In this document: piece after piece, positions 1 through 64,000 of the stretch
Numbering within the stretch: the stretch's first letter is position 1
How the letters are laid out: each line of letters opens with the position of its first letter
NCBI GenBank assembly: GCA_025363655.1
Contig: JANYDK010000049.1
Coordinates: 1-64,000, forward strand
Source of the DNA: Deltaproteobacteria bacterium
Lineage (GTDB): Bacteria > Myxococcota_A > Polyangia > Polyangiales > JADJMO01
DNA length: 64,000 nucleotides
Direction of reading: 5' to 3'
Notes under the pieces: generated by a model
What the model was told of the DNA's origin: nothing
The model's input: only the letters and a program-made list of their open reading frames with translations
Databases searched by the model: none
Translations under genes and position numbers: made by a program

Positions 1-1
1 C

Positions 2-2758
<2,757 letters not shown>

Positions 2759-2858
2759 TCGAGACGCGCGGGAGGTCACTCGGCCTTCCGCGCACTCTCT
2801 CCCTTCGTACGCAGTTTTTTCTCGTCCGTAGATCTGCAGTCAGCACTGGAGGCCACTC

Positions 2859-7097
<4,239 letters not shown>

Positions 7098-7110
7098 GCC
7101 GTTGCGCTCG

Positions 7111-7153
7111 GACTACCGCCTCTGCACTTCGGTGCGGGGGCGGTCGTCTTTTT
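7111..7153 (+). terminator. Rho-independent terminator after rpoC
   Basis: A 17-base stem (GACTACCGCCTCTGCAC against GTGCGGGGGCGGTCGTC, with wobble or mismatch at three positions) closes on a TTCG tetraloop and runs straight into five T residues. It starts 14 bases past the rpoC stop, which is ideal placement for the end of the rpoBC transcript. Confidence 0.88.
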
Positions 7154-7348
7154 GGCGGACGTCAGCGCGTGCAGTCGTTCACGGGAGGAGCGCGCTCCTT
7201 CTCTTCGCGCTTCGCAAACGTCGCTCTGGCGCGCCTCCGTCACGGCGATGAGACGCGGCTCGCTGCGATTCGAGCGCAATTTGCCGCAGATTCACGTCTC
7301 GCGAAGACGGCTACCCATTTGCAGAAGGATCCGAGCGGAGGCGCCTCG

Positions 7349-8212
7349 ATGCGTACACGCTGGAATGCCGTCGCTTGTGTCTTGTCTCTCTCGCTCTTCG
7401 CGTGCGGAGCCGCAGGGACCACCGAAGGCGGTGATCTCGAGGACGATGCCGGCACCTCGGCGTTCGACGTCGGTGGCGGCGGCGGTGGTGGTGGTGGCGG
7501 CGGCGACGGTGGTCTCGGCCTCGGAGGCGGTAGCGGGCTCGACGTCGGCAGCGGCAGCGACGTTTCGACGGGAACCGACACGCTCAACAAGTGCGGCAAG
7601 ACACTCACCGGCACGCTGCGCGACGTGAAGAAGACGCACGCCGACTTCGAGTACGTCATCTCCGACGATCGGGGCGTGGTCGAGTCGAAGCTCGGGAGCG
7701 ACGGCAAGCCAGTCTTCGCCAGCGGCAGTCATCCGACGATGACCACGAAATTCTCGTTCGATCAGTGGTACCGCGACGTCCCCGGCGAGAACGTCACCAT
7801 CCCGCTCTCGATCACCCTCAAGGACGCCGGCGGCGGCGTCTACACCTACGACAACGAGACGTTCTTCCCCATCGACGGCAAGGGCTTCGGCAACGAAGGC
7901 AACGCGCACAACTTCCACTTCACGTTCGAGCTCCACACCACGTTCCTCTACGGCGGCGGCGAGAAGTTCAAGTTCACCGGCGACGACGATCTCTGGGCCT
8001 TCCTCAACCAGAAACTGGCCATCGATCTCGGCGGCGTTCACGGCGCGGAATCGCAAGAGATCACGCTCGACGCGAGGGCCGCCGAGCTCGGCATCGTCAA
8101 GGGGAGCGTCTACCAACTCGACGTCTTCTCCGCCGAGAGACACACCACCGAGTCGCACTTCCGCATCGACACCACCCTCGACTTCGTCGACTGCGGGGGC
8201 GGGATCAAGTAG
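7349..8212 (+). CDS. Fibro-slime domain lipoprotein
   Basis: Predicted outer-membrane or surface lipoprotein of 287 aa. The chosen ATG gives a short basic N-terminus, a hydrophobic stretch and a lipobox (LFAC, Cys19); a longer frame from 7169 would bury the signal peptide, and GGAG lies about 9 bases before this start. A glycine-rich linker (residues about 40-75) separates the lipid anchor from a C-terminal domain with the fibro-slime/PA14-like signature ([44 protein letters not shown]). That domain is known from Dictyostelium and myxobacterial surface proteins and is thought to bind carbohydrate or matrix. The flippase gene follows within about 12 bases, so co-expression is plausible. The ligand is unknown. 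Confidence 0.85.
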
Positions 8213-8223
8213 CTCTCGTCTCC

Positions 8224-9204
8224 TTGGAGCTTCCTGCGCGATCGACGAAATCAGCCGTTTGGCGCTGGGCGCGGAGGCTCGGGCCGTGGCTCGTGTCGGC
8301 GCTCGTGCTGGTGATGCTTCTGCGGAAGTACCCGCTCGGCGAGATCGTGGGCAACATGCGCGCGGGAAACCCCTACGGCATTTTTCCGATCGCGTTCGCC
8401 TTCAGCGTCCTCCAGATTCTCCTCATCGCGCTCTGGGAGTCGCTCGTCTATCGCTCGCTCGTTCGCGAGGTGCGATGGCGTGATCTCGCGCGCGTGAAGG
8501 CCGGATGCGCGGTCCTCCAGGCCGTCGCCTACGCCGCCAACATGGGCGCGTACGGCGCTTGGATCGCACGCGCGACCGGAATCGGCGTGCGCAACGCGGT
8601 CGCGTTGATCGTCTACTTCAACTTCAGCGATCTCGTCGGGGGGTCGATCGTGCTGACCGCCAGCGTCTGGATCGGCCATGCCGACGTTCATCCGTTTCTT
8701 CGCTACGCGCCGCCGATCGTAGCGGTCGTCGTCTTCCTCGCCTTGACGCTTCCTCGCCGCGTGCCTCTCGATCCGCGCGCCGAGGCCTCCGTCTTCCGTG
8801 TCTTCCTCTCGGTGCCCAGGCTGCCTGGCGCGCTGCAGATGCTGGGGCGCACACTCAACGCGATGACGGTCGGCCTCGCGACGTGGGCTGCGGCGCGCAG
8901 CTTCGGCTTGATCGTGCCCTTGCCGGTGATGATCGTCTACATCCCCGTCGTCATGGTGGTGGGCGCGCTTCCGATCAACATCGCCGGCTTTGGCCCCGTG
9001 CAGGGGGCGTGGCTGCTCTTCTCGCCGTGGGCGCCGGGTCCGAAGATTCTCGCCTTCCAAGTTCTCTGGCAGGTTTCGCTGATGGTCTCGCAGGTGCTGC
9101 GCGGCCTTCCGTTCGTGCGCAGCGTGATGGCGGAGGTGGCCGAGGGAAGGTTGCAGTCGCAGGTGGTGCTCGGTGCTGTCTCGGCGCCGCCGAGCGACGA
9201 CTGA
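8224..9204 (+). CDS. Flippase-like integral membrane protein (lysylphosphatidylglycerol synthase TM / UPF0104 type)
   Basis: Polytopic membrane protein, about 326 aa. The frame shows successive hydrophobic segments starting with PWLVSALVLVMLL and continuing through ALIVYFNFSDLVGGSIVLT, PPIVAVVVFLALTL and VMIVYIPVVMVVGALPINIAGFG. The late motif LPINIAGFGPVQGAW resembles the conserved LPISigGlG...E segment of the YbhN/AglD/MprF-transmembrane family, proteins linked to lipid or polyprenyl-linked sugar translocation. The start is uncertain: the frame is open far upstream over the previous gene, and TTG 8224 is the first plausible codon after that gene's stop. GTG 8293 would cut into the first membrane segment. 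The stop overlaps the ATG of the next gene (TGATG), implying translational coupling. Confidence 0.72.
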   Translation: MELPARSTKSAVWRWARRLGPWLVSALVLVMLLRKYPLGEIVGNMRAGNPYGIFPIAFAFSVLQILLIALWESLVYRSLVREVRWRDLARVKAGCAVLQAVAYAANMGAYGAWIARATGIGVRNAVALIVYFNFSDLVGGSIVLTASVWIGHADVHPFLRYAPPIVAVVVFLALTLPRRVPLDPRAEASVFRVFLSVPRLPGALQMLGRTLNAMTVGLATWAAARSFGLIVPLPVMIVYIPVVMVVGALPINIAGFGPVQGAWLLFSPWAPGPKILAFQVLWQVSLMVSQVLRGLPFVRSVMAEVAEGRLQSQVVLGAVSAPPSDD

Positions 9205-10976
9205 TGCCGCTTGGCTTCGGATGCATGCGCCTCTCGACGGCGGCCGATCGGAACGAGTCGCGTGCGCTCGAGACCCTCGCAATCGCGCTCGCCGCCGGCA
9301 TCGAGCTCTTCGACACCGCTCATGCGTATGGCCTCAGCCACGAAGAAGCCGGGCACAACGAGCGGCTCCTTTCGCGCGCGATCTCGGCGAGCGGTCGCTC
9401 CGACGTTCGCATCGTCACCAAGGTCGGGCTCCGTCGCGCGGGTTCGGGCTATCGACCGGACGGACGCGCGAAGGCCATTTTCGCCGATGCAACGGACGCG
9501 GCGGCCGCGCTACATAGCCACTCTATCGATATCCTCCTCTTGCACGCACCCGATCCGGCCACGTCGCTCGAGACGAGTGTTCGTGCGCTCGCACGCGCGC
9601 AATCCGAAGGCCTCACCCGCGCGATCGGCCTCTCCAACGTCAATCTCGGCCAGCTGCAGGCCGCACTACGCATTGCGCCGATCGCCGCGGTGGAAGTCGC
9701 GCTCGGTGCCTTCGACGATGCGGCCTTGCGCGGTGGGCTGATTCGCTTCTGCGTCGAGCATGGCATCGAAGTCCTCGCGCATTCGCCCCTCGGCGGACCG
9801 ACGCGAGCGATGCGTCTCGCGCGTGACCCACTGCTCGTCGAGCTCGCCCGTACGAGGGGTGATCTGGCCTCGCCGATCGAAGTGGTGCTCGCCTATCTCG
9901 GCGCGCTCTCGCCGCACGTGGTGCCTATTCCGGGAGCGACGCAGAGAGAGACCGCGGTCAGCGTGGTCCGCGCGAGGCAGCTCGTGCTCGACGAGGCGAC
10001 GATGGTGCGCCTCGACGAACGTTTCCCCACGCTCGGCGAGTGGCGAAGGCCGCATGCGCCTGCGTCGCCCCGGCCCGACCGCGATGCGGCCGCTTCGGTG
10101 GTGCTCCTCACCGGCATCAGCGGATCCGGGAAATCACGCGCAGCGAGCGCCTTCGTCGATCGCGGGTACGTGCGCCTCAACCGCGACGAACGTGGCGGTA
10201 CCCTTCGTGGCCTCTCGCGCGCGCTCGACGAACGGCTCGCCGCCGGCTGCGCCCGCATCGTGCTCGACAACACGTACCTGACACGCGCCTCTCGCTACGA
10301 CGTGCTGGCCGTCGCCGCACGCCACGGCGTTCCCGTCCACTGCGTCCACCACGACACGCCATCGTTCGAAGCGCAGGTCAACGTCGTCCTCCGGATGGTC
10401 GCGCGTCGCGGGGCGTTGCTCAGCCCAGAGCAGCTCGAAGATGCACGTCGACTCGAGCCGGATCTCGGCGTCCTGCCCAACGTCCTCCATCGACACCTCC
10501 GCGAGCTCGAGCTGCCGGCGATGGACGAAGGCTTCGCTGCGGTCGACGTCGTGCCCTTCCGTCGCGAGCTCACCGGTGAACGGACGGGCGGCGCGCTCGT
10601 TGCCCTCGATGCGCTGATCGACGCGCGCGAAGCGGGTGATTTCGTTCGCGACGACGCCGCCTCGGTATTGATGAAGTCCCCGGAAGGCGCGCCAATTCTC
10701 GCGCTCGGTTGGCGGCCGGCGCTGCCTTCCGAACGAGTCTCCGCCCTCGAGGAGCAACTTCGCGAGCTCGCGGGGCGCGTCGGCCGAATCGTCGATCTCT
10801 TCGTCTGCACGCACCCGGCAGGACCGCCGACCTGTTGGTGCCGTCCACCTCTGCCTGGCGCGTGGCTCGAGTTCTCCGAGCGCCGCCTCGTCGCTCCGAC
10901 GCGAAGTCGACTGCTCGCCGGTGGCACGGCGCTCACGACGATGGCGCGTGGTCTCGGCTTCGCGACGGACTCCTAG
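9204..10976 (+). CDS. Aldo/keto reductase fused to polynucleotide-kinase-like P-loop domain and degenerate HAD-type tail
   Basis: A 590-residue fusion starting at an ATG that overlaps the previous stop. Residues 1 to about 285 are an aldo/keto reductase with an apparently complete catalytic tetrad (Asp37, Tyr42, Lys73, His114), so a NADPH-dependent carbonyl reductase is likely. Residues about 295-470 are a P-loop kinase of the AAA_33/T4-PNK type, with Walker A GISGSGKS (304-311), the NRDERGG segment and VLDNTYLTR. The last ~95 residues (ILALGWRP..., CTHPAGPPTCWCRPPLPG, LLAGGTALTTMARGLGF) resemble the C-terminal half of a HAD/GmhB-like phosphatase, including its Cys-rich loop. The expected acidic residues of the last HAD motif are replaced and no DxDxT motif is visible. 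The joint role is unknown; nucleic acid or metabolite repair is a guess. Confidence 0.85.
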   Translation: MPLGFGCMRLSTAADRNESRALETLAIALAAGIELFDTAHAYGLSHEEAGHNERLLSRAISASGRSDVRIVTKVGLRRAGSGYRPDGRAKAIFADATDAAAALHSHSIDILLLHAPDPATSLETSVRALARAQSEGLTRAIGLSNVNLGQLQAALRIAPIAAVEVALGAFDDAALRGGLIRFCVEHGIEVLAHSPLGGPTRAMRLARDPLLVELARTRGDLASPIEVVLAYLGALSPHVVPIPGATQRETAVSVVRARQLVLDEATMVRLDERFPTLGEWRRPHAPASPRPDRDAAASVVLLTGISGSGKSRAASAFVDRGYVRLNRDERGGTLRGLSRALDERLAAGCARIVLDNTYLTRASRYDVLAVAARHGVPVHCVHHDTPSFEAQVNVVLRMVARRGALLSPEQLEDARRLEPDLGVLPNVLHRHLRELELPAMDEGFAAVDVVPFRRELTGERTGGALVALDALIDAREAGDFVRDDAASVLMKSPEGAPILALGWRPALPSERVSALEEQLRELAGRVGRIVDLFVCTHPAGPPTCWCRPPLPGAWLEFSERRLVAPTRSRLLAGGTALTTMARGLGFATDS

Positions 10977-10979
10977 CGA

Positions 10980-10992
10980 GCTTGTCGCAAGC
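10980..10992. terminator. Small hairpin between convergent genes
   Basis: GCTTG-TCG-CAAGC, a perfect five-base inverted repeat in the 24-base gap between convergent stops. No T tract follows on either side. It could be a weak bidirectional terminator. Confidence 0.3.
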
Positions 10993-11000
10993 AGCGCGAA

Positions 11001-11657
11001 TCAGCAGCCTGGCGCGCGGCAGATGCCCTTCTTCACGCGTGCTGCCTCTTGCGCCTCGCCCGCCAGCTCGAGCGTGCGCACCGAAGCCGCCCGCGCCTTC
11101 GCCTGATCGTCTGGAGTCTGTGCCAATCGGAGAAGCAGCCGACGCCCGAGCGCGTGGTGGTGCACCTCGTCGGGCCCGATGATCTCGCGATAGAGACGCG
11201 CCGTCTCTTCGTCGCCACTCGCCGCGCAGTGATCGGCGAAGACGTCGTTGCGCACCTGCGCCAGCGCCTCGCGCGTGAATTGCCCCGCGGCGACACGCTC
11301 GACGGTGGTCTCGAGCGACGCGAGATAGTCGAACAGAGGTGAATAACCTTGCGCGATCGGATCGATCTTGCCGACGTCGACACCCATCTTCGCCAATCGC
11401 TCGGCGATCAACTTGTAGTGCTTGGCTTCGTCGCCGCATTGCCGCGCCAGCGCCAACTTCACCTCGACGTCGCGCTCGCGGGTCATCCACAGCGCCGCTT
11501 CTTCCGAGGCCTCGAGCTCGTTCTTCAGCGCCACATGCAGGAGGGCGGCGATGGTGACGTCCGGCCCGAGCTCACCCGCGAGCGAACGCGCGCCGAGCTC
11601 TTGGATGGTGTGCTGCACGCTCGCCGTCAGCTCCTCGACGAACTCTTCCGCGGTCAT
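11001..11657 (-). CDS. Ferritin-like di-iron protein
   Basis: An all-helical protein of 218 aa with the layout of a ferritin-like four-helix bundle. A Glu-rich first helix (NELEASEEAA, residues 47-55) is followed by ExxH at Glu77/His80 (DEAKHY), a further Glu near residue 120 and a second ExxH at Glu164/His167 (DEVHHH). This pattern fits a di-iron carboxylate site. Families with similar spacing include rubrerythrin-like and hydroxylase-like proteins, and I cannot choose between iron storage, oxidase and hydroxylase. The C-terminus ends in CRAPGC. A good ribosome site (GGGGAGAG) precedes the ATG. It lies 36 bases downstream of the TRAP binding protein gene on the same strand, so the two may form an operon. 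Confidence 0.75.
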   Translation of the reverse strand: MTAEEFVEELTASVQHTIQELGARSLAGELGPDVTIAALLHVALKNELEASEEAALWMTRERDVEVKLALARQCGDEAKHYKLIAERLAKMGVDVGKIDPIAQGYSPLFDYLASLETTVERVAAGQFTREALAQVRNDVFADHCAASGDEETARLYREIIGPDEVHHHALGRRLLLRLAQTPDDQAKARAASVRTLELAGEAQEAARVKKGICRAPGC

Positions 11658-11693
11658 GCTCTCTCCCCGTTCATCACGCGTCGTCTCGCCACA

Positions 11694-12719
11694 CTACTGG
11701 TTCTTCAGCGCGACCTTGACGAAGCGGTCGACCAAGTTCGCGTCGAACGTCGACTTGCGGAGGTTCTCGATCGCCGTCTTGAAGACTGGCTTCCATTTCT
11801 CGATGTCGTCGGCGGTCGGCTTGTAGATGGTGACGCCTTGCCTGGCGGTGAAGCGCGCCCACGCGGCCGCGTCTTCGTTGCGGAGCTTCTGCGTGAGACC
11901 GGCGCTCGACGTCGACATCGCCTTGCTGGTGCCGAGCACCGCCGCGCGTCCGTCACCTGGGAGCTTGTCGAGCGCGTCGGTGTTGACGATCAGCGCGCCG
12001 ACCGCGATGCCCGCCGACGAGTCCACGCCATGATCGAACTTCGGCGCCCACTGCAGCATCTCGGCGCCGATCGCCGGCGCGCTGATGCAGTCGATCTTCC
12101 CGTTCTCGAGATTGGGGAGCACCTGCATCAGCTCGAGCGAGACCGGATTTACGCCGCCGATCTGCTTGTAGAGCTCCTTCACCACCGGATCGTCGGCGTA
12201 GACCCACGGTGAGTGCCCCTTCAAGTCGTTCGGCACCTGCACCGCGAAGCCGGCCGAGAGGGTGTGCACCATCCCGATGTCACCCCAGTTGATGAGCGTG
12301 ACCTTCTGGTCGGTGAGGAATTTCTCGAGCTCACCGCCGAGCTCGGCGCGCACCGCATCGAGCGTCTTCCACGAGCGAATGAGCCCCGGCAAGTGCATGA
12401 TCAGCATGCGCTTGTCGTACTTTGCGAGCCCGATCGAAGTGACCGCGGCGCCGTCGAGCTCGCCCGCTTTCATCTTCGAGACCATCGCGATCTCGGTGCC
12501 CTTGCTCGAGCCGTAGAAGAACTCGAGCGACACCGCCTTGTCGGTCTTGCTCTCGACTGCCTTGCGCCACGTCTTGAACGCGTGACCCCACGGCGAGTCG
12601 GCGGCGGCCGCGGTGCCGATGCGCAGCTTCACCGAGTCGGCTCCGGCGAAGGCGGTGAAGATCGAAGCGGCGGTCGCGAGGGCGAAGGCGAAGGCGTGTC
12701 GTGAGCGTGGACTGCGCAT
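11694..12719 (-). CDS. TRAP-type substrate-binding protein, DctP family, orphan
   Basis: Exported solute-binding protein of 341 aa. The N-terminus (MRSPRSRHAFAFALATAASIFTAFAGADS) is a typical cleavable signal peptide. The mature part shows DctP-like features: LRIGTAAAADSPWGHAFKTW, VSLEFFYGSSKGTEIAMVSKMKAGELDGAA, the LKGHSPWVY region where TRAP proteins carry the substrate-binding Arg, and ENGKIDCISAPA. No DctQ or DctM permease gene is nearby, so the transport partner must be elsewhere or the protein works as an orphan sensor or carrier. Upstream on its strand TACACT lies 9 bases before the ATG, so the transcript may have almost no leader. Confidence 0.82.
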   Translation of the reverse strand: MRSPRSRHAFAFALATAASIFTAFAGADSVKLRIGTAAAADSPWGHAFKTWRKAVESKTDKAVSLEFFYGSSKGTEIAMVSKMKAGELDGAAVTSIGLAKYDKRMLIMHLPGLIRSWKTLDAVRAELGGELEKFLTDQKVTLINWGDIGMVHTLSAGFAVQVPNDLKGHSPWVYADDPVVKELYKQIGGVNPVSLELMQVLPNLENGKIDCISAPAIGAEMLQWAPKFDHGVDSSAGIAVGALIVNTDALDKLPGDGRAAVLGTSKAMSTSSAGLTQKLRNEDAAAWARFTARQGVTIYKPTADDIEKWKPVFKTAIENLRKSTFDANLVDRFVKVALKNQ

Positions 12720-12764
12720 GGGTTCCGCAGTGTACCGCAGGGCGATCTTTGCTAGACCGCTCAG

Positions 12765-13109
12765 ATGGAACGGCGTCGGAGCGAACGAACGCAGCTCTAT
12801 TTTCCCGTACAGCTGGACGCCGAGCAGCTCCGCGTGCGCCTCGCGGTGAGCAAGGACATCAGCTCCAAGGGCTGTCTACTCTCGACGCAACATCACTTGA
12901 TGCCGGGTTCGCGCGTCGGCGTGACGTTTCGTGTTCCCGGTGAGACCACCGATCGCCGCGTCGAGGGGACGATCGTCCGCGTCGAGCCCAACATCGACGA
13001 TCCGCGCGGGCTCTGGCCGCTCCGCGTCGCGGTCGAGTTCGATCAAGAGGTGCCCGATCTCGAGGACGCGCTCGTGCAAGCCGACTCGATGCGTCGCATC
13101 CAACGCTGA
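12765..13109 (+). CDS. PilZ domain protein, probable cyclic-di-GMP receptor
   Basis: A single-domain protein of 114 aa. It has both halves of the PilZ nucleotide-binding signature: RRRSER near the N-terminus (Arg4-x3-Arg8) and DISSKG (Asp31-x-Ser33-x2-Gly36), followed by a beta-rich barrel (GSRVGVTFRVP, LRVAVEFDQ). In Myxococcota such stand-alone PilZ proteins act as c-di-GMP effectors in motility, development and polysaccharide export; the partner here is unknown. It is divergent from the TRAP gene with only 45 bases between the starts. TAGACC lies 6 bases before the ATG and there is no Shine-Dalgarno sequence, so a leaderless message is possible. Confidence 0.88.
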   Translation: MERRRSERTQLYFPVQLDAEQLRVRLAVSKDISSKGCLLSTQHHLMPGSRVGVTFRVPGETTDRRVEGTIVRVEPNIDDPRGLWPLRVAVEFDQEVPDLEDALVQADSMRRIQR

Positions 13110-13134
13110 CGTCGGCGCACGCGTCGGTACCCCG

Positions 13135-13719
13135 TCATCGCGTGAGCATGCCGAAGACGAGGCGACCGCCGAACACCTGATGACCGCTGCCGGTCGTCCC
13201 GCCCGTCGACTCGCCGAGGCATGCTTCGATGCCCACCGTCCACTCGTAATCCCTGGTGCGTTCGGGGAAATGCAGCTCGGGCCGGAGGATGCCGACCCAG
13301 TAGTTGGCTGTCTCGAAGCCGGTGAGGACGTTGAGTGAATAGACCTCTCCGTAACCGATGCCGCCGGCGATGGAGAACGAGCGTACGGGCGCGAGGTCGA
13401 CGAGCGCAGCGACGCGTCCTTGGCCGAGCATGACCGCGAGGGTCTCGGTGAATGCTTGCAGATCGAGCGCGAGCACTTCGTGAAGCCGTACGCCGACGCG
13501 TACGTCGAGGCCGGGGCCGAACGAGGTGCCGATCGCGATGCTGCGTTCGTCCTGCCCGAGGCTGAGCTTGTCGACGACGGTGCGCGTGTAGCCGATCGAG
13601 CCGGAAAATCCGAAGCGCAGGCGTGGCATCGGCTCTTCGGCGCGCGCTGCTCTCGAAGCGAACGAGGCCGCGAGCAGCGCTGCCAACGCGAGGCCTGCTG
13701 GTCGCGCTGATCCGGTCAT
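13135..13719 (-). CDS. Small exported, probably beta-barrel-like protein
   Basis: A 194-aa protein with a cleavable signal peptide (MTGSARPAGLALAALLAASFASRAARAEE). The mature part alternates short hydrophobic and polar stretches with many Gly and aromatic residues (LRFGFSGSIGYTRTVV, FSIAGGIGYGEVYS, VFGGRLVFGMLTR) and ends in a hydrophobic strand, as many small outer-membrane barrels do. I recognise no family. Its ATG overlaps the stop of the upstream esterase gene by four bases (ATGA), so the two are translationally coupled and probably act in the same envelope compartment. A much longer frame upstream is the shadow of that esterase. Confidence 0.65.
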   Translation of the reverse strand: MTGSARPAGLALAALLAASFASRAARAEEPMPRLRFGFSGSIGYTRTVVDKLSLGQDERSIAIGTSFGPGLDVRVGVRLHEVLALDLQAFTETLAVMLGQGRVAALVDLAPVRSFSIAGGIGYGEVYSLNVLTGFETANYWVGILRPELHFPERTRDYEWTVGIEACLGESTGGTTGSGHQVFGGRLVFGMLTR

Positions 13720-14858
13720 TTCGTCGCCTCGCGCAAGAACTCGATCGTCGTGCAGCTTCGCTCCGGCTGCTTGGTGGTGAGGAGAGGAAAGCCATGGAGG
13801 CCCCACTTCCCCGCCGGTTCGTAGAGATAGACCGGAACCTTCGCCTTCTTCAGGAGCTTCTCGAAGTTGCGCGACTCGACGATCGGTACCCACTCGTCGG
13901 CCTCGCCGTGGAGGATGAGCGTCGGCGGATCGCTCGCATCGACGTGGGCCATCGGCGACGCGAGGGTCGCCTTCTTCGGCGTCTTCTCGGCGATGGTTCC
14001 GAGGAATTCGGAGATCGCTTCGTTCATCTTCTTTCCGTAGAGCTTCGCCGGCGCGCGGAGGTCGACCGGTCCGTAGTAGTCGACGACGGCGCTGACGTTG
14101 ACGGGCTGATCGGTGATTGGGCACGTCCCGTCGTCGAGCGCGAGCTCGTGCTCGACGCCGACCATCGCCGCCAGGTGCCCGCCCGCCGAAGCGCCGAGCG
14201 CGACGACGCGCTTCGGATCGATGTCGTAGGTCGCGGCGTTGGCGCGGAGCCAGCGAATCGCGCAGCGCACGTCGGAGATTCCCGCGGGAAACTGGTTCGC
14301 AGGGTTGCTGCACAGTCGATAGTCGATGGTCGCCGCGACGTAGCCGATCGACGCGAGGCGTCTCGTGTCCTTCGTGTAGAGCGTGCGCTTGCCGGCGCTC
14401 CAGCCGCCGCCATGGATGATGACCACGAGCGGATGCGGCCCCTTCGTCTTCGGCCAAGCGATGTCGAGCTGAAGGTTCTTCCCGGCGATCGCCGCATAGA
14501 GGACGTCGGTTTGCTCGTTCACCACGCCATCGGCGGGGACGTCGGGTGGATCGCACGAAGCGTCGCCCTTCTTCGGGACGAAGTCGCGATGGACGACGAC
14601 GTCGGCTTCGGTGATCGGCGGCGCCGGGGCCGCGTCGCGCGCGTCGAGCTCGGCGGTGGCGAGCGCATCGCCATCGACGTTCTCGATTGCGTCATCGAAG
14701 ACGTCGATGGGAGCCGCGTCGGCGACGGTGATGTCGCCGTCGCTGGCGATGACGTTGGCGTCGTGGAAGGAGGGGGGAGGGGGCGCGAGCTGCGGCTTCT
14801 CTCCCGCGCAGGCGAGGGTCGTGGCGACGCCGACGATCCAGGGCCAACGGCGCGACAT
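13716..14858 (-). CDS. Lipoprotein alpha/beta-hydrolase (BD-FAE/carboxylesterase-like)
   Basis: An envelope-anchored esterase of about 380 aa. The chosen ATG gives a signal peptide with lipobox (TLAC, Cys17); an upstream in-frame ATG at 14894 is possible but would bury it. After an Asp/Ala/Pro-rich linker (residues 25-85) comes an alpha/beta-hydrolase domain with the oxyanion motif HGGGW (149-153), nucleophile elbow GASAG (Ser224), a likely acid in GEADEWV and a likely histidine in KWGLHGFP. It resembles feruloyl-esterase/acetyl-esterase hydrolases; the natural ester is unknown. It is divergent from rpsL with about 160 bases between the starts and is coupled to a small exported protein downstream. 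Confidence 0.82.
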   Translation of the reverse strand: MSRRWPWIVGVATTLACAGEKPQLAPPPPSFHDANVIASDGDITVADAAPIDVFDDAIENVDGDALATAELDARDAAPAPPITEADVVVHRDFVPKKGDASCDPPDVPADGVVNEQTDVLYAAIAGKNLQLDIAWPKTKGPHPLVVIIHGGGWSAGKRTLYTKDTRRLASIGYVAATIDYRLCSNPANQFPAGISDVRCAIRWLRANAATYDIDPKRVVALGASAGGHLAAMVGVEHELALDDGTCPITDQPVNVSAVVDYYGPVDLRAPAKLYGKKMNEAISEFLGTIAEKTPKKATLASPMAHVDASDPPTLILHGEADEWVPIVESRNFEKLLKKAKVPVYLYEPAGKWGLHGFPLLTTKQPERSCTTIEFLREATK

Positions 14859-14935
14859 CCTCGTATGAGACGCCGTCACCCCGAGGATTGCCATGCCCAA
14901 ATTCCCGAGAAATATGGGCCTCGGTGAGCGGAGGC

Positions 14936-14963
14936 TTGACTTGAAACGCGACCTCACTAGACT
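14936..14963 (+). promoter_or_regulatory. Sigma70-like promoter of the str (rpsL) operon
   Basis: TTGACT at 14936-14941 and TAGACT at 14958-14963, separated by 16 bases. The start codon of rpsL lies 53 bases further on. The region is noticeably less GC-rich than the flanking genes. The same 16-base spacing and a TANNNT -10 element recur upstream of rplV and the TetR gene. Confidence 0.6.
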
Positions 14964-15016
14964 CCGCCGCCCCGGTTCGCCCGGCCCTGTCTTTTGTAAG
15001 AGGACGCACCCGAAAA

Positions 15017-15415
15017 ATGCCGACGATCAACCAGCTGGTCCACACCGGACGCCACGTCATCAAGAACAAGACGGCCTCCCCGGCCCTCAAGTCCTGCCCG
15101 CAAAAGCGCGGCGTGTGCGTTCGCGTCTACACGACCACTCCGAAGAAGCCGAACTCGGCGCTTCGCAAGGTCTGCCGCGTTCGTCTCACGAACGGCATGG
15201 AAGTGACCAGCTACATCCCGGGTGAAGGCCACAACCTTCAAGAGCACTCGGTCGTCCTCATCCGCGGTGGCCGCGTGAAGGACCTCCCCGGCGTTCGCTA
15301 CCACGTCGTCCGTGGCACGCTCGACGCGTCGGGCGCCCAGGGCCCGAGCTCGACCAACAAGGCGAACCGCAATCGCAAGCGCAGCAAGTACGGCGTCAAG
15401 CGTCCCAAGTCTTGA
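15017..15415 (+). CDS. rpsL: 30S ribosomal protein S12
   Basis: S12 of the decoding centre, 132 aa against about 124 in E. coli; the extra residues sit in the C-terminal tail ([19 protein letters not shown]). The decoding-site loops are intact: [12 protein letters not shown] with Lys43, and GRVKDLPG with Lys88, the residues whose mutation gives streptomycin resistance, so the allele looks wild-type. AGAGGA lies about 12 bases upstream of the ATG. First gene of the str cluster. Confidence 0.98.
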
Positions 15416-15466
15416 TCGGCTGCTGCACCCCAAGCTCACTTCACTAGTCCGTAAGGAAGAACGAAA

Positions 15467-15937
15467 ATGCCCCGTCGCCGCGAAGTACCGAAGCGCCGCA
15501 TCAACCCGGATCCGAAGTACAAGGACAAGTTGATCGCGAAGTTCATGAACTCGATCATGGTCGACGGCAAGAAGGCTGTCGCCGAGGGCATCGTCTACGG
15601 CGCGCTCGAGATCGTGAAGACCCGCCACAAAGAAGACCCGCTCGAGGTCTTCAAGAAGGCGATGGACAACGTCAAGCCGAAGCTCGAAGTGAAGAGCCGC
15701 CGCGTCGGTGGTGCGACCTATCAGGTCCCCGTCGAAGTGCGCCCCGAGCGCCGCGTCGCCCTCGCCATGCGCTGGCTCGTCCAGTACTCGCGCGACCGTG
15801 GCGAGAAGACGATGCGCGAGCGCCTCGCCGGTGAGCTCGTCGACGCCGCCCAGATGCGCGGCAACAGCGTCAAGAAGCGCGACGACACGCACAAGATGGC
15901 CGACGCCAACAAGGCGTTCGCCCACTACCGTTGGTGA
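15467..15937 (+). CDS. rpsG: 30S ribosomal protein S7
   Basis: S7, 156 aa, the primary assembly protein of the 30S head; normal length. Recognised by [18 protein letters not shown] at the start, [16 protein letters not shown] and the C-terminal [28 protein letters not shown] precedes the start by about 7 bases. It is followed by a perfect seven-base hairpin beginning at its stop codon and a 251-base gap before fusA. Confidence 0.98.
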
Positions 15938-15953
15938 TCGACGTCTCGTCGAT
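15937..15953 (+). repeat. Perfect hairpin at the rpsG stop codon
   Basis: ATCGACG-TCT-CGTCGAT, a seven-base perfect inverted repeat whose first base is the last base of the rpsG stop codon. No T run follows, so it may be a pause, processing or 3'-end-protecting structure rather than a full terminator. The rest of the gap to fusA (15954-16188) holds no recognisable gene and no convincing promoter. Confidence 0.4.
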
Positions 15954-16188
15954 GCACGCGACCCACTGACCGCCGAAAGATCCCCGCACGAGAATGACGA
16001 CTTCCACATAGGACCGAGTGCAGCCAATCGAGTCGATCCCACGCTGGATCGCCGAAGCTCCCCTCGGAACCCTCCTATCGACGCAAGTAGTGGCCACAAA
16101 GCGGCCGCGAAGTCGATGGAGGGTTTTCGTCTGTCAAGTGCACTGAATCCGCTCCCGCCCCGAAGAAAGCGCTCACAGGACTCCTCCG

Positions 16189-18309
<2,121 letters not shown>

Positions 18310-18340
18310 TTCGTAAGCAGTTCAGGGAAGGCAAAGCAGC

Positions 18341-18652
18341 ATGAGCAGCGTCCAGAAAATCCGAATCCGCCTCAAGGCGTTCGACCACCAGCTCCTCGAC
18401 AAGTCGACGAGCGACATCGTGGAGACCGCGAAGCGTACCGGCGCCAAAGTGGCCGGTCCGATTCCGCTCCCCACCCACATCTCGCGGTACACGGTTCTCC
18501 GTGGCCCGCACGTCGACAAGAAGTCGCGAGAGCAGTTCGAGATCCGGACGCACAAGCGTCTCCTCGACATCCTCGAGCCGACCCAGCAGACGCTCGACGC
18601 TCTCATGAAGCTCGACTTGTCGGCAGGCGTCGACGTCGAGATCAAGTCCTAA
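18341..18652 (+). CDS. rpsJ: 30S ribosomal protein S10
   Basis: S10 (NusE), 103 aa: a 30S head protein and antitermination partner of NusB/NusG. Recognised by [46 protein letters not shown] and the C-terminal [10 protein letters not shown]. Here it is directly followed, after 19 bases, by rplD; the almost universal rplC (L3) gene that should lie between them is absent. Confidence 0.98.
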
Positions 18653-18671
18653 AAGGAAGAAGCAGGGCATC

Positions 18672-19295
18672 ATGAAGATCGACGTCTTCAACCTGAAGCG
18701 CGAAAAAACTGGCTCGATCGAGCTCTCCGACCTGGTCTTTGGGGCCGAGGTCAAAGAGCAGCTCTTCTACGAGGTCGTCAAGGCGCAGCTCGCGAGCCGC
18801 CGCGCCGGCACCCACTCGGCCAAGACCCGGAGCGAAGTCTCGGGCTCGACCAAGAAGATGTACAAGCAGAAGGGCACCGGCAACGCCCGTCACGGAAGCA
18901 AGCGCGCACCGATCTACGTCGGTGGCGGTCGCGCGCATCCGCCGACGCCGCAAGACTGGTCGTACCGTCCGCCGCGTCAGATGCGCATCGGCGCGCTCAA
19001 GAGCGCCCTTTCGCTCCTCGCCAAGGAAGGTCGCCTCGTGGTCGTCGACGCTCTCAAGCTCGACGAAATTCGCACGAAGGGCCTCACCAGCGCGCTCAAG
19101 GCCCTCAAGGTCGAGAGCGGTGTGCTCCTCGTCGACGGCAAAGACAACCAGACGCTGCGCCTCTCCGCGCGCAACCTCGAGAAGGTCGCCGTTCTCCCCC
19201 CGGAAGGTGTCAACGTCTACGACATCCTCCGCCACGATCACCTCGTCCTCTCGCAGGACGCGGCCAAGGCGCTCGAAGAGCGCTGCCTCCGCTAG
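18672..19295 (+). CDS. rplD: 50S ribosomal protein L4
   Basis: L4, 207 aa, lining the exit tunnel with L22. The extended tunnel loop is clear: [20 protein letters not shown] and [20 protein letters not shown] lies upstream of the ATG. In E. coli L4 represses its own S10 operon; whether that holds here cannot be seen, and the operon is split downstream in this genome. Confidence 0.97.
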
Positions 19296-19322
19296 GACGC
19301 TGTTTACAGCGAAGGTGAAGCC

Positions 19323-19619
19323 ATGAATCCCGAGCAAGTCATCAAGCGTCCGATCATCCTCACGGAGAAGGCCCGCAGCCTCTCCGAGGGCACGAACACC
19401 GTGCTCTTCGAGGTCGCCCGAGGCGCCAACAAGATCGAAATTCGCAACGCGGTGCAGGCCCTGTTCAAGGTGACCGTCATCGGCGTCAACACCCTCGTCG
19501 TCCGAGGCCGCATGCGTCGCATGGGTCGCGGTGTGGCCAAGACCCAGAACTGGAAGAAGGCGATCGTCACCCTCAAAGAGGGCGACAAGATCCAGTTCTT
19601 CCAGGGCTCGCAAGAGTAA
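19323..19619 (+). CDS. rplW: 50S ribosomal protein L23
   Basis: L23, 98 aa, at the tunnel exit, where it docks trigger factor and SRP. Recognised by [34 protein letters not shown] and the basic loop [20 protein letters not shown]. 27 bases downstream of rplD. Confidence 0.97.
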
Positions 19620-19636
19620 GAGGAAGAGGCAGAGCC

Positions 19637-20467
19637 ATGGCCGTCAAAGCCTACAAGCCCACGTCTCCGTCGCGTCGTTACTACAACGACTACGACTTCA
19701 AAGAGATCAGCAAGAAGAAGCCCGAACGCGCGCTCATCGAGAAGAAGAGCTCGACGGGTGGTCGCAACCAACACGGGCGCATCACGATGCGTTTCCGTGG
19801 CGGTGGTCACAAGCGTCGCTACCGCGTCCTCGACTTCCGTCGCGACAAGATCGGCGTGCCGGCCCGCGTGGCCGCGCTCGAGTACGATCCCAACCGCACG
19901 GGTCGCCTCGCGCTCCTCCACTACGTGGACGGCGAGAAGCGCTACATCCTCGCGCCCGACGGCCTGAAGGTGGGTGACACCATCATCTCGTCGAAGAACG
20001 CCGACATCAAGCCGGGCAACTCGCTCCCGCTTCGCGCCATCCCGCTCGGGACCGCGATCCACGGCATCGAGATGAAGGTCGGCAAGGGCGCGCAGCTCGC
20101 GCGCTCCGCCGGTTGCGCCGCCCAGCTGATGGCGAAGGACGGCGACTACGCTCAGGTTCGTCTCCCGTCCGGCGAAATCCGCAAGATCCACCAGGATTGC
20201 CGCGCGACCATCGGACAGGTCTCGAACGTCGAGCACTTCCACATCTCGCTCGGCAAGGCCGGCCGCTCACGCTGGCTCGGTCGTCGCCCGCACAACCGCG
20301 GCGTCACCATGAACCCCGTCGATCACCCGATGGGTGGTGGTGAAGGTCGCTCTTCGGGTGGTCGCCACCCATGCTCGCCGTGGGGCCAACTCAGCAAGGG
20401 CCTCAAGACGCGCAAAAACAAGCGCACGAACTCGATGATCATCAAGCGCCGCGGTCAGAAGGGTTAA
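19637..20467 (+). CDS. rplB: 50S ribosomal protein L2
   Basis: L2, 276 aa, needed for subunit association and peptidyl transferase activity. The highly conserved C-terminal loop [20 protein letters not shown], with its key His, is intact. A GAGGAAGAGG ribosome site precedes the ATG. rpsS follows after three bases. Confidence 0.98.
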
Positions 20468-20470
20468 GCC

Positions 20471-20761
<291 letters not shown>

Positions 20762-20784
20762 TCTTTCTTCGTTCCTGCGACGTT

Positions 20785-20827
20785 GCGAAGGCCGTTGCTC
20801 ACCGCGAGGTGGGTGACGGCTTTTCGC
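20785..20827 (+). terminator. Terminator closing the rpsL-rpsS block
   Basis: An imperfect inverted repeat of about 19 bases, GCGAAGGCCGTTGCTCACC against GGTGGGTGACGGCTTTTCGC, closing on a GCGA tetraloop. The TTTT lies within the descending arm opposite an A-containing start, as in A/T-flanked bidirectional terminators. It begins 24 bases after the rpsS stop. Confidence 0.65.
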
Positions 20828-20921
20828 ATTTCGCTCTTTCGAAGAGCCGCATTCTTGCCGTTCGTCGATTTCGCGTAGCCTTTGGGGCGCGCGGGGGTGG
20901 CCCTCGCGAACCTGCCCCATC

Positions 20922-23075
20922 ATGTCGCCGAGCCCGAAGAGCATCCGCACCCGTCTCCTCTTCATTCCCGCGCTGACGGCGGGCGTGATGCTCGCGTTCG
21001 AAGTCGCCAAGCAGTACCTGAAGCCGCATTTTTCGCCCTGGGAGTCGCACCTCGTCACGATCGTGTTCGTGACCGCCCTCGCCGGCTTCGTCACCGTCTT
21101 CGTGGTCGTGCCGCTCGCTGCCAGCTTTCGTGACAGCACCGAGAAACTCCGCGAGAAGCACGCTGCGCTGAGCGCGCTCGTCGACGCTGCGCCCTATCCG
21201 GCGTTCCTCGTCGATGCCAGCTTTCGCGTTCTCCTCGCCAACAGCGCCCTCGCCAAGGTCCTTCGTCGCTCGGTGGACGACCTGGTCGGGACGAACCTCT
21301 TCGACGCCTTGCCCGAGCGTGAGGTTGCCGAGAAGCGCGTCGAGCTGATGCGCGAGGTCTTGCGGACGAAGCAGACCATGACCTTCACCGATGCGCGCGC
21401 CGGCCGGACCTACGTCAACCATCTGGTGCCGGCCCTCGGCGGGAACGGTGCGGTGAGCCAGATCGCGGTCATCGCCCTCGATCTCACCGACATCTTCGAG
21501 TCCGAACGACGGCGACGTGAAGCGCACGAACGCCTGCAGAACATCACCGCGCGCATTCCCGGCTTCGTCTTCGAGATGCACGTGACGCTCGAGGACGAGG
21601 TGACCTTTCGCTACGCCAGCGATGGCGTCACGGACGTGGTCGGTCTCTCGGCATCGGCGCTGATGGCCGATTTTTCCAGCCTCGCGCCGATCATCCATCC
21701 GGACGACCTGCCGCGGCTGCGAGTCCTCCGGCACGCTGCCGTGCGCGATCTTCGCCCGCAGAGCTATCACTTTCGCTGCATCGTCGACGGCAGCATTCGC
21801 TACATCCTCATCGCTGCCGCGCCTCATCGGTTGCCCGACGGGAGCACCGTCTTCCACGGGTATGCGCAGGATGGGACGCGACAGGTTCGCGCCGAAGCCG
21901 CGCTGCGGGCCGTCATGCAAGGCACCGCTGGGCACACCGGCAAGGGATTCTTCGTGGTCTTGGCGGAGTGGCTCGCGACCGCGCTCGACGTGCACGGCGT
22001 GCTCGTCGCAGAGCTCGTACAGCGCGATGAGCCCGAGCGTCGCGCGCTCGTGACGTTGGCGCGTTGGCCGAGCATTCCCGACGCCGAACGGATCGAGCTG
22101 CCGGCCGAGCTCGCGATCGACGACGTCGCGGCGCTCGCGACCTTCCTCGGCGAACGGCTCGGCGTAGGCAACGTGCGTCTCTCGCCGATCGTCTCCGTCG
22201 AGGGCGCGATGGTCGGTCTCGTGGCGGTCTTCGACGACCGGCCCCCACGCGACGTCGACCTCGTCGGCTCGCTCCTCGCCGTCTCCTCCGTGCGCGCCGG
22301 CGCCGAGCTCGAAAGGCGCGCGGCGCAGCTGGAAATCGAGGCGATCAACGCTGATCTCGAGCGACGCGTTCACGAACGAACGCTCGAGCTGGAGGCGGCG
22401 ATCAAGGAGCTCGAGACCTTCAGCTACAGCGTCTCGCACGATCTGCGCGCGCCGCTCCGGAGCATCGACGGCTTCTCGCTCGCGCTCCTCGAGGACTACG
22501 GCTCGAAGCTCGACGACGACGGGCGTAAATATCTCGGCATCGTCCGTGGCGAGTCGCAACGGCTCGGGGTGCTCATCGACGACCTCCTCCGGCTCTCGCG
22601 CGTCAGTCGCGGCCCGCTGCGGCGCACCACCGTCGATCTCGGCGCGCTCGCAGCTGCTGCCATCGCCCGCCTCCGAATGCGCGAGCCACATCGAAAGGTC
22701 GAATGTGAAATCGCGCCGGCGCTGATCGTCGAAGGAGACGCCGGGCTCCTCCAAGTGCTGGTCGACAACCTGGTGGAGAATGCCTGGAAGTTCACCAGCC
22801 GCGTACCCGCCGCGCACCTCGCGATCGGCAGCGAGATGGTCGACGGCGAGCAGTCGGTATACGTTCGCGACGACGGAGCAGGTTTCGACATGGCCTACGC
22901 AGACAAGCTCTTCGCGCCCTTTCAACGCTTGCACCGTTCGACCGAGTTCGAAGGGCACGGCGTCGGACTCGCCACGGTGCATCGCGTGGTCACGCGTCAT
23001 GGCGGTCGTATCTGGGCCGAGGGCCGCGTCGGCGGCGGAGCGACGTTCCGTTTCACCCTTCGCGAGCGAGCCTAG
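20922..23075 (+). CDS. Hybrid-sensing membrane histidine kinase (PAS-PAS-GAF-like-HisKA-HATPase)
   Basis: Sensor histidine kinase of 717 aa. Two N-terminal membrane helices (about 10-28 and 45-70) are followed by a PAS domain (LVDAAPYPAFLVDASFRVLLANSA), a second PAS (ARIPGFVFEMHV... HPDDLPRL), a GAF-like segment (about 325-470), a coiled linker, the HisKA dimerisation helix with phospho-acceptor His506 (YSVSHDLRAPLRS) and a HATPase_c domain with N box (VDNLVENAWKF), G1 (DDGAGFDM), F box and G2 (GHGVGLATV). The HisKA/HATPase part is of the phytochrome-kinase-like class, which usually pairs with Rcp1-type receivers, and such a receiver gene starts two bases after the stop. The signal sensed is unknown. 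Confidence 0.92.
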   Translation: MSPSPKSIRTRLLFIPALTAGVMLAFEVAKQYLKPHFSPWESHLVTIVFVTALAGFVTVFVVVPLAASFRDSTEKLREKHAALSALVDAAPYPAFLVDASFRVLLANSALAKVLRRSVDDLVGTNLFDALPEREVAEKRVELMREVLRTKQTMTFTDARAGRTYVNHLVPALGGNGAVSQIAVIALDLTDIFESERRRREAHERLQNITARIPGFVFEMHVTLEDEVTFRYASDGVTDVVGLSASALMADFSSLAPIIHPDDLPRLRVLRHAAVRDLRPQSYHFRCIVDGSIRYILIAAAPHRLPDGSTVFHGYAQDGTRQVRAEAALRAVMQGTAGHTGKGFFVVLAEWLATALDVHGVLVAELVQRDEPERRALVTLARWPSIPDAERIELPAELAIDDVAALATFLGERLGVGNVRLSPIVSVEGAMVGLVAVFDDRPPRDVDLVGSLLAVSSVRAGAELERRAAQLEIEAINADLERRVHERTLELEAAIKELETFSYSVSHDLRAPLRSIDGFSLALLEDYGSKLDDDGRKYLGIVRGESQRLGVLIDDLLRLSRVSRGPLRRTTVDLGALAAAAIARLRMREPHRKVECEIAPALIVEGDAGLLQVLVDNLVENAWKFTSRVPAAHLAIGSEMVDGEQSVYVRDDGAGFDMAYADKLFAPFQRLHRSTEFEGHGVGLATVHRVVTRHGGRIWAEGRVGGGATFRFTLRERA

Positions 23076-23077
23076 TC

Positions 23078-23527
23078 ATGGTCATGGACGACAAGAGCAT
23101 CCTCCTCGTCGAGGACAACCCCAACGACGAGCTCTTGACGCTCCGCGCATTCAAGAAGAGCGGCATCCTCAACCCGATCACCGTCGTCCGCGATGGCGTC
23201 GAAGCGGTCGACTACCTCTTCGGCACCGGCACCCACGCCGGACGCGACATGAGCGTCCTGCCTGCCGTCGTCCTCCTCGATCTCCACCTGCCCAAGCTCG
23301 ACGGCGTCGAGGTGCTGCGTCGCATCCGCGCCGACGAACGGACCGCGCTCCTGCCGGTGGTGATCCTCACCTCGTCGCTGGAAGAGCAAGACCTCGTCGC
23401 CAGCTACGCGTCGGGCGCCAACAGCTACGTCCGCAAGCCGGTCGACTTCATCAGCTTCGTCCAAGCGGCGGCGACGCTCGGCATGTACTGGCTGATGATG
23501 AACGAGCTGCCGCGCGGAAAGCCCTAA
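23078..23527 (+). CDS. Rcp1-like single-domain response regulator
   Basis: A stand-alone receiver of 149 aa without an output domain. The acidic pocket is in VEDNPND, the phospho-acceptor is Asp68 (LLDLHLPKLDG), followed by the conserved Thr in ILTSS and Lys in VRKPVD. The long beta4-alpha4 region and the C-terminal ATLGMYWLMMNELP are typical of Rcp1-type regulators that serve phytochrome-like kinases. Two ATGs are possible (23078 and 23084). It is almost certainly the partner of the upstream kinase. Its stop codon overlaps the stop of the convergent kinase gene. Confidence 0.93.
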   Translation: MVMDDKSILLVEDNPNDELLTLRAFKKSGILNPITVVRDGVEAVDYLFGTGTHAGRDMSVLPAVVLLDLHLPKLDGVEVLRRIRADERTALLPVVILTSSLEEQDLVASYASGANSYVRKPVDFISFVQAAATLGMYWLMMNELPRGKP

Positions 23528-26205
23528 TAACCAGCCGAATAGGCGTCATTGGCCGCTTTGTTCGCCGCCGACTTCGCCGCCGGCATCGCCGCGGGTTTCT
23601 GACCGCTCGACTTCGCCGCCTCGTTGGCGCTCTCGATCTTGGTCTTGACGTCGTCGACCGACTTCTGCTGCTCGTCGACGTCCTTGTTGATCTTGTCGGA
23701 GAATGGGTTCGGCGCGTCTGGCTTGGCTTCTGCGGCCCACTTCTTCTTTTGCGCGCCGAGCGCCTTCGACTGATCGGCGAGGAGCTTGCTCGCTTCCTCG
23801 GCCTTTCCGGCCTCGACGAGTAGGTTGGCGTGGAGGAGCGCTTCGGCTGTCTCGCTCCGCTTCACGCGCGCCTCGACGATCGGATCGAGCGTCACGGCTC
23901 CGCCTCCGACCGGCACCGCCAGCGAACCGCTCACGACCCTCATCGCGCTCGCTCCCACCTCGCGATAACTCAGATCGACGGTGGCGAGCTGGGCCAGCGT
24001 ACCGGTCGGCTCGACGGCGATTCGAATGAGCACGGTCTTGCGCTCACTCCGCGCGAACTGGCCGAGCGGAACGTGCACGGTCGTCTGCCCGCCGAGGTCG
24101 TCGATGCGGTTCATGCGATCGAGCACTTTGACGAGCTTCACTCCGGGCGCGAGCTTGATCACCGCTTCCCCGTGCGTCGCCACCACCGAGGCGAACGCCT
24201 GCGCCTGTGCATCGAAGATCGCCGTCAAATCCGCGTCTTTTTGGGCGTAGTAGTGCTGCCCGTTGGACTCGTGCGCGAGGGCGACGAGCGACTTGGAGTC
24301 GTAGTCGTCGCCGACGCCGATGGTGGTGATGTTGACGTCCGACTTGGCGGCGTTCTGACCGAGGAGATCGAAGCCGGCCGCGTCCTTCACCCCGAGGTTG
24401 GCGCGACCGTCGCTGAGAAGGACGACGCGCTTGGCCTCGTCGGCACCACCGCCGAGGAGCGCGAGGGCCGAGACGAGCCCGCACGACATGCAGGTGTCGC
24501 CGCCGAGCGTCAGCTTCTTCACGGCGGCGATGACGTTCGCGCGCGACACGACATCGAGCGTCGTCGGCGCGACGATCGTCTGCGCGCTCTGATCGAAGGC
24601 GACCACCGAAATGCGATCGCCGTCGCGAAGGCGGGCGATCGCCTGGGTCGCCGAGGCGATGGCGCTCTCGAGGCGACCGCCCTTCATCGAGCCGGAGCGA
24701 TCGATGACCAGCGAGAGGTGCACCGGCATCGCCGCTTTCGGCGCGACGTCGGCGCCGTGGAGCTCGAGCATCAGGTACGTCTCGGTGCGCGCTGCCGCAG
24801 CCACGTTCTGGTGCATGACGTGCCCTTCGACGACGATCGCGCCGTTCTCGACGAAGCGCGTCGGATCGGCCACCGCGAGGCCCGATTTTGTCGAATTTGT
24901 CGGGGAAATGCCGCTCGGCGAGCTGGTGGCGGCGATCGCCGCCGTGCGCGTCGGCGTAGGCGGAGAAGGGCGAGTGCCACGCATCACGAGCGCCGTCGCC
25001 GCCACCGCAACGATGCCTGCAGCACCGACGAGCCACGCTGCGCGCGATCGCTTGGGTTGCGTGGTCGTCGTCATGGCAGCGGGCGGGAGGAGCGGGCGAT
25101 CGGCGGTGAGCGGGCGTACGGCGGGTGTGCCGAGCGCAGTCACCATCGCGTCGGCTTGCGCCGGACGCCCGTCGTCGCGCGAGTGCGGAACCACGGTCGC
25201 AACAGCGTCGATCGAGGCCGTCCCCGAGCCCGACATCGCGGCGGTCGGAGCCACGCGCGAACCCTCGCTCGCGGTCATCGTCGGCAGCGGCTCATCGGTC
25301 GGACGGGCGGGACCAAGGACCCGCGCCAGCGCTTCGAATGCTGCGCGCGCATCGCTGAAACGCGCTTCCGGCTTTCGTTCGACGCAGCGGACGAACCAAG
25401 CGTCGAACCCTTCGGGAAGCGCCGCCGTGAGCCCGATCTCGCTCGTGCGACGCGTCGGCGTCACCAGCTCGCCGAGGCAGGTCTCGTACATCAGCGAGGC
25501 CGGCGTCGCGTTGCCGTCGCGCGCCGCCTTCCAATAGCTCTTGCCGGTGAGCAGCTCGAAGGCGATGAGCCCGAGCGCCCACACGTCGGTCGCCGGCGTG
25601 ACCGAGCCCGCCTCGTATTGCTCGGGCGCCATGTAGAGCGGCGTTCCGACCGCGGCAGTCTTCGCAGTCTTCGCCTCCGCAAGCACCTTGGCGATGCCGA
25701 AGTCGAGGACCTTCACCATGTACGAGAGCCCGACCACGCGCGGCACCGCGAGGAAGATGTTGGCCGGCTTGAGATCGCGATGGACGATTCCCTGCTCGTG
25801 CGCCGCGCCGAGCGCGTGACAGAGCTGCTCGAAGAGAAAACGAACTTCGCCCGGCGGGCGCGCGCGCCGCTCGACGAGGTAGACGTCGAGCGGCACTCCC
25901 TTGAGGAGCTCCATCGCCATCCAGGGAAGCGACGTCGCGAGATCGACCCCGGCGCCGACCACCTGCACGACGTGATCGCTCTCGATCTTCGCGGCGATGC
26001 AGGCTTCGAGCTCGAATCGCTCGCGGAACGTCGGATCGGTGACGAGCTCGCGCTGCATGACCTTGAGCGCCCGGAGCGTGCCGGTGCTCCGCTGCTCGGC
26101 CACGTACACCGCCCCCATTCCACCGACCCGTAGTGGGCGGACTATGGTGAAATCTCCGCCGAAAACGGTGCCGGGTCCGACATCGAGGCGCTCGAGCGTG
26201 GTCAT
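23524..26205 (-). CDS. Ser/Thr protein kinase with membrane anchor and von Willebrand factor A domain
   Basis: An 893-aa fusion. The start is set by a strong ribosome site (GGAGGG) before ATG 26205; a longer frame to 26418 has no such signal. Residues 15-300 are a complete Hanks-type kinase: GGMGAVY glycine loop, Lys48, HRD 142-144, DFG 168-170, APEQ 193-196. A proline/threonine-rich juxtamembrane region leads to one membrane helix (389-408). The extracytoplasmic part has a VWA domain with a MIDAS motif (DRSGS, 502-506) and SDGRAN, ending in a Lys/Ala/Asp-rich tail. VWA domains bind proteins or metal-bridged ligands, so this is plausibly an envelope sensor kinase. It is convergent with the two-component pair, the stop codons overlapping. 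Confidence 0.93.
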   Translation of the reverse strand: MTTLERLDVGPGTVFGGDFTIVRPLRVGGMGAVYVAEQRSTGTLRALKVMQRELVTDPTFRERFELEACIAAKIESDHVVQVVGAGVDLATSLPWMAMELLKGVPLDVYLVERRARPPGEVRFLFEQLCHALGAAHEQGIVHRDLKPANIFLAVPRVVGLSYMVKVLDFGIAKVLAEAKTAKTAAVGTPLYMAPEQYEAGSVTPATDVWALGLIAFELLTGKSYWKAARDGNATPASLMYETCLGELVTPTRRTSEIGLTAALPEGFDAWFVRCVERKPEARFSDARAAFEALARVLGPARPTDEPLPTMTASEGSRVAPTAAMSGSGTASIDAVATVVPHSRDDGRPAQADAMVTALGTPAVRPLTADRPLLPPAAMTTTTQPKRSRAAWLVGAAGIVAVAATALVMRGTRPSPPTPTRTAAIAATSSPSGISPTNSTKSGLAVADPTRFVENGAIVVEGHVMHQNVAAAARTETYLMLELHGADVAPKAAMPVHLSLVIDRSGSMKGGRLESAIASATQAIARLRDGDRISVVAFDQSAQTIVAPTTLDVVSRANVIAAVKKLTLGGDTCMSCGLVSALALLGGGADEAKRVVLLSDGRANLGVKDAAGFDLLGQNAAKSDVNITTIGVGDDYDSKSLVALAHESNGQHYYAQKDADLTAIFDAQAQAFASVVATHGEAVIKLAPGVKLVKVLDRMNRIDDLGGQTTVHVPLGQFARSERKTVLIRIAVEPTGTLAQLATVDLSYREVGASAMRVVSGSLAVPVGGGAVTLDPIVEARVKRSETAEALLHANLLVEAGKAEEASKLLADQSKALGAQKKKWAAEAKPDAPNPFSDKINKDVDEQQKSVDDVKTKIESANEAAKSSGQKPAAMPAAKSAANKAANDAYSAGY

Positions 26206-26409
26206 GTGGGTCCCTCCGGAGTCGCGGTTAGACGGATGAAACGCCGCCCCGATCTCCTCCTTACGTAAAATCCATGTCCATCCGTCCGCGCCGGAGTGCA
26301 CGTGCCGGTGCGAGTCACCTGCGACTGGGATCGTTCGCGGAAGATTCGCGGCTGATGCCGGGTTGCTCCGGCAGTCACGCACCCAAGAGCCACCCTGAGG
26401 GAGGGAGCC

Positions 26410-27051
26410 ATGCATCACCAGCTGCGTGCGGTCGCCATCGCGATCGCACTCGCCGCGCTGCCCATTTCCGCAGCGCAGGCATCACCCACCGACGCTCACG
26501 GATCCAACGAGCCGAAGAGCGCCTTCGACCGACCGAGCATCAACGTCGGTGGCGCGTACATGATGAACGCCGCCCCGATGGGGCACGCCGTCTTCGCCCT
26601 CGGCATGCAACCGAGCGCGGCGGCCGAGGTCGAAGGCTTCGTCGGCTTCGGAAATCCCTTCGGACCCACCGTCGGCACGATGGTGCGCTTCGGCTTTCCG
26701 ATGCTCTACGACACGCTGCGACTGGGCGTCGGCATCGGGTACTCACGCGCCATCGTCAAGAGCGCGATCCGCGATCTCGGCACGCCGTCGTCCGCCGACT
26801 ACCTGACCTTCGAGCTCTTCTACGACATGCGCCTCGGTGGCCCCGTCATCATGCGCTTCGGCTCGGGGATCTCGTATCTCCTCAACCACGACAAATTCGG
26901 CGCCGTCTGCGAGGGGCTCCCCGGCTCGACGTGCGATTCGCGGGCGATGCAGGAAATCCCCTTCGATCATGGCCCCTACTCGGCCGCGAGTGGCAAGTCG
27001 CCCCTCGAATTCAGCGCCCGCTTCGGCCTCGTCATCCCGATCGCGATCTAG
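26410..27051 (+). CDS. Exported barrel-like protein of unknown function
   Basis: A 213-aa protein with a clear signal peptide (MHHQLRAVAIAIALAALPISAAQA). The ribosome site GAGGGAGGGAGCC lies just before the ATG. The mature sequence is Gly-rich and alternating (INVGGAYMMN, GHAVFALGM, GMVRFGFP-like TMVRFGFPMLYDTLRLGVGIGYS, FSARFGLVIPIAI) and ends in a hydrophobic strand, consistent with an outer-membrane beta-barrel. Two cysteines (VCEGLPGSTCDS) may form a disulfide. No family recognised. It is divergent from the kinase-VWA gene across about 200 bases. Confidence 0.65.
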   Translation: MHHQLRAVAIAIALAALPISAAQASPTDAHGSNEPKSAFDRPSINVGGAYMMNAAPMGHAVFALGMQPSAAAEVEGFVGFGNPFGPTVGTMVRFGFPMLYDTLRLGVGIGYSRAIVKSAIRDLGTPSSADYLTFELFYDMRLGGPVIMRFGSGISYLLNHDKFGAVCEGLPGSTCDSRAMQEIPFDHGPYSAASGKSPLEFSARFGLVIPIAI

Positions 27052-27208
27052 CGTGAGCCGACGTCGAGCTCGACGGCTACGGCATCGTCGACGGCTGCGG
27101 CACGCCCGAGACAAAATCATTCACAGGTTGTGTTTCGTACGCGTACCCGGCGGGCGAGAACCTCGCGGCGCGCAACACGGCGGTGGTCCTCGCCCGTCCT
27201 CGGTGAGC

Positions 27209-27232
27209 CCTCGCGATGCGAGTCACGCGAGG
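27209..27232. repeat. Inverted repeat downstream of the exported protein gene
   Basis: CCTCGCG, ten bases, then CGCGAGG: a perfect seven-base inverted repeat in the gap between the exported protein and the convergent coiled-coil gene. It could act as a weak terminator for either; no T run is present. Nothing else is recognisable in 27052-27242. Confidence 0.3.
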
Positions 27233-27242
27233 TCACGAATCC

Positions 27243-28091
27243 TCAGCGGCTCTTCGGTGCCTTCGGTCGCGACGGCGTCGGTCGATGTCGGAAGGCGATG
27301 GTGTCGCGGGGCTCGCTGGCCAGGAGCGGCGCGATGCCGGCCCGAAGCTGGAGCATCATCGCAGCTACGTCTTGAGCGCTGCCTGCGACGCCGACGTCCA
27401 ATTCGCGCGTGTCCCGACGATCGGCCTCACGGACCTGATCGGCGGCGCGACCAATCGCCCGCTCGATGCGCGTGACGAGATCGCGCAGGTGCGCCGACTG
27501 ACGAAGCGTGGCGACGATCGACGCATGCGCATCGCCGTCTCCTCGTTGACCATCGCCGCGCATGCGATCGAAGACCGTGCGCGAGTCCTCCAGCCGATTC
27601 GTCGCCCGCTCGGTCGCAGTTCGGGTCTCCTCGATCGCAGAGGTCGCCGTCTCCAGCAGCCAACCGAGCTCACGGCGTACGCGCGTCGCCGTCGAGAGCG
27701 TCGCGCCCTCGCCGCGGGCACCTCGCGCTGCGCCGAGCTCGGCACGCAGACCCCTCACGTCTTCCTCGAGCAATGCAATGCGCGCATCACGATCGCGCAC
27801 CTGCCGATCGCGATCGGCGACCTCGGCGAGGAGACGCCCCACCAGCTCGGCATCTGCTGCCTGCTCTTCGTCGCGCGTCGCGAGCCTCGCTTCGGCGTTG
27901 GCGAGACGGGCAGCGAGCGCTGCGACCTTCTGCTTCACCGTCACCGCATCGAGCGCCGGCGAGAGCACGTTGGCGATCGCGACTTTCGGGTCACGCGTCG
28001 GCTCTCGCGGCTCACGCATTTCGCGCATTTCTCGAGAAGGGCGGCGTCGCGCCGGCACCGTCGGCCGCTGGGTATTCTTGCGATCGGCCAA
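27243..28091 (-). CDS. Coiled-coil protein of unknown function
   Basis: A 282-aa hydrophilic protein without signal peptide or membrane segment. Residues about 50-110 form a strong heptad-type coiled coil (VKQKVAALAARLANAEARLATRDEEQAADAE, shown only in part by these runs of Ala, Leu, Glu and Arg). A second helical region spans about 135-215, followed by a basic tail. The longest frame begins at TTG; an internal ATG (residue 22) is an alternative and neither has a clear ribosome site. No family recognised. It is divergent from the rplV operon and closes the island that splits the S10 operon. Coding is supported by consistent third-position GC, but the product's role is unknown. Confidence 0.6.
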   Translation of the reverse strand: MADRKNTQRPTVPARRRPSREMREMREPREPTRDPKVAIANVLSPALDAVTVKQKVAALAARLANAEARLATRDEEQAADAELVGRLLAEVADRDRQVRDRDARIALLEEDVRGLRAELGAARGARGEGATLSTATRVRRELGWLLETATSAIEETRTATERATNRLEDSRTVFDRMRGDGQRGDGDAHASIVATLRQSAHLRDLVTRIERAIGRAADQVREADRRDTRELDVGVAGSAQDVAAMMLQLRAGIAPLLASEPRDTIAFRHRPTPSRPKAPKSR

Positions 28092-28482
28092 AGGGAAACC
28101 GAGACTAACCCGTCGTCGTCGAAACGGGCAGTGCAGCGCGCACCGTCAACCCAAAAACGAAGCAGTATTCGGTAGATACGTCTCTCGTTGGGTTGGGGGC
28201 TAGACAAGGTCCGAATTCCTGCTACTGTGCGCGCCCCTCGTCGTCCCAACCGATGAAGGGCCGTATGCATCGCGAAAGCGAGTCGTACGAGGGTCGATCC
28301 GCCGCGGCTAACGGTGAAACGATCAAGTCTCTGCGGCGGTCCTAACGGCGCGCCCGGTCCTACGCGAAAGCGGCAGGCAAGCACGTACGAGGAAGCCACC
28401 TGATTCGCGGGACGTCACTCGCGCACCCTCACGGGACGCACGCGGCGCGCTCGCTCTCTCTCTCCGACTGAAGGGTCCCCCT
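28092..28482. other. 391-base intergenic region: leader and promoter zone of the rplV operon
   Basis: No gene is supported here on either strand. It contains a CAACCCA/TGGGTTG inverted repeat (28147-28153 and 28189-28195), a sigma70-like promoter just after it, and then about 250 bases of leader before rplV. The leader ends in a CT-rich run before AAGGGTCCCCCT and the ATG. A ribosomal-protein-responsive leader is possible, but I could not fold one with confidence. Confidence 0.5.
28201..28228 (+). promoter_or_regulatory. Candidate sigma70-like promoter of the rplV-spc-alpha block
   Basis: TAGACA at 28201-28206 and TACTGT at 28223-28228 with a 16-base spacer, the same spacing as the rpsL and TetR promoters. 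It lies about 255 bases upstream of rplV. A new promoter is needed here because rplV has been cut off from the rpsJ-rpsS transcript. Confidence 0.45.
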
Positions 28483-28827
28483 ATGGCCAGCAAGGCAATG
28501 GCGCGGTTTGCGCGGATCAGCCCGCGTAAAGCACGAATGGTCGTCAACTTCGTTCGCGGCAAGTCCGCCGCCGAGGCGCTCCAACTCCTGCGATTCACCA
28601 ACAAGTCGGGCGCCCCCGTGGTGCTCAAGGTGATCGAGTCGGCCGTCGCCAACGCGCGCACGCAGAACCCGACCGTCGACGTCGACGCTCTCTTCGTCAC
28701 CGTTGCCACGGTCGACAAGGGGCCGAACAGCCACATGCGCCGCTGGCGCCCCCGCGCGATGGGTCGCGCGACGCGGGTCCAGAAGGGCATCAGTCACATC
28801 ACCATCGTCCTCGACGCGAAGGAATAA
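28483..28827 (+). CDS. rplV: 50S ribosomal protein L22
   Basis: L22, 114 aa, whose long hairpin lines the exit tunnel with L4. Recognised by [27 protein letters not shown]-type sequence at the start and the tunnel loop [21 protein letters not shown]. It opens the third ribosomal block after 7.7 kb of unrelated genes; in other bacteria it directly follows rpsS. Confidence 0.98.
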
Positions 28828-28835
28828 GGGCGACC

Positions 28836-29546
28836 ATGGGACAGAAAGTTCATCCGATTGGGTTCCGTCTTGGCATCATCAAGAGCTGGAACTCCAAGTG
28901 GTACGAAGACAAGGCCTACGCGAAGTGGCTCCATGAGGACATCCGCATCAAGCGGGCGATCAAGGACTACCTCTTCAACGCGAACATCTCGTCCGTCGAG
29001 ATCGAGCGCGCCGCCAACAAGGCGAAGGTCATCATCTTCACCGCGCGCCCCGGCATGGTCATCGGCAAGGGCGGCAAGTCGATCGAGACCCTCCGCACCG
29101 GCAACCTGAAGACCGCCGCCAAGGGCGAGACCAAGTTCCCCGGTGTGCAGTCGTTCACCGAGAACGAGGTCTTCATCGACGTGCAGGAGATCCGCAAGGC
29201 GGAGACCAACGCACAGCTCGTCGCCGAGTCGATCGCCACCCAGCTCGAGCGTCGTGTCGCCTTCCGTCGCGCGATGAAGAAGGCGGTCTCCACCGCCATC
29301 AAGTTCGGCGCCAAGGGCATCCGCGTGCGATGCTCGGGCCGTCTCGGTGGCAGCGAGATGTCACGCGTCGAGAACTATCGCGAAGGCCGCGTCCCGCTTC
29401 ACACGCTCCGCGCCGACATCGAGTTCGGCCTCGGCGAAGCGAAGACCACCTACGGCATCATCGGCGTCAAGGTCTGGATCTTCAAAGGCGAGATCCTCCC
29501 CAAGCGCAACCGTCGTCCGCAGCAGCCGATCGCCCAGCAGGGTTGA
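28836..29546 (+). CDS. rpsC: 30S ribosomal protein S3
   Basis: S3, 236 aa, part of the mRNA entry channel. It begins [14 protein letters not shown], carries the KH domain with the GKGG loop ([14 protein letters not shown]) and the C-terminal [22 protein letters not shown]. Normal length. Eight bases after rplV. Confidence 0.98.
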
Positions 29547-29581
29547 TCGAGCACTCATCCAGAGAGAACTAAGAGGAAGCG

Positions 29582-29998
29582 ATGCTTTCCCCGAAGAAGG
29601 TCAAGTACCGCAAGGTCATGAAGGGCAACACGCGCGGCACCGCGTTTCGCGGCTCCGACGTGTCCTTCGGCGATTTTGGTTTGCAGGCTCTCGAGCCCGG
29701 CAAGATCACCTCGCGTCAGATCGAAGCGGCTCGTATGGCGATCACGCGTCACGTGAAGCGCGCCGGCAAGCTCTTCATCCGAATCTTCCCCGACAAGCCC
29801 ATCTCGAAGAAGCCGGCCGAGACCCGCATGGGTCACGGTAAGGGCAACCCCGAAGAGTGGTGCGCGGTGATTCTCCCCGGGCGCGTCATGTACGAACTCC
29901 AGGGTATCCCGGCCGACGTCGCCAAAGAGGCGTTCCGTCTCGCGGCGCACAAGCTCCCGATCCCCTGCAAAATGCTCGTGCGCGGAGATCTGTCATGA
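29582..29998 (+). CDS. rplP: 50S ribosomal protein L16
   Basis: L16, 138 aa, near the A-site tRNA elbow. Recognised by [56 protein letters not shown] and [11 protein letters not shown]. Ribosome site AAGAGGAAG. Its stop overlaps the start of rpmC (ATGA). Confidence 0.98.
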
Positions 29999-30234
29999 AG
30001 ACGTCCGAACTCAAGGACAAGTCGGTCGACGAGCTCAAGGAGCTCATCAAGACCACGAGCGGCGAGCTCTTCCAGTCTCGTCTGCAGAACTTCACCAACC
30101 AGCTCGACGACACGGCTTCGCTCCCCAAGCGCCGTCGTGACGTCGCGCGCATCCAGACGGAGCTTCGCCGCCGCGAGCTCGAGACGCTCGCCGAGAGCGT
30201 CAAGCAGGCGCTCGCCGCCGGGGAGACCAAGTAG
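29995..30234 (+). CDS. rpmC: 50S ribosomal protein L29
   Basis: L29, 79 aa, at the tunnel exit next to L23. Recognised by [34 protein letters not shown] and [11 protein letters not shown]. The ATG overlaps the rplP stop by four bases, so translation is coupled; a longer frame upstream is only read-through over rplP. Slightly longer than E. coli L29 (63 aa). Confidence 0.96.
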
Positions 30235-30236
30235 TC

Positions 30237-30650
30237 ATGGCCGACGCGAAGAAGCCCGCGAAGGGCACGCCCACCAAGGACGCGAAGCCGGCAGCCGAGA
30301 AAAAGGCCGCCGCTGCTCCCGCCGCCGCCAAGCCGAAGAAGGCCGACAAGGCGAAGAAGCCCGCCGGAACGCCGACCCCGCGCGCCCCGCAGGTTCGCGG
30401 TCCGAAGCGAGCCCTCGTCGGGTTCGTTCGCTCCGACAAGATGGACAAGACCGTCGTCGTCGAAGTCGTCTCCCTCAAGCGCGACCCGGTCTACGGGAAG
30501 TACCTGAAGGATCACATGCGCTACAAGGCGCATGACGAGAAGAACGAGTTCCGCACTGGCGACAAGGTCGAGATCAGCGAGCATCGCCCGCTCTCGCGCG
30601 ACAAGCGCTGGATCGTCAGCAAGCTCATCCAGGCCGCCAAGGTCGAGTAG
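30237..30650 (+). CDS. rpsQ: 30S ribosomal protein S17 with Lys/Ala-rich N-terminal extension
   Basis: S17, 137 aa against about 84 in E. coli. The conserved OB-fold core starts at about residue 58 ([21 protein letters not shown]) and ends [10 protein letters not shown]. The first ~57 residues are almost only Lys, Ala, Pro, Asp and Thr. GGGGAG about 12 bases before the ATG and the tight three-base junction with rpmC argue that the extension is really translated. Such basic tails may add rRNA contacts; this is inference. Confidence 0.96.
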
Positions 30651-30664
30651 GGAGCGATACGCCA

Positions 30665-31030
30665 ATGATCCAAATGAAGACGATCCTGGACGTCGCCGAC
30701 AACAGCGGCGCCAAGTCGGTCCAGTGCATCAAGGTCCTCGGCGGCTCGCGCCGTCGCTACGCAGGTCTCGGCGACATCATCGTCGTCGCGATCAAAGAAG
30801 CCACCGCCGGCAAGGTGAAGAAGGGTGACACGGCCAAGGCCGTCGTCGTCCGCACCCGCCGCGAATGGCAGCGCCCGGACGGCAGCTACATCAAGTTCGA
30901 CGCCAACAGCGCTGTCTTGATCAACGCCAACAACGAGCCGATCGGCACCCGCATCTTCGGGCCGGTCGCTCGCGAGCTCCGTGGCAAGAAGTTCATGAAG
31001 ATCATCTCGCTCGCCCCCGAGGTCGTCTGA
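30665..31030 (+). CDS. rplN: 50S ribosomal protein L14
   Basis: L14, 121 aa, at the subunit interface. Recognised by [22 protein letters not shown] and [36 protein letters not shown] precedes the chosen ATG; a second ATG three codons later is possible. Its stop overlaps the rplX start (TGATG). Confidence 0.98.
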
Positions 31031-31341
31031 TGGCCGCTCGTATCAAGAAGGGTGACACCGTCTACGTCATCTCCGGCAAAGACAAGGGAAAGACCGGCTC
31101 GGTCGTCCGCGTCAACGTCGAAGAGGGCACGCTCGTGGTGCAGGGAATCAACATGATCACCAAGCACCGCAAGCCGACCCAGCGTCAGCCGGAAGGCGAG
31201 CGCCTCCAGCGCGAGGCGCCGATCAAGGCGTCGAAGGTCATGCCGGTCGATCCGACCACGGGCAAGCCGTCGCGCATTCGCTTCGAGACGGTCGACGGCA
31301 AGAAGGTCCGTGTGACCAAGTCGGGCGCCAAGCTCTCCTGA
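31030..31341 (+). CDS. rplX: 50S ribosomal protein L24
   Basis: L24, 103 aa, an assembly initiator. It has the KOW motif ([21 protein letters not shown]) and [15 protein letters not shown]. It starts at an ATG overlapping the rplN stop. 66 bases separate it from rplE. Confidence 0.97.
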
Positions 31342-31407
31342 CAGACAAATCCCGCGGATCGGTGAGCGCGACGCGCGCACCGTAAGTCGGGAGCGAAAGA
31401 GGATCCG

Positions 31408-32109
31408 ATGGCAGCGAAAGACGACAAGAAGGCAGCGGGCAAGGCCGAGGCGAAGCCCAAGGCCGAGAAGACCCCGAAGGCCGACGGCGGTGGCGAGGGC
31501 AAGTCGAAGAGGGCGAAGGGCGTCGCAGCCGTCGTCTCCGGCGGCAAGTCGAGCGCGTCCGCGGGCGCGCCCCCCAACTTCAAGGTCAAGTACGCCAAAG
31601 AAGTGGCGCCGGCCCTCTTCAAGAAGTTCGCCTACAAGAACGTCAATCAGGTCCCCCGCCTGAAGAAGATAGTCATCAACATGGGCCTCGGCGAGGCCGT
31701 CTCCAACCCGAAGATCATCGAATCGGCGGTCCTGGAGATCGCGCAGTTCACCGGCCAACGTCCGGTGATCACGCGCGCCAAGAAGGCGATCGCGAACTTC
31801 AAGCTCCGCGAAGGTCTCGCCATCGGCGCGATGGTGACGCTCCGTCGCGACCGCATGTGGGAGTTCTTCGATCGCCTCGTGACCCTCGGTCTGCCGCGCG
31901 TCCGCGACTTCAAGGGCATCTCGCCCAAGGCGTTCGACGGTCGTGGCAACTACTCCCTGGGCCTCAAGGAGCAGATCATCTTCCCCGAGATCGACTACGA
32001 CAAGGTCGACAAGATCAAGGGACTGAACGTCTCCTTCGTGACCACCGCGAAGACCGACGAAGAGGGGCGCGAGCTCCTCGGCGCCTTCGGTATGCCTTTC
32101 CGCACTTGA
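31408..32109 (+). CDS. rplE: 50S ribosomal protein L5 with long N-terminal extension
   Basis: L5, 233 aa against about 179 usually. The core begins near residue 58 ([17 protein letters not shown]) and includes [20 protein letters not shown] and [21 protein letters not shown]. The first ~55 residues are rich in Lys, Ala, Gly and Ser. A perfect ribosome site (AGAGGATC) sits right before this ATG, so the extension is not a mis-called start. L5 binds 5S rRNA in the central protuberance. Confidence 0.97.
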
Positions 32110-32130
32110 TTCGAGAGACCCGGAGCACCC

Positions 32131-32316
32131 ATGGCTACTGCTGCCGATTTCGCCAAGCTGAACCGCGCGCCCAAGTTCGCGGTCCGTCACAAGAACCGCT
32201 GCAAGGTCTGCGGCCGCGCGCGCGGCTACTACCGCAAGTTCGAGCTCTGCCGCATCTGCCTGCGCCTCTTCGCGCTGCGCGGAGACATCCCGGGCGTTCT
32301 CAAGGCCTCCTGGTAG
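32131..32316 (+). CDS. rpsN: 30S ribosomal protein S14, zinc-binding type
   Basis: S14, 61 aa, the short C+ form with four zinc-ligand cysteines (Cys24, Cys27, Cys40, Cys43) in [21 protein letters not shown] zinc-free paralogue may exist elsewhere, as in many bacteria, but none is in the window. Confidence 0.98.
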
Positions 32317-32394
32317 CGAAACCATCTCGCCTGTCGGAACGCGGTGCTCGCACCGGCCGCCGATGGGATCCACGGGAAAGACGAGGAAACAACG

Positions 32395-32787
32395 ATGCTT
32401 ACTGATCCGATCTCCGACATGCTCGCGCGGCTGCACAACGCAGCCATGGCGCGCCACGAGCGCACCGAGATGCCCTCGTCGCGTATGCGCGTGAGCATCG
32501 CGAAGCTCCTCAAAGAAGAGGGCTACGTGGACGACTACCGCGAGACCGAGGGCCCGAAGAAGACCCTCACCATCGTCATGCGCTACGGCCGTGACCGCCA
32601 GGCTGCGATCGACGGTCTCCGTCGCGTCTCGCGCCCGGGCCGTCGCGTCTACGTGCCCCACGACCAAATCCCCCGCGTTCGCAACGGCTACGGGATCGCC
32701 ATCCTCAGCACCTCTTCGGGTGTCCTGTCCGACCGTCAGGCCCGCAAGGCGTCCGTCGGCGGCGAGCTCCTCTGTGAGGTGTGGTGA
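32395..32787 (+). CDS. rpsH: 30S ribosomal protein S8
   Basis: S8, 130 aa, a primary 16S rRNA binder and, in E. coli, the repressor of the spc operon. It begins MLTDPISDMLARLHNA and ends GVLSDRQARKASVGGELLCEVW. The ATG at 32395 has a GAGGAAA site; a frame opening at 32344 is not used. Its stop overlaps the rplF ATG by one base (TGATG). Confidence 0.97.
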   Translation: MLTDPISDMLARLHNAAMARHERTEMPSSRMRVSIAKLLKEEGYVDDYRETEGPKKTLTIVMRYGRDRQAAIDGLRRVSRPGRRVYVPHDQIPRVRNGYGIAILSTSSGVLSDRQARKASVGGELLCEVW

Positions 32788-33395
32788 TGACTACCGCAGC
32801 TGCTGAGCCGCAACTGGCTGCCGACGGCGTCGCCCTTCGTCAGTCGCGCACCGGCAAGAAGGCGATCGACATCCCCAAGGGCGTCGACGCCACCGTCAAA
32901 GACGGCACCTTCTCCGTCACCGGTCCGAAGGGCACGCTCTCGCGCGCCGTTCCGCCGAACGTCAAGGTCACCATCGAAGGCGGCAAGCTCACCATCTTCC
33001 CGCTCATCGGCGGTCGCGATGGTGCGCGCTTCCAGGGCCTCGCCCGCGCGCTCTTCGCCTGCATGACGAAGGGTGTCGCCGAGGGTTACACCAAGGAGCT
33101 CGAGCTCGTGGGCACCGGCTATCGCGCCGAGCTCAAGGGCCAGGTCCTCAACCTCGCGCTCGGATTCTCGCACCCCGTCTCGCTCACGCTCCCCAAGGGC
33201 GTGACCGGGAACGTGCCCCCCGAGAGCAAGGGCACGCAGCTCATCCTCCATGGCAATGACAAAGAGGTCATGGGCCAGCTCGCGGCGAAGATCCGCGACA
33301 TCCGTCCCCCGGAGCCGTACGGCGGCAAGGGCGTTCGGTACAAGGGTGAGAAGGTTCGTCAGAAGGCCGGCAAGAGCGGCGGTAAGGGCAAGTAG
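32787..33395 (+). CDS. rplF: 50S ribosomal protein L6
   Basis: L6, 202 aa, slightly long because of about 20 extra N-terminal residues ([18 protein letters not shown]) before the usual [14 protein letters not shown]. Core motifs include [33 protein letters not shown] and [15 protein letters not shown]. The ATG overlaps the rpsH stop; two in-frame GTGs just upstream are less likely. Confidence 0.96.
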
Positions 33396-33397
33396 TC

Positions 33398-33757
33398 ATG
33401 GGAAGCATTTTGCAAGGCCGCGAGCGCCGCAAGCTTCGCATCCGCAAGAGCGTCAACGGCAACACCGAGCGTCCGCGCATGAGTGTTTTCCGTTCGTCCA
33501 AGCACATCTACGCGCAGGTCGTCGACGACACGACCGGCAAGACTCTCGCGCATGCTTCTTCGCTCTCCAAGGAGCTGAAAGGCAAGCTCGACGAGCTCGA
33601 CAAGGTCGGCACCGCCAAGGCCGTCGGCAAGCTCATCGGCGAGATCTGCAAGACCAAGAAGATCGCCAAGATCGTCTTTGATCGCAACGGCTACATCTAC
33701 CACGGCCGCATCAAGGCCCTCGCTGACGCGGCTCGCGAAGCCGGCCTTCAGTTCTAA
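33398..33757 (+). CDS. rplR: 50S ribosomal protein L18
   Basis: L18, 119 aa, a 5S rRNA binder. Recognised by [36 protein letters not shown] and the C-terminal [26 protein letters not shown]. Two bases after rplF. Confidence 0.98.
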
Positions 33758-33769
33758 AGGAACGCGACC

Positions 33770-34363
33770 ATGGCCATCCACGATCACATCGACGAAGAGA
33801 AGCTCAAGGAGCGCGTCGTCCACATCAACCGCGTTGCGAAGGTCGTCAAAGGCGGCCGTCGCTTCTCGTTCTCGGCGCTTGTCGTCGTGGGCGACGAGAG
33901 CGGTCACGTGGGCGTCGGTCTCGGCAAGGCCAACGAGGTCCCCGAGGCCATTCGCAAGGGCAACGACCAGGCGCGCAAGAACATCTTCAAGGTCCCGCTC
34001 AACGGCGTGACCATCCCGCACGAGGCCTTCGGGCACTTCGGCGCGGGGAAGGTGCTCATCCGTCCGGCTTCGCCTGGAACGGGCGTCATCGCCGGCGGCG
34101 CGGTTCGCGCGGTCGTCGAGTCGGCCGGCATCCACGACATCCTCTCGAAGTGCCTCGGCACCTCGAACGCGCACAACGTCGTGCGCGCGACGGTCGCAGC
34201 GCTCAAGCGCCTGCGCTCGCCGGAAGACATCGCCGGTCGTCGCCGCATGACGATCGAAGAGGTCTCGACCACCACTCACCACGCCGGTGAGGAGCAGAAG
34301 AAGTCGCACGGCCTTCGTCCGGTCGCTGCCGCTGCTGCTCCGGCGGCAGGAGGCGCGTCGTGA
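33770..34363 (+). CDS. rpsE: 30S ribosomal protein S5
   Basis: S5, 197 aa against about 167; the surplus is a C-terminal tail ending in [13 protein letters not shown]. Core: [60 protein letters not shown] and [13 protein letters not shown]. The stop overlaps the GTG start of rpmD. Confidence 0.97.
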
Positions 34364-34548
34364 AGAAGAAGCTGAAGGTCACCCAGGTCCGAGGGCTCGC
34401 CAACCGCCCCTGGGACCAGCGCCTCACCATCAAGGGCCTCGGTCTCCGTGGTCCGCATTCCTCGGTCGTCGTCGACAACACGCCGTCGTTCCGCGGAATG
34501 GTCAAGAAGGTCATTCACCTCGTGGAAGTGGAGGAGACCGATGTCTGA
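34360..34548 (+). CDS. rpmD: 50S ribosomal protein L30
   Basis: L30, 62 aa, recognised by [42 protein letters not shown]-type sequence and [12 protein letters not shown] start overlapping the rpsE stop (GTGA), so it is translationally coupled. rplO starts eight bases before its end. Confidence 0.95.
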
Positions 34549-35026
34549 CCGTCTCTCCAAGATTGCGGCGCCCCCGGGCGCCAACACCAAGAAGACGCGC
34601 GCGGGTCGTGGCGTCGGCTCCGGCCTCGGCAAGACGGCTGGTCGCGGACAAAAGGGCCAGAAGGCCCGCAGCACCGGCAACATCGGTCGTCTCCACTTTC
34701 AAGGTGGTCAGACCCCGATGCAGCGTCGTCTGCCGAAGCGCGGGTTCCGCAACCCGTTCCCCGCGGCGGTCGCCGAAGTCAACGTCGGTATCCTCGAGAC
34801 CTTCGACGCCGGCAGCACCATCGACGAGGCCATGCTCCGTGCGCGCGGCTTCATCAAGGGTGTCGCCGACAAGGTGAAGATCCTCGGCGAAGGCGAGCTC
34901 ACCAAGAAGCTCACCGTCCGCGCGCACTCCTTCTCCAAGGGTGCGCAGGCGAAGATCGAGAAGGCCGGCGGCTCCGTCGTCGTCCTCGCTCCCCCCGCCC
35001 CCGCGGCGGAGGTTGCCGCGAGCTGA
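34541..35026 (+). CDS. rplO: 50S ribosomal protein L15
   Basis: L15, 161 aa. Core: the glycine-rich basic arm [39 protein letters not shown] and [19 protein letters not shown]. It ends with an Ala/Pro tail ([13 protein letters not shown]). ATG 34541 lies within the end of rpmD and has GAGGAG upstream. A 152-base gap with a hairpin separates it from secY. Confidence 0.96.
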
Positions 35027-35055
35027 GCCCAGCCCACGAGAATCGTGACGGAAAT

Positions 35056-35093
35056 CGCCCCGGTGCGCGCCTCAAAAGGGAGCCTCCGGGGCG
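35056..35093 (+). repeat. Hairpin between rplO and secY
   Basis: CGCCCCGG at 35056-35063 pairs with CCGGGGCG at 35086-35093 around a 22-base loop. No T run follows, so it is unlikely to be a full terminator. It may attenuate or process the message between ribosomal genes and secY. The other bases of 35027-35178 show nothing recognisable. Confidence 0.4.
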
Positions 35094-35178
35094 CTGACTG
35101 TCGACATCCGGTTCTCGAAGGTTAAAAGAAGCGAACTCGTCGTCGCAGCTCACCCTCGCTCCAGGACCCCGCCTTTCC

Positions 35179-36528
35179 ATGGCCCTCGCCTCCATCTCCA
35201 ACATCGGCAAGCTCGCCGACCTGCGGAAGCGCATCGTCTTCACGGTCGCGATGCTGGCGATCTATCGCCTTGGCGTGTTCGTCACGACCCCAGGCGTCGA
35301 TCGCAAGGTCATGCAGGCGAACGTCGCGGCCAGCGGCGGAGGCATCCTCGGCGTCGTCAACTTGTTCTCGGGCGGCGCGCTCGAGCAGCTGTCGATCTTC
35401 GCGCTCGGCATCATGCCGTACGTCTCGAGCTCCATCATCCTCCAGCTCCTCGGCATGGTCTTCAAGCCGATCGAAGAGCTGCGCAAGGAAGGCGAGCAAG
35501 GCCAGCGCAAGATCAATCAGTACACGCGCTACGGCACCATCGTCCTCTCGGCGATGCAGGCCTTCGGCATCGCGCTCTACCTCGAGGGTCTCAAGGGCGT
35601 TCAAGTGAACCCCGGTCAGATGGGCGACGTCGTCGCTCACCCGGGTTGGCCCTTCCGACTGATGACCATCCTCACGCTGACGACGGGCACCGCCTTCGTC
35701 ATGTGGATCGGCGAGCAAATCACCGAGCGTGGCATCGGCAACGGCATCTCGCTCATCATCTTCGTCGGCATCGTCACCGACATCCCCGGAGCCATGCTCC
35801 GCTACGTCGAGACGAACGAAGGCAACATCCAGCCGCTGACGATCTTCGCGGTGCTCAGCATCATCCTCGGAACGGTCGCCACGATCGTCTTCTTCGAGCG
35901 CGGACAGCGAAAAATCCCCATTCAATACAGTCGTCGCCAAGTCGGACGACGCATTTACGGCGGGCAGGCGGCGCACTTGCCGTTGCGCGTGAACACGGCA
36001 GGCACCATCCCGCCAATCTTCGCGAGCTCGCTCCTGATGTTCCCCTCGACGCTGGCGAACCTCAAGATCCCGGGCGCCGAGAAGCTCCAGCAATGGGTGC
36101 AACCGGGCGAGTGGGTCTTCAACACCCTCTACGTCACGCTCATCATCTTCTTCTGTTACTTCTACACGGCGGTCACCTTCCAACCGGTCGACGTCGCCGA
36201 CAACCTGAAGAAGCAGCAGGCCTTCATCCCCGGCATTCGCCCGGGAAAGAAGACCGCCGAGTACATCGATCGCGTGCTCACGCGCATCACGCTCGGCGGC
36301 TCGCTCTACGTCGCCGCGGTCTGCATCATCCCGACGATCGTCCAGCAATACTTCCGCGTCCCGTTCTACTTCGGCGGCACCTCGATCATGATCGTCGTCG
36401 GCGTCGCGCTCGACACGGTCCAGCAGGTCGAGAGCCACCTCGTCACGCGCAACTACGAGGGCCTCTCGGGCGCGCGCGCCACCAAGATTCGCGGTCGTCG
36501 TGATCTCACCGTCGAGGAGGGTACGTGA
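35179..36528 (+). CDS. secY: Protein translocase channel subunit SecY
   Basis: Central channel of the Sec translocon, 449 aa with ten membrane segments. Recognised by the N-terminal LRKRIVFTVAMLAIYRLGVFV, the plug-region LFSGGALEQLSIFALGIMPYVSSSI, the C4 loop FFERGQRKIPIQYSRRQVGRR and the C-terminal PGIRPGKKTAEYIDRVLTRIT. Normal length. The stop overlaps the adk start. Confidence 0.98.
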   Translation: MALASISNIGKLADLRKRIVFTVAMLAIYRLGVFVTTPGVDRKVMQANVAASGGGILGVVNLFSGGALEQLSIFALGIMPYVSSSIILQLLGMVFKPIEELRKEGEQGQRKINQYTRYGTIVLSAMQAFGIALYLEGLKGVQVNPGQMGDVVAHPGWPFRLMTILTLTTGTAFVMWIGEQITERGIGNGISLIIFVGIVTDIPGAMLRYVETNEGNIQPLTIFAVLSIILGTVATIVFFERGQRKIPIQYSRRQVGRRIYGGQAAHLPLRVNTAGTIPPIFASSLLMFPSTLANLKIPGAEKLQQWVQPGEWVFNTLYVTLIIFFCYFYTAVTFQPVDVADNLKKQQAFIPGIRPGKKTAEYIDRVLTRITLGGSLYVAAVCIIPTIVQQYFRVPFYFGGTSIMIVVGVALDTVQQVESHLVTRNYEGLSGARATKIRGRRDLTVEEGT

Positions 36529-37157
36529 TGCGCACCATTCTCATCGGTCCGCCCGGCGCCGGCAAAGGCACGCAAGCGAAGATCATCTGCGAGAAATACG
36601 GTATTCCGCAGATCTCGACGGGTGACATGCTCCGCGAGCACAAGCGGAACAAGACACCTCTAGGACTCGAGGCAGCGAAGGCGATGGACGCCGGCCTCCT
36701 CGTCCCCGACGCGGTCGTCATCGGCATGGTCGAAGAACGGCTGAAGGCCCCCGACGCGCAGCAGGGCTTCCTCTTCGACGGCTTCCCGCGGACCGTGCCT
36801 CAGGCCGAATCGCTCGAGGCGAGCCTCAAAAGGCTTGAATTGAAGCTCGACGGCGTCGTTCTCATCGACAACGTGCCCGACGATCTCATCGTCGAACGCA
36901 TCTGCGGTCGTCGCACCGACAAAACGACTGGACAGATCTATCACATTAAGTATAATCCGCCCCCCCTTGGCGCCGACCTCGACCATCGAGCCGACGACAA
37001 GGAGGAAACGGTTCGAAAGCGACTGACCGAGTATCACGCTCAAACAGCCGCTTTGATCCCCTTCTACGAGTCGCGCGGTTTGCTCCGTCGCGTCCACGGA
37101 GTGGGGGAGATGTCTGCAATCACCGAGCAGATGCTCGCGGCCCTGCAGGCGAAGTAG
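36528..37157 (+). CDS. adk: Adenylate kinase
   Basis: Interconverts ATP, ADP and AMP; 209 aa. Walker A GPPGAGKGTQA lies near the N-terminus, followed by ISTGDMLRE, the DGFPRTVPQA segment and a long LID (CGRRTDKTTGQIYHIKYNPP). The LID lacks the four-Cys zinc site of Gram-positive enzymes. A strong ribosome site (GAGGAGGG) lies inside the end of secY; the ATG overlaps that gene's stop, with a GTG three bases earlier as an alternative. The map gene often found after adk is missing. Confidence 0.97.
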   Translation: MRTILIGPPGAGKGTQAKIICEKYGIPQISTGDMLREHKRNKTPLGLEAAKAMDAGLLVPDAVVIGMVEERLKAPDAQQGFLFDGFPRTVPQAESLEASLKRLELKLDGVVLIDNVPDDLIVERICGRRTDKTTGQIYHIKYNPPPLGADLDHRADDKEETVRKRLTEYHAQTAALIPFYESRGLLRRVHGVGEMSAITEQMLAALQAK

Positions 37158-37175
37158 CCACCACCGCATCGTGTG

Positions 37176-37415
37176 ATGGCGAACGAAGAAACCCTCGGAG
37201 GAACGATCGAAGAAGCTCTCCCTAGCGCCTTGTATCGAGTGAAGTTGGACGACGGCTCCGTGTTGGTCGCCGGCCTCTCCACCGAAGCGCGAAGGACGCT
37301 CATCAAGATCGCCCCCGGGGATCGCGTCTCCGTCTCACGGAGCCCCTTCGATCCCACCCGTGGAAAGATCCTCGGGAAGCGAATCATCCCCTCCCGTCAG
37401 GGAGGCGCTTCCTAG
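37176..37415 (+). CDS. infA: Translation initiation factor IF-1
   Basis: An S1-type OB-fold protein of 79 aa that blocks the A site during initiation. Conserved core: GTIEEALPSALYRVKLDDGSVLVAGLS, RTLIKIAPGDRVSVSRSPFDPTRGKIL. Slightly longer than E. coli IF-1 (72 aa) and more divergent than the neighbouring ribosomal proteins. No Shine-Dalgarno sequence is visible before the ATG; a GTG sits one codon upstream. Confidence 0.93.
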   Translation: MANEETLGGTIEEALPSALYRVKLDDGSVLVAGLSTEARRTLIKIAPGDRVSVSRSPFDPTRGKILGKRIIPSRQGGAS

Positions 37416-37457
37416 CCAGTCTCTGAGTACGAAGATCAGTTTGCCGGAGAATTTCCC

Positions 37458-37574
37458 ATGAAGGTCCGTCCTTCCGTCAAGAGAATCTGCGCGAAGTGCA
37501 AAGTCGTCCGCCGCCGCGGCGTCGTTCGCGTGATTTGTGAGAATCCCAAGCACAAGCAGCGTCAGGGGAACTAG
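37458..37574 (+). CDS. rpmJ: 50S ribosomal protein L36, zinc-binding form
   Basis: Only 38 aa: [17 protein letters not shown], then an Arg-rich stretch and [14 protein letters not shown]. The zinc ligands of the C+ form are all present (Cys11, Cys14, Cys27, His32). GGAGAA lies about 8 bases upstream of the ATG. rpsM starts two bases after its stop. The position between infA and rpsM is the classical one. Confidence 0.97.
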
Positions 37575-37576
37575 TC

Positions 37577-37978
37577 ATGGCTCGTATCGCAGGCGTCGAC
37601 CTCCCGAACCGCAAGCACATCGTCATCTCCCTCCGGTACCTCTACGGCATCGGCCCGACCACCGCGCGCGAGATCTGCGCGAAGACGGGCATCCCGGAGA
37701 ACAAGATGTCCGACGAGCTGTCGGACGCGGACATCAAGAAGATCCGCGACATCCTCGAAGCCGACTACAAGGTCGAGGGCGACCTGCGCCGCGAAGTGCA
37801 GATGAACATCAAGCGCCTGATGGACCTCGGTTGCTACCGCGGTCTCCGTCACCGCAAGGGCCTTCCGGTCCACGGCCAGCGCACGCACACCAACGCCCGC
37901 ACCCGCAAGGGTCCGCGCAAGGGCATGCTCGCCCGCGGCGGCGGCGGTGGCACTCCGCGTCCCGCCGGCAAGTCGTGA
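37577..37978 (+). CDS. rpsM: 30S ribosomal protein S13
   Basis: S13, 133 aa, of the 30S head, contacting 50S and P-site tRNA. Recognised by [56 protein letters not shown]-type sequence and [20 protein letters not shown] ribosome site. Confidence 0.98.
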
Positions 37979-38022
37979 TCCTCGTTTTCACTAGCTAGTA
38001 GAAGAGCAGGAAGCAGCATCCC

Positions 38023-38436
38023 ATGGCATCAGCGAAGACGAGCGCCGCCCCGGCGGCGGGTGGCAAGCAGAAGAAGAAGGTCCGCAAGAACATTGCGACC
38101 GGAATCGCTCACATCCAGTCGACCTTCAACAACACGATCGTCACGATCACCGACGTCAATGGCAACGCCATCTCGTGGTCGTCGGCGGGGTCGCGTGGCT
38201 TCAAAGGCTCGCGCAAGTCGACGCCGTTCGCCGCCCAGCTCGCCGCCGAAGAGGCCGCGCGCAAGGCGCAAGAGCACGGCGTTCGTTCGGTCGCCGTCTT
38301 CGTCAAGGGCCCGGGCGCCGGTCGCGAGAGCGCCCTCCGCGCGCTGCAGACGGCTGGCTTCAAGGTCACGCTCATCCGTGACGTGACGCCGATCCCGCAC
38401 AACGGCTGCCGCCCCCCGAAGCGCCGCCGCGTCTAG
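38023..38436 (+). CDS. rpsK: 30S ribosomal protein S11
   Basis: S11, 137 aa, of the 30S platform. Conserved segments: [46 protein letters not shown] and the C-terminal [18 protein letters not shown]. About 20 residues at the N-terminus are rich in Ala, Ser and Lys. Confidence 0.98.
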
Positions 38437-38441
38437 TCTCA

Positions 38442-38459
38442 CCCCGCCTATGGGCGGGG
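38442..38459 (+). repeat. Hairpin between rpsK and rpsD
   Basis: CCCCGCC-TATG-GGCGGGG, a perfect seven-base stem with a four-base loop, directly after the rpsK stop and followed by a C-rich stretch. No T run. It lies in the leader of rpsD (S4), a classical autoregulator of the alpha operon, so a regulatory or processing role is conceivable. Confidence 0.45.
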
Positions 38460-38545
38460 CCCCCAAGGGTGTGGCCCATACGGGTCCTCCGCCTTCCTGT
38501 TTGCCCGTTCTTCTCTCCCGCTAGTCGCTTCTGGAGAATTGAGTC

Positions 38546-39175
38546 ATGGCTCGTTACATCGGTCCCGTTTGCAAGCTCTGCCGCCGCGAGGGGATGAAGC
38601 TCTATCTCAAGGCCGATCGCTGCTACAGCGAGAAGTGCTCGATCACGCGTCGACCGAAGCCCCCGGGCGTTCACGGCGACAAGCGCGTGAAGCTCTCGGA
38701 GTACGGCCTGCGTCTGCGCGAGAAGCAGAAGGTGCGTCGTATCTACGGCGTCCTCGAGCGCCAGTTCCGTCGCTACTTCGCGTCGGCCGATCGCACCAAG
38801 GGCCGCACCGGTGAGAACCTCATCGGCGTCCTCGAGCGTCGCCTCGACAACATCGTGCACCGGATGGGCTTCGGCGGCTCGCGCAACGAGGCGCGTCAGC
38901 TCGTCCTCCACAAGCACGTGCTGGTCAACGGCAAGCGCGTCAACATCCCGAGCTACCAGGTCCGCGCGGGTGAGGTCATCACCATCCGCGAGCAGGCCCG
39001 CGCGCAGAAGCGCATCGAGACCGCCCTCGCCGCGAGCGAAGCGCGTCCCCAGTTGACCTGGCTCGAGGTCGACAAGAAGAACTTCACGGGCACCGTCAAG
39101 GCGCTCCCCGTTCGCGAAGAGCTGAACGAGCCCGCCATCCGCGAGCAGTACATCGTCGAGTACTACTCCCGCTAA
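38546..39175 (+). CDS. rpsD: 30S ribosomal protein S4, zinc-site type
   Basis: S4, 209 aa, a primary 16S rRNA binder and nucleator of 30S assembly. The N-terminus keeps all four zinc-ligand cysteines at positions 9, 12, 26 and 31 (CKLC...CYSEKC), exactly the Thermus-type spacing that E. coli has lost. The S4 domain follows (RLDNIVHRMGFGGSRNEARQLVLH). GGAGAA precedes the ATG. Confidence 0.98.
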   Translation: MARYIGPVCKLCRREGMKLYLKADRCYSEKCSITRRPKPPGVHGDKRVKLSEYGLRLREKQKVRRIYGVLERQFRRYFASADRTKGRTGENLIGVLERRLDNIVHRMGFGGSRNEARQLVLHKHVLVNGKRVNIPSYQVRAGEVITIREQARAQKRIETALAASEARPQLTWLEVDKKNFTGTVKALPVREELNEPAIREQYIVEYYSR

Positions 39176-39200
39176 TCACCAGGGGCATTCGCCCGAACGT

Positions 39201-39229
39201 ACGCCGCGTCGAATCCCACGACGCGGCGT
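39201..39229 (+). repeat. Long perfect hairpin between rpsD and rpoA
   Basis: ACGCCGCGTCG-AATCCCA-CGACGCGGCGT: an 11-base perfect stem with a seven-base loop, extendable by about three further pairs past one mismatch. It sits 25 bases after the rpsD stop, with no T run after it. A partial terminator or regulatory structure that lowers the rpoA/rplQ dose is possible. Confidence 0.55.
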
Positions 39230-39295
39230 TCGTACATCGCGTGCAACGCCGATATGGGGTCTAGGTAGGCGCTGCATCGCAAAGGAGACACGGAC

Positions 39296-40333
39296 ATGAG
39301 CACTGCTACGAACCCGCAAGTCGCCCGCAACTGGCACGAGATGATTCGGCCGAAGGTGTTGGATTCGGAGGAGGACACCCTCACCGAGTTCTACGGCAAG
39401 TTCACCTGCGAGCCCCTCGAGCGCGGCTTCGGCATCACCCTCGGCAACTCGCTCCGTCGCGTGCTTCTCTCGTCGCTCCAGGGCGCGGCCATCACCGCCG
39501 TCCGCTTCGAGAAGGCCCTCCACGAGTTCACGACCATCCCCGACGTCGTCGAGGACGTGACCGACATCATCCTCAACCTCAAGGAAGTCGTCCTCGCGGC
39601 GCAGGGCTCCAAGCTCTCGTACACCGTGCAGATCGACAAAGAGGGTCCGGGGCCGGTCTACGCGAAAGACCTCCAGCTCAACGACGGGCTCAAGGTCCTC
39701 AACCCCGACCACCTCGTCTGCACGCTCGACAAGAAGGGTCCCTTCCGCGCCGAGCTCACCATCGGCATCGGCCGCGGGTACGTGCCGGCCGAGCGCAACA
39801 AGTCGCCCTCGATGCCGATCGGCACCATCCCGGTCGACTCGCTCTTCAGCCCCGTCCGTCGCGTGAACTACACGGTGACGAACGCCCGCGTCGGTCAGCA
39901 GACCGACTACGACAAGCTCACCCTCGAGGTCTGGACGAACGGCAGCGTGCGTCCGCAGGACGGCGTTGCCTTCGCCGCGAAGATCCTCAAGGAGCAGCTC
40001 AACATCTTCATCAACTTCGAAGAGAACGAAGAGCAGGCCTACGTCGCCTCGATCAGCGACGACGAGCCGCCGAACGAGAACCTCTTCCGCTCCGTCGACG
40101 AGCTCGAACTCTCGGTCCGCTCGGCGAACTGCCTGCAGAACGCCAACATCTCGCTCATCGGCGAGCTGGTGCAGAAGACCGAGCAGGACATGCTCAAGAC
40201 GAAGAACTTCGGTCGCAAGTCGCTGAAGGAGATCAAAGAGATCCTCCAGCAGATGGGGCTCAGCCTCGGCATGCGAATCGACAACTGGCCCCAGATGTAC
40301 GAGCGCTGGAAGGCGCAGCAGAACCAGGCCTGA
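39296..40333 (+). CDS. rpoA: RNA polymerase alpha subunit
   Basis: Alpha subunit, 345 aa: the N-terminal domain for dimerisation and beta/beta' assembly ([26 protein letters not shown]) and the C-terminal domain that binds UP elements and activators ([24 protein letters not shown]). AAAGGAGA ribosome site. Normal length, slightly long linker. Confidence 0.98.
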
Positions 40334-40356
40334 TTCTCGCCTGAGTAACTAGTTTC

Positions 40357-40382
40357 GCCAAAGCTTGCGTTGCAACTTTGGC
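40357..40382 (+). repeat. Hairpin between rpoA and rplQ
   Basis: GCCAAAGCTTGC-GT-T-GCAACTTTGGC: eleven paired bases with one bulged C and a three-base loop, 24 bases after the rpoA stop and about 54 before the rplQ start. It is followed by CGCC rather than a T run. Confidence 0.5.
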
Positions 40383-40435
40383 CGCCTCGGTCAATCTCGC
40401 TTCGCTCGGTTGCCGAAGCACTTGGAGTACGTGTC

Positions 40436-40927
40436 ATGCGCCACCAGAAGTCCGGCAGGAAATTCGATCGTACAGCGTCGAGCCGACGCGCCATGTTCCG
40501 CAACCTCGCGGCGAACCTCGTCCTGCACGAGCGCATCGAGACCACCGAAGCGAAGGCCAAGGAGCTGCGTCGCGTGGCCGAGAAGCTCGTCACCAAGGCG
40601 ACTCGCCTCGGGAAGGTGGCGTTCACGCCGCAGGCCGACCTGAAGCCGGCGGAGAAGGCCTTGCGCCTTCACGCCACGCGTCTCGTCAGCTCGTTCATCC
40701 AACGCTTCGGCGTCCGGACCAACCCGGGCGGCGAGCACGAGAAGATCGACCTCGTCGAAAAGCTCTTCACCGACCTCGCCAGGCGCTTCGAAGGGCGTCC
40801 GGGCGGGTTCACGCGCACCATCAAGCTGGGGCCGCGTCGCGGCGACGGCGCTCCGCTCGTGCTCATCGAGTGGGTGGTGAAGCCGGAGCCGAAGGCCGTC
40901 GCCGTCGTCGAGGCCGCCAAGGCCTGA
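40436..40927 (+). CDS. rplQ: 50S ribosomal protein L17
   Basis: L17, 163 aa. Recognised by [45 protein letters not shown]-type sequence at the N-terminus; the rest is longer and more divergent than E. coli L17 (127 aa), ending in an Ala/Val tail (VAVVEAAKA). TTGGAG precedes this ATG; the longer frame from 40370 has none. Last gene of the alpha operon. Confidence 0.96.
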
Positions 40928-40966
40928 ATCGCGCGGGCGCTTCGGCGCCTGTCGAAGTCACGAAGG

Positions 40967-40994
40967 GGCGTCGCTCGCGAGGGCGGCGCCTTTT
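40967..40994 (+). terminator. Terminator after rplQ
   Basis: GGCGTCGCTC-GCGA-GGGCGGCGCC with two G-T wobble pairs, closing on a GCGA tetraloop and followed by TTTT. The upstream arm is preceded by CGAAG, so the T run can also pair, as in the terminator after rpsS. It ends the long rplV-rplQ block. Confidence 0.75.
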
Positions 40995-41035
40995 CGCGTT
41001 TGCTGCGCTGGAACATTATTTCAGGCCGTAACGCG

Positions 41036-41061
41036 CTCGTCGCTGGACAGACCACGACGAG
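41036..41061. repeat. Inverted repeat upstream of the Trp-rich lipoprotein gene
   Basis: CTCGTCG, twelve bases, CGACGAG: a perfect seven-base inverted repeat about 100 bases before the start of the lipoprotein gene, in a locally less GC-rich stretch (ACATTATTTC just before it). Possible operator; no promoter could be assigned with confidence. The remainder of 40995-41161 holds nothing else. Confidence 0.3.
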
Positions 41062-41161
41062 GTGCCACTTTGTGGCTCCCTCATCTACTTGCGCTCACTC
41101 GAACGCTGATCGAAAGTACCCGTACATCCCCCAGCCGGCGTGTCGGCTCTCGGAGGTTTTC

Positions 41162-43114
41162 ATGTCGAAGAATGCGTCTCGATTGGGCCCGGCGTGGTTG
41201 CTCCTCTGCACGGTGTCGCTGGCGATGGCTTGTGGCTCCAGCGGCGACAGCGGCGGCGGTGATCCCGATGGTTCGGCCAATCCGGATGGCGGCCCGGGCG
41301 TCGACAGTGCGCCGCCTCCCGCGACGGTCGGAGTCTTCAACGAAGACTTCAGCTGGAAGGGCAAGCACGCGGCTGTCCTCAACAGCGGCAAGGGCACCGC
41401 GGTGTGGTGGAACGCCGACAATTGGGACGTCACCGGCGACACGCACGCGATCGGCGTGATGGGTGAGTGGTACTCGAAGCCGACGCCGAACGCGGCTGGC
41501 GGCACCACCGACACCAACAGCGGTCATGCGATCTACGTGCACAAGGCGGCGAAGCCTTGCGAGTTCTCGTCGACCACGGTCTGCGAGAGCGGCTACGACG
41601 ACGCGACGCTCGTTCCCGGCGGCGATGGCTCGCCTGGCGTCGGCGTCATGCACCTCGACGAGCAAGACATCATCGGCGCACGCTTGCGCAATCCGATCAG
41701 CATCACCGAAGACAAGCCTGGCATCGTCCGTCTCCGCGCGCCGCGCTTCGTGACGATGGGTCACTGGTGGGAAATCGGCCTCACGCCGGCTGATCGCGTG
41801 ATCGGCTCCGAGAACACCGTCGTCGAGAGCCAAGGGCAGGGCGATGGCCTCGCGGGCGTCGGCGATCCGCCGAACGAGCCGGGCAAGGGCGCCGGTCCGG
41901 GGCACGATCCGCAGGAAGAGTCGTTCAACGTCGTCGTCACCGGATCGATGGATCACGCGTGCGAGACCGAAGGATCGCTCGAGGGCTCGCTCACGCGCCT
42001 GGCGGTCAAGTCGCTGGTGAAGAACGGCAAGGCCGCAGGTGGCTTCAAGGCCGAGACCGGCATTCGCTACAACACCTGGACCCCGAAGAGCATCTTCGAC
42101 GACGCGTTCCACGGCACCTACGCGAAGGATCTGATTCGCCCTGGCCTCGACGGTCGCACGAAGCTGCCGGCGTCGTTCCTCAAGGGGGACAAGACCGAAG
42201 ATCCGATCAAGGTCGCGGCCGCCAACGTCGCCGATCAGTACAACCTCTATCTCTGGCAGTTCGAGTTCCGGCCGAGCGGCGTCGACGTCAAGGCCGACCT
42301 CAACGACGGGGCCGGGCTCGTGCTCCTCGAGCACTTCAACCTCGGCGTGCCGTGGAACAGCGTCTACGTGCACTTGATGACGGTGGCGTACCAGAACGAT
42401 CACCATCCGCAGGTCGAGAAGGGTTGCCCGTATCTTCCGGTGCCGTTCACGCAGCGCGAGATGCGCTTCCGCACCATCACCATCGGGCCGGTGCAGTACA
42501 CCAAGACGGCGATTTTTCCGCCGGACGGCGCGCCCACCGACGCGTCGGGCAACGTCATGCTCTGCGACGGCAAGAGCTGCGGTCGTTGGATGCGTTACGA
42601 CATGCGTGACACGCACAACTTCGGCGCGCCCGACTCGGTCACCGTCGGTGGCGTGGCGAGCATGCTCCCGAAGGCGAATCCTGCGAAATTCTCCTTCGTC
42701 AGCGACTACGCGCACGGGTCGAACGGTCACTTCGAGGGAGGGCTGCCGGCCGAGCCGTCGTTCGATCTCTACGTGCCGATAAGCGACGACGTGAAAGGCG
42801 CGAAGGCGGCGAACTTCGTCTACAACGCGATGGGCGCGAAGGGCGTCGCCAACCTGATCGTCAACGGGCACGCGGTCGGCGTGCTCCCCACCGCCGACAG
42901 CGTCGTCGGCGCTTCGGTGAAGAACGACATCCACGTCGATCCGGGATGCCCGGCCTACGACTGCATGTCGGTTCGTCGCTCGCTCGCGATCGATCCGGCA
43001 CTCCTCACCAAGGACGCAGCCGGCGGCTTGGCGCACATCCAGGTGGTGTTCGATCCGAAGCAGCTCGGCAGCGGAACCTTCATCGATCGGATCCAGCTCG
43101 AGCTCTTGCAGTGA
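41162..43114 (+). CDS. Large Trp-rich secreted lipoprotein, unknown family
   Basis: A 650-aa lipoprotein: signal peptide with lipobox LAMAC (Cys24), then a Ser/Gly/Asp/Pro-rich linker (about 25-55). GGAGG 6 bases upstream fixes the ATG. The mature part is beta-rich with clustered tryptophans (WKGKH, VWWNADNWD, EWYSK, GHWWEIG), several cysteines and histidines (NDHHPQVEKGC, GHDPQEE). I do not recognise the family. The next gene, a di-haem MauG/cytochrome-c-peroxidase-type lipoprotein, starts inside its stop codon (GTGA), so the two are translationally coupled and probably form a pair on the same membrane face. It might be a substrate or partner of the haem enzyme; this is inference. Confidence 0.75.
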   Translation: MSKNASRLGPAWLLLCTVSLAMACGSSGDSGGGDPDGSANPDGGPGVDSAPPPATVGVFNEDFSWKGKHAAVLNSGKGTAVWWNADNWDVTGDTHAIGVMGEWYSKPTPNAAGGTTDTNSGHAIYVHKAAKPCEFSSTTVCESGYDDATLVPGGDGSPGVGVMHLDEQDIIGARLRNPISITEDKPGIVRLRAPRFVTMGHWWEIGLTPADRVIGSENTVVESQGQGDGLAGVGDPPNEPGKGAGPGHDPQEESFNVVVTGSMDHACETEGSLEGSLTRLAVKSLVKNGKAAGGFKAETGIRYNTWTPKSIFDDAFHGTYAKDLIRPGLDGRTKLPASFLKGDKTEDPIKVAAANVADQYNLYLWQFEFRPSGVDVKADLNDGAGLVLLEHFNLGVPWNSVYVHLMTVAYQNDHHPQVEKGCPYLPVPFTQREMRFRTITIGPVQYTKTAIFPPDGAPTDASGNVMLCDGKSCGRWMRYDMRDTHNFGAPDSVTVGGVASMLPKANPAKFSFVSDYAHGSNGHFEGGLPAEPSFDLYVPISDDVKGAKAANFVYNAMGAKGVANLIVNGHAVGVLPTADSVVGASVKNDIHVDPGCPAYDCMSVRRSLAIDPALLTKDAAGGLAHIQVVFDPKQLGSGTFIDRIQLELLQ

Positions 43115-44445
43115 GCTTGCGCGTTCGCTGGGCAAGCCTCGCCGTCGCCGCCGCGCCCGTCGTCGGCGCTGCGGTTGCGGCTTGCCACGGCGGGTCCTCG
43201 TCGGGAGGGCAGGTCGAGCCGCCGGCCATCGGTTTCTCTGCCGAGTGCGAAGGGCTCGGCCTGCCGAAGAGCGATTGCGATCGGTGGTCGCACATGGCGC
43301 TACCGCCCGCGCTCCCGGCGGCGAAGGGCAATCGTTTCGCCGACGACGAGAACGCCGCCAAGCTCGGCTTCGCGCTCTTCTTCGATCTCGGCTCACTCAC
43401 GTCGTCGACCGAGAAGACCGAGCGCTGCTCCGACTGCCACACGCCCGAGCGTGACTTCGCCAACAACGTCGTGATGCCCACCGGCGCGGGCCTCGTGCAA
43501 CGCAACGCGCTGTCGCTCGTCAACGCTGCGCGCACGTACCCGCACTTCTGGGATGGACGCGCCGACTCGCTTTGGTCGCAGTCGCTCCTCACCATCGAGA
43601 ACGTCGACGAGATGCTCGGCACTCGACTCGGCGTCGCGCACGCGGTGGCGCGCTCGTACCGCGAGGCGTACGAGCTCGTCTTTGGCGCACTCCCCGACTT
43701 CTCCGACGCCGTTCGGTTTCCTGCGCAAGGAAAGCCGGGGATGCCGGAGTGGGAGGCGATGACGAAAGCGGATCGCGACGCGGTCACGCAGGTCTACGTC
43801 AACGTCGGCAAGTCGTTCGAGGCCTACCTCCGCAAGATTGCGGCGGGACGCTCGGCGGTCGATCGCTTCATCGTCGGCGAGAGCGCTGCGTTGTCGACGA
43901 GGGCGAAGCTCGGTTTGCGTCTCTTCACGCTGAACGGCTGCCTCGATTGTCACTCCGGTCCGAACCTCAGTGACGGGCTCTATCACGGGCTCGACCTTCC
44001 GTTGCCGACCTACCCGCCGTTTCGCGCCAAGTCGGGCGCCGATCGCGGGCGTGCGCAGGGACTCGAGTTCCTCCAAGCCTCCGAGTTCAATTCGCTCTCG
44101 CCGTACTTCGACCGCCCTGCCGGTGAGACGCCGCGGATGGAGGAGGAGTTGGTGCCGATGCCCGACGGCATGTTCCTCACGCCGAGCCTGCGCAACGTCG
44201 GCGACACGGCGCCGTATGGGCACAACGGGGTCTTTGCGACGTTGGATGCAGTGGTTCGCTTTCACCTCGCGGGCGGTGGGCCAAGCGGGCACGAGCTGAC
44301 CGCGCATACGCTCTCCGAGGACGAGGTCGGGGCGCTGGTCGAATTCCTCCAGTCGCTGCGTGGCGACACGGCGCCCTTGCCGTGGTCGTTCTGGCCGAAG
44401 ATCGGCGGCGACGCCGGCGCCGACGGCTATCCCGACAGCGACTGA
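43111..44445 (+). CDS. Di-haem cytochrome c peroxidase/MauG-family lipoprotein
   Basis: A 444-aa exported haem protein starting at GTG inside the previous stop. The N-terminus is a signal peptide with lipobox VAAC (Cys25). Two c-type haem sites are present, CSDCH (106-110) and CLDCH (277-281), placed as in bacterial cytochrome c peroxidase/MauG proteins. The family motifs PHFWDGRADSLWSQ and TPSLRNVGDTAPYGHNG, with a likely distal His, are also visible. It either reduces hydrogen peroxide in the periplasm or, like MauG and MbnH, oxidises a partner protein. The coupled, Trp-rich upstream lipoprotein favours the second idea but does not prove it. Confidence 0.9.
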   Translation: MSLRVRWASLAVAAAPVVGAAVAACHGGSSSGGQVEPPAIGFSAECEGLGLPKSDCDRWSHMALPPALPAAKGNRFADDENAAKLGFALFFDLGSLTSSTEKTERCSDCHTPERDFANNVVMPTGAGLVQRNALSLVNAARTYPHFWDGRADSLWSQSLLTIENVDEMLGTRLGVAHAVARSYREAYELVFGALPDFSDAVRFPAQGKPGMPEWEAMTKADRDAVTQVYVNVGKSFEAYLRKIAAGRSAVDRFIVGESAALSTRAKLGLRLFTLNGCLDCHSGPNLSDGLYHGLDLPLPTYPPFRAKSGADRGRAQGLEFLQASEFNSLSPYFDRPAGETPRMEEELVPMPDGMFLTPSLRNVGDTAPYGHNGVFATLDAVVRFHLAGGGPSGHELTAHTLSEDEVGALVEFLQSLRGDTAPLPWSFWPKIGGDAGADGYPDSD

Positions 44446-44493
44446 AGCAAAAGACCCCGACGACCGCTCGACTGAAATTCCCACAAAAGATAA

Positions 44494-44511
44494 AAAGTGA
44501 CTTGTCACTTT
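44494..44511. promoter_or_regulatory. Palindromic operator upstream of the TetR gene
   Basis: AAAGTGAC-TT-GTCACTTT: a perfect eight-base inverted repeat in an unusually AT-rich patch 24 bases upstream of the TetR start. It overlaps the -35 element of the candidate promoter, the ideal place for autorepression by a TetR-family dimer. Confidence 0.72.
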
Positions 44512-44529
44512 ATTGGATGACGCTACTCT
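44502..44529 (+). promoter_or_regulatory. Promoter of the TetR-hydroxylase operon, leaderless configuration
   Basis: TTGTCA (44502-44507), 16-base spacer, TACTCT (44524-44529). Only six bases separate the -10 element from the ATG at 44536, so transcription should begin at or next to the start codon. No ribosome-binding site is present. Confidence 0.6.
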
Positions 44530-44535
44530 CTGGGC

Positions 44536-45147
44536 ATGGTTCGACGAACGCAGGCGGAGCGAAGGGCAGAGACGAGGCTGGCGCTGCTCGATGCGACGCT
44601 CGCGTGTCTCTCCGAGCTCGGCTACGCGCGCACCACGACGACCGAGGTGGTGCGTCGGGCCGAACTCTCGCAGGGGGCGCTCTTCGCACACTTCCCAACC
44701 AAGTCGGCGCTGGTGGCGGCGGCGGCAGAGCAGCTCTTCGGCGGTCTCATCGAGTCGTATCGACATGCGTTTCGTCGCGCGCCGAAGAGTGAACATCCGG
44801 CGAAGGTGGCGCTGAAGCGCCTTTGGGAGCTCTTCCTCGATCCGAAGCTGCGCGTCGTCTACCTGCTCTACGCCGAAGCGCCGATGGATCCCGAGCTGCA
44901 CGCGGCTTTGCGGCCGGTGGTCGAGAACCACACAGTGAACGTCCTCGAGCTGGCGACGGTGCTCTTTCCGGAGCTGGCGACGTCGGAGGAGAAGCGGGTC
45001 TTCTTCGAGACGGCGGTGTTCGCGATGCAGGGCGCGTCGTTGCAGCGCGCGGTCTACACCAACCCCAAGCACGAAAAGGCGATGCTCGCGCAGTTCGCGC
45101 GCATGGCCGAGGCGATGTTCTCCGAGAGCGAGGCGAAGGCGTCATGA
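44536..45147 (+). CDS. TetR/AcrR-family transcriptional regulator
   Basis: A 203-aa repressor. The N-terminal DNA-binding domain is typical (TRLALLDATLACLSELGYARTTTTEVVRRAELSQGALFAHFPTKSALV, a helix-turn-helix at about 30-55); the C-terminal helical ligand domain is not family-specific. It probably binds the palindrome at 44494-44511 and controls itself and the coupled hydroxylase-like gene, whose ATG overlaps its stop (ATGA). The ligand might be a lipid or fatty acid, given its partner; this is inference. Confidence 0.9.
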   Translation: MVRRTQAERRAETRLALLDATLACLSELGYARTTTTEVVRRAELSQGALFAHFPTKSALVAAAAEQLFGGLIESYRHAFRRAPKSEHPAKVALKRLWELFLDPKLRVVYLLYAEAPMDPELHAALRPVVENHTVNVLELATVLFPELATSEEKRVFFETAVFAMQGASLQRAVYTNPKHEKAMLAQFARMAEAMFSESEAKAS

Positions 45148-46001
45148 GCGAACCGACCGTCTGGGCGATTCCCGTGTTTCTCATCTCGATGGGCGTCGAG
45201 GCCTTCGTGCTCTCGCGTCGAGGGCACGGCTACGAAGCCAAGGACACCGCCGCGAGCCTCAGTGGTGGGCTCGGCAGCCTGCTCGTGAAGGCGCCGCTCA
45301 AGGGCGCGACGTTGGCGCTCTGGTACGCGCTCTACGCGCATCGGCTCTTCGAGATCCCCGCCGGCGCTGCCGGTTGGGTGATGCTCATCTTCGCCGAAGA
45401 CCTTTGCTACTACTGGTTTCACAGGCTCTGCCACGAGGTGCGCATCTTCTGGGCGACGCACGTCGTTCATCACTCGAGCGAGCGCTACACGCTCTCGACC
45501 GCGCTTCGCCAGTCGTGGACCGCGCCCTTCGCTGGCTTCGTCTTCTGGTTGCCGCTCCCGCTCCTCGGCTTCCGGCCGGAGAACGTGCTCCTCGCGAACT
45601 CGTTCAGCCTGCTCTACCAATATTGGATTCACACCGAGACCATCGGCAAGCTCGGGCCGATCGAGTGGCTCTTCAACACGCCGTCGCATCATCGCGTTCA
45701 TCACGGCAGCAACCGCCAGTATCTCGATCGCAACCACGCCGGAATCTTCATCATTTGGGATCGGCTCTTCGGGACGTTCGAGCCCGAAGGCGAGAAAGTG
45801 GTCTACGGGCTGACGAAGAACGTCGGCAGCTTTCACCCGGTGACGCTGCAGTTCCACGAGCTGGTCGACATCGTGCGCGACGTGCGCGCGGCGCGGGGAG
45901 CGCGTGAGGTGTTGCACGCCATCTTCCGTTCGCCGGCGAGCCCGCCGATGCGATCGCGAGAGGAACGACACTCGGCGCCGGCCTCGAGCGTCACCACCTG
46001 A
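45144..46001 (+). CDS. Sterol desaturase/fatty acid hydroxylase superfamily protein
   Basis: A membrane-bound di-iron oxygenase, 285 aa. The histidine boxes of the superfamily are complete: HRLCH, HVVHH and HHRVHH (the last in FNTPSHHRVHHG). Four to five hydrophobic segments surround them. Relatives hydroxylate or desaturate sterols, fatty acids or alkyl ether lipids; the substrate here is unknown. It is translationally coupled to the TetR gene upstream, which suggests lipid-responsive control. The C-terminal 30 residues are polar and unlike the family. Confidence 0.88.
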   Translation: MSEPTVWAIPVFLISMGVEAFVLSRRGHGYEAKDTAASLSGGLGSLLVKAPLKGATLALWYALYAHRLFEIPAGAAGWVMLIFAEDLCYYWFHRLCHEVRIFWATHVVHHSSERYTLSTALRQSWTAPFAGFVFWLPLPLLGFRPENVLLANSFSLLYQYWIHTETIGKLGPIEWLFNTPSHHRVHHGSNRQYLDRNHAGIFIIWDRLFGTFEPEGEKVVYGLTKNVGSFHPVTLQFHELVDIVRDVRAARGAREVLHAIFRSPASPPMRSREERHSAPASSVTT

Positions 46002-46037
46002 AGCGTCCTCGTCGAAGTCCGAGCTACGTCAGCTTCG

Positions 46038-47588
46038 TCAGATTCGAACGGGCCGACGTCGGGCGGGAGGCGGCGCAGCGTCGTTGCCTTTGCCGGCGCG
46101 CTTGCGTCCGAGGAAGAGGATCGCGAGGAGGGTGGCGAGGACGCCTGCAGCGCCGCCTGCCGCCCAACGACGGAGGCGGGTCTGTCGCGCTTCGGCGTCG
46201 TTGGTCAGTTTTTGGAGGAGATCGCGCGCCGGTGCGTTGTTCGGATCGAGCTCGACGGCGCGGCGGAGGAGCATGACGTCGGCCACGCCGTGATCGAGGA
46301 GATCGGTGGCATCGAAGGTGTCGAGCTCGGATTCGATGAGCGACGCGAGAGGTGTGCCGGCGCCGAGACGGAGCGCCTTCGCGAGGAGCGCGCGTGCGGC
46401 CGGTCGATCGCCGGCGGCGAGCTTCTTGTGCGCGAGATCGACGTACGCAGAGGCGAGCTCGGCCTTGCGCTCGAAGGTGGGAGCGCGGGCGAGGAGCGCG
46501 TCGAAGGAGGTGACGGCCTCTTCCAAGCGACCGGCGTCGCGGTTGGCGATGCCTTCGTCGAGGAGCTTGTACACCTCCGCTAGGCGCAGCTTGTCGTAAG
46601 CGGCGACGAGCGCTTTGAGCGTCTTTTCTGCGGGCCAATCGTCGCCCGCTTTGTCGCCGGTGAAGTTGTCGTAGGCCTCTTTGAGCGGGACCTTGGCCTC
46701 GTTGCCGAACTGCCCGATGGCCCAGCGCGCGGCTTCACGCACCTGCGTGCGGTCGGCGTCGAGGTAGCTGATGATCACGCGGATGCCGTCCGGGTCTTTG
46801 ATTTTCCCGAAGGCGACGAGGACGTCGGCGAGGTCTTGCGGATCTTTCACCTGCACGGCGTCGCTCGGAAGGAACTTGCCTAGGACGTCGAGGGTGCGGT
46901 TCGCGAAGGTGCGTAGGTCCTTGTTTTCGTCGCGACGGACCTCGACGAGGCCGGCAACCGCGTGATCGCCCATCCGCTTGAGGACGTTGGTGACCGTCGT
47001 CTTCAGGAGGCCTTTGTGATCGACGGCGATACGGACGAGCACGCGCGCGCCGGCCACGCCCGCCTGTTTTTCGCAGGCTTCGATGCCCGAGAGGAGCAGC
47101 GCGAGCGAACGATGACCCGCCGAGTTTCCGGACGAGAGCACGCCATCGAGGAGCGCCTCGAGCGATTCCTCGGACTCCTTCTTCTCTTTCGAGTCTTTCG
47201 CGTCTTTCGCGTCTTTCGAATCTTTGCCGCCGCCCATCGACTTGCGGACCTTGTCGAGCACCAGCCACATCGGGCCCGGCCCTGCTTCGGGCGCACGGAG
47301 GAGCCGTACTTCGAGCAGCGGAATGGCGTCGGGGGGCGTGCGCACGATGGCCATCGCGGCCGCTTTGCGCATCTTTTCGTCGGGATCACCGAGGTGGGCG
47401 ATGGCGGCGTCGAGCTCTTTGGCGCCGAACGTCGGTGCATCGGCGAGCGGCTTCAAGGCCGAGCCTGGTCCCGCCACGGGAGCAGCGATCGAAGCGCTGG
47501 GAGCGGCGCCTGGGGCAGCGAAGGTCGCGGGGCTGGCGAGAAGCGATACGGTCGCGGTGGTCGCAATGAGGAGGTGACGGACGTTCAT
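46038..47588 (-). CDS. Exported HEAT-like/TPR repeat protein with C-terminal membrane anchor
   Basis: A 516-aa protein. The signal peptide (MNVRHLLIATTATVSLLASPATFA) is followed by HEAT-like helical repeats (DAAIAHLGDPDEKMRKAAAMAIV, VAGLVEVRRDENKDLRTFANRTL, DPDGIRVIISYLDADRTQVREAARWAIGQFG), TPR-like repeats (about 340-460) and one membrane helix near the C-terminus (WAAGGAAGVLATLLAILFL) with a basic tail. A low-complexity charged loop (KDSKDAKDAKDSKEKKES) at about 122-140 is coded by a 9-base tandem repeat. GAGGAG lies before the ATG. Likely a periplasmic scaffold; function unknown. Its ATG overlaps the stop of a tiny upstream ORF. Confidence 0.75.
   Translation of the reverse strand: MNVRHLLIATTATVSLLASPATFAAPGAAPSASIAAPVAGPGSALKPLADAPTFGAKELDAAIAHLGDPDEKMRKAAAMAIVRTPPDAIPLLEVRLLRAPEAGPGPMWLVLDKVRKSMGGGKDSKDAKDAKDSKEKKESEESLEALLDGVLSSGNSAGHRSLALLLSGIEACEKQAGVAGARVLVRIAVDHKGLLKTTVTNVLKRMGDHAVAGLVEVRRDENKDLRTFANRTLDVLGKFLPSDAVQVKDPQDLADVLVAFGKIKDPDGIRVIISYLDADRTQVREAARWAIGQFGNEAKVPLKEAYDNFTGDKAGDDWPAEKTLKALVAAYDKLRLAEVYKLLDEGIANRDAGRLEEAVTSFDALLARAPTFERKAELASAYVDLAHKKLAAGDRPAARALLAKALRLGAGTPLASLIESELDTFDATDLLDHGVADVMLLRRAVELDPNNAPARDLLQKLTNDAEARQTRLRRWAAGGAAGVLATLLAILFLGRKRAGKGNDAAPPPARRRPVRI
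47185..47225 (-). repeat. 9-base tandem repeat inside the HEAT/TPR gene
   Basis: About 4.5 copies of TCTTTCGNG (plus strand), coding on the minus strand for Lys-Asp-Ala/Ser triplets. Gain or loss of units keeps the frame. A near-identical 9-base unit (TCTTGCGCG) is tandemly repeated just upstream of the same gene. Confidence 0.8.
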
Positions 47589-47641
47589 CGGAGCTCTCCT
47601 CGCGTTTCTTGCGCCTCTTGCGCGTCTTGCGCGTCTCGCAT
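47585..47641 (-). CDS. Candidate 18-residue leader ORF built from a 9-base repeat
   Basis: Reads MRDAQDAQEAQETRGELR. It begins six bases after the acylphosphatase stop, fills the gap to the HEAT/TPR gene, and its TGA overlaps that gene's ATG (ATGA), the geometry of translational coupling. It is made of four copies of a 9-base repeat (47602-47637). The ribosome site is weak (GAGTGAGC), so it may simply be repeat DNA. Confidence 0.35.
   Translation of the reverse strand: MRDAQDAQEAQETRGELR
47602..47637. repeat. 9-base tandem repeat between acylphosphatase and HEAT/TPR genes
   Basis: Four imperfect copies of GCGCGTCTT. In another register the unit is TCTTGCGCG, one base away from the TCTTTCGCG unit repeated inside the neighbouring gene at 47185-47225. 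Confidence 0.75.
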
Positions 47642-47646
47642 GATGC

Positions 47647-47925
47647 TCACTCGGTGATGCGGAAGTCGGGGTGATCGCCGGAGTACGAGCGCCAGCGCAC
47701 CTGCACGTCGTCGACGCGGGCTGCCGAGGGGCCTTTTTCGGCCCACATGCAGAGCTGGCGGAGGGAAGCCTCTTCGCCCTCGGCGAGCATCTCGACCGCG
47801 CCGTCGGAGCGGTTCTTCACCCAGCCCGAGAGGCCGAGGCGCTTGGCCTCGCGCTGCGTGGCCGCGCGGAAGAAGACGCCTTGCACGCGTCCCTTCACCA
47901 ACACCTGGACCTGCTTCATCGACAT
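47647..47925 (-). CDS. acyP: Acylphosphatase
   Basis: A 92-aa cytosolic enzyme that hydrolyses acyl phosphates such as 1,3-bisphosphoglycerate or acetyl phosphate. The catalytic Arg is in GRVQGVFFR and the Asn in GWVKNRSDGAVE; both family signatures are present. The start could be ATG 47925 or the ATG two codons later. It heads a minus-strand group with the repeat ORF and the HEAT/TPR gene. An inverted repeat (GGCCCG/CGGGCC, 47958-47975) lies upstream between it and the divergent rhomboid gene. Confidence 0.93.
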   Translation of the reverse strand: MSMKQVQVLVKGRVQGVFFRAATQREAKRLGLSGWVKNRSDGAVEMLAEGEEASLRQLCMWAEKGPSAARVDDVQVRWRSYSGDHPDFRITE

Positions 47926-48073
47926 GGCGCGAAGTCACTCCCACCTGCACGAGCACGGCCCGTGCCGTTCGGGCCATAGCGCGGCGCTGGGGCGCGGGCC
48001 AACCAACCCGCGGGCGAAGGGGGTCAGGAGCGTGCCCGTTCGGACACGCCTCTCGTAACATGAGCCTCGCGCG

Positions 48074-49648
48074 ATGTTCCTCATTCCGCTCGGCCACGAC
48101 CGCGCCATCCGACGCATCCCATGGGTGACGATCGCGATCATGGCGATTTGCGTGCTGGTGCAGCTGCATCGCACCTTTTTCGCGCCGTTTCCTCACGAAT
48201 TCGAGCGCGCGGCGACAGATCTCGCGACCGCCGATCAGCGGCTGGTGATGCGCTTCACGGGGCAAGGGATGCCGAAGCCGCCACAGCCGAGCGTCGATCC
48301 GGAGCATGGTTTCGACGACGCTTCGGTGGCGCCGGCGCCTGGCGAGGAGCCGCCGCCACCCCCCGTCGATCCAGTCGCCGATGCGTATGCAGCGGGCGTT
48401 CCGACGGACACGATTCTCGCGCGCGTGCATCAGCACCAGCTCGGGAACGACGCCGATCCGGCCGTCGCCGACGTCCATGCGGCGCAGTCGAATCTCGAGC
48501 GACTGAAGGGGAGAGACCTCGCCTATTCGATGGGATATTTCCCGCACGCGCACCCGATCTCCGCGCAACTCGTGCTCTCTGCGTTCGCGCACGGCGGGTG
48601 GCTGCACTTGCTCGGCAACCTCGTGTTCCTCTGGATCTGTGGCTGCAATCTCGAAGATCGCTGGGGACGCGTGATCTTCAGCGCGTTCTATCTGGCCTCG
48701 GCGATTGCTTCCTCTTTCGCCTTCCTCGCGGTGCATCACGCCGACGACACGTTTCTCATCGGTGCGTCGGGGGCGATCGCCGGCGCGATGGGCGCGTTCG
48801 TCGTCTGCTTCGCGAGCGCGCAGATCAAGTGGCTGATCGTCTGGTTCTTCACCTTCCGGCTCAAGTGGAGGACGTTTTATTCGCCGGCGTACGTGGCGCT
48901 GCCGCTGTGGTTCCTCGCGCAGGTGCTGCAGCTCGTGCTCGAGATTTCGGGGGCCCCTGGCATCGCGTTCTCTGGCCACGTCGGCGGCTTCGGGTTCGGG
49001 CTCGTCTTCGCGTTCGGCTTCAAGCTCACCGGGGTCGATGCCAAGCTCGTCAAGGCCGGCGACGACGAGGCGGGTCCGGAGTGGGAAGAGCATCCGGAGT
49101 TTCTCCGTGCGGTCGATCTGGTCGATCGCGAGCCCGCCGAAGCACAGGAAATCCTGCGTAAAGTGCTGGTCGAGCGGCCCACGCACGCCGAAGCGACGGT
49201 GCTCCTCGCGCGCGCCGCGGCGCACACCGGAGACGTCGCGGCGCTCGGCGCGTCGGTGTCGCGCGCGGTCAGCAAGCTGGTCGCCGAAGAGCGCACGTCG
49301 GAGCTCGCGACCTTGGTCACCGGTCTCGAGAAGCATCTGGCGCCGACGGGTCCTTTCGCCGTCGACGAACGAACCTCCGCGCAGCTCGTCCACGGTTCGC
49401 TCGAGAGCGGAGATCCGAAGCTCCTTCTTCGCCTCGCGCGCGCGCATCAGCTGCGTTTTCCTTCCGGCTCGACCATGCCGAGGGTGCTCTGGGACGTGGC
49501 GAGCGCGCAGAAGAGGGCGGGTGCAGAGCCTCAGGCGCGGGCGACGCTCGCCCGGCTCGTCCAGGAGTACCCGACCCACGCGCTCGCAGAGAAGGCGCGG
49601 AACGAGCTGGCCGGGGTAGGGGTGACGGCGGGCACGGCTCACCATTGA
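48074..49648 (+). CDS. Rhomboid-family intramembrane serine protease with TPR-like C-terminus
   Basis: A 524-aa membrane protein. The first membrane helix (about 15-30) is followed by an unusually long loop (35-160) with a Pro/Glu/Asp-rich part. The rhomboid core then shows GGWLHLLGNLVFLW (oxyanion residues His178 and Asn182), the catalytic Ser232 in GASGAI and His302 in FSGHVGG, so the dyad is intact. Residues about 330-515 are helical TPR-like repeats on the cytosolic side. The protease would cut single-pass membrane proteins; targets are unknown. No strong ribosome site; TAACAT lies 12 bases before the ATG. Confidence 0.9.
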   Translation: MFLIPLGHDRAIRRIPWVTIAIMAICVLVQLHRTFFAPFPHEFERAATDLATADQRLVMRFTGQGMPKPPQPSVDPEHGFDDASVAPAPGEEPPPPPVDPVADAYAAGVPTDTILARVHQHQLGNDADPAVADVHAAQSNLERLKGRDLAYSMGYFPHAHPISAQLVLSAFAHGGWLHLLGNLVFLWICGCNLEDRWGRVIFSAFYLASAIASSFAFLAVHHADDTFLIGASGAIAGAMGAFVVCFASAQIKWLIVWFFTFRLKWRTFYSPAYVALPLWFLAQVLQLVLEISGAPGIAFSGHVGGFGFGLVFAFGFKLTGVDAKLVKAGDDEAGPEWEEHPEFLRAVDLVDREPAEAQEILRKVLVERPTHAEATVLLARAAAHTGDVAALGASVSRAVSKLVAEERTSELATLVTGLEKHLAPTGPFAVDERTSAQLVHGSLESGDPKLLLRLARAHQLRFPSGSTMPRVLWDVASAQKRAGAEPQARATLARLVQEYPTHALAEKARNELAGVGVTAGTAHH

Positions 49649-49681
49649 GCGGAAGCCCGGAGTGGTCGACCATTCGACCAC

Positions 49682-52105
49682 ATGGTCGACGTCGCGGCTC
49701 CCACGATGGCGTTTCCTACGCGACAGGTGTTCGTCGTCGGCGATCTCTTCGCCGATCGCTACGAGGTGCTGAGCGCGCTCGGCTCCGGCGGGATGGGCGA
49801 CGTCTACGCAGTGATGGATCACGAAATCGGCGAGGAAGTCGCGCTCAAAGTGCTTCATCCGCACATCGCGGAGGCGCCGGGGGCACTCGACCGATTTCGT
49901 CGTGAAGTGAAGCTCGCCAGGCGAGTCACCCATCCCAACGTCGCGCGCACGTTCGATCTCGGCACCGCGAAGACCCCGGTCGGGCACCTGCGTTTCCTGA
50001 CGATGGAGCGACTCGACGGCGCGCCCTTGCCGAGCGTCGAGGATGGCAAGCGGTTTCCTCTTCCCGAGATTTTGCGGCTCTTGACCGAGATCGCGCGGGG
50101 GCTCGCCGCTGCACACGCGGTCGGCGTCGCCCACCGTGATCTGAAGCCGGACAACGTGCTCGTCGGCCTTCGCGATGGTCGCGTCGTCATCACCGATTTC
50201 GGGATCGCGCGGCTCGTCGAGTCGGAGACGGCGCGCGCGACCCTCGCTTCGATGGCGACGATGGCGCCGGTCGGAGCGGAGCCGACCGCGGTGCTCGTCG
50301 GTACTCCGGCGTACATGGCGCCCGAACAGATCGAGGGGAAGGAGCTCGACGGTCGCGCCGACGTCTACGCGCTCGGGGTCGTCGCCTTCGAGCTGCTCAC
50401 GGGTGAGGCGCCGATCGCCGAGCACAGCTTCTATGCGCTGGCAGCCGCGCGGCTCGGGCGGCCGCCTCGCGACCCGCGCACGATCGAGCCCGGAATTCCC
50501 GAGTCGATCGCGCAGCTGGTGATCGACATGATGGCAGTGCATCGCGACGATCGTCCCGACGCGCAGCAGGTGCTCGCTCGTCTCGGCGCAATTCGCGGCC
50601 TGGCCAGCGTCGACGCGATCGGTCGGGCCGATACGCCGAGCCCGAGTCGACGGCCCGCGGCGGTCGTCGATTTCGGCCTCATCGCGCAGCCGGCGCAGCC
50701 GCGCACGGTCGCCATCGTGCCTTTCGACGTCGTCGACCACGGACTGCGAAGTCTCGCCACCGTGCTCTCGCTCGCGTGCGCAGACGTCTTGAGCAAGAGC
50801 CGTCTGCTGCGCGTGATCGCCCCCGGGACGGTCCAGGCGAGCGCGGAGAGTCATCGTCGCGAGGGCGTGGTCGATCCGATCGCGCTCGCACGCGCGCTCT
50901 CTGCCGATCTCATCATCGACGGATCGGTGCGCGGCGCCGGGGAACGTCTACGCGTGCGCCTGCGGGTGCTCGATCACGCGAAGGGCACCCAGCTCTGGGC
51001 CGAGCGCTTCGAAGGTAGCCCCGACGGGCTCCTCGAGCTCGAGCGTGCGGTCACTGCTGGAGCTGAAAATGCGCTCCGCGCTCGCTCGAGCGAGACGATG
51101 GAGGGACGAAGGCCGACCGACGACGATGCGCGCAAGGCGCTCGAACGAGCCGCGGTGCTCTACCGTCAGTTCTCACCGTCGTGTGTGCGCGAGGCCGGGA
51201 CCATTCTCGAAGAGGCGCTGGTGCGCTTCCCCGAAGAGCCGCATTTGATGAGCCTCCTCGGCGCGGTGCTCTCGCGGCAATTTCTCCAGTCGGGCGCCAG
51301 CGATCGTGCGCTCGTCGCGCGCGCAGAGGAGGTGTCGCTCCGCGCGCTCGCCGCCGATCCGACGATGGGCGAGGCGTACTCGACGATTGGCGTGCTCCGC
51401 TTGGCGCAAGGAGAGCTGCGCGCGGCGGTGCGCGCTTTCCAGGATGCGGTCGCGCGCAGTCCGCTCATCGCCGAGTCGCACGCCGCGCTCGGTCGCCTGC
51501 TGGCGGAGTCGTTGCACCTCGACGAAGGACTGCGACGAATCGACCTCGCGATCCGGCTCGATCCGAACTCGATCAACGCGTACATCGAGCGCGCGCGCAC
51601 CCACGCGCTCACCGGTGACCGCGTCCGCGCCGACGAAGATTTGGCGAAAGCGGCGGCGATCGGCGGTGAAGCGTCGATCGCCATCGCCCACATGCGCCTC
51701 GCCGTCTGGTTCGACGATCGACCGATGGCCGCACGCTGCGCCGACCTTCTCGAGAAAAATCGGGCCGGCGCGGCCTGGGACAAGGCCGTCCCGCTGCTGC
51801 GCTCGGTGGCCGCGGGTACCTATTGGGAGCACGCGGTACCCGCTTTTCGAGCGATGGCCGACGGTGCGCGCAACGCCCCGAGACACCGCGCCACCATGCT
51901 CCAGCTCGCCGCCGAGTACTTCGCCTCGTCTGGCAAGGTCGAGGAGACGCTCGTGGCACTGGAAGAGGCCGCGCAGCTCCCGCTCGTCGATTTGCTCTGG
52001 CTCGACCGCTGCCCCGTCTTCGCGACGTTGCGCGAGTTGCCGCGGTTCGCCCGGGTTCGTGCTCAGGTGTCGGCGCGGGCAGCACAGCTCTGGGGTTCCG
52101 CGTAG
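49682..52105 (+). CDS. Ser/Thr protein kinase with TolB-like and TPR domains (first of a tandem pair)
   Basis: An 807-aa cytoplasmic kinase. The kinase domain (about 25-300) is complete: GSGGMGDVY, Lys56, HRDLKPDN (HRD 151-153), DFG 172-174, MAPEQ. The linker (about 320-345) has no membrane helix. A TolB-like nucleotide-cyclase-associated module follows (VAIVPFDVV... ALARALSADLIIDGSVRGAGERL... GTQLWAERFEG, about 340-470), then TPR repeats (about 490-800). ATG 49682 or 49706 could be the start. It is paralogous to the next gene over its whole length and starts 33 bases after the rhomboid gene, suggesting one operon. Confidence 0.93.
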   Translation: MVDVAAPTMAFPTRQVFVVGDLFADRYEVLSALGSGGMGDVYAVMDHEIGEEVALKVLHPHIAEAPGALDRFRREVKLARRVTHPNVARTFDLGTAKTPVGHLRFLTMERLDGAPLPSVEDGKRFPLPEILRLLTEIARGLAAAHAVGVAHRDLKPDNVLVGLRDGRVVITDFGIARLVESETARATLASMATMAPVGAEPTAVLVGTPAYMAPEQIEGKELDGRADVYALGVVAFELLTGEAPIAEHSFYALAAARLGRPPRDPRTIEPGIPESIAQLVIDMMAVHRDDRPDAQQVLARLGAIRGLASVDAIGRADTPSPSRRPAAVVDFGLIAQPAQPRTVAIVPFDVVDHGLRSLATVLSLACADVLSKSRLLRVIAPGTVQASAESHRREGVVDPIALARALSADLIIDGSVRGAGERLRVRLRVLDHAKGTQLWAERFEGSPDGLLELERAVTAGAENALRARSSETMEGRRPTDDDARKALERAAVLYRQFSPSCVREAGTILEEALVRFPEEPHLMSLLGAVLSRQFLQSGASDRALVARAEEVSLRALAADPTMGEAYSTIGVLRLAQGELRAAVRAFQDAVARSPLIAESHAALGRLLAESLHLDEGLRRIDLAIRLDPNSINAYIERARTHALTGDRVRADEDLAKAAAIGGEASIAIAHMRLAVWFDDRPMAARCADLLEKNRAGAAWDKAVPLLRSVAAGTYWEHAVPAFRAMADGARNAPRHRATMLQLAAEYFASSGKVEETLVALEEAAQLPLVDLLWLDRCPVFATLRELPRFARVRAQVSARAAQLWGSA

Positions 52106-52116
52106 ACTCGTCGGTC

Positions 52117-54516
<2,400 letters not shown>

Positions 54517-54583
54517 TTCCTTCGGCTCGCTCGACATGCTCGACGCACTCGACGCCGCGCGCTCGTCCGCGTAGGAACGCCGC

Positions 54584-55429
54584 ATGGCGCTGGACACGAC
54601 CCTCGTCGGCAAGAAGAGCGAACCGGCCAGTTTCGAATACGACTGGCAGAAAATCGTGCTCTACGCGCTCGGCATCGGCGCGCGCGAGGACGAGCTCGAC
54701 TACCTCTTCGAAGGGCGCGGGCCGAAGACGTATCCGAGCTACGCGGTGGTGCCCTCGTTCGGGCCGATGCTCGCGCTCCTCAGCAGGACCGGTGGCAACC
54801 TCGCCGCGGTGGTGCACGGCGCGCAGAAGGTTCGCATGCACGGGGTGCTGCCTCCGGCGGGCAAGCTCCTGACGACCGCGACCATCCGCGGCATCTACGA
54901 CATGAAGAAGTTCGCCTCGGTGATCACCGACACCGAGACGGTCGACGCCGCGACGGGGCAGAAGCTCTTCGACACCAGCTGGACCATCATCCTCCGTGGG
55001 GGCGGCGGCTTCGGTGGCAGCCCGCCGCCGCGTGAAGAAGTGCCGGCGCCGCCGAAAGAGCGCGCGGCCGATTTCGTTCACGAAGAGAGCACCACCAAGG
55101 AGCAGGCGCTCCTCTATCGCCTCTCGGGCGATCTCAATCCGCTCCACGCCGATCCCGCGTTCGCCAAGGCGGTCGGCTTCGAGGCGGGGCCGATTCTCCA
55201 TGGGCTCTGCACGTTCGGCTACATGGTGCGTCACGTGGTGAAGGGCGCCTGCGGCGGCGACGCAACCAGGCTCAAGTCCTTCGAGGCGCAGTTCCGCAAG
55301 CCGGTCTGGCCGGGCGACACCATCGCGACGAGCGGTTGGAAGCTCGAGGACGGGCGGTATGCGCTGGTGGTCGGGGTGAAGGAGCGGCCCGATCCGGTGA
55401 TCACGAATGCGGTCGCCGTGATCGACTGA
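54584..55429 (+). CDS. MaoC-like (R)-specific enoyl-CoA hydratase, two-domain hydratase 2
   Basis: A 281-aa double hot-dog protein similar to the hydratase 2 unit of peroxisomal multifunctional enzyme 2. The catalytic signature is in the C-terminal half: YRLSGDLNPLHADPAFA with Asp and His, then GFEAGPILHGLCTFG. The N-terminal half (YDWQKIVLYALGIGAREDELDYLFEG, FGPMLALL) forms the acyl-binding hot dog. It hydrates trans-2-enoyl-CoA to (R)-3-hydroxyacyl-CoA in a beta-oxidation-like route. No other fatty acid gene is adjacent. Confidence 0.9.
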   Translation: MALDTTLVGKKSEPASFEYDWQKIVLYALGIGAREDELDYLFEGRGPKTYPSYAVVPSFGPMLALLSRTGGNLAAVVHGAQKVRMHGVLPPAGKLLTTATIRGIYDMKKFASVITDTETVDAATGQKLFDTSWTIILRGGGGFGGSPPPREEVPAPPKERAADFVHEESTTKEQALLYRLSGDLNPLHADPAFAKAVGFEAGPILHGLCTFGYMVRHVVKGACGGDATRLKSFEAQFRKPVWPGDTIATSGWKLEDGRYALVVGVKERPDPVITNAVAVID

Positions 55430-55460
55430 CTCTGGCGGCTTCACGAGGACGTGAGACGCT

Positions 55461-56297
55461 TCAACCGAGCAGTTTCTTGTCCATCAAGACGCCGAGCTCG
55501 TTCGCTCTCCGCGTCGCCGCTTCCACCGCGTTGATCAACGTCGTGCGCAGCCCACCGGCTTCGAGCGTGTGAAGACCTGCGATGGCGGTGCCGCCCGGCG
55601 AAGTCACCATGTCTTTCAAGCGCCCCGGGTGCTCACCGGTCTCCAGCAGGAGCTTCGCCGAGCCGAACACCGTTTGTGCGGCGAGCATCAACGCGGTCTC
55701 TCGGTGCAGACCGACCTTCACGCCGCCATCGGCGAGGGCTTCGATGATCAACATCAGATAGGCAGGGCCGCTGCCGGAGAGGCCGGTGACGGCGTCCATC
55801 AGACTCTCGTCGAGGACGACGGTGCGGCCGACGCTGCCGAAGAGGCGTTCGGCGGTCTCGATGTCGCCCGGTTGCACGTGCGAGCCGCCACAGATCGCGG
55901 TCGCGCCGGCGAGCACCGTCGCTGCGGTGTTGGGCATCGCGCGGACGACGCGCGTCTTCGGGAGCTTGGCCTCGATGCCCGCGGTGGAGACGCCGGCGGC
56001 GACCGAGATGAGGAGCGCATCGGGGCGGATGTGGGGGGCGATTTGCGCCAGCACCTTGTCGACGATCTGGGGCTTGACGGCGAGGACGATGACCTCGGCG
56101 AACTCACACAGCTCGGCGTTGCTGGTGGTGGTGACGAGCCCCTTGTACTCGCCGGCGAGGCGTTCGAGGCGTGCGCGCGTCGTTGCGCTCACGCACACGC
56201 GTGAGGTTGCGAGGAAGGCGCCCCCGTGCAAGAGCCCGCGAATGAGCGCGGAGGCCATATTTCCAGCGCCGATGAAGCCGACCGTGTTGTTCTCCAT
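55461..56297 (-). CDS. proC: Pyrroline-5-carboxylate reductase
   Basis: The last step of proline synthesis, 278 aa. The N-terminal NAD(P) motif is VGFIGAGNMASALIRGLL; further signatures are VLAVKPQ, RAMPNTAATV and the C-terminal DAVTGLSGSGPAY plus MVTSPGGTAIAGL. ATG 56297 gives the usual family N-terminus; the frame extends to 56354 without good reason to use it. No ribosome site is visible. It is divergent from the DAHP synthase gene, and a palindrome lies between them. Confidence 0.95.
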   Translation of the reverse strand: MENNTVGFIGAGNMASALIRGLLHGGAFLATSRVCVSATTRARLERLAGEYKGLVTTTSNAELCEFAEVIVLAVKPQIVDKVLAQIAPHIRPDALLISVAAGVSTAGIEAKLPKTRVVRAMPNTAATVLAGATAICGGSHVQPGDIETAERLFGSVGRTVVLDESLMDAVTGLSGSGPAYLMLIIEALADGGVKVGLHRETALMLAAQTVFGSAKLLLETGEHPGRLKDMVTSPGGTAIAGLHTLEAGGLRTTLINAVEAATRRANELGVLMDKKLLG

Positions 56298-56355
56298 GGA
56301 TGGGAGGCAGCTTAGCAGAGCGCCGCGCGCGCCCAGCCGGCGCGAAGACGGCAAG

Positions 56356-56370
56356 TACCTGACACAGGTA
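56356..56370. promoter_or_regulatory. Palindrome overlapping the DAHP synthase promoter
   Basis: TACCTG-ACA-CAGGTA, a perfect six-base inverted repeat with a three-base centre, in the 83-base gap between divergent proC and DAHP synthase genes. Its last two bases are the first two of the -10 element TATAGT, so a bound protein would block transcription. Confidence 0.5.
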
Positions 56371-56374
56371 TAGT
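56369..56374 (+). promoter_or_regulatory. -10 element for a probably leaderless DAHP synthase mRNA
   Basis: TATAGT, a near-consensus -10, ends six bases before the GTG start codon at 56381. No ribosome-binding sequence lies between them and no good -35 element is visible. Confidence 0.5.
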
Positions 56375-56380
56375 GCGCGC

Positions 56381-57748
56381 GTGACGACGCTCGTTCCGCC
56401 CGGTTGGTCCATCGACTCGTTCCGCGACAAGCCGATCGCGCAGGACGTCCACTACGAGGACGCTGCCGCGCTCGCCGAGGTGACGCGCGAGCTGCGGACT
56501 CTCCCGCCGCTAGTCACGTCGTGGGAGGTCGAGAAGCTGCGCGAGCTCTTGGCCGAGGCGGAAGTGGGCAAGCGGTTCGTCCTCCAAGGCGGCGACTGCG
56601 CCGAGACGACGAGCGAGACGCGCGCCTCGTTCATCGTCAACAAGCTGAAGATTCTTCTCCAGATGTCGCTGGTGCTCATTCACGCCGGGCACAAGCCGGT
56701 CTTGCGCATCGCGCGCATGGCCGGACAGTACGCGAAACCGCGCTCGAGCCCGACCGAGACGCGCGATGGCGTGACGCTGCCGAGCTACTTCGGCGATCTC
56801 GTCAATCGCCCTGAATTCACGGCCGAAGCACGGCGCGCCGATCCGGCGTTGCTCCTCCGTGGCTATCAACACGCGGCGCTGACGCTCAACTTCGTGCGCA
56901 CGTTGGCGGTCGGTGGCTTTGCCGATCTCCATCATCCCGAGGTGTGGGACCTGTCGTTTTTCGAGCGCGCCGATCTCCCGACGGAGCTGCGCGAGCAGTA
57001 CCAGCGCACGACCGATCAGCTGAGCGAGGCGCTGCGCTTCATGGAGGCGCTCGGTGAGAGCACGGTCGAGCAGCTGACGCGCGTCGAGTTCTACACGAGC
57101 CACGAAGGGCTGAACCTCCACTACGAGTCGGCGAAGACGCACGAGGTCCCGCGGCGCAAGGGCTGGTACGATTTGACCACGCATTTGCCGTGGATCGGCG
57201 AACGGACGCGGGCGCTGACCGGCGCACATGTCGAGTTCTTCCGCGGCGTGCGCAACCCCATCGGCATCAAGCTCGGTCCGAAGGTCACGCCCGACGAGGT
57301 CGTGCAGCTCGTGAGGGCGCTCAACCCGTGGGGCGAGAAGGGGAAGATCGTCCTCATCACGCGCATGGGGGCCGCGCGGGTCGCGGAGACGCTTCCGAAG
57401 ATCGTCGAGGCGGTGGGCGCGGCCGGGCTCCGCGTCCTTTGGATCACCGATCCGATGCACGGCAACACGCAGACGACGGCGTCGGGCATCAAGACGCGCG
57501 ACTTCGACGACATCTTGCAAGAGATCGAGACGTCCTTCGAAGTGCACGAACGGCTCGGCACGGTGCTCGGCGGCGTCCACTTCGAGCTCACCGGCGAGGA
57601 CGTCACCGAGTGCATCGGCGGCGGCCTCAACGTCGCCGACCTCGACAAGAAGTACGTCAGCCTCTGCGATCCGCGGCTCAACTATCGGCAGGCGCTGGAG
57701 ATGGCGTTTCGCATCGCGCGACGGATGAAGGACTCTCGACGCAAGTGA
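56381..57748 (+). CDS. 3-deoxy-7-phosphoheptulonate (DAHP) synthase, class II
   Basis: First enzyme of the shikimate pathway, condensing phosphoenolpyruvate and erythrose 4-phosphate; 455 aa, plant/actinobacterial class II type. Signatures: FVLQGGDCAE (metal-ligand Cys), RIARMAGQYAKPRSSP, EFYTSHEGLNLHYE, GVRNPIGIKLGP, WITDPMHGN and GGVHFELTGEDVTECIGG. The GTG start gives the usual N-terminus (PPGWSIDSFRDKPIAQ). Feedback-sensing extensions known from Mycobacterium cannot be judged here. Confidence 0.95.
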   Translation: MTTLVPPGWSIDSFRDKPIAQDVHYEDAAALAEVTRELRTLPPLVTSWEVEKLRELLAEAEVGKRFVLQGGDCAETTSETRASFIVNKLKILLQMSLVLIHAGHKPVLRIARMAGQYAKPRSSPTETRDGVTLPSYFGDLVNRPEFTAEARRADPALLLRGYQHAALTLNFVRTLAVGGFADLHHPEVWDLSFFERADLPTELREQYQRTTDQLSEALRFMEALGESTVEQLTRVEFYTSHEGLNLHYESAKTHEVPRRKGWYDLTTHLPWIGERTRALTGAHVEFFRGVRNPIGIKLGPKVTPDEVVQLVRALNPWGEKGKIVLITRMGAARVAETLPKIVEAVGAAGLRVLWITDPMHGNTQTTASGIKTRDFDDILQEIETSFEVHERLGTVLGGVHFELTGEDVTECIGGGLNVADLDKKYVSLCDPRLNYRQALEMAFRIARRMKDSRRK

Positions 57749-57788
57749 GCCGCACGCCGCGGCCCACCGGTCGAGCGCTGCCGCGTAG

Positions 57789-58604
57789 CTAGGCGGCCTT
57801 GTCGGTGTGGACGCGGATGTTGGTGTCGGGCACGGCGAAACCGGCCTTTCCGAGCTCGTCGCGGATCATCTCGTTGGTGTCGAAATAGACCTGCCAGTAG
57901 TGGTCGGTGTGCGTGTACGGGCGCACCGCGAGCACCGGGCCGGCGAGGGTGAAGTCGATGATCGTCACCTCCGGCGGAGGATCGGCGACGACGTTGGGGA
58001 TGGTCTTCAAGGTCTCCTTGAGGATCGCGATCGCCTTCTTGTGATCGGCGCCGTTGGCGAGCTGCGCCGTGCGATCGACGCGGCGGCTCGGGTTCACCGA
58101 GTAGTTCGAGATCGTGTCGCCGAAGATCTTCTGGTTGCCGACGAAGGTGCGGACGTTGTCGGGCGTGTGGATGGTGGTGACGAAGAGGCCGACCTCTTCG
58201 ACGGTGCCGGTCACGCCGCCGGCGGAGACGAAGTCACCCTTCTTGATCGGTCGCAGCACGACGAGGAACGCGCCGGCCGCGAAGTTCGAGAGGAGGCCCG
58301 ACCAGGCGGCGCCGATCGCCAGACCGGCCGCAGCGAGCAGACCGGCGAAGGTCGTCGTCTCGACGCCGACCGCGGAGAGCAGGACTGCCACCAGCAGGAT
58401 GTTCATCAGCACCGTCGCGACCGACTCGATGTAGCCGATCAGCGTCGCCTCGACCTTGCGCGCGCGGAGCGAGCGGCCGAGCACCTTCTTCACCATGCCG
58501 ATGACCACTCGTCCGATGAACCAGACGACGAGGAGGCCGATCAGCTTCGTTCCGATGTCGACGCCTTTGGCGGCGAGAACAGGCCACAATTTCTCCATGT
58601 CCAT
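57789..58604 (-). CDS. Small-conductance mechanosensitive channel, MscS family
   Basis: A 271-aa osmotic safety valve of minimal MscS size. Three membrane helices precede the pore helix TM3 with its Gly/Ala pattern (LLAAAGLAIGAAWSGLLSNFAAGAFLVV), then the beta domain (PIKKGDFVSAGGVTGTVEEVGLFVTTI, PNVRTFV-like DNVRTFVGNQKIF) and a C-terminal alpha/beta domain. ATG 58604 is preceded by GAGGAGAC; an ATG two codons later is possible, and a longer frame to 58649 is unlikely. Confidence 0.93.
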   Translation of the reverse strand: MDMEKLWPVLAAKGVDIGTKLIGLLVVWFIGRVVIGMVKKVLGRSLRARKVEATLIGYIESVATVLMNILLVAVLLSAVGVETTTFAGLLAAAGLAIGAAWSGLLSNFAAGAFLVVLRPIKKGDFVSAGGVTGTVEEVGLFVTTIHTPDNVRTFVGNQKIFGDTISNYSVNPSRRVDRTAQLANGADHKKAIAILKETLKTIPNVVADPPPEVTIIDFTLAGPVLAVRPYTHTDHYWQVYFDTNEMIRDELGKAGFAVPDTNIRVHTDKAA

Positions 58605-58781
58605 GCGTCTCCTCGAATGTGACGTGCACCGTCGCGCACGCGGTTTCACGAGCCGCGCAACGTCGGCGGCGGAGGAAACCTATCGCCAGCTGCGCCGCTT
58701 CGAGCGTGAAATCTCAATGCCTGCGCGGCGTTTGGCTTCTCGTTTGTCCCCCTCGCCCGGTCGTATTACCAGCCCACCACC

Positions 58782-59927
58782 ATGATTTCCCGTCGCCGGT
58801 TCATCTCGCAGGCCGCCCTCGGCTCGGCCGTGGCTGCTTTTCCGCTCCTTCCGGGATGCAAGAAGAAGAGCGGAGAGCTCGTCATCGGCTCGATCCTCGG
58901 CCTCTCCGGCGAGGACGCGTCGCTCGGCACCGAGACGCGCGAGGGAATGGACATCGCCCTCGAGGAAATCAACGCCGCCGGCGGGTTCAAGGGCCAGAAG
59001 GTCAAGGTCCTCTACGAGGACACGCAGCTCGATTCGAACAAGGCGAACGAGAAAATCCAGAAGCTCATCGATCGCGACAAGGTCATCTGCGTCATCGGCG
59101 ACGCGGCCTCCGGACCGACCCTCGGCGCGCGTGGATACGCTGAAAAAGCCAAGGTTCCGTTGATCAGCGGCAGCGCCACCAACGTCGAAGTCACGCGCAA
59201 CGCGAAGTACGTCTTCCGTGTCTGCTTCACCGACGACGTGCAAGGCATGGCCGCCGCCAAGTTCGCGCGCGAGACGCTGAAGGCCGAGAAGGCCGCGATC
59301 ATCTACCCGACCGGCAACAAGTACAGCGAAGGCCTGCAGGCGATCTTCCAGGCCGAGTTCGAGAAGAAGGGCGGGAAGATCGTCGCCAAAGAGACCTACC
59401 AGCAGGGGGAGACCAACATCCTCACCTTCCTCACCAAGATCAAAGACGCCGGCCCCGAGCTCCTCTTCGCGCCGGTCTATCCGAGCGATCTGACCAAGAT
59501 CGGGCCGACCAAGCAGCAGATCGGCCTCGAGGTGAAGCTCCTCGGCACCGACGGTTGGGACGGTCCGGCGACGCAGAGCAAGGGCGTCATCGAGACGCTC
59601 GAGGGCTCGTACTTCACCGACCTCTTCGCCGCCGACGGTCCGGCCGGGCAGCACGCGTTCATCGGCAAATACAAAGACCGCTACAAGCGTCCGCCCTCGT
59701 CGCTCGCCGCCGGCGGTTACGACGCGCTCATGCTCGTGATCAACGCGCTCGGTCGCGCCAAAGAAGTCACCAGCGAGGCGCTCCGTGACGCGCTCGAGCA
59801 GACGAAGGGCTTCTCCGGCGTCACCGGCACCATCAACATCGACGCCGGGCACAACGCGCAGAAGCCGGTGCCGGTGATGAAGATCGCCGGTGGCCTCTTC
59901 AAGTTCGACTCGCAGATCAGCGTCTGA
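58782..59927 (+). CDS. Branched-chain amino acid ABC transporter substrate-binding lipoprotein (LivK-like)
   Basis: A periplasmic type I binding protein of 381 aa. The N-terminus has an RRRF motif and a lipobox (LPGC, Cys26), so a Tat- or Sec-exported lipoprotein is likely. The mature protein shows the Peripla_BP_6 pattern: GSILGLSGEDASLGTETREGMDIALEEINAAGG-type start, VICVIGDAASG, VPLISGSATN, YPTGNKYSEG and GYDALMLVINAL. Ligand is probably Leu/Ile/Val, another amino acid or an amide. The ATG has no ribosome site, with TATTAC 12 bases upstream. livH follows after 38 bases. Confidence 0.92.
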   Translation: MISRRRFISQAALGSAVAAFPLLPGCKKKSGELVIGSILGLSGEDASLGTETREGMDIALEEINAAGGFKGQKVKVLYEDTQLDSNKANEKIQKLIDRDKVICVIGDAASGPTLGARGYAEKAKVPLISGSATNVEVTRNAKYVFRVCFTDDVQGMAAAKFARETLKAEKAAIIYPTGNKYSEGLQAIFQAEFEKKGGKIVAKETYQQGETNILTFLTKIKDAGPELLFAPVYPSDLTKIGPTKQQIGLEVKLLGTDGWDGPATQSKGVIETLEGSYFTDLFAADGPAGQHAFIGKYKDRYKRPPSSLAAGGYDALMLVINALGRAKEVTSEALRDALEQTKGFSGVTGTINIDAGHNAQKPVPVMKIAGGLFKFDSQISV

Positions 59928-59965
59928 GCGGCTTGGCGTTTCGAGCGAGAAAATAGGGCGAAATC

Positions 59966-60835
59966 GTGCTCTCTTGGCTGCAGAACGCCGTCGCGCAGGG
60001 GGCGATGATCGCCCTCGTCGCGCTCGGCTACACGATGGTCTACGGCGTCCTTCGCCTCATCAACTTCGCGCACAGCGAGGTCCTGATGGTGAGCGGGTAC
60101 GTCGCCTTCCGCGTCGACGATCGCCTGCTCGGTGGGTACGAGCGCGGCGGCTCGAAGGGGCTGATCATCGCCACTTGCGTCGCCATCGTCGCCGCAGCGG
60201 TCCTCGGCGTCACCATCGAGGCCGTCGCCTATCGCAAGCTGCGCGCGGCCAAGGGGGCGACGGCGCGCATCGCTCCGCTGGTCACCGCCATCGGCGTCTC
60301 GATGCTCTTGCAGTCGGTGGCGCAGCTCGCGTTCACGGCGACGCCGCAGAAATTCGATCCGCGCCTGGCCCCACCGATGTGGTTCGTCATCGTCGCTGCC
60401 TCGGCGGTGATGGCCGCGCTCTACGCCCTCGTCCACCTGACGTGGATCGGCAAGGCGATGCGCGCGGTCGCGGTCAACGAAGAGGCCTCGCGGCTGATGG
60501 GCATTCGCCCTTCGCGGATCATCGTCTTCACCTTCGCCATCGGCTCGGCGCTCGCGGCCATCGGCGCCGTTCTCTACGCGACCACGCAAGCGTCGATCGA
60601 GCCGACGATGGGCACCTCGATCGGCACGCTCGCCTTCGTCGCCGCGGTCGTCGGCGGCATCGGCAGCATCCCCGGCGCGATGCTCGGCGGTCTCCTCATC
60701 GGCCTCCTCGGCGAGCTGGTGAAGAGCACGAGCTACAGCGGAATGAAGGACGCCATCGTCTTCGTGCTCCTCGTGCTGGTGCTCCTCGTCCGGCCGGCCG
60801 GCCTCCTCGGGAGCGCGCGGGCCGAGAAGGTCTGA
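59966..60835 (+). CDS. livH: Branched-chain amino acid ABC transporter permease, LivH type
   Basis: One of the two membrane subunits of a LivFGHMK importer, 289 aa with about eight helices. Recognised by QGAMIALVALGYTMVYGVLRLINFAHSEV-type N-terminus, the conserved EAA-like cytoplasmic stretch AMRAVAVNEEASRLMGI and GGIGSIPGAMLGGLLIGLLGEL. livM, livG and livF normally follow; none is here, and the next gene is an unrelated lipoprotein. The rest of the importer must be elsewhere or the operon has been cut short. Confidence 0.92.
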   Translation: MLSWLQNAVAQGAMIALVALGYTMVYGVLRLINFAHSEVLMVSGYVAFRVDDRLLGGYERGGSKGLIIATCVAIVAAAVLGVTIEAVAYRKLRAAKGATARIAPLVTAIGVSMLLQSVAQLAFTATPQKFDPRLAPPMWFVIVAASAVMAALYALVHLTWIGKAMRAVAVNEEASRLMGIRPSRIIVFTFAIGSALAAIGAVLYATTQASIEPTMGTSIGTLAFVAAVVGGIGSIPGAMLGGLLIGLLGELVKSTSYSGMKDAIVFVLLVLVLLVRPAGLLGSARAEKV

Positions 60836-60848
60836 GCGCAGACGTATC

Positions 60849-61259
60849 GTGGGCCTCCCGCGGTTCGTGCGACTCATGCTCGTCTGCGCCGCGTCGTGGT
60901 GCGTCTTGGTCGGCTGCCACCACGACGATCGTCGCGAAATCAAGCCCGATCCGAAGACGGAGCCGAGCCCACGACCCACCTTCGCAGCGCCGCCCGTCTC
61001 GAGCCCGCCGCGTGAGCCCGAGGCGCCGCGCGATCTCTTCCGCCGGCACATCGAGATGATCGAGGGGTGCAATTACTTCGCGCTCTGCATGTCGACGCCG
61101 AGCTACGTGGTGCAGCCGGCGAAGGCGCCGTACGCGGCGTGCGAAGCTCGGTACCGGTCTGCGGTGTTCAGCGAAGATTGGACGGCGCGCGTACGCACGG
61201 AGTCCAAAGGCGCACCTTCGTGTTGCTACCTCGCGCACGAGTGCAAGTTCCCCATTTGA
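60849..61259 (+). CDS. Small Cys-rich lipoprotein of unknown function
   Basis: A 136-aa protein with a lipoprotein signal (LMLVCAASWCVLVGC, lipid Cys near residue 23), a Pro/Ser/Glu-rich linker, and a small C-terminal domain with several cysteines (EGCNYFALCMSTP, YAACEARY, PSCCYLAHECKFPI) likely forming disulfides. The GTG start at 60849 or ATG 60876 are both possible. No family recognised. It sits 13 bases after livH, so it may be co-transcribed, though nothing ties it to transport. Confidence 0.6.
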   Translation: MGLPRFVRLMLVCAASWCVLVGCHHDDRREIKPDPKTEPSPRPTFAAPPVSSPPREPEAPRDLFRRHIEMIEGCNYFALCMSTPSYVVQPAKAPYAACEARYRSAVFSEDWTARVRTESKGAPSCCYLAHECKFPI

Positions 61260-61323
61260 CTCCGACGTCGACCCGGCAGTGACGCTCCGGGCCGGAAAAG
61301 TCCGACGTGCTAGAGTTCGGACG

Positions 61324-62721
61324 ATGCGCCCAGGCAGCGGCGAAGGTGGCGACACGCGCACGGCGCTGCGGCCGCAAGAGAGCACCGACGACGTCAGCGC
61401 GGCGTCTTTCGTCGTGTCCGTCGAGAGCGGGCCCGACATGGGCAAGCACCTCGCGCTCGACGCCACGCGTCCGTCTCGGCTCCTCATCGGGCAGAGCCCG
61501 GCGTGCGAGCTCAAGCTGAGCGATCCGCACGTCTCGCGTCGTCATGCGGCGCTCGAGCTCTTCGGCGGCGCGCTCCGGCTCACCGATCTCGGCTCCACCA
61601 ACGGCACCAGCGTCAACGACGTCCGCGTCGGCGAGGCGTTTCTCCGTGGCGGCGAGCGGGTGCACCTCGGCGCGACGGTGCTCCAGGTCGCCCTCTCGAG
61701 CGCGCGCGAGAAGGTCACCTTACCGCCGGCGATGCGCTTCGGGCGCGTGGTCGGGGCCAGCGCGGAGATGCGCCGGATGTATCCACTCTGCGAGCGCATC
61801 GCCCAGAGTCATCTGCCGGTGATCATCGAAGGCGAGACGGGCACGGGAAAGGAGCTGCTCGCCGAGGCTCTCCACGAGACAGGGCCGCGCGCCAATGGGC
61901 CCTTCGTCGTGTTCGATTGCACCGCCGTCCCCTCCAACCTCGCGGAGTCGATGCTCTTCGGTCACGAACGCGGCGCGTTCACCGGCGCGGTGGCGACGCG
62001 TCGCGGCGTCTTCGAGCTCGCCCACGGTGGGACGCTCTTCATCGACGAGGTCGGCGATCTCGAGATCGCGCTCCAGGCCAAGCTGCTGCGGGCGATCGAG
62101 CGCTCCGAAGTGCAGCGCGTCGGCAGCGAGAAGTGGATGAAGGTCAACGTGCGGATCATCGCCGCCACGCGGCGCGATCTCGATCAGGAAATCGCCGCCG
62201 GGCGCTTCCGCGACGACCTCTTCTTCCGGCTCGCCGTGACCCGCGTCGAGCTGCCGCCGCTTCGCAAGCGCCGTGGAGACATCGCGGTGCTGGCGCGGCA
62301 TTTCTGGCGCTCGATGGACGCCGGCGATCGCGCGCTTCCCGCCGAGGTGTTGCAACACTTCGAGGCCTACGAATGGCCGGGAAACGTGCGTGAATTGCAC
62401 AACGCGGTGGCGCGGCAGCTCGCCCTCGGAGAGCTGGCGCGGCCGAGCGCGGGCGATGACGACGACGGTGAAGAGAGCGAGGCGACCCCGTCACCGCCGA
62501 CGAACGCGAGCCACGTCGACATCATCGGCGACTTGCTCGAGCAAGACCTGCCGTTGCCACGCGCGCGCGAGCTCCTCGTCGAAGCCTTCGAGCGCAAGTA
62601 CATCGAGCGGGTGCTCGCGCGCTACCAGGGCAATGTCGGACGCGCGGCCGCCGCCTCGGGCATCGCACGCCGGTATTTTCAGCTGATCCGCGCCAAGCGC
62701 GCGCGTCCGTCCGATGAGTGA
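61324..62721 (+). CDS. FHA-domain sigma54-dependent transcriptional activator
   Basis: A 465-aa enhancer-binding protein. Residues about 30-125 are a forkhead-associated (phospho-threonine-binding) domain (LLIGQSPACELKL, DPHVSRRHAALE, DLGSTNGTSVND). The AAA+ domain has Walker A GETGTGKE (170-177), the sigma54-contact loop GAFTGA (217-222) and Walker B TLFIDEVGD. A Fis-type helix-turn-helix ends the protein (GNVGRAAAASGIARRYFQLI). The FHA domain implies control by Ser/Thr kinases, and such a kinase gene overlaps its 3' end. The ATG at 61324 follows TAGAGT by seven bases with no ribosome site; the longer frame from 61279 is unlikely. Confidence 0.94.
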   Translation: MRPGSGEGGDTRTALRPQESTDDVSAASFVVSVESGPDMGKHLALDATRPSRLLIGQSPACELKLSDPHVSRRHAALELFGGALRLTDLGSTNGTSVNDVRVGEAFLRGGERVHLGATVLQVALSSAREKVTLPPAMRFGRVVGASAEMRRMYPLCERIAQSHLPVIIEGETGTGKELLAEALHETGPRANGPFVVFDCTAVPSNLAESMLFGHERGAFTGAVATRRGVFELAHGGTLFIDEVGDLEIALQAKLLRAIERSEVQRVGSEKWMKVNVRIIAATRRDLDQEIAAGRFRDDLFFRLAVTRVELPPLRKRRGDIAVLARHFWRSMDAGDRALPAEVLQHFEAYEWPGNVRELHNAVARQLALGELARPSAGDDDDGEESEATPSPPTNASHVDIIGDLLEQDLPLPRARELLVEAFERKYIERVLARYQGNVGRAAAASGIARRYFQLIRAKRARPSDE

Positions 62722-64000
62722 CGAGTCCGGCGAGCGGGCCGGCGAGAGGGCTGGCGAGAGAGCCGAGCTGCCGGCGGAGAGCGCGCGCGAGAAGCCGCGG
62801 GTGATCGATCGCTACGAGCTTCACGGCGAGATCGCCGCCGGCGGGATGGGCACCGTGCACCTCGGTCGCTTGGTGGGCGACGCCGGATTCGCGAGGCCGG
62901 TCGCGATCAAGCGGCTCCATCCGCACCTCGCCCACGAGCGGGATTTCGTGCGCATGTTCATCGACGAGGCCCGGCTCGCCTCGCGCGTGCGTCACCCCAA
63001 CGTGGTGCAGACGCTCGACGTCGTCCGTTCCGGAGAAGAGCTCTTCCACGTGATGGAGTACGTGCACGGTGCGCCGCTCTCGGCGATCTTGGCCAGTGCG
63101 CAGCGTGGAAAGCGGGAAATTCCGCTGCGAATCGTCTCCGCGATCGTCAGCAACGTCCTCCAAGGTTTGCACGCGGCGCACGAGGCGAAGGACGAGCAAG
63201 GGGTCGCGCTCTCCATCGTTCATCGCGACGTCTCCCCGCACAACATCATGGTCGGCGCCGACGGCGTCGCGCGTCTCCTCGACTTCGGGGTCCTCAAGGC
63301 GCGGGGGCGACTCTCCACCACCGGCGGCAGCGGCGTCCTCAAGGGGAAGCTCGGGTACATCCCGCCCGAGCAGATTCGCAACGGTGAGGTGACGCGTCTG
63401 GCCGATATTTACGCGGCGTCGGTCGTCCTCTGGGAGCTCCTCGCGCTCCGTCGTCTCTACTCAGGCGACAGCGAAGCGAACATCATCGAGCAGATCCTCG
63501 TCGGCCTCGCGCCTCCGCCGAGCAAATACCAACCGAGCGTCCCCGAAGAGCTCGACGAGCTGGTGCTGCGTGGCCTCGATCCCGATCCCGAGAAGCGCTT
63601 TCCGAGCGCACGCGCGATGGCGATGGCCCTCGAGCGCGTGGTCGCACCGGCGCCGGCGATGGAGGTCGGCTACTACGTCGAGCGGATGGCCCCCGAGCTG
63701 CTCGCGCAACGGGGCGCGCTGGTGTCGGCGATCGAGCGCGAATCACCGCCCGGCGAGGGCTACACGAGCCAGAGCTTGCCGATCGCCGCACGCACGGAAG
63801 CTCCACAAAAAAGCGCGATTGACGATCTCTCGAGCATCTCGGTCGCCGGACGTCGCGAGCGTGGGAAGACTCGGCGTCGTGGCGCGCTCGCGCTCGGGCT
63901 CGTCGTGCTTCTCCTCTTCGGCGGCGTCGCGCTCGGAGCTTGGCGTTGGTCGTCGCAAGGCACCTCGACCTCGGCCTTCACTCCAGCTTCCCCCTCGCTC
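62714..64000 (+). CDS. Ser/Thr protein kinase, 3' end outside the window
   Basis: A membrane kinase, 429 residues visible with no stop. The N-terminus contains a short repeat (GERAGERAGERAE). The kinase domain has AAGGMGTVH, Lys66, HRD 170-172 and DFG 190-192; APE is replaced by PPEQ, common in myxobacterial kinases. A Ser/Arg-rich linker precedes a membrane helix (about 393-412), after which the extracytoplasmic part begins and is cut by the window edge. The ATG lies eight bases before the end of the FHA-sigma54 activator gene, so the two are co-translated. The kinase may phosphorylate a protein read by that FHA domain; this is inference. Confidence 0.92.
   Translation, partial: MSDESGERAGERAGERAELPAESAREKPRVIDRYELHGEIAAGGMGTVHLGRLVGDAGFARPVAIKRLHPHLAHERDFVRMFIDEARLASRVRHPNVVQTLDVVRSGEELFHVMEYVHGAPLSAILASAQRGKREIPLRIVSAIVSNVLQGLHAAHEAKDEQGVALSIVHRDVSPHNIMVGADGVARLLDFGVLKARGRLSTTGGSGVLKGKLGYIPPEQIRNGEVTRLADIYAASVVLWELLALRRLYSGDSEANIIEQILVGLAPPPSKYQPSVPEELDELVLRGLDPDPEKRFPSARAMAMALERVVAPAPAMEVGYYVERMAPELLAQRGALVSAIERESPPGEGYTSQSLPIAARTEAPQKSAIDDLSSISVAGRRERGKTRRRGALALGLVVLLLFGGVALGAWRWSSQGTSTSAFTPASPSL

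Follow-up and report, generated by a model that had tools for sequence, protein, structure and literature searches.

The locus analyzed here raises the question of why an aldo/keto reductase (AKR) should be joined in one chain to a kinase of the nucleic-acid-repair type, and what such a combination might do. In the window, i.e., the whole stretch of 64,000 nucleotides that was analyzed, an open reading frame runs from an ATG at 9204 to a stop codon ending at 10976, without internal stops, and encodes a single protein of a soil bacterium:

9204 to 10976, forward strand: whole coding sequence, AKR, PNKP-type kinase and pseudo-HAD, 590 residues

The first-pass annotation had described a three-part fusion, and this was borne out by Pfam, NCBIfam, profile and fold comparisons: the AKR occupies residues 2-272 (about 1-279), a PNKP-type P-loop kinase approximately residues 294-452, and a complete C-terminal HAD fold approximately residues 455-590. 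The full chain was modelled by AlphaFold2 with 67 aligned sequences at a mean pLDDT of 95.0 and a pTM of 0.92. The annotation had also named a frameshift or read error between residues 285 and 300 as the result that would split the fusion into two genes. The frame is open there in 67 full-length homologues, including those of G015 and G030, genomes assembled in one or two contigs, and this rules out a frameshift or an assembly join. The fusion is genuine and beyond chance, and the phylogeny is consistent with a single fusion event.

The N-terminal part carries the following features:

9204 to 10040, forward strand: aldo/keto reductase domain, residues ~1-279
9312 to 9314, 9327 to 9329, 9420 to 9422 and 9543 to 9545, forward strand: codons of the AKR tetrad, D37, Y42, K73 and H114 respectively

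It matches Aldo_ket_red (Pfam PF00248) over residues 2-272 with an E-value of 9.6e-41 and 140.2 bits, well above the cut-off of 24, and in a fold search with the whole model it aligns with AKR13B2 (8hnq) at a VIA Z of 32.1. The catalytic tetrad is complete, as had been claimed: D37, Y42, K73 and H114 are invariant in the 67 aligned homologues, except for one gap at D37 and Y42. The predicted activity is NAD(P)H-dependent carbonyl reduction. The nearest relatives of this part are AKR13B2 and pyridoxal reductase, i.e., ordinary small-molecule AKRs, and we found no fusion-specific basic surface or DNA-binding residues in it. This kinship favors the main rival to the repair role discussed below, namely that the protein works on small molecules: an aldehyde metabolite (a sugar, a pyridoxal-like compound or a damaged nucleoside) would be reduced by the AKR, the kinase would phosphorylate the new alcohol, and the HAD domain would once have taken off a phosphate in the manner of GmhB or HisB. 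We regard that as a serious possibility, though on balance an unlikely one, and the other parts of the protein bear on it in different ways.

The middle part speaks against it. The features are:

10083 to 10559, forward strand: PNKP-type 5′-kinase domain, residues ~294-452
10113 to 10136, forward strand: Walker A motif GISGSGKS, residues 304-311
10179 to 10187, forward strand: NRD segment, in which D328 is the equivalent of mammalian PNKP D396
10266 to 10277, forward strand: DNTY segment, residues 355-358

Residues 299-401 match Pfam AAA_33 (E 1.1e-12) and residues 294-460 match the NCBIfam family PNK-3′Pase (TIGR01663; E 3.3e-14), at 52.2 bits and thus short of the equivalog cut-off of 502.8. 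A profile (A2) built from eight kinase-HAD regions and run against the PDB matched mouse PNKP at 4.5e-27 over the kinase domain, including the EPPxxEGF segment, and matched CthPnkp and T4 Pnk more weakly. The Walker A, NRDERGG and LDNTY segments noted at first reading are near-invariant across the homologues (G309, R327, D328, D355 and T357 in 67/67, K310 in 66/67), and D328 aligns with D396, the catalytic aspartate of mammalian PNKP (PMC13066744). The assignment as a PNKP-type kinase, although a prediction, is thus well supported, and it is this closeness to PNKP in sequence, with EPPxxEGF and an invariant NRD, that fits poorly with an enzyme of small metabolites.

The C-terminal part requires more care:

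10566 to 10973, forward strand: pseudo-HAD domain, residues ~455-590, with all four catalytic motifs substituted
10710 to 10712, forward strand: codon of W503, at the Asn position of HAD motif II
10806 to 10859, forward strand: zinc loop CTHPAGPPTCWCRPPLPG, residues 535-552, with predicted ligands C535, H537, C544 and C546

Because the fold search with the whole model was swamped by AKRs, the tail was folded separately (pLDDT 90.7). The model alone matches E. coli GmhB with a VIA Z of 11.9 over 132 residues, HisB-N with 10.5, the T4 Pnkp phosphatase with 9.8, mouse PNKP with 9.5 and the bacterial Pnkp1 phosphatase domain with 8.8; 4xrp is among the matches. Profile A2 likewise matched GmhB and HisB over this region. 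That the closest structures are GmhB and HisB, both small-molecule phosphatases, again favors the metabolite reading. The tail had been described as the second half of a HAD phosphatase with a Cys-rich loop, replaced catalytic acidic residues and no visible first motif. The loop and the replacements stand, but the domain is complete, given the 132 residues that align with GmhB, and the first motif is present in mutated form. Specifically, motif I (DxDGT) has become A467-L-D469-A-L, which puts A467 at the position of the nucleophilic aspartate, motif II (S-N) has become G502-W503, the lysine of motif III is P548, and motif IV (GDxxxD) reads AGxxxL (572-577).

Comparison with the homologues shows two forms. 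Among the 67 aligned full-length fusions the HAD domain is degenerate in 54, which span six phyla, and intact in 13; the intact sister form, found in Planctomycetota, Verrucomicrobiota, Sorangium and Nannocystis, carries DxDGT, SNQ and GDxxxD, and DxDGT is confined to it. The predicted zinc ligands of the C-x-H...C-x-C loop are intact in 67/67, i.e., in both forms. In the degenerate form R547 is conserved along with all four ligands (54/54), and three further residues have become fixed where the intact form has others, namely W503 (52/54, against Asn), W545 (54/54, against Phe or Tyr) and G540 (54/54, against Phe in 12/13). The degeneration is graded, in that the motif III lysine and the second aspartate of motif IV are each kept in 17/54. 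One could suppose that the tail is simply the decaying, non-functional remnant of a phosphatase, as the loss of all four motifs in the window protein and the variable length of the tail might suggest. However, the retention of the zinc ligands, R547, W545 and G540 in every member of the degenerate clade, and of W503 in nearly all, over six phyla, makes this so improbable that we reject it. Retained ligands and R547 combined with newly fixed residues are the pattern of a repurposed binding domain rather than of decay, and the tail is a conserved pseudophosphatase, probably recruited for binding.

How widespread is the architecture? A kinase-HAD profile was run against a genome collection of 84,980 species, giving 152 relatives; among the best 80, which were kept, 71 are full-length AKR-kinase-HAD fusions. 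Their phylum labels are Myxococcota, Actinomycetota (mostly Thermoleophilia), Dormibacterota, Chloroflexota, Acidobacteriota, Gemmatimonadota, Planctomycetota and Verrucomicrobiota, plus one Pseudomonadota MAG, and single labels may be wrong because most carriers are MAGs; however, the fusion is also present in the complete genomes of Sorangium and Minicystis and in G015 and G030, with their one or two contigs. The fusion, which had been flagged as unexpected, is real without being a local oddity: at least eight bacterial phyla have it, and it apparently arose once. Within groups the distribution is patchy. The kinase-HAD part, with or without the AKR, occurs in 35/379 Myxococcota genomes, and the full fusion in 2/199 and 2/149 sampled genomes of the classes to which carriers L038 and L059 belong. 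A few genomes (e.g., L015 and L108) have the kinase-HAD part without the AKR, and there the HAD domain is intact in all that were checked save one (L155). The plasmids searched gave only AKR-length matches and no fusion. A search of the open-access literature on polynucleotide kinase-AKR fusions, RNA repair and myxobacterial AKR-kinase fusions returned no description, and an earlier one elsewhere is possible; the domain architecture, real, recurrent and built from known families, is apparently so far undescribed.

In a tree restricted to the alignment columns of the AKR and the kinase, the degenerate form makes up one side of a branch with an SH-aLRT of 100. When ten lone AKRs are added to an AKR-only tree, both forms of the fusion, degenerate and intact, and the lone AKRs each come out as a single group, as expected from one fusion followed by joint descent and then by one loss of phosphatase catalysis. 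A single origin is therefore favored rather than proven, because the trees are unrooted and the lone AKRs thinly sampled. Partners in a fusion need not be coupled, and the AlphaFold2 model is compact as a whole (pTM 0.92), both of which would suit two independent housekeeping activities held together in an old fusion, with no joint pathway and with the HAD domain as a structural cap only. We consider this improbable, since the three parts have been kept together across distant phyla and the tail has changed in a specific and conserved way.

The genomic neighborhood gives little direct guidance. Immediately upstream lies a gene that overlaps the start of the fusion by TGATG:

8293 to 9204, forward strand: LPG_synthase_TM-like membrane protein, from a gene call (PF03706, E 1.9e-6, below its cut-off)

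The coupling to a flippase-like gene that had been proposed is real as far as the overlap goes, but the arrangement is specific to this genome. A conserved operon with this gene is ruled out, as it is not directly beside the copies of the relatives, where the upstream position is taken by a Rieske/VanA_C oxygenase (G015 and G030) or by an opposite-strand gene; it is probably outside the system. More generally, no conserved operon was found, and the adjoining genes are unrelated in most loci scanned; the intact-form copies also have unrelated neighbors and no common partner. That most genomes have no operon containing repair genes is a further point in favor of a small-molecule enzyme.

The exception is genes for DNA gap repair. 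In L035 and L038 a stand-alone LigD-type Prim-Pol overlaps the fusion or lies 98 bp from it. In L024 a stand-alone LigD_Prim-Pol is found ~2.1 kb away, with an HHH/PHP-domain protein in between whose domain make-up we take to be that of PolX-type polymerases, and in L059 one is found ~2.4 kb away with an ATP-dependent DNA ligase adjoining it. These four Prim-Pols in the flanks seen compare with an expected 0.31, calculated from how many copies 30 carrier genomes of phyla other than Myxococcota contain (P ~3e-4; 4e-3 when the loci are taken as three lineages). All four loci are outside Myxococcota; Actinomycetota account for three of them, L035 and L038 are close relatives, and G613, another carrier of that actinomycetotal class, has no Prim-Pol within ~7 kb. 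G015 and G030, which belong to one genus, have a pair of Prim-Pol and ATP-ligase genes 6-8 kb from the fusion, and in the window's own genome the Prim-Pols are on other contigs than the fusion.

We can also ask whether the genes occur in the same genomes. LigD-Pol is present in 30/30 carrier genomes outside Myxococcota, compared with 69/99 and 72/101 in two sampled classes. Within Myxococcota a LigD-type Prim-Pol accompanies the dead-HAD form in 13/19 genomes and is found in 1/16 of the other carriers and 63/344 of the non-carriers (Fisher tests of dead-HAD genomes: 6e-6 against non-carriers and 3e-4 against other carriers), where the split by HAD state was chosen after the data were seen, kinship was handled only by a family-level test (7/10 versus 1/9, p 0.02) and genome size was uncontrolled. 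For Ku the corresponding fractions are 8/19, 0/16 and 61/344; pooled over all carriers (8/35 versus 61/344) there is no clear association, and the signal appears only after the split. The dead-HAD form thus tends to occur with DNA gap-repair genes, most copies being unlinked. Linkage and co-occurrence together are moderate, not decisive, evidence for a repair role, and both count against the small-molecule enzyme. They also bear on whether the substrate could be RNA. PNKP-type kinases serve RNA repair too, as in Pnkp1-Rnl-Hen1 (PMC4411300), and the 4xrp match would be in line with this. The kinase might then heal 5′-OH RNA ends left by ribotoxins, with the AKR acting either on RNA ends that have been oxidised or in redox regulation. 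However, the neighbors scanned included no RNA ligase, Hen1 or RtcB, and what is linked to the fusion is Prim-Pols and ligases of DNA; we judge an RNA repair enzyme to be quite improbable.

Our tentative reading, to which we would give somewhat less than an even chance, is that we are dealing with an enzyme that heals polynucleotide ends, with damaged DNA as its most likely substrate. The kinase, as its family strongly suggests, would transfer phosphate from ATP to a 5′-OH end. The AKR would convert an aldehyde into an alcohol at the expense of NADPH, and that aldehyde could plausibly sit on the very end that the kinase acts on; the order of the chemistry is what suggests DNA as the AKR's target: reduction of a 5′-aldehyde would yield the 5′-OH that is the substrate of the kinase. 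The C-terminal domain would ancestrally have been a 3′-phosphatase, as it apparently still is in the sister clade, and in the dead-HAD clade may now serve as a Trp-containing holder stapled by zinc, which perhaps grips a partner protein or the 3′ side of a gap. Removal of 3′-phosphates would in that case fall to other enzymes, for example EndoIV, XthA or the LigD phosphoesterase, the last of which is a possible 3′-phosphatase. The 5′-phosphate produced would be what gap-repair enzymes of the stand-alone Prim-Pol and ATP-dependent ligase type need: Prim-PolC uses the 5′-phosphate at a gap for binding and synthesis (PMC7442782), and excision repair by Prim-PolC and LigC has been described, with EndoIV and XthA as 3′-phosphatases in LigC repair (PMC5663958).

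The lesion that would fit best is the 2′-deoxyribonucleoside-5′-aldehyde. Such ends are a major and long-lived product of radical and enediyne DNA damage, abundant after radical attack and with a half-life of days, and a 2025 review lists no dedicated repair enzyme for them, only non-specific strand displacement and flap removal (PMC12564780). A reductase that is repeatedly found fused to a PNKP-type kinase is a concrete candidate for direct reversal. In its most specific version the protein would be the first enzyme dedicated to the direct reversal of aldehyde blocks at DNA ends, with the AKR making the 5′-OH, the kinase phosphorylating it at once so that the end can be ligated and no nucleotide is lost, and the zinc-binding pseudophosphatase holding the gap; we consider that version doubtful, and only action of the AKR on DNA ends would make the system categorically new.

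Compared with known systems the fusion is a recombination of familiar parts. With mammalian PNKP it shares the Walker A, NRD, DNT, lid arginine and EPPxxEGF elements of the kinase and the union of kinase and HAD phosphatase in one polypeptide, the phosphatase motifs being intact in the sister clade; it differs in having an N-terminal AKR where PNKP has an FHA domain, in the order of kinase then phosphatase, and, in the clade of the window, in a dead phosphatase with a GmhB/HisB-type zinc Cys loop. T4 Pnkp and bacterial Pnkp1 have the same order of kinase then HAD and phosphatase domains that align with the tail, but the kinase of the fusion is nearer to the eukaryotic type in sequence, an AKR has been added, and no Rnl or Hen1 partner was seen. 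GmhB and HisB-N share the fold and the zinc-binding loop of the tail, which unlike them lacks all catalytic motifs, carries a new conserved Trp and a GPP signature, and is fused to a kinase. The AKR13-type AKRs (AKR13B2, perakine reductase and PdxI) share the TIM-barrel and the full Asp-Tyr-Lys-His tetrad but are not fused to a polynucleotide-kinase-type module, and the fusion AKRs group apart from lone ones. A PNKP-type kinase-phosphatase is thus present in many bacterial phyla under an annotation that would probably read only "aldo/keto reductase".

The tail is also a clean natural case of a phosphatase turned into a conserved pseudophosphatase, with a sister form that has the catalytic motifs available for comparison. 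Reuse of a catalytic fold for binding is known from the dead PNK domain of hnRNPUL1 and the HAD-like C-terminal domain of Nir2; in the fusion, in contrast, it is the phosphatase half that is dead, while the kinase half retains its catalytic residues.

Some Myxococcota genomes carry two paralogues, at the following pairs of loci:

G101: L156 and L163
G041: L157 and L158
G165: L112 and L151
G148: L106 and L150
G254: L120 and L152

In G101, G041 and G254 one paralogue keeps the catalytic HAD motifs and the other has them substituted, so that these three pairs provide natural material for comparing both forms. In one Solirubrobacterales MAG (L026) the fusion lies in two pieces, 48-1376 and 1380-1964, separated by an in-frame stop within the kinase part, which reflects either a sequencing error or a pseudogene.

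Two further genes lie near the fusion in the window:

7169-8212, PA14-domain protein with a long glycine-rich stretch (PF07691, 5e-7)
11001-11657, reverse strand, ferritin-like protein matching DUF455 (3e-10)

The former sits immediately upstream of the flippase-like gene; the latter, which also gives weak MiaE-like and rubrerythrin matches, lies downstream of the fusion on the opposite strand.

Flippase-like membrane proteins (LPG_synthase_TM type, judged by eye) are also found kilobases downstream of the fusion in Dormibacterota, probably by coincidence:

L030, 14020-15063
L037, 12070-13116

In Archangium/Myxococcus-type MAGs, a response-regulator-like gene stands immediately 5′ of the fusion (gap 15-28 bp), a neighbour kept in four related genomes (L066, L073, L077, L083).

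Follow-up and report, generated by a model that had tools for sequence, protein, structure and literature searches.

A coupled gene pair in Polyangiales encoding an unclassified lipoprotein and a MauG-like di-haem lipoprotein with histidine at the axial tyrosine position

The coupled genes and their surroundings

The window analysed here, a stretch of 64,000 nucleotides from the deltaproteobacterial contig JANYDK010000049.1, carries two overlapping genes whose products, P0001 and P0002, both begin with export signals of the lipoprotein type (Table 1). The GTGA overlap and the two lipobox-type N-termini, the latter read by eye, bear out the first-pass annotation, which had described a coupled lipoprotein and di-haem lipoprotein, and both of the tryptophan stretches that it named are found in P0001. 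With 12 tryptophans among its 650 residues, P0001 ranks fifth among the 38 proteins of at least 200 residues called in the window; it is tryptophan-rich, yet not exceptional within the window. Reading the open reading frames of the window places a ribosomal operon 5' of the pair; its 3' side has one TetR and one FA_hydroxylase gene. These last two, the regulator and the FA_hydroxylase-domain gene, are themselves joined by an ATGA overlap (window positions 44536-46001) and lie on the same strand as the P0001 and P0002 genes.

Table 1. Features of the P0001/P0002 gene pair, in window positions
Feature	Position	Strand	Detail or basis
P0001 gene, predicted lipoprotein of 650 aa, unnamed family (two known members)	41162..43114	+	ATG 41162 to TGA 43112-43114
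P0001 signal peptide and lipobox, AMA-C24	41162..41233	+	sequence read by eye
P0001 Trp cluster WWNADNW, residues 82-88	41405..41425	+	alignment with L225 relative
P0001 H201-W202-W203 of GHWWE, identical in L225 relative	41762..41770	+	alignment
P0001 YQNDHHPQ, residues 410-417; YQ-DHHPQ identical in L225 relative	42389..42412	+	alignment
GTGA overlap, P0001 stop and P0002 start	43111..43114	+
P0002 gene, predicted di-haem lipoprotein of 444 aa, CCP_MauG domain	43111..44445	+	GTG start 43111-43113
P0002 lipobox Cys25, VAA-C25	43183..43185	+	sequence read by eye
P0002 haem motif 1, CSDCH, residues 106-110	43426..43440	+
P0002 haem motif 2, CLDCH, residues 277-281	43939..43953	+
P0002 His385, position of MauG axial Tyr294	44263..44265	+	HMMER alignment to MauG chains

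A distant relative of P0001 and its di-haem neighbour

The first-pass annotation had not recognised the family of P0001, and indeed no Pfam or NCBIfam model matches it at E<=1, the MbnP and MopE models therefore included. Relatives are exceedingly scarce: P0001 is alone in its own genome, we found none in a scan of genome contigs or among plasmids, and in a sample of 377 genomes of the phylum the one genome with a match is that of P0001 itself, the rest being matches to the signal or linker part or short weak ones (E > 0.01), as is everything returned from 183 genomes of the order. Across the class, 7 of 317 genomes match at E<=0.001, namely the window's own, five in which the match is confined to residues 7-92, and one with the sole true relative (L225:4960-6570:-, on contig 692 of genome G562), which belongs to a different order and aligns over P0001 residues 59-648 at 30% identity (tblastn, E 5.5e-46). 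A profile built from the two members, run against the 377 phylum genomes, recovered P0001 itself and one linker match and no new member; the order of the L225 relative comprises a single genome. Solved structures gave chance matches only, both to P0001 and to the two-row profile, and a single-sequence AlphaFold model of P0001 reached a pLDDT of 31. A match of DUF5125 to a C-terminal piece (E 0.11) was set aside as no evidence.

The relative, too, has a di-haem gene as its coupled neighbour. Its ATG start lies within the stop codon of that gene (ATGA), which therefore sits upstream; compared with the window, the gene order is reversed. Lipoboxes are present in both products, and the enzyme scores 110 bits against CCP_MauG. 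All members of the P0001 family now known, two of two, thus have a MauG-like di-haem lipoprotein as neighbour. Neither of the two outcomes that the first-pass annotation had set against its proposal, a lipoprotein family usually lacking a MauG neighbour or tryptophans that are not conserved, was seen, although two is a small number. Genome G562 holds 4 CCP_MauG genes in 8.4 Mb, so that a random gene would adjoin one of them about once per thousand (an estimate assuming some 7,000 genes); near the other three there is no partner of the P0001 type or of the lectin-like type (see below). The recurrence in the relative makes the pairing more than chance, and an overlap in both gene orders is hard to obtain by chance, small as a sample of two is. 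Moreover, P0002 and the L225 enzyme fall in different clades, meaning that the pairing either came about twice or survived in two lineages. That a distant relative couples these two gene types as well, in the opposite order, suggests that P0001 and P0002 probably work together. The alternative of chance neighbours, in which P0001 would merely share a message with an enzyme to which it has no relation, P0002 being an envelope peroxidase of the ordinary kind, draws on the many MauG-like genes of the order that stand without a partner and on the near-orphan status of P0001; given that the one relative is likewise coupled to a di-haem gene, in a genome with about four of them, we regard it as quite improbable.

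P0001 and its relative are identical at 195 of 481 aligned positions and at 6 of 10 aligned mature tryptophans (W83, W88, W202, W203, W398 and W476), an excess with a hypergeometric P of 0.17, so tryptophan is not specially conserved; histidines are identical at 9 of 18 positions. GHWWE is fully intact in the relative, while WWNADNW reads HWNADAW, with W83, N84, A85, D86 and W88 identical and W82 replaced by histidine. Of the tryptophan clusters to which the first-pass annotation pointed, one is thus kept whole and the other in part, but conservation of tryptophans in general does not rise above the protein average. The aligned cysteines Cys267 and Cys422 of P0001 are both kept; its six others, arranged as three close pairs, are absent from the relative. 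YQNDHHPQ is a candidate metal site.

The di-haem enzyme and its axial position

P0002 scores 72.5 bits with the CCP_MauG model (PF03150), whose curated cut-off is 25.6, has two CXXCH motifs and also matches Cytochrom_C. It falls short of the models for the named enzymes, reaching 90 bits against the MauG equivalog cut-off of 443.85 (TIGR03791) and 93.3 bits against 362.85 for MbnH (TIGR04039). The earlier description of a MauG-like di-haem enzyme accordingly holds for domain and haem motifs, and not for these cut-offs or for the axial tyrosine: residues 349-385 align without a gap to MauG 258-294 (HMMER), so that His385 falls where MauG has Tyr294. The best-scoring MauG chain for P0002 is 3orv, which has histidine there and which we take to be the MauG Y294H mutant, the other MauG chains shown having tyrosine. 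Across 120 aligned di-haem enzymes this column holds tyrosine in 86, histidine in 15, phenylalanine in 10 and other residues in 9. All 15 histidine rows, P0002 included, lie in one clade (FastTree support 0.857); the L225 enzyme, outside that clade, has tyrosine.

A tyrosine ligand is held to be necessary for long-range tryptophan oxidation, and with His385 in its place a MauG-type reaction by P0002 is doubtful. According to one study (PMC6405878), the near-infrared feature of bis-Fe(IV) is lost in the variants MauG Y294H and BthA Y463H, the latter of which retains peroxide reduction with an external donor. These data weigh against the reading nearest to the original proposal, in which P0002 would act as a MauG or MbnH and, through a bis-Fe(IV) state, make a Trp-derived cofactor or a kynurenine metal site in P0001. 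In its favour are the kept pairing, the kept GHWWE and YQ-DHHPQ motifs, the tyrosine at the key position of the L225 enzyme and an interhaem tryptophan in P0002 (Trp147, in a column with tryptophan in 116 of the 120 enzymes); because of His385, and with scores so far under the MauG and MbnH cut-offs, we consider it unlikely. The Trp-derived cofactor or metal site first proposed for P0001 is, on the sequence evidence, somewhat weakened.

To our knowledge, MauG-like enzymes have few known partners; among them, MbnP is much smaller than P0001. PMC3621798 describes MauG-like enzymes paired with unrelated partners, including a tryptophan-to-kynurenine conversion in MopE, and presents MbnH and MbnP (TIGR04039 and TIGR04052) as a di-haem MauG-like enzyme beside a secreted partner, kept as a pair. 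The pair described here is alike in this arrangement, and unlike in the low MbnH score of P0002 and the missing MbnP match of P0001. It likewise resembles SACCP/MopE and CorB/CorA, where a surface partner adjoins a MauG-like enzyme; in MopE the Trp-derived kynurenine lies within a two-His copper site (PMC3423442), whereas the Cu-binding_MopE model finds no match in P0001. With MauG and methylamine dehydrogenase the likeness is on the enzyme side, in the two haems, the interhaem tryptophan and a conserved glutamate of P0002, and the differences are histidine for axial Tyr294 and a partner that is no dehydrogenase subunit. P0001/P0002 is a new variation on a known theme, the pairing of di-haem enzymes with unrelated partners; within the portions of the open-licence PMC literature covered, we found nothing on P0001-like proteins or on paired di-haem enzymes of the His type.

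Lectin-like partners of related enzymes and the role of the pair

The nearest enzyme to P0002 in the order (genome G437, locus L032) has a lipoprotein of 685 residues directly upstream. Using P0002 and three of its relatives as queries, we collected 80 loci, their genes called by a GC-frame script that misses low-GC genes and left the di-haem gene uncalled in some loci. A relative of the 685-residue lipoprotein, here family C, adjoins the enzyme in 11 of the 80 (L142, one of them, being the same record as L032), and all 11 belong to the 14 His rows from outside the window (11/14); beside the enzymes of the remaining loci there was none. In the unpaired His rows, L148 and L149 yielded no such gene and the L151 contig stops at the enzyme. 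The His-type enzymes of L148 and L149 stand behind genes that by eye resemble polysaccharide co-polymerase and O-antigen ligase genes. Lipoprotein and enzyme share a strand in L139, L142 and L185, are divergent in seven loci and converge in L145. The family-C lipoproteins (loci L139, L140, L141, L142, L144, L145, L146, L150, L154, L171 and L185; 565-690 residues) have six invariant cysteines and invariant Trp347 and Trp448 (L141 numbering).

A second group of lipoproteins, family A, adjoins di-haem enzymes with phenylalanine (in one case leucine) at the axial position in several genomes, among them the window's own, which has three such pairs (contigs 76, 127 and 146). Those three pairs (L100:702-5510; L104:4545-6872 on the minus strand, with its neighbour; L112:1909-5383) have phenylalanine at the axial tyrosine position; two of them contain DUF5648 matches, and in L100 a gene for a GDSL-lipase lipoprotein lies between the family A partner and the enzyme. 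Families A and C belong to a single superfamily (hhalign probability 100, E 4.9e-79). In a model of a family-C member (pLDDT 72, pTM 0.79), residues 238-563 are predicted to form a sandwich like that of legume lectins and GH16 (best Z 14.4).

Like P0001, the lectin-like proteins of families A and C are large lipoproteins in the same slot beside the same enzyme clade; unlike them in sequence, P0001 shows no detectable relation. Its membership of the superfamily was rejected, hmmsearch and hhalign scores lying within the range of shuffled sequences; by eye, some motifs of the two look similar (D..QD, HWW/YWW). P0002 belongs to the clade paired with family C; the enzymes paired with family A fall, together with the L225 enzyme, in a different clade of 14 rows (support 0.911). 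The P0001 family thus stands in the lectin-like partner's place in two enzyme clades, and seems to have filled this slot twice. Of all the observations, this exchange of partners hints most strongly at equivalent jobs for the two kinds of partner.

Many of the family-C pairs lie in exopolysaccharide loci of the Eps type. The 85 proteins flanking the 11 His-type paired loci include 9 GT2, 6 WecG, 10 hexapeptide transferase, 4 AMP-binding and 4 NAD_synthase matches, together with matches to EpsA (6), EpsC (9), EpsU (5) and also EpsV models, the Eps matches being taken at E<=1e-10 in place of curated cut-offs; eps genes are part of the Myxococcus xanthus exopolysaccharide pathway (PMC7484181). 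None of these appears among the 25 of 106 families listed for the 83 proteins that flank 11 Tyr-type loci, single-match families falling partly outside those 25. These observations underlie the main rival to an enzyme-substrate relationship, namely that P0001 and P0002 act jointly on an outside polymer, with P0001 binding or cutting polysaccharide rather than serving as a substrate and P0002 supplying or removing oxidising power. The kin pairs in exopolysaccharide loci fit such joint action equally well, and the predicted lectin/GH16-like sandwich of the same-slot partner and the wealth of WecG, GT2, hexapeptide transferase and Eps matches relative to Tyr-type loci speak for it; yet the window pair, set between its ribosomal operon and the TetR and FA_hydroxylase genes, is itself outside any exopolysaccharide-type locus, and P0001 has no sequence link to the lectin-like family. 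We consider joint glycan action rather less likely than not.

Our preferred reading, held with moderate confidence, is that of a real, conserved enzyme-partner pair at the cell envelope in which P0002 oxidatively matures P0001. The two would be made as a dedicated pair from one message and lipid-anchored to the envelope, where P0002, using peroxide, would draw electrons from P0001 or from what P0001 holds; P0001 might thereby be matured or switched through side-chain oxidation, with a conserved Trp/His cluster as the obvious candidate. Because P0002 has histidine at the MauG axial tyrosine position, its chemistry would run via a ferryl/radical, peroxidase-like state and not the bis-Fe(IV) state of MauG. 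That P0001 is the partner acted on, which of its residues is the target and what serves as oxidant are points that we infer. A bolder form of enzymatic maturation, in our view rather unlikely, would make P0001 the founder of a novel substrate-lipoprotein family, its conserved Trp/His site being assembled by di-haem enzymes from two clades, with P0002 as a natural MauG Y294H form; if so, P0002 would modify a protein without a Tyr-ligated bis-Fe(IV) state. A conserved pair with a naturally His-ligated enzyme would offer a direct test of the bis-Fe(IV) requirement, and the swap between lectin-like and P0001-type partners points to a wider Myxococcota system of coupled di-haem enzymes and envelope lipoproteins, in part linked to exopolysaccharide loci.

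We discarded the notion of a partner for each MauG-like gene of the order: most of those encoding a fused thioredoxin-like domain (about 600 residues; the domain read by eye from CGTC-like motifs) have varied neighbours. In L114, L121 and L125-L128, from several close genomes, a near-identical MauG-like lipoprotein stands beside a gene of about 610 codons, unrelated to the window pair. In L131, L137 and L138 (and L133), longer MauG-like lipoproteins (about 540-600 residues) have Trp-rich coupled partners of about 380-410 residues, also lipoproteins, and the partners in L131 and L138, the two scanned, match BNR/YCF48 propellers.
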